36,856 nucleotides of DNA from Pseudomonadaceae bacterium (GTDB taxonomy: Bacteria; Pseudomonadota; Gammaproteobacteria; Pseudomonadales; Halomonadaceae). This document shows, one piece after another, positions 1 through 36,856 of the stretch (positions within the stretch are counted from its first letter, which is position 1; each line of letters starts with the position of its first letter). The notes beneath the pieces were generated by a model. The model saw only the letters and a program-made list of their open reading frames with translations, had not been told where the DNA came from and did no database searches. Made by a program: the position numbers and the translations under genes. The stretch covers positions 1 through 36,856 of the forward strand of contig JAAYGA010000168.1 in the NCBI GenBank assembly GCA_012727935.1, in the 5' to 3' direction.

Positions 1-333
1 CACAATACCAACTTAAACAACTTACCATTAATTCCTTATATGGATTTACCTTGGGGCGTTGTTGGGCCTGAAATCGAACGCTTTGATTTAATTATTGGCA
101 GCGATATTTTATATGAACCTAACCATGCTGAACTTTTAGCAGGTTTAATTGGGCGAGTTGCCAAGCCTAAATCTAAAGTGCTGATTAGCTGCCCGGGTCG
201 TGGGCATAAAAATAACTTTAGTAGGCACATGGAAAAGTTAGGTTATTTATTAACAGAGCAGCGTGTTCCTTTTACCGCAGGTGAAAAAGCGCCTTTTAAA
301 GGACGCTTACTTTCTTACCAACGTGAAGCCTAA
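1..333 (+). CDS. Class I SAM-dependent methyltransferase (METTL21/Methyltransf_16-like), 3' part
   Basis: The reading frame is open from base 1, so the gene enters the window from the left; the ATG at 40 in the track is probably internal. What is visible is the C-terminal half of a Rossmann-fold methyltransferase. The stretch DLIIGSDILYEPNHAELL matches the strand-4 region of METTL21-like protein methyltransferases, where an acidic residue followed by a Y lies next to the substrate. The N-terminal SAM-binding GxGxG motif lies outside the window. The family methylates protein side chains, often lysine, but the substrate cannot be told from this piece. It converges with azlD, 13 bases apart. Family call fairly sure; exact function unknown. 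Confidence 0.75.
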   Translation, partial: HNTNLNNLPLIPYMDLPWGVVGPEIERFDLIIGSDILYEPNHAELLAGLIGRVAKPKSKVLISCPGRGHKNNFSRHMEKLGYLLTEQRVPFTAGEKAPFKGRLLSYQREA

Positions 334-346
334 GTTTAAATTCCAT

Positions 347-685
347 TTAACTAAAACTGACGCCTTGTTGAATGGCCATGTAGCAAATGGTTCCAGCCAA
401 CATAGACAGCAAGGCATTGCGTCGCCATAGGTGTAAAATAACCACCAAGGCAGCCGGTATTAAGGCATCTAACCCAAAAATTGGCGTTACCCAATGCGCC
501 GAACGGGGTAAGAAAATAGCAACTAAAACGGCCATAATGCCAGCAGGCAGGTAGCGCCCCAAGTGCTGCGCTAAAGGGTGGCTGCTGTGTTTGCCTAAAA
601 AAGCAAACGGCATTAAGCGCGTTAAAAAAGTGGCTGCTGCAGTAACCAGAATAAAGCTAACTAGGTAAAGTGTTTCACTGCTCAT
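347..685 (-). CDS. azlD: AzlD-type branched-chain amino acid transport subunit
   Basis: A 112-residue, almost entirely hydrophobic protein with about four membrane segments and the AzlD family pattern near the N-terminus (TFLTRLMPF) and a mid-protein GRYLPAGIMAVL segment. AzlD is the small partner of AzlC; together they form an inner-membrane exporter for branched-chain amino acids and related compounds (the E. coli pair is YgaH/YgaZ). Its start overlaps the 3' end of azlC by 11 bases, so translation is probably coupled. The family assignment is firm; the actual substrate is inferred from the family. Confidence 0.87.
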   Translation of the reverse strand: MSSETLYLVSFILVTAAATFLTRLMPFAFLGKHSSHPLAQHLGRYLPAGIMAVLVAIFLPRSAHWVTPIFGLDALIPAALVVILHLWRRNALLSMLAGTICYMAIQQGVSFS

Positions 686-1409
686 TGGCAGGTTCCTCTT
701 TATTGGTTAGTTTTTTCTTATAGCGGTGTTTGTTAGCGGGGTATTGCCAAAACAGCACTACACAAATTAGCAACATCGCAATCAGCAGTTGTTGGCTTTC
801 AGGAAAAAGTAACAAAGATAACAAGCCTGCAGCAAAACCTAACCAAATAGGGAAGCTAGATCGCAAAGCTTTGTATTGCTCAATACACAAGACAATAAAC
901 AAGGCCACCAGTGCAAACTCTATGCCTGTGGCATCAAAGGTTAGGTTACGCCCCAGCCAAGCGCCTAGCCCACAACCCAGTATCCAATAACTGTGATTAA
1001 ACAGCGTGATTAAAAAATCAATCTGCTGCTCATTCTGTTTATCTTCTGTGCGCGCACGGCTGGTTAATAATGAATAGGTTTCATCGGTTAACCCAAAGAT
1101 TAAATAAGGCTTGCGCCAGCCAGCACTTTTAAAGGTGTCTAATAAAGACAAGCCATAAAAAACATGGCGAGCATTTAAAAGCAGCATGGCAATAAATACT
1201 TGCGTGAGCCCCGCCACCGCAACCAGCAAAGTAACGGCTAAGAGCTGGCCAGAACCTGCATAAATAACCACGGCCATTAAAGGCGCAATCCACCAAGCGT
1301 AATCCAGCTGAGTGCTGAATAAGACACCAAAAGATGCACCTAAAGGGATGTAACCAAAAAATACAGGCAACGAAATTTTAAGAGCAAGGAGCCAGTTTTT
1401 TTGCGGCAT
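675..1409 (-). CDS. azlC: AzlC-type branched-chain amino acid exporter
   Basis: 244 residues with multiple membrane segments. The N-terminal region (PVFFGYIPLGASFGVL) and the N-A-R-H-x-FYGLSLL segment near residue 80 are typical of AzlC/YgaZ. The protein is the large subunit of the AzlCD efflux system in the inner membrane. The C-terminus is a short, charged, probably cytoplasmic tail (HRYKKKLTNKEEP). The gene starts 6 bases downstream of the stop of the GltB-like gene and overlaps azlD, so the three are likely one transcript. No strong Shine-Dalgarno is seen at this start, consistent with coupling. Confidence 0.88.
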   Translation of the reverse strand: MPQKNWLLALKISLPVFFGYIPLGASFGVLFSTQLDYAWWIAPLMAVVIYAGSGQLLAVTLLVAVAGLTQVFIAMLLLNARHVFYGLSLLDTFKSAGWRKPYLIFGLTDETYSLLTSRARTEDKQNEQQIDFLITLFNHSYWILGCGLGAWLGRNLTFDATGIEFALVALFIVLCIEQYKALRSSFPIWLGFAAGLLSLLLFPESQQLLIAMLLICVVLFWQYPANKHRYKKKLTNKEEPANEQ

Positions 1410-1415
1410 CTAATA

Positions 1416-2933
1416 TTATTCCGCTAGCTCAGGTTTTAAACGTCGTGATGTTTCAGGGTAAAGTAAATTCAGTGCTACGGCTCCACCATCCACCACTACA
1501 GCGGCATGTTCACGCGTTAGCTGCCTAGGCTCTGCCACACCACAAGAATGAGCAATCGATTCTACTTCATGCACTAGGTTGTGGTGGTAATTAGCAACAC
1601 GCACGGCTTTAACGCTGGGCACTAAACCTTGTTGTAGGCGTGGGTCGTGGGTAGTAATACCGGTAGGGCAAGTGTTTTTATTGCACTGCAGGGCTTGAAT
1701 ACAACCTAGCGCAAACAAGAAACCACGCGCCGAAACCACAAAGTCTGCACCCATACAAAGGGCAGCGGCAACTTCGGTTGGGTTAATAAGTTTGCCAGAA
1801 GCGATTACTCGAATACGCTCTTTAAGGCCGTAACGTATTAGCTGGTTAACCAATAAAGGCAGGCTGTCTCTTAAAGGAAGGCCTACGCTGTCCATTAGCG
1901 GCATCGGCGCAGCGCCCGTTCCACCATCAGAGCTGTCTAGGGTAATAAAATCGGGTGCAGTTTCCAGCCCCCTTGCAATTATTCGTTCACAAAACTCTTC
2001 AAGCCAGCCAGTAGTGCCCAATACCAGTTTAAAACCAACAGGCTTGCCGGTGACTTCTCGTACATGAACAATAAAGTCTAATAAGGTATCAATGCTGTTT
2101 ATTTCAGGGTGACGGTTGGGACTAATAGATGCTTCCCCCACAGGAATGCCACGGGTTTCAGCTATTTCAAGTGTTACCTTTTCACCGGGTAAAATTCCGC
2201 CTTTACCGGGCTTGGCACCTTGAGAAAGCTTAATTTCAAACATTCTTACCTGTTCAATATCAGCCAAGGCTTTTAGTTTTGAGTCATCCAACTTGCCTTG
2301 CTCGTCACGCACACCATATTTAGCCGTACCAATTTGAAAAACAATATCGCAACCACCTTCAAGGTGATATTTAGATAAAGCACCTTCGCCAGTATTCATC
2401 CAGCAACCTGCTTTAGCAGCACCTATGGCAAGGGCTTGAATGGCAGGTTTAGATAGCGCACCAAAACTCATGCCGGAAATATTTAAAAAAGAAGGCGCAT
2501 CATAGGGGGTACGGCAGTTTTGACCAATGCGTAAAGGCTGAGTAGTGGCAGCATCTTCAGTAAGGGTAGGAAAGGGGCAGTTTAAAAAGTAATAAGTGCC
2601 AGGTTTGGTTAAATCGCGGGTGGAGCCAAAGGCAATAGTGTTATCAATATTTTTAGCGGCACGATAAACCCATGAACGTTGTGCACGGTTAAAAGGCATT
2701 TCTTCTCTGTCCATAGCAAAGAAATACTGACGTAAAAACTCACCTAAGTGTTCAAAAATATAGCGAAAGCGACCAATCAAAGGGTAGTTGCGGCGAATGC
2801 TATGGGTTGTTTGCTTCTTGTCTGTGCGGTACATAAAGAAAGCACTAATCAGCAAACCAAGAATAAGCAACAGCAGCAAAGTACCAACAAGGACAACAAA
2901 AATAACGGCTGCCTGAATCCAGCTTTCATTCAT
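1416..2933 (-). CDS. Membrane-anchored FMN-binding glutamate synthase-like protein
   Basis: 505 residues. One or two N-terminal hydrophobic segments (about residues 5-35) are followed by a TIM-barrel domain like the FMN/Fe-S part of the glutamate synthase large subunit: SFGALSKPAIQAL, a GEGALSKYH stretch, GAKPGKGGILPG, the DSSDGGTGAAP phosphate-binding loop, and a Cys-rich segment (CIQALQCNKNTCPTG) that in GltB carries the 3Fe-4S cluster. There is no N-terminal glutaminase domain, so it cannot be a classical GOGAT alone. This stand-alone family is common in proteobacteria, with no firmly established reaction known to me. It precedes azlCD in a probable operon and lies 229 bases downstream of the Tmm-like gene on the same strand. 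Confidence 0.82.
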   Translation of the reverse strand: MNESWIQAAVIFVVLVGTLLLLLILGLLISAFFMYRTDKKQTTHSIRRNYPLIGRFRYIFEHLGEFLRQYFFAMDREEMPFNRAQRSWVYRAAKNIDNTIAFGSTRDLTKPGTYYFLNCPFPTLTEDAATTQPLRIGQNCRTPYDAPSFLNISGMSFGALSKPAIQALAIGAAKAGCWMNTGEGALSKYHLEGGCDIVFQIGTAKYGVRDEQGKLDDSKLKALADIEQVRMFEIKLSQGAKPGKGGILPGEKVTLEIAETRGIPVGEASISPNRHPEINSIDTLLDFIVHVREVTGKPVGFKLVLGTTGWLEEFCERIIARGLETAPDFITLDSSDGGTGAAPMPLMDSVGLPLRDSLPLLVNQLIRYGLKERIRVIASGKLINPTEVAAALCMGADFVVSARGFLFALGCIQALQCNKNTCPTGITTHDPRLQQGLVPSVKAVRVANYHHNLVHEVESIAHSCGVAEPRQLTREHAAVVVDGGAVALNLLYPETSRRLKPELAE

Positions 2934-3112
2934 AGGTTTTTATCCGGTAGATGAATAACCTGCTTATGCTACTTGAAGCAGTTAATAAGGCCAATGCTCT
3001 TCTATAAAGAAAGGCATTACACCTTAAGTGCAAGGTTAGTATAGCTGGCTGTTATTTTTTATAACAATTTTTAGAAAATAACGGTGGGAACTGGGTGTGG
3101 ATAACTTGAATC

Positions 3113-3140
3113 ACCCTAACGAGGAAGCTCCCATTAGGGT
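3113..3140 (-). repeat. Inverted repeat after tmm-like gene
   Basis: ACCCTAA and TTAGGGT arms enclose a further GGA/TCC-containing loop. It lies 23 bases past the stop of the monooxygenase gene on the minus strand. No U-run follows, so a role as terminator is uncertain. Confidence 0.35.
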
Positions 3141-3162
3141 ATTGAGTTGCTTTATTACTTGG

Positions 3163-4545
3163 TTACTTATTAGCTTTCTTTTGCTTACTTTTAATAAACC
3201 CTAGGTTTAAAAAGTGTTCTAGCGAATCATCGAGAATGTCTAACCAAGGCTCAGGTAATTCAGGCGCTAAGGTGTTGGTTAACGTAGAACGGTAGGCTTT
3301 TTCTCTAAAGCCCATAATGTCGGCCTGCTTATCTAGCTGCCATTGCTTGAGAATATCCCCTTGTTTTTCTACGGCAAATTCTGGGTAGTCGGTTGCGTTG
3401 GTTAAATCACGAATGTATTTGGCTTGAAAGTCGATATCGCCACAAACATTATTAACCTGTTCATATTCAGCCAACCACTTCTGCTCATCTGCTTCACGTT
3501 TAGCCAGTGTTGGTAGTTGCATTTTTTCTAAAATCACGTCACGCACATACCAAGCTTGGGCATCAAACATATTAAAAGTGAAGTACTGGTCTTGCATACC
3601 CAAATAAATTAACTGGGTATTTGGCTGCCAGAAAATGCCCTTATATAAATTGGCTGGGTATAGGCAATTGTGTGTTTGTAAGCGCAACTCATCAGGCAGG
3701 AAGGGGAAGTGAAATAAATAGCCTGTACACATAACTACCGCATCAAAACGCTTGCTTGTGCCATCTGAAAAATAAGCAACATCGCCTTCAAAGTGCGTTA
3801 AGAGTGGTTTTTCTTCAATACCTTCAGGCCAGTTATAACCCATGGCTTCAGAGCGGTAGCTAATGGTGACTGACTTAGAGCCATACTTATAACACTGAGT
3901 ACCTATGTCTTCTGCTGAATAGCTGCTGCCAACCAATAACAGGTCTTCACCTTTAAATTCTAGCGCATCACGGAAGTCATGGGCGTGCATTACACGGCCC
4001 GGAAACTCTTCTAACCCTTCAAAGTAAGGCATGTTTGGCGTAGAAAAGTGACCTGTAGCAACCACAACGTAATCAAACTCATTGGTTTCCTGCTCACCGG
4101 TCTTATGGTTCATAACCGTTACAGTAAACAGCTTGGTTTCATCATCAAAAGTTACCCAACGCACAGGGCATTCAAAACGTATGTATTTACGAATGTCTTG
4201 CTTATCAATGCGGCCCATAATGTAGTCTTTAAGCACTTCACGGGGCGGATAAGAAGGAATGGGCTGGCCAAAATGTTCCTCAAAAGAATAATCAGCAAAC
4301 TCTAAGCATTCTTTTGGGCCATTAGACCAAAGGTAACGGTACATGCTGCCATGAACAGGCTCGCCATTCCTATCTAACCCAGTGCGCCAAGTGTAATTCC
4401 ACATGCCGCCAATATCATTTTGCTTTTCATAGCAAATAACTTCAGGTAGGTTTTCGACACCGGCTAAACGAGCCGCTTCAAATGCACGCAATTGTGCTAA
4501 ACCACTAGGGCCTGCGCCTAAAATAGCAATTTTTTTCTTATTCAA
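3163..4545 (-). CDS. tmm: Flavin-containing monooxygenase, trimethylamine monooxygenase (Tmm)-like
   Basis: 460 residues. An N-terminal FAD Rossmann motif (GAGPSG, residues 10-15), the FMO signature FxGxxxHxxxF (FPGRVMHAHDF, 181-191) and an NADPH-binding motif (GSSYSAEDIG, 206-215) are present. Segments such as NYTWRTGLD, SMYRYLWSNGPKE and ADYSFEEHFG match bacterial Tmm as I know it closely, beyond a generic FMO. Tmm oxidises trimethylamine to TMAO and can oxidise other nucleophiles such as dimethyl sulfide or indole. The start is a TTG with AGGAGA five bases upstream. No TMAO demethylase or methylamine genes are seen nearby, so the role may be osmolyte supply or another amine or sulfide substrate. 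Family sure; substrate inferred. Confidence 0.86.
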   Translation of the reverse strand: MNKKKIAILGAGPSGLAQLRAFEAARLAGVENLPEVICYEKQNDIGGMWNYTWRTGLDRNGEPVHGSMYRYLWSNGPKECLEFADYSFEEHFGQPIPSYPPREVLKDYIMGRIDKQDIRKYIRFECPVRWVTFDDETKLFTVTVMNHKTGEQETNEFDYVVVATGHFSTPNMPYFEGLEEFPGRVMHAHDFRDALEFKGEDLLLVGSSYSAEDIGTQCYKYGSKSVTISYRSEAMGYNWPEGIEEKPLLTHFEGDVAYFSDGTSKRFDAVVMCTGYLFHFPFLPDELRLQTHNCLYPANLYKGIFWQPNTQLIYLGMQDQYFTFNMFDAQAWYVRDVILEKMQLPTLAKREADEQKWLAEYEQVNNVCGDIDFQAKYIRDLTNATDYPEFAVEKQGDILKQWQLDKQADIMGFREKAYRSTLTNTLAPELPEPWLDILDDSLEHFLNLGFIKSKQKKANK

Positions 4546-4555
4546 TGGACTCTCC

Positions 4556-4604
4556 TATAAAAACAAACGGTACTTACCATAACATTTTTTTATGGATGCC
4601 GTTT
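4556..4604 (-). terminator. Probable intrinsic terminator after tRNA-Arg
   Basis: On the minus strand, AAACGG-type outer arms (bases 4565-4570 with 4599-4604) and inner CCATAA/TTATGG arms (4577-4582 with 4590-4595) form a stem with an internal loop, followed by GTTTTTAT. It sits between the tRNA 3' end and the tmm-like start, so it would end the tRNA transcript. Confidence 0.5.
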
Positions 4605-4654
4605 TTAGGAGGGGTTAAGCAGGTGCTTTGTAGGCTATTTGGATACAAAGTTTA

Positions 4655-4731
4655 TGGCGCGCCAGGCGGGAGTCGAACCCACGACCTTCGCCTTCGGAGG
4701 GCGACACTCTATCCAGCTGAGCTACTAGCGC
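4655..4731 (-). tRNA. tRNA-Arg (anticodon CCG)
   Basis: A 77-nt cloverleaf on the minus strand: acceptor arms GCGCTAG and CTGGCGC, discriminator G and encoded CCA; D-arm with AGCTCAG; anticodon stem TCGCC/GGCGA enclosing loop CTCCGAA, giving anticodon CCG; T-arm with GGGTTCGACTCCC. It reads the CGG arginine codon. The spurious plus-strand ORF over it ends in the well-known artefact peptide GGSRTHDLRLRRATLYPAELL. Confidence 0.97.
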
Positions 4732-4741
4732 ATTACTTGTA

Positions 4742-4770
4742 AAAATAGATTTGTAGAAGGGTGTTTACAA
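4742..4770 (-). promoter_or_regulatory. Candidate promoter of tRNA-Arg
   Basis: On the minus strand TTGTAA, a 17-base spacer and TATTTT lie just upstream of the tRNA 5' end, placing the start site within a few bases of the mature tRNA. Consistent with a sigma-70 promoter, moderate match only. Confidence 0.45.
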
Positions 4771-4796
4771 GGCCGTGAATTGTAGGGGGCTAAGGT

Positions 4797-5609
4797 TTAT
4801 TTGTCCAGCAAGGAAGCCTGTTGGTTAATAAACCTTTCTATTTGGGCGCGGCTTAACTCACCAAAGTGCCTGTCCACCTGCTCACCTTTAGCATTATAAA
4901 ATACCGTTGCTGGTAATCCGGGCGCTCTAAAAATTCGGCCTGCTGTTTGGTGGATATCAATTAAGACTGCGCTAAAGTTTAGGTTCTGGCTGCGTAAAAA
5001 CTGGTCAACCGCGACGGGGCTTTCGCCTTGGTTAATCATAATAAGCTGAACCCTATCATCTTGTTCAAAGCTTGCCAGCATCGGCATTTCCCGACGGCAA
5101 GGCGGGCACCAAGTTGCCCACATATTAACAATTAATGGCTTGCCTTGAAATTCTGTTAACAGCTGCTCTTCACCACCAAGGTTGGTAAATGCTTGGTCTG
5201 GCAAACGTTCGCTTGTGAACTGATTACCGGGAGTTAAAAGTAAGAGTGCCAAACCCATAAAGCTAGCTATGCCTAGGTTGGTTAGGCCACTGGGTAGCAG
5301 TTTGGGCTTTTTAGCAAGGTAAAAACCAGTAAATAGAATTGCCGATAAAATAGCACCCCACACACTAAAGCCGGGCTGCCAAAAATACAGCAGTGTCCAA
5401 GGTTCGCTTAGGTAGGCAGAAGGTGTGCTGGCTGCGTAAACCAGCCTAGCCCCTAGGGTTGCTATCAATACAGTTAGCCAGCCCCAGCGAGCAAGACCAG
5501 GGTGGCGCTTATTCAGTAGTTCGCTGCCTACTAGTAGAATAATAAGTGCTACTAGGCCGGGAATACGGCTAAACGGTAAAACTAGAGGGCCTAAAGTAAG
5601 GGCTTCCAT
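4797..5609 (-). CDS. Membrane-anchored TlpA/ResA-like thioredoxin with Lgt-like N-terminal domain
   Basis: 270 residues in two parts. Residues 1-130 hold about four membrane segments; the pattern LGARLVYAA ... YFWQPGFSVWGAI recalls the membrane core of prolipoprotein diacylglyceryl transferase (Lgt). Residues 135-265 are a TlpA-type thioredoxin with active site WATWCPPC (Cys168, Cys171) and cis-proline loop GLPATV, predicted on the periplasmic side. The gene starts 11 bases after dsbG, so the two form an operon, and the protein may keep DsbG or its clients reduced. The membrane half has no cysteine, so it cannot relay electrons like DsbD, and the Lgt catalytic His position is Trp here, so it is not a transferase. 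Electron source unknown. Confidence 0.82.
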   Translation of the reverse strand: MEALTLGPLVLPFSRIPGLVALIILLVGSELLNKRHPGLARWGWLTVLIATLGARLVYAASTPSAYLSEPWTLLYFWQPGFSVWGAILSAILFTGFYLAKKPKLLPSGLTNLGIASFMGLALLLLTPGNQFTSERLPDQAFTNLGGEEQLLTEFQGKPLIVNMWATWCPPCRREMPMLASFEQDDRVQLIMINQGESPVAVDQFLRSQNLNFSAVLIDIHQTAGRIFRAPGLPATVFYNAKGEQVDRHFGELSRAQIERFINQQASLLDK

Positions 5610-5620
5610 AATATTTTATC

Positions 5621-6484
5621 TTAGCGAAAACGCATTAAAGTGGGTTCTGTGTGCTTTTGTGCTGGCAAACCAGTCACGCTAGGCAACTTGGGTAGGCGCA
5701 ACATACCTGAATGGGTTTGCATCTCGCCTGCTTCATTTAACCAAACCCAGCCGGGTGTGCCATTCAGGCCAAATGCCTGCATTAAACTCATGTTGTTTTG
5801 TAGCTGCATTTTTTCTTTATCATTGGGTATTTTGTTTAAGTTGCCAGTGGGTTGCCCGAATGTTTGCATACTTTTTTCAAGTAAGGCTGCTTGCTGGTTT
5901 TTAGGGGCGCTTAAAAGGGCGGCGGCCTTGTCACGGCTGTCAGGCTTTAAATAGGCGACAGGAATCCAGCGCACTTCCAACCCTGCTTGGCGGTAGGGTT
6001 GTAACGCTAGCCAAGATAAATGGCAGAAGGGGCAGTTAGCATCAAAAAACATATAAATGGTTGACTTAGGAGGCGTGTCTTTGCCATCGGCGAGGTTTTT
6101 TTCAGTAATAAAGTGGCTGCTAGCTAAATCATTCCAGCTGGGTTTGGGTAGCCAGTTTTTCTGGTGCTCTTCAGTAAGGTCATTGCCTTGGGCATCTAAT
6201 AAAACGCCACTAATTAAAAACTCACCATCGGCAGTGGTATAAACAATCGTGTCATTGCCCTCAAGGCTAACCACCCAGCCACTGATGGATGCGCCTACTG
6301 GAAATTCACGTACAATATCCAACCCTTTATTTTTAAGGTGTTGAATAGGTTCAGGTAGCTTGCTTGGCAGGGTAGCAGCAGGCGTTGCTTGTGCTAGGGT
6401 GGAACCAGAAAAACTAAAAAGTAGGCTCAGCATTAATAAGCTAGGTATTAATGCAAGTGACTTGGTACGAAAAAAGCGATTCAT
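5621..6484 (-). CDS. dsbG: Thiol:disulfide interchange protein DsbG
   Basis: Periplasmic DsbC/DsbG-family protein. I use the ATG at 6484 (residue 25 of the track ORF) rather than the TTG at 6556: it gives a clean signal peptide (MNRFFRTKSLALIP..., hydrophobic core, cleavage near TLAQA) and an AGAGG lies upstream, while the TTG has no ribosome site. The mature protein has an N-terminal dimerisation region and a thioredoxin domain with a CPFC active site (Cys151/Cys154 from the chosen start; FFDANCPFC context) and a GTPGWVW cis-proline loop. DsbG isomerises disulfides and protects cysteine sulfenic acids in the periplasm. Length 287 is slightly above the usual 250. DsbC cannot be wholly excluded. 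First gene of the pair with the TlpA-like protein. Confidence 0.84.
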   Translation of the reverse strand: MNRFFRTKSLALIPSLLMLSLLFSFSGSTLAQATPAATLPSKLPEPIQHLKNKGLDIVREFPVGASISGWVVSLEGNDTIVYTTADGEFLISGVLLDAQGNDLTEEHQKNWLPKPSWNDLASSHFITEKNLADGKDTPPKSTIYMFFDANCPFCHLSWLALQPYRQAGLEVRWIPVAYLKPDSRDKAAALLSAPKNQQAALLEKSMQTFGQPTGNLNKIPNDKEKMQLQNNMSLMQAFGLNGTPGWVWLNEAGEMQTHSGMLRLPKLPSVTGLPAQKHTEPTLMRFR

Positions 6485-6621
6485 AAAGCGGTTAACCTCT
6501 GCTAAGCCTGTGCTGGGTAAAAAACCAAGTAAGAACTGGGTAAAATTAAGCGACAAGGTTAGCTAGTTTGCTAGGCAGTGTCATCTTTTAGGCTGGGTGA
6601 ATAGGGTTGGATGAATAATCT

Positions 6622-6861
6622 ATGTTGAATGATCGACTCCGTTTTTGGGCGATAGTTTCCCAAGCCTTGGGTTTTGTGATTATTTTTTTGTTAGAAACAA
6701 GCTTGGGTCGAGGGCAGGCTGGGCCTTATCAGCTAGGTGTGCTGCTAATTATGCTGGCCTTTGCACTGGTTATTGCAGTGCTAAGGCGTTATGCACAGCG
6801 CAAGGCTCTGCGTTTGGCAGCAGAACGTTTTGCCCTGCTGCGTGAAGAAGAGGGTGATTAG
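6622..6861 (+). CDS. Small two-segment membrane protein, unknown
   Basis: 79 residues: a short polar N-terminus, a hydrophobic segment (FWAIVSQALGFVIIFLL), a loop, a second hydrophobic segment (LGVLLIMLAFALVIAVL) and a basic, helical C-terminal tail (RRYAQRKALRLAAERFALLREEE). I do not recognise the family. It is transcribed away from dsbG, ends five bases before the convergent SCP2-like gene, and has AGGGTTGG upstream of the ATG as a modest ribosome site. Coding is supported by a membrane-protein-like composition; the alternative frame ORF at 6645 looks like a shadow. Confidence 0.6.
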   Translation: MLNDRLRFWAIVSQALGFVIIFLLETSLGRGQAGPYQLGVLLIMLAFALVIAVLRRYAQRKALRLAAERFALLREEEGD

Positions 6862-6866
6862 TTAAA

Positions 6867-7229
6867 TTAGGTTTTTAAATGTTTCATTAGGCTTTGTAAT
6901 TGGAAAAGTTGCTTATAATCACCTGTTACTTTGACATCGCCTTCCTGAATAGCGCGCATAAAAGCATTTTTATCTTTGCTTGTTAGCGTGCTCCAAGCTT
7001 GGGCTGCTGTGCCAAATATTAGCGTCATATCCAGCGGTGCTTCATTCTGCCCAGTGGTTTTTATACCGGTAGATTGTAAAAAAAAGTGACGCTCTATTTT
7101 ATTATCAGCTGTTTTTATTGCAAAGTTTAATGGTTGTTTTTCTAATTTTTGACGAAATTTTTCGTCATTACGCCAAGTACGTTTAAGTAAAAAGCCTAGT
7201 ATCCACAGTAAAAATCTTAGTTTCAGCAT
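6867..7229 (-). CDS. SCP2 sterol-carrier-like lipid-binding protein, small
   Basis: I place the start at ATG 7229, not 7463: the longer ORF would run antisense across the ubiC start and its extra 78 residues look non-coding. The 120-residue product starts with a hydrophobic helix (LRFLLWILGFLL) followed by an SCP2-like domain: a substrate-pocket sheet, then the characteristic LIFGTAAQAWSTL and helix AFMRAIQEGDVKVTGDYKQLFQL. SCP2-fold proteins UbiJ and UbiT are ubiquinone-synthesis accessory factors in enterobacteria, and this gene is divergent from ubiC-ubiA, so a role in handling ubiquinone intermediates is plausible but unproven. It is shorter than UbiJ (about 200) and UbiT (about 170). Confidence 0.68.
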   Translation of the reverse strand: MLKLRFLLWILGFLLKRTWRNDEKFRQKLEKQPLNFAIKTADNKIERHFFLQSTGIKTTGQNEAPLDMTLIFGTAAQAWSTLTSKDKNAFMRAIQEGDVKVTGDYKQLFQLQSLMKHLKT

Positions 7230-7419
7230 TGTTATTAGTGTCCGCTGGTTAATGTGACTGATGAAAATGAAAGAGTGCAAAGGTAATGCAGAATAAAACA
7301 AGTGTTTTAAAAAGTCAGCAAATAAAAAGGTAGCAAGGCTTGGGCTAGTTAAATGTACGGCCAGAATCCTTGTGTTAGAATTTGCAGCCATTATTGACCA
7401 AAAAGTACCTTTGTTTGTT

Positions 7420-7980
7420 ATGTTATTAACCCATTTACAACACTCGCCGCCAAAATCAGCCACAATTAATTGGCTGCCTAGTGTGCATTTAACAGGCGCT
7501 CCAGCAGGGGCTTGGCGAAGCTGGCTGCAAGAAAAAGGTTCGCTTACCCTTAGGCTAAAAAACCATGCTCAGCACAGCTTTAAAGTTAGAGTGCTGAGTG
7601 AACAACTAACCACTGCACTGCCCAATGAAATGGCTTTGTTAGGCTGCATAAAACAGCGGTCGTGGGTTCGGCAGGTGGTTTTGGAAGTTGATGGCAAGCC
7701 TTGGGTATTTGCCCGATCAGTTATGCCTTTAGATTCACGCGGCCTAGCGTACCGTCGCCTTCTTCAAGTGGGTGACAAGGCATTAGGTCAGGTGCTATTT
7801 AACGACCCCTTAATTAAGCGTGGCCCCTTTGTTTTTTGTGTGCCTAACCAGCTTTCTTTACCTAGCCTGTGGGGTCGTGCTTCGTGTTTTTCAGGCCAAA
7901 ATTTACGCCTATTAGTAGCTGAACATTTTTTACATCCAATGGCTAAACAGCTACTTTTATCTGGAGCGCCTGAAGCATGA
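7420..7980 (+). CDS. ubiC: Chorismate lyase (chorismate pyruvate-lyase)
   Basis: UbiC converts chorismate to 4-hydroxybenzoate plus pyruvate, the first committed step of ubiquinone synthesis, in the cytoplasm. Family landmarks are visible: [20 protein letters not shown] (product-binding Arg), LGQVLF (the retained-product pocket loop) and LLVAEHFL near the C-terminus (catalytic Glu region), with GRASCF matching GRRSRL of E. coli. The start is uncertain: ATG 7420 gives 186 residues, near the usual 165-185, while the upstream GTG at 7372 adds 16; neither has a clear ribosome site. The stop overlaps the ubiA start (ATGA), so the pair is coupled. Confidence 0.85.
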
Positions 7981-8843
7981 CACCTTGGTATCAACGTATT
8001 CCTGCATTTGTAGACTTAACACGGTTAAATCGCCCTATCGGTACTTACCTAGTCTTATGGCCTACCTTATGGGCCTTATGGTTTGCTGCTGGTGGTGTGC
8101 CAGATTTTAAAGTGCTAATAATTTTTGTAGTGGGCGTGGTGTTAATGCGTTCAGCTGGCTGTGTAATCAATGATTTTGCTGATCGTAAAGTAGACGGCCA
8201 TGTTAGACGAACCTGCACGCGGCCTTTAGCAACCGGCAAGGTAACAGCTAAAGAAGCTTTAATATTGTTTGCAGTTTTAATTTTAATTTCGTTTATTTTA
8301 ACCTTGTTTACCAATGCATTAACTGTGGCGTTAGCACCTATAGCCTTGCTATTAGCGGCTAGTTACCCGTTTATGAAGCGTTACACCCACTTTCCACAGG
8401 TGGTGTTAGGGGCTGCTTTTTCTTGGGCAATTCCTATGGCTTTTGCAGCACAAAGCAATGCTTTACCTGCTGCTTTATGGCTGGTTCTTTTCGCTAACTT
8501 GGTTTGGACGGTGGGCTATGACACAACTTACGCTTTGGAAGACAGGGAAGATGACCTTAAAATTGGTGTTAAGTCGACAGCCATTTTTTTTGGTAAGTAT
8601 GACCGTTTTGCCATAGCTGTTTTACAACTTTGTACTTTGGTTTTATTGGTGTTGGCAGGCATAGCTTTTGAACGTGGCACACTTTTTTACCTAGGTTTAG
8701 TCGGCATGGCAGGTTTTTTTATTTGGCAACAATGGTTAATCCGCCATCGCCAACGTGGGCCTTGTTTACGGGCGTTTTTAAACAACCACTATGCAGGTAT
8801 GCTACTGTTTGTTTTACTAGCCGCCGACTACTGGTTTAAATAA
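7977..8843 (+). CDS. ubiA: 4-hydroxybenzoate octaprenyltransferase
   Basis: 288 residues, multi-spanning membrane prenyltransferase that joins the polyprenyl tail to 4-hydroxybenzoate. Both aspartate-rich motifs are present: NDFADRKVD (residues 65-73, Mg-diphosphate binding, followed by RPLATG) and [12 protein letters not shown] in the second half. The N-terminal [21 protein letters not shown] is typical of UbiA. The start codon overlaps the ubiC stop by four bases, so the two enzymes for consecutive steps are translated together. Length matches E. coli UbiA (290). No terminator with a clear U-run is seen in the 31 bases before the convergent response-regulator gene. Confidence 0.96.
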
Positions 8844-8874
8844 CAACAACCTAGGGGTGGTTGAACAACAGGCT

Positions 8875-9708
8875 TTACAGCATTTGTGCTAGAACTTTAT
8901 TAAACTTTATTTCAGTTTCAGTATCTTGTGGTAAAAACTGTACCCGCACATTGAACTTGTCGCTTAGCGGGCTGCGTTCGGTTAGTTGCAGGTTAGAAAC
9001 ATAAGCTTTTACAGTAACTCTAATGGCGTTTTCTTCACTACCAACGGCTAAGCCTAGCGTTACTTCTTGTGCTAAGGTTAGGCAGCCATCGCTTCGTTTA
9101 GCTAATAAAAGTGCCTCTTGCTGGTTAATGTCGCGAATAATAACCGTCATACGCTCTTCACCAGCAATTAATAAAGCTTTACCAAAGGGGCCTTTACGCT
9201 TGGGTGCTGCTGGCCGCGGCTTGGCTTGGGCAAGTAACGGGTTACCACCGGCTAAAAGTTCTGCACCACCAGCAGCAGAAATGCGTTCTTTACGACCCAT
9301 GTTCATTGCTTCTTCACGGGTAACGCAGCCACACTTAATTAACTGCTTCATTACTTTGGTAATTAACTGTTCTGGCGTAAAGGGTTTGGTAACATAATCG
9401 TTGACCCCAGCTTGCAGTGCTTCGACTACGTTTTCTTTTTGGTCTAAACTGGTAATAAGTATAAAAGGTTGTTCTTTTAGAGTTTCGTGGCTACGTACCC
9501 ACTGTAATAGTTCAATGCCACTCATTTCAGGCATTTCCCAGTCACAAAGAACCATATCAAAACTATTACGTTCCAGAAGAGCTTGGGCTTTGCGCCCGTC
9601 AACTGCTTCGGTAATTTCCATTTCTGGGTATTCGGTTCGTAGAGTTTTTTGCACCAAATCACGAATAAATTTGGCATCATCAACAATTAAAAGTCTTATT
9701 TTTTTCAT
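8875..9708 (-). CDS. Single-receiver response regulator with uncharacterised beta-rich output domain
   Basis: 277 residues. Residues 1-125 are a CheY-like receiver: acidic pair VDD (10-11), phospho-acceptor Asp56 (LCDWEMPEMSG), the ITS switch, and the YVTKPF lysine. A linker rich in Ala/Pro/Lys leads to a C-terminal domain of about 100 residues that is predicted mainly beta strand (GKALLIAGEERMTVIIRDI...). That region resembles a PilZ-like barrel, but I do not see the canonical RxxxR and D/NxSxxG c-di-GMP motifs. No DNA-binding helix-turn-helix and no histidine kinase gene next to it. An equivalent stand-alone regulator near ubiA is, to my memory, found in Pseudomonas. Target unknown. Confidence 0.78.
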   Translation of the reverse strand: MKKIRLLIVDDAKFIRDLVQKTLRTEYPEMEITEAVDGRKAQALLERNSFDMVLCDWEMPEMSGIELLQWVRSHETLKEQPFILITSLDQKENVVEALQAGVNDYVTKPFTPEQLITKVMKQLIKCGCVTREEAMNMGRKERISAAGGAELLAGGNPLLAQAKPRPAAPKRKGPFGKALLIAGEERMTVIIRDINQQEALLLAKRSDGCLTLAQEVTLGLAVGSEENAIRVTVKAYVSNLQLTERSPLSDKFNVRVQFLPQDTETEIKFNKVLAQML

Positions 9709-9909
9709 GTTTATACGCTGGCCAAGAAGTAAAAGTTAAGCAATCATGATTCTAGCGTTAAAGTAAAGTAAATGTCAGTAGTCTGCTTCAAGGATAATGG
9801 CCTTGTTAGCATAAAAAATTTGCTTTATTACTTATTGCAGGTAAAATTTTTCTATATCGCAGTTGCGAACAGTAAACACAGAACAATAAAGATAAAAATA
9901 GGTGCAGCC

Positions 9910-10323
9910 ATGACAGAACTTGAAGACCTTGAAGATAACCCCGGCCCTGAAGGGCTGCTAAGTTTAAAATTGGTTGCTACCCCTAAAGATACTAATTTAC
10001 ACGGTGATATTTCTGCAGGCTGGGTGGTGTCACAAATGGAACAGGCCGCAGAGCTAGCCGCCGCACGTTTAGCGAAAGGGCGAACGGCTACAGTTGCGCT
10101 AACTAGTATGGATTTTCTTTGCCCCGTTCGTTTGGGCAGTTTGGTGCAGGTGCATTCCCAACTATTAGAAACAGGCACTAGTTCAATGAAAATTAGTGTA
10201 GAAGTTTGGATATTACCACCCAATGAAAAAGACCCTAATAGCCTTTATAAAGTAACAGAAGCTGTTTTTGTTATGGTTGCGCTTGATGACAAAGGCCGAA
10301 TTCGCACTTTACCCAATAGTTAA
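9910..10323 (+). CDS. YciA-type hotdog acyl-CoA thioesterase
   Basis: I use ATG 9910, preceded by AGGTG six bases away; the track start at 9772 adds an AT-rich, non-conserved leader. The 137-residue product is a single hotdog domain. The core NLHGDISAGWVVSQMEQAAELAA matches the YciA pattern (NANGDIFGGWLMSQMD in E. coli), with the catalytic Asp in GDI, and later STxM.F-like TSMDFLCPVRLGSLV and SSMKISVEVWI strands. YciA-like enzymes hydrolyse a wide range of short to long acyl-CoAs in the cytoplasm. The gene stands alone, divergent from the response regulator. The A-rich leader just before the ribosome site is noted in the findings. Confidence 0.87.
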   Translation: MTELEDLEDNPGPEGLLSLKLVATPKDTNLHGDISAGWVVSQMEQAAELAAARLAKGRTATVALTSMDFLCPVRLGSLVQVHSQLLETGTSSMKISVEVWILPPNEKDPNSLYKVTEAVFVMVALDDKGRIRTLPNS

Positions 10324-10522
10324 GTTAACTAGTTTTCTATTTAAATCCCCAGTAAAAAGTGTAATTTAGGTTGAAAGTCGGTAAGAAATCGCCATAAAAT
10401 TAGTTGTTTATTCGTTTTTACCCTTCTTTGTTAATCTTAAACAATGCTACTAAGCTTTATTTACAGTAGCTTAAAAAGGTTAATTGTTAAGTAGTTAATT
10501 ATACATCTTAGAGGTGAAGCAC

Positions 10523-10726
10523 TTGAAGCCACGCGGCTTGCCAGACTATTACCGGCAAAAAATAAACTTACATGATGAGCTTGATAAACAGCTTCGTGAA
10601 GAGTTGTTAAAGCTTGATGCAAAAAAGCCAGTAGTTGACCCAGACCTTGCCTTTAAGGAAGAAATTGAGGCACTACTGAAAAATTATGGTATCTCTCCTG
10701 CTCAGATGTTAGAAATTCTCTCTTGA
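10523..10726 (+). CDS. Small charged helical protein of unknown function
   Basis: 67-70 residues, mostly predicted helix with many charged residues (HDELDKQLREELLKLDAKK) and a C-terminal EIEALLKNYGISPAQMLEIL, which looks like a small helical or winged unit. I do not recognise the family. The start is probably TTG 10523, because GAGGTG lies six bases upstream of it; the track's GTG at 10514 is itself part of that GAGGTG. Its stop codon TGA falls inside the -35 element of the sigma-32 promoter of grpE. The frame is coding-like, but without homologues I hold it only moderately. Confidence 0.55.
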   Translation: MKPRGLPDYYRQKINLHDELDKQLREELLKLDAKKPVVDPDLAFKEEIEALLKNYGISPAQMLEILS

Positions 10727-10750
10727 AACTTTAGTAACTTGCCCCCATTT
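10722..10750 (+). promoter_or_regulatory. Sigma-32 heat-shock promoter of grpE-dnaK-dnaJ
   Basis: CTTGAAA (10722-10728), a 14-base spacer and CCCCATTT (10743-10750) match the RpoH consensus CTTGAAA-N11-16-CCCCATNT at essentially every position. It lies about 75 bases upstream of grpE. Confidence 0.93.
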
Positions 10751-10823
10751 ATCTGTAACCTAACTAGTTCAGCATGAATTAACGCAAGGGTGCCTTCTGT
10801 GCGCCCGGTTTACGGAGTTAAAT

Positions 10824-11414
10824 ATGAGCAAGCAAGAAGAAGTCCAAGAGCAACTCGAAGGAGAGTTGCTAGACCTAGTCAATGCAGACGCCGAACAGGT
10901 GAATGACCTAAGTCCTGAAGAAGAAATTGCTAGTCTATATGCTCAAATAGAAGCCTTACAGCAAGATGCCAATACGGCGCGTGATCAAATGCTGCGTGCT
11001 GCTGCAGAAGCACAAAATGTAAGGCGTCGAGCAGAAGCCGATGTAGAAAAAGCACACAAGTTTGCGCTAGAAAAATTTGCCCGTGAACTTTTGCCAGTTG
11101 TTGATAGCTTAGAAAAAGCCACTGAAGCTTTAGCCGGTGCTGAAGACTCGCAAAAAGAAGGTGTAGAAATGACCTTGCAGCTATTTTTAGCTGCTATGGG
11201 GAAGTTTCAAATTAAACAACTGAATCCGCTTGGGCAAACTTTTGACCCTCAATACCATGAAGCCATGAGTATGGTGCCTAACCCTGCTTTGCCAGCTAAT
11301 GCGGTGATGGACGTGTTGCAGAAAGGTTATTCTTTAAATGAACGCTTGTTGCGTCCTGCGATGGTTGTTGTTGCAACCGGCGGCGAAGCAAAAAAAGTTA
11401 ATGAGATGGCTTGA
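10824..11414 (+). CDS. grpE: Nucleotide exchange factor GrpE
   Basis: 196 residues, as in E. coli (197). An acidic N-terminal tail and a long coiled-coil helix (IASLYAQIEALQQDANTARDQMLRAAAEAQNVRRRAEADVEKAHKF region) lead to the four-helix bundle and the C-terminal beta domain with the family signature NPLGQTFDPQYHEAMSMV and the closing RPAMVVVA. GrpE releases ADP from DnaK in the cytoplasmic folding cycle. GGAG lies seven to eight bases before the ATG. First gene of the cluster behind the sigma-32 promoter; 64 bases separate it from dnaK. Confidence 0.97.
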   Translation: MSKQEEVQEQLEGELLDLVNADAEQVNDLSPEEEIASLYAQIEALQQDANTARDQMLRAAAEAQNVRRRAEADVEKAHKFALEKFARELLPVVDSLEKATEALAGAEDSQKEGVEMTLQLFLAAMGKFQIKQLNPLGQTFDPQYHEAMSMVPNPALPANAVMDVLQKGYSLNERLLRPAMVVVATGGEAKKVNEMA

Positions 11415-11478
11415 AATACGGCACCTCAGCACACATTAAATAGATAAGCGAATTGAACTTACTTTCGGAGAGATAAAT

Positions 11479-13392
11479 ATGGGTCGCATTATAGGCATTG
11501 ACCTAGGTACTACCAACTCATGTATTGCTGTGTTAGATGGCGACAAGCCAAAAGTGATTGAAAATGCTGAAGGTGGACGTACAACCCCTTCCATTATTGC
11601 TTACACAGAAGATGGCGAAATTTTAGTTGGCCAAAGCGCCAAGCGCCAAGCAGTTACTAACCCACACAACACCCTTTACGCCATTAAGCGTTTAATTGGC
11701 CGCCGTTTTGATGAAGAAGTTGTTCAGAAAGTCATTAAAATGGTGCCTTACAAAATTGTTAAGGCTGAAAATTCTGACGCTTGGGTTGAAGTTAACGGTA
11801 AGAAAATGGCACCGCCACAAATTTCTGCTGAAGTCTTGAAAAAGATGAAAGCCACAGCAGAAGATTATTTAGGCGAAGAAGTAACTGAAGCCGTTATTAC
11901 CGTTCCAGCTTACTTTAACGACAGCCAGCGCCAAGCAACTAAAGACGCAGGCCGCATTGCTGGCCTTGATGTTAAGCGCATTATTAACGAACCAACCGCA
12001 GCAGCACTTGCTTACGGTATGGACAAATCAAGCGGCGATAAAACCATTGCTGTGTTTGACTTGGGCGGTGGTACTTTCGATATTTCTATTATCGAAATTG
12101 CAGACGTTGATGGCGAAACGCAGTTTGAAGTTTTGGCAACCAACGGTGACACCTTCCTAGGTGGTGAAGATTTTGACATTCGTTTAATTAATTACCTAGC
12201 GGATGAGTTCAAAAAAGACAATGGTATGGACCTTAAAGGTGATCCTTTAGCCATGCAGCGTCTAAAAGAAGCTGCAGAAAAAGCCAAGATTGAACTTTCT
12301 TCAGCCCAGCAAACCGATGTAAACCTTCCTTACATTACTGCTGATGCCAGTGGTCCTAAGCACTTAAACGTGAAGGTTACCCGTGCTAAGTTAGAATCTT
12401 TGGTTGAAGATTTAGTTGAACGTTCATTAGAGCCTTGCCGTATTGCATTGAAAGATGCTGGCTTAACAATAAGCAAAATTGACGACGTTATCTTGGTGGG
12501 TGGTCAAATTCGTATGCCACTGGTTCAAGCTAAGGTTGCTGAATTTTTTGGTAAAGAAGCTCGTAAAGACGTTAACCCAGACGAAGCAGTAGCCGTAGGC
12601 GCAGCCATTCAAGGTGCGGTTCTTTCGGGTGATGTGAAAGACGTTCTACTGCTAGACGTAACGCCACTAACGCTAGGTATTGAAACCATGGGCGGCGTGA
12701 TGACTTCTTTGATCGAGAAGAACACCACTATTCCGACTAAGAAATCTCAGGTGTTTTCGACTGCAGAAGACAACCAGAATGCAGTAACAATTCACGTATT
12801 GCAGGGTGAGCGTAAGCAAGCTACCCAAAATAAGTCACTCGGTCGTTTTGACTTGGCTGATATTCCACCAGCGCAGCGCGGTTTACCACAAATTGAAGTT
12901 ACTTTTGACTTAGACGCTAACGGTATTTTAAACGTTTCTGCTAAAGATAAAGCAACAGGTAAAGAGCAATCGGTCATCATTAAAGCTTCTTCTGGCTTGT
13001 CTGACGAAGAAGTAGAAAAAATGGTGCAAGATGCAGCAGCCCACGCCGCTGAAGATAAAAAGTTTGAAGAAATGGTGCAGGTGCGTAACCAAGCCGACGG
13101 TATGATTCACGCCGCACGTAAAATGCTAACTGAAGCCGCTGACAAAGCAGATGCAGCAGAAAAAGAAGCAATTGAAACTGCCATCACTGAACTAGAAGAA
13201 GCCATGAAGGGCGACGACAAAGAAGCCATTGACGCTAAAATTCTAGTGCTAACCGAAGCTTCTAGTGGCCTAGCGCAGAAGATGCAGGCTGAAGCAGCGT
13301 CTGCAACCCAAGGCGCAGAAGCCACTTCCAAAAACTCTGATGATGTTGTTGATGCAGAGTTTGAAGAAGTAAAAGAAGACGATAAAAAATAA
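11479..13392 (+). CDS. dnaK: Hsp70 chaperone DnaK
   Basis: 637 residues, normal length. The ATPase domain shows the phosphate-1 motif [10 protein letters not shown] (residues 5-14), phosphate-2 [13 protein letters not shown], and the adenosine motif; the substrate domain and helical lid follow, ending in [17 protein letters not shown], the C-terminal EEVK-type tail. It binds exposed hydrophobic peptides with ATP-driven cycling, helped by the flanking GrpE and DnaJ. CGGAGAG precedes the ATG. One oddity: the adenine-contact motif reads GGQIRMP instead of the usual GGQTRMP (codon ATT). Regulated through the sigma-32 promoter ahead of grpE. Confidence 0.98.
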
Positions 13393-13422
13393 GTTTTCTG
13401 GTAAATAAGCAGTCAACATAAT

Positions 13423-13455
13423 AGACAACGCGGGAGCCTTTCCCGCGTTGTCTTT
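13423..13455 (+). terminator. Strong hairpin between dnaK and dnaJ
   Basis: Perfect 13-base arms AGACAACGCGGGA and TCCCGCGTTGTCT with a GCCTT loop, followed by only a short T-run. It could partly terminate after dnaK or protect the dnaK mRNA 3' end, giving lower dnaJ expression. Confidence 0.72.
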
Positions 13456-13505
13456 ATACGATAGTTAATTTATAAGATGGTTGAAACAGGCGGTGACAAA
13501 AAACC

Positions 13506-14636
13506 ATGGCAAAACGTGATTATTACGAAATCCTAGGTGTAGAGCGCGAGGCTGACGAAAAAGCTATTAAGAAAGCCTACCGTCGTCTGGCTATGAAATA
13601 CCATCCAGACCGTAACTCTGATGACCCAGCAGCAGAAGATAAGTTTAAAGAAGCCACTGAAGCCTATGAGGTTTTAGCTGACGAACAAAAACGTGAAGCC
13701 TACGATCATTACGGCCATGCTGGTTTAGACCAACAAATGGGCGGCGGTGGTTTTGGTGGTGGCAATAGCGGTTTTGGCGACATTTTTGGCGATGTATTTG
13801 GCGATATTTTTTCGGGTGGCTCAAGTCGTGGTGCTGGTCGCAGTAGTGCTCAGCGCGGCTCAGACCTTCGCTACCAGTTAGACTTAGATTTAGAAGAAGC
13901 CGTTAAAGGCACCAGTGTAAAAATTAAAGTGCCTACACTTGCAGAATGTACCCCTTGTAACGGTACAGGCTCTGATGATGGGCAGGTTAAAACCTGTACC
14001 ACCTGTGGTGGTGCGGGTCAGGTGCGTATGCAGCAAGGTTTCTTTGCTATTCAGCAAACTTGCCCTACTTGTCGGGGTGCTGGCCAGTCAATTAGTAACC
14101 CTTGTAAGAAGTGTAATGGTGAAGGGCGCGTTCAAAACACTAAAACTTTGGAAGTTAAAATTCCAGCGGGTGTTGATACAGATGACCGCATTCGTCTTTC
14201 TGGTGAAGGGGAAGCTGGGCGTAAAGGTGGGCCAACGGGCGATCTTTATGTGCAAATTAATGTGCGCCCCCACCCAATTTTTGAACGCGATGGTGCCGAT
14301 CTTCACTGTGAAGTGCCGGTTAGCTTTGTTGATGCAACCCTAGGTGGCGAGCTTGAAGTACCCACCTTAGAAGGCCGAGTGAAGCTTAAAATTCCTGCTG
14401 AAACACAAACGGGTAAACTGTTTCGTTTACGTGGCAAGGGTGTTAAGCAGGTTAGAGGCGGAGCACAAGGCGACTTGTTGTGTCGAGTAGTGCTTGAAAC
14501 GCCAGTGAACCTAAGCGATGCACAAAAAGATATTTTACGTCAGTTCCATGAAGACACTCAGACAGAAAAAAATTCACCGAAAAAGAATAGCTGGTTTAAT
14601 GGTGTAAAAAGTTTTTTTGAAAACTTAAAATCTTAA
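13506..14636 (+). CDS. dnaJ: Chaperone DnaJ (Hsp40, class I)
   Basis: 376 residues, as in E. coli. Residues 1-70 are the J domain with the HPD tripeptide (MKYHPDRN) that stimulates DnaK; a Gly/Phe-rich linker follows ([14 protein letters not shown]). The zinc-binding region has all four CxxCxGxG repeats: [24 protein letters not shown] and CKKCNGEG. The two beta-barrel substrate domains complete the protein. It lies 113 bases after dnaK across a strong hairpin. The ribosome site is weak (AGGCGGTG, about ten bases upstream). A classic terminator follows. Confidence 0.98.
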
Positions 14637-14663
14637 GCTTTAAGCTAGTTTTTTGGCAAATAG

Positions 14664-14698
14664 AAACCCCGCTAGCTTATGGCTGCGGGGTTTTTTTA
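14664..14698 (+). terminator. Intrinsic terminator of dnaJ
   Basis: AAACCCCGC and GCGGGGTTT arms with a 12-base loop run straight into TTTTTTTATT. On the minus strand the same stem is followed by a shorter T-rich tract, so it may also help stop transcription from the thiolase gene. A second weaker hairpin (TTACCTAAC/GTTAGGTAA) follows at 14699-14723. Confidence 0.93.
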
Positions 14699-14757
14699 TT
14701 ACCTAACTTTTTGGGTTAGGTAAAAAAGCTTAGGTAAATGGGGTTTAGCTAAAAAGT

Positions 14758-15933
14758 TTAGCGTTCGATAGCTAAAGCAACACCCTGACCACCACCAATA
14801 CATAAAGTGGCTAGGCCTTTCTTAGCATCTTGCTTAACCATTTCGTGTACTAAAGACACTAGAACACGGCAACCAGAAGCACCAATGGGGTGGCCTAGTG
14901 CAATAGCGCCGCCATTAACGTTGACCTTGCTAACATCCCAGCCTAGTTCACGGTTAACGCACAGGGCTTGGGCAGCAAAAGCTTCGTTGGCTTCAACTAA
15001 GTCTAACTCGTTAATATCCCAGCCCGCTTTTTCTAAGCACAAGCGTGTAGCAGGAATAGGGCCAGTACCCATGATTTTAGGGTCTACACCGGCAGAAGAG
15101 TAAGCTTTAATGCGTGCTAAAACGGTTAAGCCTAATTCTTCAGCTTTTTTAGCTGAACAAAGGATAACTGCAGCTGCGCCATCATTAATTGAAGAAGCGT
15201 TACCTGCAGTTACTGTGCCGTCTTTTTTGAATGCAGGGCGCATAGTGCCAAGCTTTTCAGTCGTTACACTGCGTGGGCCTTCATCTGTATCAAAAACAAC
15301 TGGGTCGCCTTTGCGCTGAGGAATGATGACAGGGAAAATTTCGTCTTTAAAACGGCCTTCAGCAACGGCTTTAGAAGCCTTAACTTGAGAGGCAGCAGCA
15401 AATTCATCTTGGTCTTCACGGCTAATTTTGAACTGTTCAACAATGTTTTCAGTGGTAATACCCATGTGGTAGTCGTTGAACGCGTCCCATAAACCATCAA
15501 CAACCATAGTGTCTTGTGCTGTCCAAGGCCCCATGCGCTGACCATTACGTGAGTTAGGCAGGATGTGTGGTGAAGCACTCATGTTTTCTTGGCCACCGGC
15601 AATAATGATGTCGGCATCGCCACAACGAATGGCTTGAGTAGCAAGGTGTAGTGCTTTTAGACCAGAACCACAAACCTTGTTGATAGTCATGGCAGGTGTT
15701 GCTTCAGGTAAGCCTGCGGCAATCACAGCTTGACGTGCTGGGTTTTGACCACAACCGGCAGTTAAAACTTGGCCTAGAATAACTTCATCAATTTGGTCTG
15801 CTTTAATACCAGACTTTTCTAATAGTCCTTTAATAACTGTTGCGCCTAATTCATGAGCCGGCACATTAGCGAGTGAACCACCAAAGCTACCAATGGCAGT
15901 ACGACCTGCAGCTACAATGACAACATCTTGCAT
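14758..15933 (-). CDS. Acetyl-CoA C-acetyltransferase (thiolase)
   Basis: 391 residues, typical of biosynthetic/degradative thiolase II. The acylated cysteine is Cys88 ([10 protein letters not shown]); the C-terminal [15 protein letters not shown] supplies the general-base His, and CIGGGQG holds the second catalytic Cys. It condenses two acetyl-CoA to acetoacetyl-CoA or cleaves the reverse. GAGGxx-type start: AGGAGA lies seven bases before the ATG. It is a single gene behind the panD terminator and converges with dnaJ. PhaA, AtoB and a short-chain FadA-like role cannot be separated from sequence alone; no phaB, phaC or atoDA genes are next to it. Confidence 0.93.
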
Positions 15934-16060
15934 ATTTGACTCTCCTAGTTAACCTCAACGAGGCAAAAATAATGAATATTATCTATGGCTAAAGTTAAAA
16001 ATGTACCAGAAGCTAAGCTAATTGCCTACAACTTGTAGTATAAACACCTTAATTAGCGAT

Positions 16061-16086
16061 AAAAAAAGGCAGCCTAGGCTGCCTTT
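16061..16086 (-). terminator. Intrinsic terminator of the pan operon
   Basis: Near-perfect palindrome AAAGGCAGCC-TA-GGCTGCCTTT followed on the minus strand by a run of seven T. It ends 11 bases beyond the panD stop codon and separates panD from the thiolase gene. Confidence 0.93.
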
Positions 16087-16096
16087 ATTGTTCAGT

Positions 16097-16477
16097 TTAA
16101 GAAACTTGAACAGGAATAGCGTCACTGGTGTGACTTACAGCATTGCCATCTGTTATGTAGATAAGCGCCGGTTTATGTTGCAAGCGTTCCTCTTCAGAAT
16201 AGTTGGCATAGGCACAGATAATTACTCTATCGCCTACACTTGCCATGTGTGCAGCAGCGCCATTAACAGAGATAATTCCGCTACCTTCTTCACCGCGAAT
16301 AATGTAAGTAGTAAAACGCTTACCATTATCTAGGTTGTAAATTTGAATTTGCTCGTATTCATGCATGCCAGCCATGTCGAGTAGATCACCATCTATGGCG
16401 CAAGAACCCTCATATTCAAGCACCGCATGAGTAACCCGAGCTTGATGGAGTTTGGCTTTGAGTAGAATGGTTTGCAT
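16097..16477 (-). CDS. panD: Aspartate 1-decarboxylase proenzyme
   Basis: 126 residues, the standard size. The self-cleavage site is Gly24-Ser25 (YEGSCAID); cleavage turns Ser25 into the pyruvoyl cofactor. Tyr58-region and the substrate Lys9 ([10 protein letters not shown]) are present. It makes beta-alanine from aspartate, which PanC in the adjacent gene joins to pantoate. It starts 22 bases after panC. A possible GAGG lies about 12 bases before the ATG, rather far. Last gene of the panB-panC-panD unit. Confidence 0.97.
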
Positions 16478-16499
16478 TGCTTACTGTTACCTCGTTTAT

Positions 16500-17366
16500 T
16501 TAATTACTGTCCCGCTGAACAATAAGATTATCAATAAGGCGGGCTTTGCCCAACCTTGCAGCTATAAGAATAACCCAGCTTTTAGCATCTAAACTGGCAG
16601 GGCTTAAGTCTAGGTTACGTACTTCAACATACTCAGGTGCAAAACCCTGTTCAGCTAAGCGTGCGCGTGCAGTATGAGTGAGTTCATGAAAATGGGTATT
16701 ACCTGTGGTTAAAGTTTGAGCCATATTTTTAAGCACAGTATAAAGGGCTGGAGCTTTTACTAGCTGCTCTGGTGTTAAATAGCCATTCCGTGATGAAAGG
16801 GCTAAGCCCTCAGGTGTTCTATGCGTTGGCACTTCAATAATTTTAATGGCAAAAGATAAGTCATCAACCAGTTTACGAATAACCGTTACTTGCTGGTAAT
16901 CTTTTTGCCCAAAACACGCCACATCTGGCTGTACAAAGTTAAATAGTTTAGTAACAACTGTGGCAACGCCATCAAAATGGCCGGGCCGTTTTTGCCCACA
17001 TAAGCCTTCGCTAACCCCTGGCACTACAACGCGTGTTTGGTTGTCTTGGCCGTTGGGGTAAACCTCGTTAATGCTTGGGGTGAAGAGTAGATTACAACCT
17101 GCACTAGCCAGCATCGTTTGGTCGGCTTCTAGTGTGCGTGGGTAGCTTTCAAAATCTTCACCAGCATTAAACTGCAGTGGGTTTACAAAAATAGTAGTGA
17201 CTACCAAATCAGCATGGCGTTTAGCTTCTTCAACTAAGCGCAAGTGGCCTTGGTGTAAATTGCCCATGGTTGGAACCAGTGCAATGGTTTTGCCTTCACG
17301 ACGGTAGGCTGCCAGTTCTTGACGTAACTCACTAACTTGGCTGATCGTTTTTAGAGGTACACTCAT
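16500..17366 (-). CDS. panC: Pantothenate synthetase
   Basis: 288 residues. It adenylates pantoate and couples it to beta-alanine to give pantothenate, the coenzyme A precursor. The nucleotidyl-transferase HxGH motif is at residues 38-41 ([12 protein letters not shown]), a QKDYQQ segment near 150 binds ATP, and ALSSRNGYL corresponds to the KMSKS-like loop. The ATG overlaps the panB stop (ATGA), so the two are translationally coupled. Confidence 0.98.
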
Positions 17367-18154
17367 TTAAAACAATGTTCCTTTGCTGGAAAAGTACCTG
17401 ATTTTACCTGCTGATGGTAAGCAGCAAGTGCAGCGGGAATAGAGTCAGCTTCTAGCATAAAGTTTTTTACAAACTTAGCCGTTTTACCTACAGTAATGCC
17501 TAGCATGTCATGTAATACAAGCACTTGACCATCAGTCTTTGGCCCAGCGCCTATGCCAATAACAGGGCATTTAACTGCCTGAGTTACAGCTTCACCTAAG
17601 TCACTAGGCACACATTCTAATAAAATAACAGAAGCGCCAGCAGCTTCTAAGGCAAGGGCTGTTTCAATGAGTGCCTGCCCTGCATCGCCACGGCCTTGCA
17701 CCTTGTAGCCCCCCATTTGGTTAACCATTTGTGGGGTTAAGCCTAAGTGGGCGCACACAGGAATGCCACGCTGAGTAAGTTTAGTAATGCCTTCAGCCAA
17801 CCAAGCCCCACCCTCAATTTTAACAAGGTGAGCGCCAGCGCGCATTAGTTGTGCAGAGTTTTCTAGCAGAGTAGCAAGGTTAGCATCTGACATAAAAGGC
17901 AAGTCAGCCATAATTAAAGCATGTTGATTACCGCGCTTCACTGCTTGCGTGTGGTAAGCAATATCTGCCACTGTAACGGGCAGGGTAGAGTCATGACCCT
18001 GTAAAACCATGCCTAGGGAATCACCCACCAGCATTACCTCAATCCCCGCTTCATTAATTCGGGTTGAAAAGGTGGAGTCGTAACAAGTTAGCACGCTAAA
18101 CTTCTTACCGGCTTCTTTTAACTCTCTCAAGGTATTAATGGTCACAGTATTCAT
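17363..18154 (-). CDS. panB: 3-methyl-2-oxobutanoate hydroxymethyltransferase
   Basis: 263 residues, usual length. It transfers a hydroxymethyl group from methylene-THF to ketoisovalerate, making ketopantoate. Landmarks: [28 protein letters not shown] (metal-binding Asp), the DLPFMSD loop, VKIEGG, and [18 protein letters not shown] lies seven bases before the ATG. It heads the panBCD operon; ketopantoate reductase (panE) is not in the window. A 96-base gap separates it from folK upstream. Confidence 0.98.
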
Positions 18155-18250
18155 CGACTGCTCCCTTTGAAGTGATTAGTAAAATGGAAGACTAAATTGT
18201 AATCTGTGTTTCTAGCAAAAAAACGATTGTTACCCCTAGTAACTTAAAAG

Positions 18251-18760
18251 TCAAAACCTTGTCGTAACTTTTGCTTCCAGCGGTAACACCTCACTGCAAG
18301 CTTGTTCGCCAAGCTGTTGAATTAATTGCTTAACCTTGCCCAAGTTGGGTAAAGCTAAGTTTTCATCTAACTCGGCAAGTGGGCAAAGCACAAAAGCGCG
18401 TTCGGCAATGCCAGGGTGGGGTAGGGTTAGTATTTCACTGCTAAAAACTTCTTGTTCATAAGCAAGCAGGTCTAAATCAAGGGTGCGTGGCCCCCAGTGC
18501 CTTTCTCTTTTACGTTGGTGTAAATCTTCTAAGCCTTGCAGCTTGGCTAACAAGTCTAAAGGCGTTAATTCAGTAGTAATTTCCGCTACAGCATTAATAA
18601 AATCAGGTTGGTCTTGTGGCCCAAAAGGCTTGCTTTGCCACAAGCTAGAATGCCGCACTAGCTGGGTGGCAGGTAATTCATTAAGCTCTACAAACGCGTC
18701 GGTTACTTGTTTGCTAGGGTTTTCAAGGTTGCTGCCTAAGCCTATCCAAGCTTTAGCCAT
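18251..18760 (-). CDS. folK: Hydroxymethyldihydropterin pyrophosphokinase (HPPK)
   Basis: 169 residues. It transfers pyrophosphate from ATP to 6-hydroxymethyl-dihydropterin in folate synthesis. The N-terminal AWIGLGSNLENP, the QPDFINAVAEI strand and the signature RERHWGPRTLDLDLL (Mg-binding Asp pair) are clear. GGAAGA lies seven bases upstream of the ATG. It starts 53 bases after pcnB on the same strand, in the pcnB-folK-panB-panC order well known from pseudomonads. Confidence 0.97.
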   Translation of the reverse strand: MAKAWIGLGSNLENPSKQVTDAFVELNELPATQLVRHSSLWQSKPFGPQDQPDFINAVAEITTELTPLDLLAKLQGLEDLHQRKRERHWGPRTLDLDLLAYEQEVFSSEILTLPHPGIAERAFVLCPLAELDENLALPNLGKVKQLIQQLGEQACSEVLPLEAKVTTRF

Positions 18761-18813
18761 AATTTATCTTCCTTTTTTACCACTTCTAAACTTTATTAAA
18801 CCTTAACTGGGCC

Positions 18814-20175
18814 TTAACTGGCTGAAACGGGTTTGCGGCGGCGTGGGTTACGTCTTTTACTGCCTGATTTTTTAACCGGAGAGCGCCCTAAAGAAGCAAT
18901 AAGCTTATGTTGCTCTTCTTCGCTGGCTTCTTGAAAGGCTGTCCACCAAGCAGCAGCCCCTTCGGTTGCTTCGCCCGCTATTTCACGTAACAGTAAAAAG
19001 TCATAGGCAGCACGAAAGCGCGGTGTTTGTAGCATTACCCAAGCTTTTTTACCATTACGCTGCGGTAGCTTCAGCTGCAAGTCCCATATTTCACGCATGG
19101 GAAAAGAAAAACGTTTAGGAATAGTAATGTGTTGATTTTGCCTTTGCAGCAGCCTGTTTCCTGCTTGCTGCATGGCAGGAAAAGCGGGAACACCATTATT
19201 TTGCAAATCATTAAAAATTTGCTCTAACCCTGGCCAAAGTAAAGCAGCATATAAAAATGCAGGCGTAACAGGGCGGCCTTCGTGAATACGAAGATCAGTA
19301 TTTATCATTGCCTGTTCAACCATTTTTAAAGCCGTTGGGTTAGTTTTAAAGGCTTCATGGCTGGCAGGAAATAAAAATGCAAATAAACCGTATTGACGCA
19401 ACAGCTGAAAAGTAGCTAAAGCATGTCCAGCTAGAAATAACTTAAGCACCTCATCAAACATACGCGCCGGTGCCACCTGCAATAACAGGTTAGCTTGTTC
19501 ACTTAACGGGGCTTCAGTGTTGGTTTCTAACTTAAAGTTTAGCTTTGCTGCAAAGCGCACGGCTCGCAACATGCGAACTGGGTCTTCGCGGTAACGGGTA
19601 ACAGGGTCACCAATTAAGCGCAAAGTTTGGTTTTTTAAATCATCTAAGCCACCAGTGTAATCATAAATGGCTTGGTCATTAATATTGTAGTAAAGCGCGT
19701 TAATAGTGAAGTCACGCCTTAAAGCATCTTCTTCAATACAACCCCAAACATTGTCACGCAACAACATGCCTTCTTCACTCTGCCGAAGGCGCTTGTCGGC
19801 CACTTCTTGAGTTTTACCTCTAAAGGTTGTCACTTCAATAATTTCACGCCCAAAACGTACGTGAACAATGCGAAAGCGGCGACCAATCATACGGGCATTA
19901 CGAAACAGCTCAGTGACTTCCTCTGGGGTAGCGTCGGTTGCTACATCGAAGTCTTTTGGGTTCTTGCCCAATATACGGTCACGAATACAACCACCCACTA
20001 GGTAAGCTTGGAAGCCACTCTTTTGTAAGCGGTAAAGGACTTTAAGTGCTCCTTCGTGTAGTTCGCTACGTGAAATAGGATGCTCTGAACGGGCTAATAG
20101 GCGTAGTTGCGGTGTTTTCACTAGTGCCTTTTTGTTCATGCGAGTTTTAAGGTAGCTGGTAATTCCTTTAATCAT
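18814..20175 (-). CDS. pcnB: Poly(A) polymerase I
   Basis: PcnB adds A tails to RNA 3' ends, promoting decay. The class II nucleotidyl-transferase core is present: YLVGGCIRDRILGKNPKDFDVATDATPEEV with the catalytic Asp pair, the RRFRIVHVRFG strand, RRDFTINALYYN, and REDPVRMLRAVRFAAK. The C-terminus is very basic (SKRRNPRRRKP), as in E. coli. I start it at ATG 20175 (453 residues), because the track start at 20319 would read through the preceding RNA terminator; ATG 20139 is a further option, and neither has a clear ribosome site. First gene of pcnB-folk-pan cluster, directly after the CrcZ-like RNA. Confidence 0.93.
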   Translation of the reverse strand: MIKGITSYLKTRMNKKALVKTPQLRLLARSEHPISRSELHEGALKVLYRLQKSGFQAYLVGGCIRDRILGKNPKDFDVATDATPEEVTELFRNARMIGRRFRIVHVRFGREIIEVTTFRGKTQEVADKRLRQSEEGMLLRDNVWGCIEEDALRRDFTINALYYNINDQAIYDYTGGLDDLKNQTLRLIGDPVTRYREDPVRMLRAVRFAAKLNFKLETNTEAPLSEQANLLLQVAPARMFDEVLKLFLAGHALATFQLLRQYGLFAFLFPASHEAFKTNPTALKMVEQAMINTDLRIHEGRPVTPAFLYAALLWPGLEQIFNDLQNNGVPAFPAMQQAGNRLLQRQNQHITIPKRFSFPMREIWDLQLKLPQRNGKKAWVMLQTPRFRAAYDFLLLREIAGEATEGAAAWWTAFQEASEEEQHKLIASLGRSPVKKSGSKRRNPRRRKPVSAS

Positions 20176-20261
20176 TTTGACCCATGGCGCAAAAGAAAGA
20201 TGCAGCAGTTTAACTGACCTGCGAGGTAGGGCAAAGGCTGAATAGCATAATAGTATAAAAC

Positions 20262-20294
20262 AAAAAATGGGAAGGCTTGTGCCTTCCCATTTTT
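20262..20294 (-). terminator. Intrinsic terminator of the CrcZ-like RNA
   Basis: 14-base arms AAAAATGGGAAGGC and GCCTTCCCATTTTT around a four-base loop; on the minus strand the stem ends in ATTTTTTG. It lies upstream of pcnB and would close a transcript begun at the sigma-54 promoter near 20760. Confidence 0.93.
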
Positions 20295-20743
20295 GTCGAT
20301 TGATAGGTTGCGAATCCATTCTGCCTTTAGGGTGAAAGTTCTAGATCGCCCTGAACACGTACCACAGTCACCAAATCGCCAACTTATTATTATTTTTGTT
20401 TTTAATTGCGAGGGTTGACCATCTCGTATTCAAAACAATTTAGCCTCAGCTTGGACTTTTTCTAGGGTGCTTATTGTTGTTGTTCACCCTTTGGATGCAG
20501 TAGGCATTATTTTTGTTTTCGCCTTTTTACATCAGTTTTCGCTGAAGACCGGAGACCTTAGCTATTATTGTTGTTTTTAATGCTTTTAAGCTGCTTAGCC
20601 TTTTTTTGTTTTTATGTTGGCTAGTGTGCTGGTCGTTCACCAAGCTTCCTAATTATTCTTATTGTTGGGAGGCTGGTTCGGTCAGGCTCAGTATTGTTTT
20701 TGTTTTTTCTGAGTGGCTGACGCCGGTATTTTTGTTTTTCTTA
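20262..20743 (-). ncRNA. crcZ: CrcZ-like Hfq/Crc-titrating small RNA
   Basis: This gene-free stretch between cbrB and pcnB has the position of crcZ in Pseudomonas. Read on the minus strand, it contains about eight A-rich blocks built from AAN/CAA triplets: AAGAAAAACAAAAATA (20727-20743), AGAAAAAACAAAAACAATAC (20691-20710), CAACAATAAGAATAATTA (20650-20667), ACATAAAAACAAAAAAA (20601-20618), TTAAAAACAACAATAATAG (20562-20580), GAAAACAAAAATAATG (20505-20520), GAACAACAACAATAAG (20470-20485) and AACAAAAATAATAATAAG (20383-20400). Such motifs bind the Hfq distal face with Crc. A sigma-54 promoter and a strong terminator frame about 480 nt, near the roughly 400 nt known for CrcZ. Both ends are predicted, not measured. 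No coding frame is convincing here. Confidence 0.86.
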
Positions 20744-20752
20744 CTAAGTATT

Positions 20753-20769
20753 ATGCTGGATACGTGCCA
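20753..20769 (-). promoter_or_regulatory. Sigma-54 (-24/-12) promoter of the CrcZ-like RNA
   Basis: On the minus strand TTGGCACGTATCCAGCAT: TGGCAC at -24, then exactly five bases before the CAGCA that carries the -12 GC, matching TGGCAC-N5-TTGCA at the invariant GG and GC. Predicted start near 20743. It needs an enhancer-binding activator; CbrB is encoded just upstream. Confidence 0.8.
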
Positions 20770-20842
20770 AGTTTGTAAATTTCCTTATTAATCAATAGCT
20801 TAATCTTTGTTTTGGTTTTTTAGTGTTTGTTCAAACTGAAAG

Positions 20843-20892
20843 TGTTACCCCCTTTTCAGGCTTAAAACTGGTGTGTGGGTGTAACGGTAACA
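20843..20892 (-). promoter_or_regulatory. Candidate CbrB upstream activating sites
   Basis: TGTTAC (20843-20848) and the tandem GTAACG-GTAACA (20881-20892) on the plus strand form inverted half sites of the TGTTAC/GTAACA type I recall for Pseudomonas CbrB. They lie about 100-150 bases upstream of the predicted start, a normal enhancer distance. The spacing between half sites (38 or 32) is wider than the reported 14, so the exact operator is uncertain. Confidence 0.55.
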
Positions 20893-20913
20893 CCTTGTTT
20901 TTAGGTTAAACTT

Positions 20914-22356
20914 TCAACGTGCCGTGTTTGTTTTGCGTCTAGGAATGCCAAGTCGTTGGCGTCTTTCCCATAAGCATTTTCTGGAAATGCCTAGTTTTTT
21001 AGCCAGCTCTGTTTCGCTCAGCTGGTCTTCATTTTCTTGTACAAAGCGCACAAAATAATCTTCTAGTGAAAGGTCATCAGCAGGCAGGTGTGCTGGGTCT
21101 AAGTCTTCAGCAACTGCTGCTTTAAAGGGTTGTTGGGCGGTGTTGGCGCTAGAAACTGAATTGGCTGCTAAGCCAGTAAAGTTAACCTTTCTGGGTTGTT
21201 GAATGCTTTGAGGTAATTCTAAATCTTCAGCATGAAGTAGGGTGTCGTCGGCCAAAATAACCGCACGCTCAACCCTGTTTTCTAATTCACGCACGTTGCC
21301 CGGCCAAGAATAGGCTAATAGTGCATTGCGTGCTGATTTAGAAAAACGTGCCAGAGGTTTACCCAGTCGTTCACAGCTGGCTTTTAATAGGCTTTCAGCA
21401 ATCAGTAAAATGTCATCTTCACGTTCAGTTAGGCAGGGCAGCTCTAGTTCAATCACATTTAAGCGGTAATAAAGATCAAGACGAAACTTGCCTTGGTCTA
21501 CTAGGTTTTTAATGTCCCTGTGGGTTGCAGCAATAAGGCGAATGTCTACCTTTCTTGATTCAACAGAACCTAAACGCCGAATTTCACCTTCTTGCAGCAC
21601 CCTTAATAAACGCGCTTGGGCTTCAAGGGGCAGCTCGCCTATTTCATCAAGGAACAAACTGCCGCCGTCTGCGGCTTCAACTAAACCATTGCGGCTGGTA
21701 TTAGCGCCGGTAAATGCACCTTTTTCATGCCCAAACAATTCAGATTCTATTAGGGTTTCAGGAATAGCCGCACAATTCACACTAATTAAAGGCGCTTTGT
21801 GACGAGGGCTAAGGTTATGCAAAGCGCGTGCAACTAATTCTTTACCCGTTCCCGATTCACCTAAAATAAGCACCCGCGTATTAAAAGGGGCAATTTTTTT
21901 AATCTGCTGAAAAACCGCCTGCATTGCAGGGCTTTCACCAATCATGCCTTGCAAGCCAGTAGGTGTTGCTGCTAATTCGCTATTAGCTAAAGCTGGGGAA
22001 GCTTGTTGCTGGCGGTGCTGGTTAAGAATGTGGTTAACCGCAGAAAGCATTTCATCATGATCAAAAGGCTTAGCTATGTAATCTACAGCGCCTTGCTTCA
22101 TAGCGTCCACAGCAGAACGCAAGCTAGCGTAGCTGGTCATAATTAACACAGGTATTTCTTGGTTAATTAATACTGTACCCATTTCACCGGGTAGGCGTAG
22201 GTCGCTAATAATTAGATCAAAGCTTTGTGTTGCCAGTTCCTGACGTGCTTCAGGAACCGTACCTGCTTCAGTAATCTGAAAACCGTTGCGCTCTAACAAA
22301 CGTCTTAGTGCTGAACGAATAATGCCTTCATCTTCAACGATCAGTATTTTGCTCAT
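20914..22356 (-). CDS. cbrB: Sigma-54-dependent response regulator CbrB
   Basis: 480 residues of NtrC type. Receiver domain with Asp52 ([10 protein letters not shown]) and [13 protein letters not shown]+ domain with Walker A GESGTGKE, the sigma-54 contact loop GAFTGAN, and the Walker B and arginine-finger regions; a C-terminal Fis-type helix-turn-helix ([21 protein letters not shown]). The receiver stretch [10 protein letters not shown]...[29 protein letters not shown] is close to Pseudomonas CbrB. CbrB activates sigma-54 promoters for use of many carbon and nitrogen sources and crcZ transcription. It overlaps the end of cbrA by 23 bases, so the pair is co-expressed, and its likely RNA target follows directly. 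Confidence 0.95.
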
Positions 22357-25297
22357 TGTCGCTTGATGACTCCTGATAGGTTAGATCACTACTAGGTAGT
22401 GGAAAGCGGCAGCGAAAACAGCTACCGCTTTTAAATTCTGGGCTAGGGCTAAGAGCTTGAATTTGCCCACCGTGCTCTTCGACAATACTATAAACCAGCG
22501 CCAGTCCCAAACCTGTGCCTTCACCGGCTTGTTTTGTGGTGTAAAAAGGTTCAAACAAATGTTCTAAGTGTTGGGGTGAAATGCCCTGCCCATCGTCGTG
22601 TACTTCCAACAACACTTCCTGCCCTTGTTGGCGGCCAAGGCACAAGATTTTTCCACCCTCAACAGTGGCATCACAGGCATTAGCTATAAGGTTAACGAAA
22701 ATTTGCACTAGCCGTTGAGTATCGCCGGTAACATAAAGGTCTTCTGGGCAAGCATTTTCATACACCCTATTGCGGCCTTTGTGGCTAAGTGAAATTAAGC
22801 TGATGGATTCTTGTATTGCACCGCGCAGGTTAATCAGTTCAAACTTAAGGGTGTCGCTGTGCCGCCCCGCATGAGCAAAATTAACCAAAGATTGCACTAT
22901 GCTAGTAATGCGTTTAGTTAGTTGTAAAATTTGCTGGCTGGTTTCTTTAACAACTTCTGGCTCTTCAGCGTCGTAATAAAGGTTTTGAGCTAGCGAAGAA
23001 ATACCCGTTACAGGGTTACCTATTTCGTGGGCGACCCCTGCTGCTAAGCGGCCTATCGAAGCTAGGCGTTCGTTGTGCAGCAGTTCATTTTCTAATAACT
23101 TTAAGCTACTTTGGTCTTCAACCAGCAAAATGGTGCCGCCCATTAAAGTGGCTGGGTCGTCTTGCTGCGCCTTGTGCAAGCTTAACCAAGCTGTGCTGCC
23201 ATCGTTGTTTTGTAGAGGCTGGCGATAAACTTGCGAAGCTTCACCTTCTAAAAAACTATTCAGTAACTCGCCCCAAGGCGTTGGCAGGTGGCGAATTTTA
23301 GAGCCTATTGCCTGATCGCTGGCTAGGCCGGTTAGGTTTTCCATTGCACGGTTCCACAGCAACACTTCTTGGTCGCTGCCCAAAGTACAAATGCCAACAG
23401 GCAAATACATGAGTGTTTGGCGGTGGTGGCGGCGCAGTTTATCAAGTTCCCTTGCCATGCCGGTTAAGCGTGAACGGTAGTCTTCAAGGTGGCGTTCAAC
23501 GTGGTGAATGTCATTTTCACTGGGCTTATCTTGGCTTTGCCAAGGCAGATAACGGTCAACAATTTCCTGTGCAACAGCAGACCCCATTAACCCCGATAAA
23601 TTGGCTTGAATTTGACCACGCAGGCGGCGCAGCAGATAGGGCCTTGCATCGGCAGGGTCAATATTTAATTCAATTAGTGCGCGATTAACTTCCCTTTGCG
23701 CTGTTTCAGAGCCAAGTGGAATGCTGAGTAGGCGAATTAAATCGGCGCTGTCTTTGGCTTTCAACTGTAAACGTTTAGGGAAAAACAACGCATCCTGTGA
23801 ACAGGCTAAGGCACCTGCTTTCTCTTCTTCACTTATTTTGGTGAACAGCGACACAGTAATAAACAGCACAATATTGGCAGTGGTTGCTGCAAGGGTGATG
23901 TTGTGCCAATCGTCAATGCCTGTAAGCTGCAGTTTAATGCCAAACCCAGTAACCTGCTGAATGTTAAGTAGTAATGGAAAACCCAAGCCTACCCCCAGCA
24001 CTAAAAAGCCTGCTGCCAAGCCTACTAATAAGCCTTTACGGTTAGCAATGGGCCAGTATAAAAGTGCCAAAGTACCGGGCAAAAATTGCAGGGTGGCAAT
24101 AAAAGCAGACAAACCTAGCGTGGCCAGATCGTGTTCAATGCTAACCACTAGGTAAACAAGGTAGGCAATAAAAATTAATGAACCTATCAGCAAACGGCGC
24201 ATTCGTACCAGCCAAAAGTAAATATCAAAATCGGCAGGTGGTTGGTAAACGGCTAAAACTAAATGGTTAAGCACCATAGGTGCCAGTGCCAGCGTCATAA
24301 CAATAATGGTGCCGCTAGCCGCCGCTAAGCCAATAATAAAAGACACTAAACCCCAATAACCCCCCAATGAAAGGGTGGCATATTCAATAGGTAGGTTGCT
24401 GCCCAAGGCTTGGTGCGCCCAATAAATAACCGGCACAGGCAAAGCCAAGAGCAACAGGAAGATGGGCAGCATCCAGCTAGATTGCATCATGGCTTCTTCG
24501 GAAGGGTTTTCAGTAAAAATAATGTGAAAAATGTGCGGCATGGTTAGCGCCGTAGCAAAAAAGATTAGCAGCAGGGTGCGCCACTGGTTGTTTTCTAAAG
24601 GCTGCATGGCGGTGGTTAACGTGTCACTATTTTCGGTTAGCCAGTGTTCTAAACCGTCAAAGCTACCAAACACGCTGTAAAGGGTGAAGCCGCCTAAAGC
24701 TAAAAAAGCTACCAGCTTAACCAAAGATTCAAAAGCTATGGCAAATAACAGGCTTTCATGGCGTTCCCTTAAAGAAATGTGCCGCGCCCCAAATAAAATA
24801 GCAAACAGCGTAATAACCGCACAAAACACAAAGGCGAGGTGATAGGGCGAAGACTCATTGGTTAGTAGATAAATAACATCGCCAATGGCCTGAATTTGTA
24901 AGGCCAGCAGCGGCATACTGCCAAACAACAGCCCCAAGGTTACTAACATGCCAACCCAGCGGCTGCGGTAACGAAAGGCCAGTAGGTCGGCTAGGGAAGA
25001 CAGCTGATAAGTGCGAGCAAGGCGTAGCAAGGGCGAAAGCAATAGGGGTGCTAAAACAAAAATGCCAGCAATGCCAAGGTAATAGGTTAAATAGCCATAA
25101 CCATATTGATGCGCCAAGCCAAATGAGCCATAAAAAGCCCAAGCACTGGCATAAACACCCAGCGCCAATACATAAACTAAAGGATGCTTAACTAGCTTTT
25201 GTGGCAACCAGCCTTTTTCAACAACCCAAGCACAGGCAAAAAGTAAGGAAAGGTAGCCAACACCTAAGGCAAAAATTTGGGTAAGAGTGAAGCTCAT
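22334..25297 (-). CDS. cbrA: CbrA, transporter-sensor histidine kinase hybrid
   Basis: 987 residues, matching the about 983 of Pseudomonas CbrA. The first about 500 residues are a solute:sodium symporter-like domain with some 12-13 membrane segments, including conserved [27 protein letters not shown] linker and PAS domain (about 630-740) follow, then the H-box ([22 protein letters not shown], His in about residue 770) and the ATP-binding lid ([32 protein letters not shown]). In Pseudomonas the symporter part senses and takes up histidine while CbrA phosphorylates CbrB. Translation appears coupled to cbrX, whose stop is one base before the ATG. The transport substrate here is inferred only. 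Confidence 0.95.
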
Positions 25298-25298
25298 A

Positions 25299-25472
25299 TT
25301 ACTCTAACAGTTCAAGTCGGCGTTTTTGTTCTAACCAAAGAGTAGCCGCTATAAGCCCAGCCCAAAACAGGAAAGGTTTGTACCAGTCGCTACTGCCCCA
25401 AGGTTGTAGCAGCCAAGGTGAAAAAAAGTAGCCCAGAGTGACTAGCAGAAGTACGAGTCGGTAAGCATACAT
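25299..25472 (-). CDS. cbrX: CbrX-like small membrane protein, coupled to cbrA
   Basis: This 57-residue ORF is absent from the track because of its length. Reading the minus strand from ATG 25472 gives MYAYRLVLLLLVTLGYFFSPW, LLQPWGSSDWYKPFLFWAGLI, then AATLWLEQKRRLELLE and TAA: two hydrophobic segments and a charged tail. The stop is followed by a single base and the cbrA ATG (TAATATG), with no good ribosome site for cbrA itself, so cbrA is likely translated by re-initiation. A small ORF named cbrX occupies this place in pseudomonads. It may act mostly as a translational coupler; a role for the peptide is unproven. Confidence 0.8.
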   Translation of the reverse strand: MYAYRLVLLLVTLGYFFSPWLLQPWGSSDWYKPFLFWAGLIAATLWLEQKRRLELLE

Positions 25473-25554
25473 AAGCGCAGTTCGACCTCGCTAGGTTAAT
25501 AGGCTAAATAAGAGGGGTGAAAATCTTCTTTTAAAGAAACGCTTTAAAACGTTA

Positions 25555-25579
25555 AGTGCTCTTGCTTGGCAAGAGCACT
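25555..25579 (-). terminator. Candidate terminator downstream of dksA
   Basis: AGTGCTCTTG and CAAGAGCACT arms with a five-base loop lie 25 bases past the dksA stop. On the minus strand the stem is followed by TTAACGTTTT, a weak U-tract, and then a second small palindrome (TTTTAAAG/CTTTAAAA). It would separate dksA from cbrX-cbrA. Confidence 0.5.
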
Positions 25580-25603
25580 GGGTGAATTTACTTTACGACT
25601 AAC

Positions 25604-26041
25604 TTAACCACCAATTTGTTTTTCTTTAATTTCGGCTAGGCTTTTACAATCAACACACATGGTTGCTGTTGGGCGTGCCTCAAGGCGGCGAATACCAATT
25701 TCAATGCCGCAAGCTTCACAATAGCCATAGTCGCCTTCTTCAATGCTTACTAGCGTTTCATTAATTTTTTTAATTAATTTGCGCTCTCTGTCGCGTGTTC
25801 TTAGTTCTAAGCTAAATTCTTCTTCCTGAGTAGCGCGGTCGGCTGGGTCGGCGAAGTTAGAGGCTTCTTCTTTAAGGTTTTTAACTGTGCGATCAACTTC
25901 ATCTAACAGCTCTTGTTTCCAGTCTTGCAAAATACCACGGAAATGTTCTAGCTGTTCATCACTCATATACTCTTCGCCCTCAGTTTCCTGATAGGGTACA
26001 AAGCTTTGGTTTTCGTTCATATTTTGCTTACTCTTTGACAT
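25604..26041 (-). CDS. dksA: RNA polymerase-binding transcription factor DksA
   Basis: 145 residues. A coiled coil (about 30-100) carries the tip motif DPADRA (Asp65, Asp68, Ala70) that reaches the polymerase active site, and the zinc finger has Cys108/Cys111 and Cys129/Cys132 (YCEACG ... CVDCK). With ppGpp it represses rRNA promoters and activates amino-acid genes; the rRNA-type promoter at the right end of this window is a likely target. GAGG lies seven bases before the ATG. Upstream of the cbr cluster, as in pseudomonads. Confidence 0.97.
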   Translation of the reverse strand: MSKSKQNMNENQSFVPYQETEGEEYMSDEQLEHFRGILQDWKQELLDEVDRTVKNLKEEASNFADPADRATQEEEFSLELRTRDRERKLIKKINETLVSIEEGDYGYCEACGIEIGIRRLEARPTATMCVDCKSLAEIKEKQIGG

Positions 26042-26100
26042 AGCCTTGCCTCGTGGCGTAGTAGTCGTCCTGTATTCGGTAGCTACCGAGCGAAAAAGAC

Positions 26101-26151
26101 TAAGTTATTTAAAGATACCAAGTTATTTAGAGACCGAGTTATTTAATGCAA
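26101..26151. repeat. Three imperfect 17-base tandem repeats upstream of dksA
   Basis: The core AGTTATTTA recurs three times at exact 17-base spacing (TAAGTTATTTAAAGATA, CCAAGTTATTTAGAGAC, CGAGTTATTTAATGCAA) in the AT-rich 279-base gap between the kinase/ATPase gene and dksA. This is the dksA promoter side. No known site is recognised. Confidence 0.6.
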
Positions 26152-26320
26152 TTTTAAAGTAAACACAAGGATTATATCTAAAAATTTAGTCTTGCGGTTA
26201 ACAAAAAACACTGAACGACTAAGGCTAAGCTAACCTTTCAACTCACTTTAAAGGCGAATAAAGGCAAGCTAGCCCTTCAAATTATCTAACTATTTTCCTG
26301 CTTGCTCATCTTCCTGCTTA

Positions 26321-27901
26321 CTAATCTTCCAAACGTAAATAATCACGAATCAGCTTTACTAGCATTTGGCTAGCTGCTGGTGCATCAGTATCGACAGTAA
26401 CCGCCCGCGTTAACTCTTCAGCAGTTAAAGGGTCGTGGTTGGCTAGTTGGTGTTCTAATACTAGCAAATCAGCTTCGGCTACTTTTTCACCTTCTTGAAT
26501 GCGTTTGGTTAAGCGGCGGCGCAAGGTGGCTTGGTCAGCAGTTAAAGAAATAATTAGCGAGGTTAGGCCAAGGTTTTCAGCAACGGCATGTAACTGGTCG
26601 CGCTGGCTTTTCTTTAAGTTGGTGGCATCAAGAGTGACAGGAAAACAAGAACGCAGCACATTGTTTGCCAGCTGGGTTAAGCGGTTGTAAGTTAATTCAC
26701 TGGCTTCGGGCGTGTAAATACCGCCGGTTAATTCTGAGGAATGACTGTTTTCTTCTGCCTTTAACCCAAACAAACGCTTGCGCTCAACGTCGGAACGAAT
26801 GCGAATGCCGCCTAACTCTCTTACTACGCCGGTGGTTAGCGTGCTTTTACCACTGCCTGAAAAACCGTGGGTAATTAGTAAATAAGGTGAATGAAACTCA
26901 ATGTAGCTTTCGGCTAGGTCTGTGTAGCTGCGGTATTGGCGCATCACGCTGGCCTTGTCTTCATCGTCTAGGCCAGGTTGTGCTAAGCGGAAGAGGTTCA
27001 CTTTGGCTCTAACCAATGCACGGTAAACCTTATAGAAGCACAGTAGTTCTAAGCCTTCGTAATCGCCGGTTTGTTCAAGGTAATGGTTAAGGGTTATTTG
27101 TGCCATTTGCTTTAGGCCACGGTCTTCCAAATCCATCAACAAGAAAGCTAGGTCGCTTATTACATCGCACCAGCGGAACGCATCGTTAAATTCTATGCAA
27201 TCAAAGGCAATCACCTTGCCTTGCCAAAGGGTGGTGTTACCCAAGTGCAAGTCGCCGTGGCCTTCACGCACAAAACCGTCGGCTAGGCGCTTGGCAAAGG
27301 TTTCTTTATGGCGTGAAAAAGTGTCTTTAGACCAGTCTTCCAAAACTTGCAGCTGCTTTAAGCTGTCTTCATCGTCAGCAGGCAACAGCTCACGAATTTG
27401 GTCAAAGTTTTGCTCTGCCGGAAACCAAATGGATTCAGGAGAACCCAAACCCTTGGGTGGCTGTCCAGGTGCTAGGTGCGTATGAAAATCAGCCAACTGT
27501 TCAGCCAACTGCAGCAAATGGCTTTCTTTTAGCTCACCGCGCTGTTGCAAAGCATTTAGCAGCTGTGAATCATCAAAGCGACGCATTCTAAGCAGGTATT
27601 CAAAAGGGGCGCTAGCATCATCAAAGCTAGGTGCTTCTGCACTGCCCGACAAAGGCAGCACATTCAAATAAAACTCAGGCGCTAGGCGCTGATTCAGTTT
27701 TAACTCTAGCTCACAGAAGTGTTTACGCTGCTCTAGGCTTGAGTAATCAAGAAAGCCAAAGTTAACTGGCTTTTTAAGTTTGTAAGCAAATTCACCGGCC
27801 AAAAAAACCCAAGAAATGTGGGTTTCACGAATAAGCACTTCATCAACAGGATGAGGGTAGTTTGCTGGGTTCTTTAGTGCCTGAACTAATGCCTCGTTCA
27901 C
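26321..27901 (-). CDS. Bifunctional aminoglycoside phosphotransferase-like / P-loop ATP-binding protein
   Basis: 526 residues with two parts. Residues 1-340 resemble a kinase of the APH/choline kinase fold: HGDLHLGNTTLWQGKVIAFDCIEFND holds the catalytic Asp and Mg-binding Asp. Residues 345-526 are an AAA_33/zeta-like small kinase domain with Walker A GFSGSGKST, an IRSDVERKR acceptor-site motif and a late RRRLTKR. The combination is widely annotated in proteobacteria but its substrate is unknown to me; drug resistance is unlikely. The start is GTG with AGGAG six bases upstream. It is 29 bases after hemL on the same strand, so probably the last gene of the hemJ-thiDE-hemL operon. Confidence 0.82.
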   Translation of the reverse strand: MNEALVQALKNPANYPHPVDEVLIRETHISWVFLAGEFAYKLKKPVNFGFLDYSSLEQRKHFCELELKLNQRLAPEFYLNVLPLSGSAEAPSFDDASAPFEYLLRMRRFDDSQLLNALQQRGELKESHLLQLAEQLADFHTHLAPGQPPKGLGSPESIWFPAEQNFDQIRELLPADDEDSLKQLQVLEDWSKDTFSRHKETFAKRLADGFVREGHGDLHLGNTTLWQGKVIAFDCIEFNDAFRWCDVISDLAFLLMDLEDRGLKQMAQITLNHYLEQTGDYEGLELLCFYKVYRALVRAKVNLFRLAQPGLDDEDKASVMRQYRSYTDLAESYIEFHSPYLLITHGFSGSGKSTLTTGVVRELGGIRIRSDVERKRLFGLKAEENSHSSELTGGIYTPEASELTYNRLTQLANNVLRSCFPVTLDATNLKKSQRDQLHAVAENLGLTSLIISLTADQATLRRRLTKRIQEGEKVAEADLLVLEHQLANHDPLTAEELTRAVTVDTDAPAASQMLVKLIRDYLRLED

Positions 27902-27930
27902 GAGCAGCTCCTAAGGTGGTTATTAAAGTT

Positions 27931-29217
27931 TTATTTCAAGCTAGCAAAGGCAATTTCTGCGGCTGCTAAAGTGGCCTGAAGTTCCTTTTCTTGGTGGACA
28001 GCCGACACAAAGCCAGCCTCATAAGCCGACGGCGCAAGGTAAACGCCCTCTTTTAACATGGCATGAAAGAAAGCGTTAAAGCGTTCTAGGTTACAAGCCG
28101 TAGCATCGGCAAAGTTACGCACCACTTTTTGCTGGGTAAAGAACAAGCCAAACATGCCACCCACCTGTTGGGTCATAAATGGAATATCCGCTGCCTTGGC
28201 TTTTTCTTCTAGGCCACGGCACAGGCGTTCGGTATAGCTGCTTAGGTGTTTGTGGAAGTTAGGCGCATTACTAATTTTTTGTAATAGTGCCAAACCTGCC
28301 GCCATTGCCAAAGGGTTACCCGAAAGCGTACCGGCCTGATAAACCGGACCAAGTGGCGAAAGGTGGTCCATAATTTTAGCTTTACCGCCAAAAGCACCCA
28401 CCGGCAAACCACCGCCCACAATTTTACCAAGGGTAGTTAAGTCTGGGTCAATATTGTAGTGCTGTTGTGCGCCACCCAGTGCCACACGGAAGCCGGTCAT
28501 CACTTCGTCAAAAATTAACAAAGCGCCCGACTCACTGCACACTTCACGCAGCGTTTCTAAAAAACCAGCTTGGGGTGGAATGCAGTTCATATTGCCAGCC
28601 ACGGGCTCCACAATAATGCAGGCAATTTGGTCGCCTAGCTCTTTAAAGCATTCACGCACACCTTCGCTGTCGTTAAACGTAAGCGTTAGGGTGTGTTTAG
28701 CAAAATCGGCAGGCACACCAGGGGATGTGGGTACGCCAAAGGTGAGTGCGCCAGAACCTGCTTTAACTAATAAAGAATCGCTGTGACCGTGGTAACAACC
28801 TTCAAACTTAACAATCTTGTCGCGGCCTGTGTAACCTCTGGCAAGCCGAATGGCACTCATAGTGGCTTCAGTGCCTGAGCTAACCATACGAACCTTTTCC
28901 ATCGAAGGCACTAGCTTGCAAACCAGTTCTGCCATGTCGGTTTCTAAGGCCGTGGGCGCACCATAAGAAAGGCCAAGGTCTAAACGGCTACGCACAGCAT
29001 CTAAAATGTCTTTATCGGCATGGCCGGTAATCATAGGCCCCCAAGAGCCCACGTAATCAATGTAACGCTGGTCATCTTCGTCAATTAAATAAGCACCTTC
29101 AGCTTTTTTAATAAAAACAGGACTACCACCCACACTTTTAAAGGCGCGAACGGGTGAGTTAACGCCACCAGGAATGAATTGTTGGGCGCGTTTAAATAGA
29201 TCTTCTGAGCGTGTCAT
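27931..29217 (-). CDS. hemL: Glutamate-1-semialdehyde 2,1-aminomutase
   Basis: Start moved to ATG 29217 (428 residues, family norm about 427): GAGG lies six bases upstream and [26 protein letters not shown] is the classical N-terminus. The PLP-dependent class III fold is clear: [43 protein letters not shown] and the Schiff-base lysine in [14 protein letters not shown]. It makes 5-aminolevulinate, the heme precursor, from glutamate-1-semialdehyde (C5 pathway). It overlaps the end of thiE by 26 bases and lies two genes after hemJ and thiD, so heme and thiamine genes share a transcript. Confidence 0.97.
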
Positions 29218-29878
29218 TGAGAGCCTCATGAGAAGTAAATGGAAGGGTGGGTTCAAAAGCCTTACGAAAATTACGAACGGCTTCTTCTGGACAAGGTTGG
29301 TCAAAAATACTGGCAACAGAAGCAACCATAGCAGCACCGGCTCTGGCTAAGAGCGGCAGGTGTTCAACTCTAATGCCGCCAATAGCAAGAGTAGGTAAGC
29401 CTAAGTGTTCAGCCAGTTTAAAAATATTTAAATCGGCAGCTGGCGCATCAGGCTTGGTGCTTGAGGGGAAAAAGCGCCCAAAGGCTAGGTAACTAGCACC
29501 CGATAGAGCAGCTTGGCTGGCCAGCTGTAAACTGTTGTGGCAGGTGCTGCCAATAATGGCTTCTTGGCCTAACAGTTCACGCGCATGACGCAGGTTAGAA
29601 TCGCTTTGGCCTAAATGCACCCCAGCAGCTTCGCAAGCTTTGGCCAGTTCAGGGTCGTCATTAATAATTAGCTGGCATTCATAACTAAGGCACAGATCGG
29701 CCAACAGCCGCGTTTGGCGTAATGCTTTACTGGCATCGGCTGTTTTATCACGGTATTGCAAAAGCTTTAAGCCACCGCGCATCGCCGACTCTGCGGCTTC
29801 CTGTAAGCGCGTATCGTCGGGCAGCAGGTTAGCGTCGGTAATGGCATAAATACCACGCAAAAAGGGTTGATTAAGCAT
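29192..29878 (-). CDS. thiE: Thiamine-phosphate synthase
   Basis: TIM-barrel enzyme that joins HMP-diphosphate and thiazole phosphate to thiamine phosphate. Visible motifs: [47 protein letters not shown] (Mg/diphosphate binding), [31 protein letters not shown] and a GGIRVEHLP phosphate loop. I favour ATG 29878 over 29887, because AGGA precedes it by eight bases; it overlaps the end of thiD by eight. The gene follows thiD, whose product supplies the HMP-PP. No ThiM or ThiG is in the window. Confidence 0.95.
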
Positions 29879-30689
29879 GGGGTACATCCTGCATTCTAAG
29901 GGGTAAAAGCTGTCCTTCGGTTAGCTTAAGGGCTTTTTCTAAACTCCGCCAAGTGTAATCTTGCGCCTTCACCGAAGCCGTTGCCAAAGCTTCGCCCCTG
30001 CCAAGTAAAGCAGCTAAAGCCGAAGCTAGCGTACAACCAGAGCCGTGATATTCGCCGTCTAAACGCTGCCAACGGTTAACAACTGGCTCGCTTGAAGCAG
30101 TGAAGAGCAAGTTTTTTACTGTGTGGGTTTGGTTGTGTGTGCCAGTTACTAGCACGGCTTTACAGCCCAGTTTAATAAGCTGCAAGGCTTTAAATTCAAT
30201 ACTGCCTTGGCCGGGAACTAACAAATCTAATTCGGGAAGGTTAGGGGTGATGACAGTACAAAAAGGTATTATCTGCTCTTTTAAATGGGCAATTAATTCT
30301 GCACTGCTAAACTCTGTGCCGCTGGTGCTGGCAAGCACTGGATCTAAAATTACCGGTATATCTGGAATGCGCTTTAGTAAGCTGGCTAGCGTTTCTTGAA
30401 TGGCTAAATTACCCAACACACCTAGCTTAATGGCGGCTGGCTGAAAGTCTGCCAAGAGGGTTTCTAACTGTTGTTGAAATGCTTCAATAGGCTGATAACT
30501 TACTTGCTTTATAAACTCGGTATTTTGTGCTGTTAAGCAAGTAATGAGTGTTAGCGGCCAAGTGCCTAAAGCCAATAAAGTTTGGGCATCGGCAATAATG
30601 CCTGCACCACCGGAAGGGTCATGCCCACCTATGGCTAAAACAGGCGGGTATTTTTTTTGAAAGTTAGGGTGAACCCCAAGCTTGATCAT
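29871..30689 (-). CDS. thiD: Hydroxymethylpyrimidine/phosphomethylpyrimidine kinase
   Basis: 272 residues, ribokinase family. The N-terminal VLAIGGHDPSGGAGIIADAQTLLALG and the C-terminal anion-hole motif HGSGCTLASALAA are typical of ThiD, with ILDPVLAST and TPNLPELDLL between. It phosphorylates HMP and HMP-P in thiamine synthesis. GGATG lies about eight bases before the ATG. It starts 19 bases after hemJ and overlaps thiE, so it sits in the middle of a minus-strand operon. Confidence 0.96.
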   Translation of the reverse strand: MIKLGVHPNFQKKYPPVLAIGGHDPSGGAGIIADAQTLLALGTWPLTLITCLTAQNTEFIKQVSYQPIEAFQQQLETLLADFQPAAIKLGVLGNLAIQETLASLLKRIPDIPVILDPVLASTSGTEFSSAELIAHLKEQIIPFCTVITPNLPELDLLVPGQGSIEFKALQLIKLGCKAVLVTGTHNQTHTVKNLLFTASSEPVVNRWQRLDGEYHGSGCTLASALAALLGRGEALATASVKAQDYTWRSLEKALKLTEGQLLPLRMQDVPHA

Positions 30690-30708
30690 AATTCAAACAT
30701 CCAACGCT

Positions 30709-31146
30709 TTACCAAGGCTTAATGACCGCAAGAAGCACTACAAAAATAAGTACAAAGACTGGCAGTTCATTAAAAAACCGATACCAAGTTTCGCTATGAT
30801 CATTTTTGTCTGCCGCTAAACGCCGTTGCAGCATACCACACCAAAAATGATAGATTATTAGCAGCGTTACTAAAACTAGCTTCAATTGCAGCCAAGTTTG
30901 TGAAAGGTAGCCTGCAAAGTTTAGGCTTAATAACCCTGTGCCTAACAGAACTACCGCCACCATTGAAGGGTTCATTATGCCCCTGTAAAGCTTACGCTCC
31001 ATAGTTTTGAAGCGTTCAACACCTTTAAGATCGCCCTCTGCTAGGGCTTGGGTGTGGTAGATAAATAGTCTGGGCAGGTAAAAAATGGCTGCGAACCAAG
31101 TGACAATAGCCATAATGTGAAAAGCTTTCAACCAGAGGTAAGCCAT
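30709..31146 (-). CDS. hemJ: Protoporphyrinogen IX oxidase HemJ
   Basis: 145 residues with about four membrane segments. The family signatures are clear: conserved His10 (LKAFHIMAIVTWFAAIFYLPRLF), ERKLYRGIMNPSMV, and the conserved Lys in WLQLKLVLV, followed by LIIYHFWC. HemJ oxidises protoporphyrinogen IX to protoporphyrin IX in the membrane, the penultimate heme step, in bacteria that lack HemG or HemY. It is the first gene of a probable operon with thiD, thiE, hemL and the kinase/ATPase gene, and is divergent from argC over 175 bases. Confidence 0.94.
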   Translation of the reverse strand: MAYLWLKAFHIMAIVTWFAAIFYLPRLFIYHTQALAEGDLKGVERFKTMERKLYRGIMNPSMVAVVLLGTGLLSLNFAGYLSQTWLQLKLVLVTLLIIYHFWCGMLQRRLAADKNDHSETWYRFFNELPVFVLIFVVLLAVIKPW

Positions 31147-31321
31147 TTATTTTCCATGCGTTTGGTTAAAAAAGGAAGGATACCTTAACACTTGTTATAA
31201 AGGTAATAAGACTGACGGCAAAGGCATACTTGATAAGTATTTTTGTGTATTATTAACCCCAGAAATTAACATGCTAGGCTGTTCAATAAGCGAAAAACAA
31301 GCGAAAAGTTAGGAGAGTTAA

Positions 31322-32371
31322 GTGATAAAAATAGGTATCGTTGGTGGAACAGGCTATACCGGTGTTGAACTGCTAAGGCTCTTGGCTTCACACTCCAATG
31401 CTCGCGTCGATGTCATCACTTCACGCTCTGAAGCAGGCATGTGCGTTGCCGATATGTACCCCAATCTTCGTGGTCATTATTCTTATTTGTTTTTCAGTGA
31501 GCCAGAAGTTACTAAGCTTGCCGCTTGTGACGTGGTTTTCTTTGCAACACCTCACGGCGTGGCACATGCCCTTGCCAATGAATTACTAGAAGCCGGTACT
31601 AGGGTAATCGACCTTTCTGCCGACTTTAGATTACAAAACGCCGACGAATGGGCTAGCTGGTATGGCCAGCCACACGGTGCGCCTGAATTACTAGGTGAAG
31701 CCGTTTATGGCTTGCCAGAAGTTGCCCGCGAAAAAATTAAAACCGCACGGCTAGTGGCTGTGCCAGGTTGTTACCCTACCGCAGTACAGCTGGGCTTAAT
31801 TCCCCTGTTTGAACGCGGCCTAGTTGAAACCCAAGGCATTATTGCTGATTGTAAATCAGGTGTTTCTGGTGCGGGCCGTGGTGCGAATGTGGGTTCGCTG
31901 TTTTGTGAAGCTGGTGAAAGCATGAAAGCTTACGCTGTGGGTAAGCACAGGCATCACCCAGAAATAACGCAAGGTTTAACCGCTGCCGCAGGCCAAGCCG
32001 TTGGCCTAACCTTTGTGCCTCACTTAATACCCATGATACGCGGCATTCACGCCACACTTTATGTGCGTTTAACCAGCGAAAATCAAAAACTAACCGATGC
32101 TGAATTACAACAAGTTTTTGAAGAGCGTTATAAAAACGAACCTTGTGTTGATATGATGCCGTGGAATTCCTGCCCTGAAACGCGTAGTGTTCGCGGAGCA
32201 AATGTGTGTAGAATTGGACTGCACAGACCACAAGGCAGTGATTTACTCATTGTTCTTGCTGTTATTGACAACTTGGTTAAAGGTGCCAGCGGACAGGCAG
32301 TGCAAAATATGAATATTATGTTTGGTCAAGATGAGTTAGAAGGTTTGCGTTTTGCAGGCCTAATGCCCTGA
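31322..32371 (+). CDS. argC: N-acetyl-gamma-glutamyl-phosphate reductase
   Basis: 349 residues. NADPH-dependent third step of arginine synthesis. The Rossmann motif [20 protein letters not shown], the ATPHGVAH motif and the active-site Cys150 ([12 protein letters not shown]), followed by [11 protein letters not shown] and GKHRHHPEI, are all present. The start is GTG with GGAGA five bases upstream. It is divergent from hemJ and is followed by a 38-base gap to the DUF6776-like gene, as in Pseudomonas. Confidence 0.97.
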
Positions 32372-32409
32372 CCTTTGTAACTGACTGAGCAGTTGGCGGA
32401 TATCGAAAA

Positions 32410-33147
32410 ATGAATAAAGGACAGGGAGAGCGCCTACAGATCGTTACTTACAATCCGATGCGGCGCTTTATTAATCGAATTATTGTCTTAGGTTTAATCC
32501 TTGCTTTAACAGCAAGCGGTTATTTCTATGGTCAATGGACAGTTTGGCACGAGTGCGGCTCTGCCGTTGTTGAACGCGACGACCTTAGAGAAAAAACCAA
32601 GCAACAGGAAAAAGAGCTAGTCGACTTAAGGCGCAGGGTGCTAGTAACAGAAAGCAGCAATGCAATAGACAAACAAACACACCAAGAAGTGCATCAAACC
32701 ATCTTAGATTTAAATGCCCATATTGGTAAGTTAGAAAATGAATTACATTTTTATCAGCGTGTTATGGCACCAGAAAAAGCAGATCAAGGTCTTAGAATTG
32801 ATCGCTTCGACATTAAGCCAACAGACAACCCTAAAGTGTTTGATTATCAACTAGTCATTACACAAGTAACTGATAACAACTCGTTTGTTGAAGGCCGTGC
32901 TTTAGTTAGCTTGGTTGGTGCGCGGGGGCAAACACTCAATGTAACCCTGCCACTAAAAGATGTTTCACCCGAAGTCGATGAGTTAAGCATAAGGTTTAGG
33001 TTCCGTTTCTTTCAGAACGTAGCTGGACAGATACACTTGCCCGAAGACTTTGTACCAGAAAGAGTACAGGTGATTTTGCAATCAATTGGAAGCAAAGCTA
33101 TGCGTATCGAAACAGAGTTTGGCTGGACTAGCCAGGAGGCAATTTAA
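32410..33147 (+). CDS. DUF6776-like membrane-anchored coiled-coil protein
   Basis: 245 residues. One N-terminal membrane segment (IIVLGLILALTASGYFYG), a coiled coil of about 70 residues (ERDDLREKTKQQEKELVDLRRRV...LNAHIGKLENEL), and a beta-rich C-terminal domain (YQLVITQVTDNNSFVEGRALVSLVGARG ... VQVILQS). I recognise the DUF6776-like layout found next to argC/bactofilin in pseudomonads; function is unknown. The topology suggests it is periplasmic with the N-terminus in the cytoplasm. The bactofilin gene begins at the next base after its stop, so the two are very likely co-translated and may work together in the envelope. Confidence 0.75.
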   Translation: MNKGQGERLQIVTYNPMRRFINRIIVLGLILALTASGYFYGQWTVWHECGSAVVERDDLREKTKQQEKELVDLRRRVLVTESSNAIDKQTHQEVHQTILDLNAHIGKLENELHFYQRVMAPEKADQGLRIDRFDIKPTDNPKVFDYQLVITQVTDNNSFVEGRALVSLVGARGQTLNVTLPLKDVSPEVDELSIRFRFRFFQNVAGQIHLPEDFVPERVQVILQSIGSKAMRIETEFGWTSQEAI

Positions 33148-33678
33148 ATGTTTGGAAAAAAATCTATGCCTACTAATAATTTTGACACTTTAATTTCAAG
33201 CAAGGCAGAAATTGTCGGTGATATTCATTTTTCTGGCGGGCTACATATCGACGGCAAGGTGTATGGAAACATTATTGCCGATGATGAATCTAAGGCAGTG
33301 CTAAGAGTAAGTGAAAAAGGTGCGGTTGAAGGCGAAGTGTCGGTTCCTCACCTTATCGTTAACGGCACCATTGTTGGCGACGTTCATTCTTGTGAACACC
33401 TAGAACTAGCAGCCAAAGCTGTTATTAAAGGCGATATCTTCTATAACACCGTAGAAATGGTGATGGGTTCTCAGGTTGATGGGCGTTTAGAACACCGCTA
33501 TAAAAGCAATAAAGGCAGTGAGAAAGCCAAAATGCCTAAGCAGGTAACCAAAGAAAAGCCTAAGTCACAGCTGCAAATTACTGACGAATCTAAGCCAGCC
33601 GAATTAAAAATGGCGACCAAGCCTAATCCTGCGGCCTCAGCTGACATTAAGCCTGCTTTAGATACTGCAAAAAAATAA
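33148..33678 (+). CDS. Bactofilin-family cytoskeletal polymer protein
   Basis: 176 residues with the bactofilin core (about 10-120): repeated hydrophobic beta-helix turns FDTLISSKAEIVGDIHFSGG, LHIDGKVYGNII, GAVEGEVSVPHLIVNGTIVGDVHS, AKAVIKGDIFY, and a basic, low-complexity C-terminal tail (about 125-176, Lys/Pro/Ala rich). Bactofilins polymerise without nucleotides and organise cell shape, stalks or cell-wall enzymes. GGAGG lies a dozen bases upstream of the ATG, inside the previous gene, which ends at the base before it. Confidence 0.93.
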   Translation: MFGKKSMPTNNFDTLISSKAEIVGDIHFSGGLHIDGKVYGNIIADDESKAVLRVSEKGAVEGEVSVPHLIVNGTIVGDVHSCEHLELAAKAVIKGDIFYNTVEMVMGSQVDGRLEHRYKSNKGSEKAKMPKQVTKEKPKSQLQITDESKPAELKMATKPNPAASADIKPALDTAKK

Positions 33679-33720
33679 GTGCTACTTTTTAGTTTGCTTT
33701 TTAGCTAGCCAATAAAAACC

Positions 33721-33753
33721 AGCCACCCATTATTAAGCTTTTAATAGGTGGCT
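33721..33753 (+). terminator. Hairpin downstream of bactofilin gene
   Basis: Arms AGCCACC and GGTGGCT extend with a mismatch into ATTA/TAAT pairs. It lies about 45 bases after the stop. The following bases (GCTTGCTATTAG) lack a long T-run, so termination is only possible. Confidence 0.35.
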
Positions 33754-33865
33754 GCTTGCTATTAGTAGAAAGCTAATTCTGAGTAGCTTATTAAGCCTCG
33801 CCGCTATACTTGACTAGATTGCTAGGTTAAGTCAAACTTTAGCCTAGTATATTGGAGTTAATTAT

Positions 33866-34219
33866 ATGACCTCTGTTGTAAGTTTTACTCCTCAACCACT
33901 ACTAATTACAGCTGCAGCAGTAAAAAAGGTGCAAAGGTTGGTTGAAGAAGAAAATAACCCTGAACTCAGCTTGCGTGTTTATGTTACTGGCGGCGGCTGT
34001 TCTGGCTTTCAGTATGGTTTTGATTTTGACGACCAAACCCAGCCAGACGACACCATCATAAAAGAACAGGGCGTGCGCTTTTTGCTAGACGAACTTAGCT
34101 ACCCCTACTTAAACGGCTCAACAGTCGATTACGTCGAAGGTTTAGAAGGCGCTAAATTCATCATAGTGAACCCTAACGCCTCAGCTACTTGTGGTTGCGG
34201 TTCTTCTTTTACTGTCTAA
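33866..34219 (+). CDS. erpA: Iron-sulfur cluster insertion protein ErpA
   Basis: 117 residues, A-type carrier. The three cluster-binding cysteines are Cys45 ([13 protein letters not shown]), Cys109 and Cys111 ([12 protein letters not shown]). ErpA hands 4Fe-4S clusters to targets such as IspG/IspH. GGAG lies nine bases before the ATG. It follows bactofilin in a Pseudomonas-like order and converges with anmK. A single conserved family with standard length, so the call is firm; IscA/SufA are excluded mainly by context and the ErpA-type [16 protein letters not shown] stretch. Confidence 0.95.
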
Positions 34220-34271
34220 CTTCTAGTGAGTCGTTAAGCAACTAGCTAAAAAATACAGCTAAGAAAGATAG

Positions 34272-35411
34272 CTAAGCAGGATAAAACCCACCTAAAACCC
34301 TTTCCCCTTTAGCGCCGGTTACACTGGGCAGGTTACCGCTTTTATTATGGTAATGCCGCCAAGCCAGCCAAGCAAAAGCCGCTGCTTCAACGTCTTGGGG
34401 TGGAATACCCAAGGCTTCAGTGGAAGCCAAGGGGCGGGGGCTAGCCAGTTCAATAATTCTTGCCCTTAAAAAGCTGTTTTGCCAACCCCCTCCGCAAACA
34501 AATACCTCTGCTATTGCCTTAGGGTCAAGCATTCTTATTTGATCAACCAAAGAAACAGCGGTTACCTCAACCAGTGTTCTAAGCACGTCTTTGGCAGCAA
34601 ACTCACCGCTTCCTGAACAAGAGGCCAGCCAACTGCTTAGCTGTTGTGGGTTAAATAGCTCTCGCCCCGTGCTTTTGGGTGGTTTTCTGGCAAAATATTC
34701 GTTGGCTAAAATGGTGTTTAAAAGTGCAGGAATCACTTGGCCGCTGGCCGCCTGTTTGCCTTCAGCGTCAAAAGGCAACTGCCAATGCTGCTGGAACCAA
34801 GCATCTAATAACAAATTGGCAGGGCCAGTATCAAAGCCTATTACTGCTTGCTGTGGGTTGGCAGATAAAAGAAGAGCAGGCAAAAAAGTAAGATTAGCAA
34901 TGCCACCCAAGTTAATAATCACTCTATCTTTATTAGCCGAACGAAACACACTGTTATGAAACGCTGGCACTAAAGGTGCAGCCTGCCCACCGGCTGCTAA
35001 ATCGCGTCGCCTAAAATCGGCAATAACGTTTTTACCAGTTAATTCAGCTAGTAAACTTGGGTTTAATAGCTGTAAAGTATAGCTAGGCACTAAATTAGGC
35101 TGGTGTTCTAATGTTTGGCCATGACAGCCCATAGCTAAAGGTTGCTGGCTTTTGGGTAAATCAGCCAACAGCTGCAAAGCACAGTCAGCATAGAGGCGTG
35201 TTAAGCCATCTTCTGCCACGGCTAATTGGCGAAAAGTAAGCGTTTCAGAATGGGCTAAAAAAGTGAGCTGTTCTTTAAGTAACTTAGGCAGGTTAATAGA
35301 AGCACGCTTAAGCAGCTGGCTTGAACCCCCAGCCACATCAAAAGCAACCAGCACCCCATCCACTGCATCTAAGCTAGTACCAGACATCATGCCAATAAAA
35401 TGGCTGTTCAT
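34272..35411 (-). CDS. anmK: Anhydro-N-acetylmuramic acid kinase
   Basis: 379 residues. Phosphorylates and opens 1,6-anhydroMurNAc in cell-wall recycling, giving MurNAc-6-phosphate. Family landmarks: N-terminal FIGMMSGTSLDAVDGVL (ATP-binding), GCHGQTLEHQP, ADFRRRDLAAGGQAAPLVP, NLGGIANLTFLP, GFDTGPANLLLDAW and the late FVCGGGWQNSFL phosphate loop. It is divergent from tyrS; the mepM-type peptidase gene found between anmK and tyrS in Pseudomonas (as I recall) is absent here. Confidence 0.97.
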   Translation of the reverse strand: MNSHFIGMMSGTSLDAVDGVLVAFDVAGGSSQLLKRASINLPKLLKEQLTFLAHSETLTFRQLAVAEDGLTRLYADCALQLLADLPKSQQPLAMGCHGQTLEHQPNLVPSYTLQLLNPSLLAELTGKNVIADFRRRDLAAGGQAAPLVPAFHNSVFRSANKDRVIINLGGIANLTFLPALLLSANPQQAVIGFDTGPANLLLDAWFQQHWQLPFDAEGKQAASGQVIPALLNTILANEYFARKPPKSTGRELFNPQQLSSWLASCSGSGEFAAKDVLRTLVEVTAVSLVDQIRMLDPKAIAEVFVCGGGWQNSFLRARIIELASPRPLASTEALGIPPQDVEAAAFAWLAWRHYHNKSGNLPSVTGAKGERVLGGFYPA

Positions 35412-35574
35412 GCGAATTCCTTACGAAGCAGTTAGGCTTAACAAGCAGTTTGTAGGTGGTATACTTTGCCACAATTTAGGCTTCTAAACACGGCCAAGCA
35501 CCCATAAGTAGCGCCTATAGAATGGATAGAATGACACCAACTACAACAGTATTTATTGAAATTAAGGAAAGGTA

Positions 35575-36774
35575 ATGAGCAAGCAACAAGCCGCACTAGA
35601 AATTATTCGCCGTGGTACCCATGAAATACTAGTAGAAGAAGAACTAGTTAAAAAGTTAGCCCAAAACCGTCCATTAAGAGTTAAAGCTGGTTTTGACCCT
35701 ACCGCCCCTGATTTACACCTAGGCCACACGGTACTCATTAATAAGCTGCGTCAACTGCAAGACCTAGGCCACACAGTTTTGTTCTTAATTGGTGACTTCA
35801 CTGGCCGCATTGGTGACCCTTCAGGTAAAAACGTGACTCGCAAGCCGCTAACCGAAGCAGAAGTCATGGAAAATGCTCAAACCTATAAAGCACAGGTCTT
35901 CAAAATTTTAGACCCAGCTAAAACTGAGGTAGTATTTAACTCAGAGTGGATGAGCCGCATGACCGCCTCAGACCTAATTAGCCTAGCCGCCCAACAAACC
36001 GTGGCACGCATGTTGGAACGTGACGACTTTGAAAAGCGTTACAAGGGCAACCAACCTATCGCTATTCACGAATTTTTATACCCTTTAATACAAGGTTACG
36101 ATTCAGTTGCCCTGCAAGCAGATATTGAACTGGGCGGCACCGACCAAAAGTTCAACCTCTTAATGGGGCGTGAACTGCAAAAAAGTCATGGCGCAGAGCC
36201 GCAAGTGGTTATCACCATGCCTTTGCTTGAAGGTTTAGACGGCGTACAGAAAATGTCTAAGTCCTTAGGTAACTATGTGGGCATAGATGAAGCGCCAGGC
36301 GTTATGTTCAACAAACTGGTTTCTATGCCCGACAGCTTAATTTGGCGTTATTTTGAACTTCTTTCCTTTAAGAGCTTAGAAGCAATTGGCCAATTAAAGA
36401 AAGATGTAGCAGAGGGCGCTAACCCAAGAGACATTAAAATCCTTTTGGCACAGGAACTTATTACCCGCTTTCACGGTGAAGAAGCTGCCGCTAATGCTCA
36501 CAAATCGGCAGGCAACCGTTTAGAAGAAGGCGAACTGCCAGAAGACTTGCCTGAAATTGAACTAGATTTAGAAGGCGAAGCTGATCTACCCATTGCCGCA
36601 ATCATTAACCGTGCAGGCTTAACAGCCAATGGCGCACAGGCCAAAGATGCCGTTAAGCGTGGCGCTGTTAAGGTAAATCATCAAGTAGTCGATGAAAGCT
36701 TTCGCCTAGCCAAAGGCAGTGAACAAGTGATTCAAGTGGGTAAAACCAAGTACGCACAGGTTCGTTTAGTCTAA
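35575..36774 (+). CDS. tyrS: Tyrosyl-tRNA synthetase
   Basis: 399 residues of the class I type. The HIGH-like motif is HLGH (about residues 48-51, in [16 protein letters not shown]), the KMSKS loop is intact ([14 protein letters not shown], about 232), and the C-terminal S4-like domain ([28 protein letters not shown]) binds the tRNA. It charges tRNA-Tyr. The start ATG has AAGG about five to nine bases upstream. This is the TyrZ-like group of gammaproteobacteria by length and motif. The rRNA-type promoter that follows is as in Pseudomonas, where tyrS precedes an rRNA operon. Confidence 0.98.
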
Positions 36775-36799
36775 TTTGTAAATTAATTACAAAAAGTAC

Positions 36800-36827
36800 T
36801 TGCGTTATAAAAGTTAGTGCCTATAAT
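36800..36827 (+). promoter_or_regulatory. Strong sigma-70 promoter, probable rRNA operon promoter
   Basis: TTGCGT (36800-36805), a 16-base spacer and a perfect TATAAT (36822-36827), preceded by an A/T-rich block (AATTAATTACAAAAA) like an UP element and followed by ACGCATC. About 30 bases of transcribed leader remain before the window ends. Confidence 0.7.
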
Positions 36828-36856
36828 ACGCATCTCTTGTCAGGGAGGCCTTAGAA

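Follow-up and report, generated by a model that had tools for sequence, protein, structure and literature searches.

A probable CbrAB-CrcZ circuit in a Halomonadaceae bacterium, with a two-site candidate CbrB operator and an enlarged RNA

Gene order and proteins at the locus

The present study analyzes a crcZ-like locus in the window, the whole stretch of 36,856 nucleotides of DNA from a Halomonadaceae bacterium. The locus lies entirely on the minus strand in the order cbrA-cbrB-RNA-pcnB-folK-panB-panC, the same gene order as in the Pseudomonas CbrAB-CrcZ circuit, with dksA upstream of cbrA on the same strand. The RNA thus stands between cbrB and pcnB on their own strand, where a CrcZ-type RNA would be expected. 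Features are as follows.

22334..25297, minus: cbrA, sensor kinase of 987 aa with HisKA, HATPase and PAS domains
20914..22356, minus: cbrB, response regulator and sigma-54 activator of 480 aa, Response_reg and Sigma54_activat domains
20916-20914, minus: cbrB stop codon
20892-20887, minus: candidate CbrB subsite F1, TGTTAC, exact
20886-20881, minus: TGTTAC-like copy CGTTAC (5/6) directly after F1, role uncertain
20848-20843, minus: candidate CbrB subsite R2, GTAACA, in its extended form GGTAACAC at 20849-20842
20802-20790, minus: IHF-like site TAAGCTATTGATT, 9/9 consensus positions, agreeing perfectly with the consensus WATCAANNNNTTR on the other strand
20770-20754, minus: predicted sigma-54 promoter TTGGCACGTATCCAGCA, GG-N10-GC, score 24/25
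20258..20743, minus: CrcZ-like RNA of ~486 nt, with a predicted start 12 nt past the -12 C
20439-20345, minus: 3' stem module ATTGTTTTGAATACGAG ... CGTGTTCAGGGCGAT around one A-rich loop
20294-20263, minus: predicted intrinsic terminator of the RNA, 14-pair stem, loop of 4, T tail
18814..20175, minus: pcnB (TIGR01942)

Homology to relatives sets in only at about residue 49 of the mechanical open reading frame 18814-20319, which puts the likely start of pcnB near 20175. CbrA is full-length and ~51% identical to Pseudomonas CbrA across residues 1-966. Adjoining it, CbrB combines a receiver, an AAA+ domain with GAFTGA and a Pseudomonas-like C-terminal segment; overall identity to CbrB of Pseudomonas fildesensis is 60.7%, and the 15 residues of the C-terminal recognition segment are identical.

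An earlier sequence-only reading had described a self-contained circuit of sensor, activator and RNA output contiguous on one strand, with CbrB and its GAFTGA loop encoded directly before the half sites. Its letters, positions and distances, including half-site gaps of 38 and 32 bases, are all correct, with everything on the minus strand, and cbrB ends 21 bases ahead of the first half site. The contiguity holds, and congeners, other family members and many further families of the order show it too. Self-sufficiency claims too much, as the promoter would need RpoN and probably IHF, and the output would act through Hfq and Crc. RpoN, Hfq and Crc are encoded elsewhere in the genome (an assembly of 403 contigs, estimated to be 87.5% complete). 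Crc (L132) lies between rph and pyrE; it is ExoIII-like and closest to Pseudomonas Crc, its best PDB matches (4jg3, 4f1r) being P. aeruginosa Crc, and its GDMN-type nuclease motif reads GTWN. Exonuclease III is encoded separately. Hfq (L133:1344-1601) is Pseudomonas-like except for F replacing Y25 of the distal face, a conservative change.

The promoter and the candidate CbrB operator

TGGCAC and the -12 GC had been read as standing at the canonical distance, and TTGGCACGTATCCAGCA does have the GG-N10-GC pattern of the sigma-54 promoter that a CrcZ-type RNA would have. Its score was reached by none of 1000 dinucleotide shuffles of the 594-base gap that follows cbrB. Taken by itself, such a score is no rarity, as the 36.9-kb window contains six 17-mers scoring at least 23. 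The promoter is conserved in the genus alignment: mean identity over the gap is 55% among eight congeners, with invariant islands at GTGTTACC, GGTAACAC and TGGCA. The predicted IHF site lies at -32 from the promoter, most relatives have an IHF-like match at -31/-32, and in P. putida IHF acts as a helper of CbrB at crcZ (PMC6296734). A sigma-70 scan returned one site, no more than in shuffles.

The sequence-only reading had also suggested that operator geometry may have shifted, the half-site spacing of 32 or 38 bases being set against about 14 in Pseudomonas. That suggestion falls away, for the F1-to-R2 distance in the window had been compared with the F1-to-R1 distance in Pseudomonas. The CbrB site there consists of three subsites, F1-R1-R2, arranged as TGTTAC-N12-14-GTAACA-N15-19-GTAACA (PMC8871633; PMC6296734), so that 33-39 bases are expected between F1 and R2, and the 38 bases in the window fit. 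Measured from the promoter 17-mer, the loci of Pseudomonas, Serpens, Gilvimarinus and Cellvibrionaceae have F1 at -122/-123, R1 at -101 to -103 and R2 at -79 to -81. R2 is exact in all 29 family loci having CbrB, at -77 to -80, and most of these loci have F1 44-45 bases ahead of R2. Neither the window nor, as a rule, the Halomonadaceae (29 loci) show a GTAACA-like hexamer at -100 to -103. The family was assigned from L016, a member whose sequence equals that of Litchfieldella anticariensis (L051) over the part compared. Judged from these alignments, the change relative to Pseudomonas is the loss of the middle subsite R1, with the positions of F1 and R2 fixed across the order. In P. putida, each CbrB subsite is individually dispensable (PMC6296734).

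The evidence for promoter and operator differs in weight. TGTTAC-N33-39-GTAACA occurred in none of 1000 dinucleotide shuffles of the gap, and a genome-wide count of the exact operator pattern gave one, where by our own estimate ~1 would be expected by chance, so its uniqueness is weak evidence. Such counts alone are weak; positional conservation in relatives is strong evidence for the predicted elements, and promoter, F1, R2 and the IHF-like site keep fixed relative positions throughout genus, family and order, in loci that include named Pseudomonas, Halomonas and Gilvimarinus.

CGTTAC was considered as the true partner of R2, at a gap of 32 bases, and rejected as the main site, because family-wide conservation is seen for F1 alone; this second copy is retained by some members of the genus and not beyond it, and the overlapping hexamer is GTAACA in L008, L014 and L015. 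Separately, an NtrC-like dyad, TGCCCCAnnATGGCGCA, is common to Halomonas-type loci with CbrB and lies at about -102, where Pseudomonas has R1. It is individually weak, yet its position is constant throughout the loci (L016, L018-L020, L022, L024-L026, L035, L037, L038, L046, L051 and L058).

The RNA and its 3' stem module

When the rule used to place the RNA start was applied to Pseudomonas fildesensis, the predicted position and the first base of the Rfam CrcZ match were 2 nt apart, and a terminator is found at the equivalent place in many relatives. The RNA contains eight (A-R-N)n stretches with n of at least 4, of the type bound by the Hfq distal face, and their mean pairing probability is 0.14 vs 0.66 elsewhere. 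AAnAAYAA occurs 18 times in the gap, vs 1.8 +/- 1.4 in 1000 dinucleotide shuffles. The RNA folds better than shuffles (z -5.2), and eight congeners give a consensus structure in which hairpins with A-rich loops follow one another in a chain. Compensatory changes occur in 22 of 89 pairs, a number that none of 500 shuffles equalled. Sliding that consensus by one column lowers the paired cells from 95% to 41%.

The score against the Rfam CrcZ model (RF01675) was 17.4 bits, below the gathering cut-off of 95; Litchfieldella scored 14 and the Pseudomonas control 349.6. By position, promoter and eight A-R-N stretches, the predicted RNA is nevertheless a CrcZ orthologue, one outside the Rfam model as curated. 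A weak CrcZ match was also seen elsewhere in the genome (C230, 14 bits), and the same search gives matches below the cut-off in 9 of 14 control genomes.

Toward its 3' end the RNA carries a module that is nearly identical in the 29 family loci, in which ATTGTTTTGAATACGAG ... GTATTCARGGCGAT forms an 18-pair stem. G-U pairs are kept and there is almost no covariation, which together with the near-identity points to constraint on sequence and not on pairing alone. The module was absent from the Pseudomonas, Gilvimarinus and Cellvibrionaceae loci compared. Of 392 genomes of the order, 18 contain an exact 17-mer from it, all Halomonadaceae with one copy each, and the genome of the window has no second copy.

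Proposed circuit, alternatives and distribution in relatives

Patterns detected are consistent with this locus being the crcZ of a Halomonadaceae bacterium that works as a CbrAB-driven Hfq/Crc decoy circuit, a reading we consider very probable. Anatomy, orthology, conservation, RNA structure and the Hfq, Crc and RpoN genes were computed here; signal, binding, transcription and titration are carried over from Pseudomonas and Azotobacter. A carbon-related signal sensed by CbrA would lead CbrA to act on CbrB, which would bind F1 and R2 just past its own gene, and IHF may bend the DNA between the half sites and the promoter. When preferred carbon is short, CbrB would drive sigma-54 RNA polymerase to produce the terminated RNA of ~486 nt, whose A-R-N stretches on hairpin loops and linkers may bind the Hfq distal face together with Crc. 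The RNA would then titrate Hfq/Crc off catabolic mRNAs and so lift carbon catabolite repression, as in the titration model for Pseudomonas CrcZ (PMC4063720). Counting against this explanation are the low Rfam score, the missing R1, F in place of Y25 in Hfq, and two genomes (G030, L013/L157; G053, L043/L162) in which CbrB is present and a crcZ-like RNA was not found beside cbrB or pcnB. In three further genomes where cbrB and pcnB were not found side by side (G043, G037, G045), a promoter with R-type sites and A-rich motifs stands before pcnB.

An alternative explanation could be that the RNA arises mainly by read-through from cbrB and processing, with the sigma-54 promoter as a minor booster. 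This would agree with Azotobacter vinelandii, where a cbrB-crcZ co-transcript is reported to yield functional processed CrcZ (PMC6292655), and with the finding of no terminator-like site on the minus strand between cbrB and the promoter. It would not account for promoter, operator and IHF-like site being conserved islands in an otherwise diverged gap, and so under selection, and the Azotobacter promoter is itself fully RpoN-dependent (PMC6292655); we regard read-through as the main source as unlikely.

A second alternative, in which the promoter answers to a different sigma-54 activator, chiefly NtrC, and the half sites have no part in it, may be judged against relatives that have no CbrB. Eleven family genomes (L144-L154, seven genera, in which the losses are possibly not independent) encode only NtrC-family paralogues, with 41-46% identity in matches that take in the receiver and at most 53% in those confined to the AAA+ domain. 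A sigma-54-like promoter and 4-8 A-rich clusters are still present upstream of pcnB in every one of the eleven, and the 3' module in nine. Some have strong NtrC-like palindromes upstream (TGCACTATTTTAGTGC in G288, TGCACGCCTTTAGTGC in G021; 0/300 shuffles as good), consistent with such an activator. The best NtrC-like site in the window, however, matches at 8/14, not above chance (290/300 shuffles as good), and the F1/R2 pair occurs in none of the eleven. Its absence there, together with the presence of R2 in 29/29 loci with CbrB, ties the half sites to CbrB by association, and control of the window's promoter by NtrC or its like appears very improbable. That the promoter serves pcnB, the next gene on the strand, and that the A-rich stretch is merely its long leader can scarcely be credited, given the strong terminator at a conserved place in between and an A-R-N array and hairpins conserved as RNA with compensatory changes.

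The closest known system is the CbrAB-CrcZ circuit of Azotobacter and of Pseudomonas (P. aeruginosa, P. putida), which has in common with the locus its gene order, sigma-54 promoter, positions of F1 and R2, IHF-like site, A-R-N array, terminator, and Crc and Hfq in the genome. Unlike that circuit, the Halomonadaceae locus is without R1, has an extra conserved 3' stem and is missed by the Rfam model, which misses Halomonadaceae CrcZ-like RNAs. The RNA is also larger, ~486 nt with eight A-R-N stretches vs 407 nt and six in CrcZ of PAO1. RsmY/RsmZ and CsrB/CsrC have GGA, not A-R-N, as their motif and a target other than Hfq/Crc, and are not homologous to CrcZ. The decoy principle is the same, repeated motifs in an RNA titrating an RNA-binding repressor, an analogy drawn in PMC4063720, where the six A-R-N stretches of PAO1 CrcZ are described.

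In the review literature CbrAB is held to be confined to Pseudomonadaceae (PMC8871633, PMC6296734). As read from these genomes, Halomonadaceae and many other families of the order have the predicted circuit with its operator positions unchanged, and it is probably ancestral in the order, older and more widespread than described. Among the papers that an open-access search listed for crcZ or cbrB with Halomonas, none had a title or abstract describing the circuit there. What appears new is that a further family has this circuit, with an operator of two sites and a larger RNA, which opens it to study in halophiles used in industry. Genera naturally without CbrB, in which F1/R2 are lost and the RNA is kept, offer a direct comparative test of which sites belong to CbrB.

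A further possibility, which we put forward tentatively and think somewhat doubtful, is that Halomonadaceae CrcZ has two functions, an Hfq/Crc decoy and a 3' stem with its own protein or RNA partner, and that in relatives without CbrB the promoter has been re-wired to another sigma-54 activator, probably NtrC. If so, nitrogen and not carbon status would set catabolite repression in those relatives. Finally, one genome (G047, L158) has two tandem sigma-54 promoters, at ~-1069 and -563 from the pcnB match, with A-rich motifs after each, possibly reflecting a duplication of crcZ.
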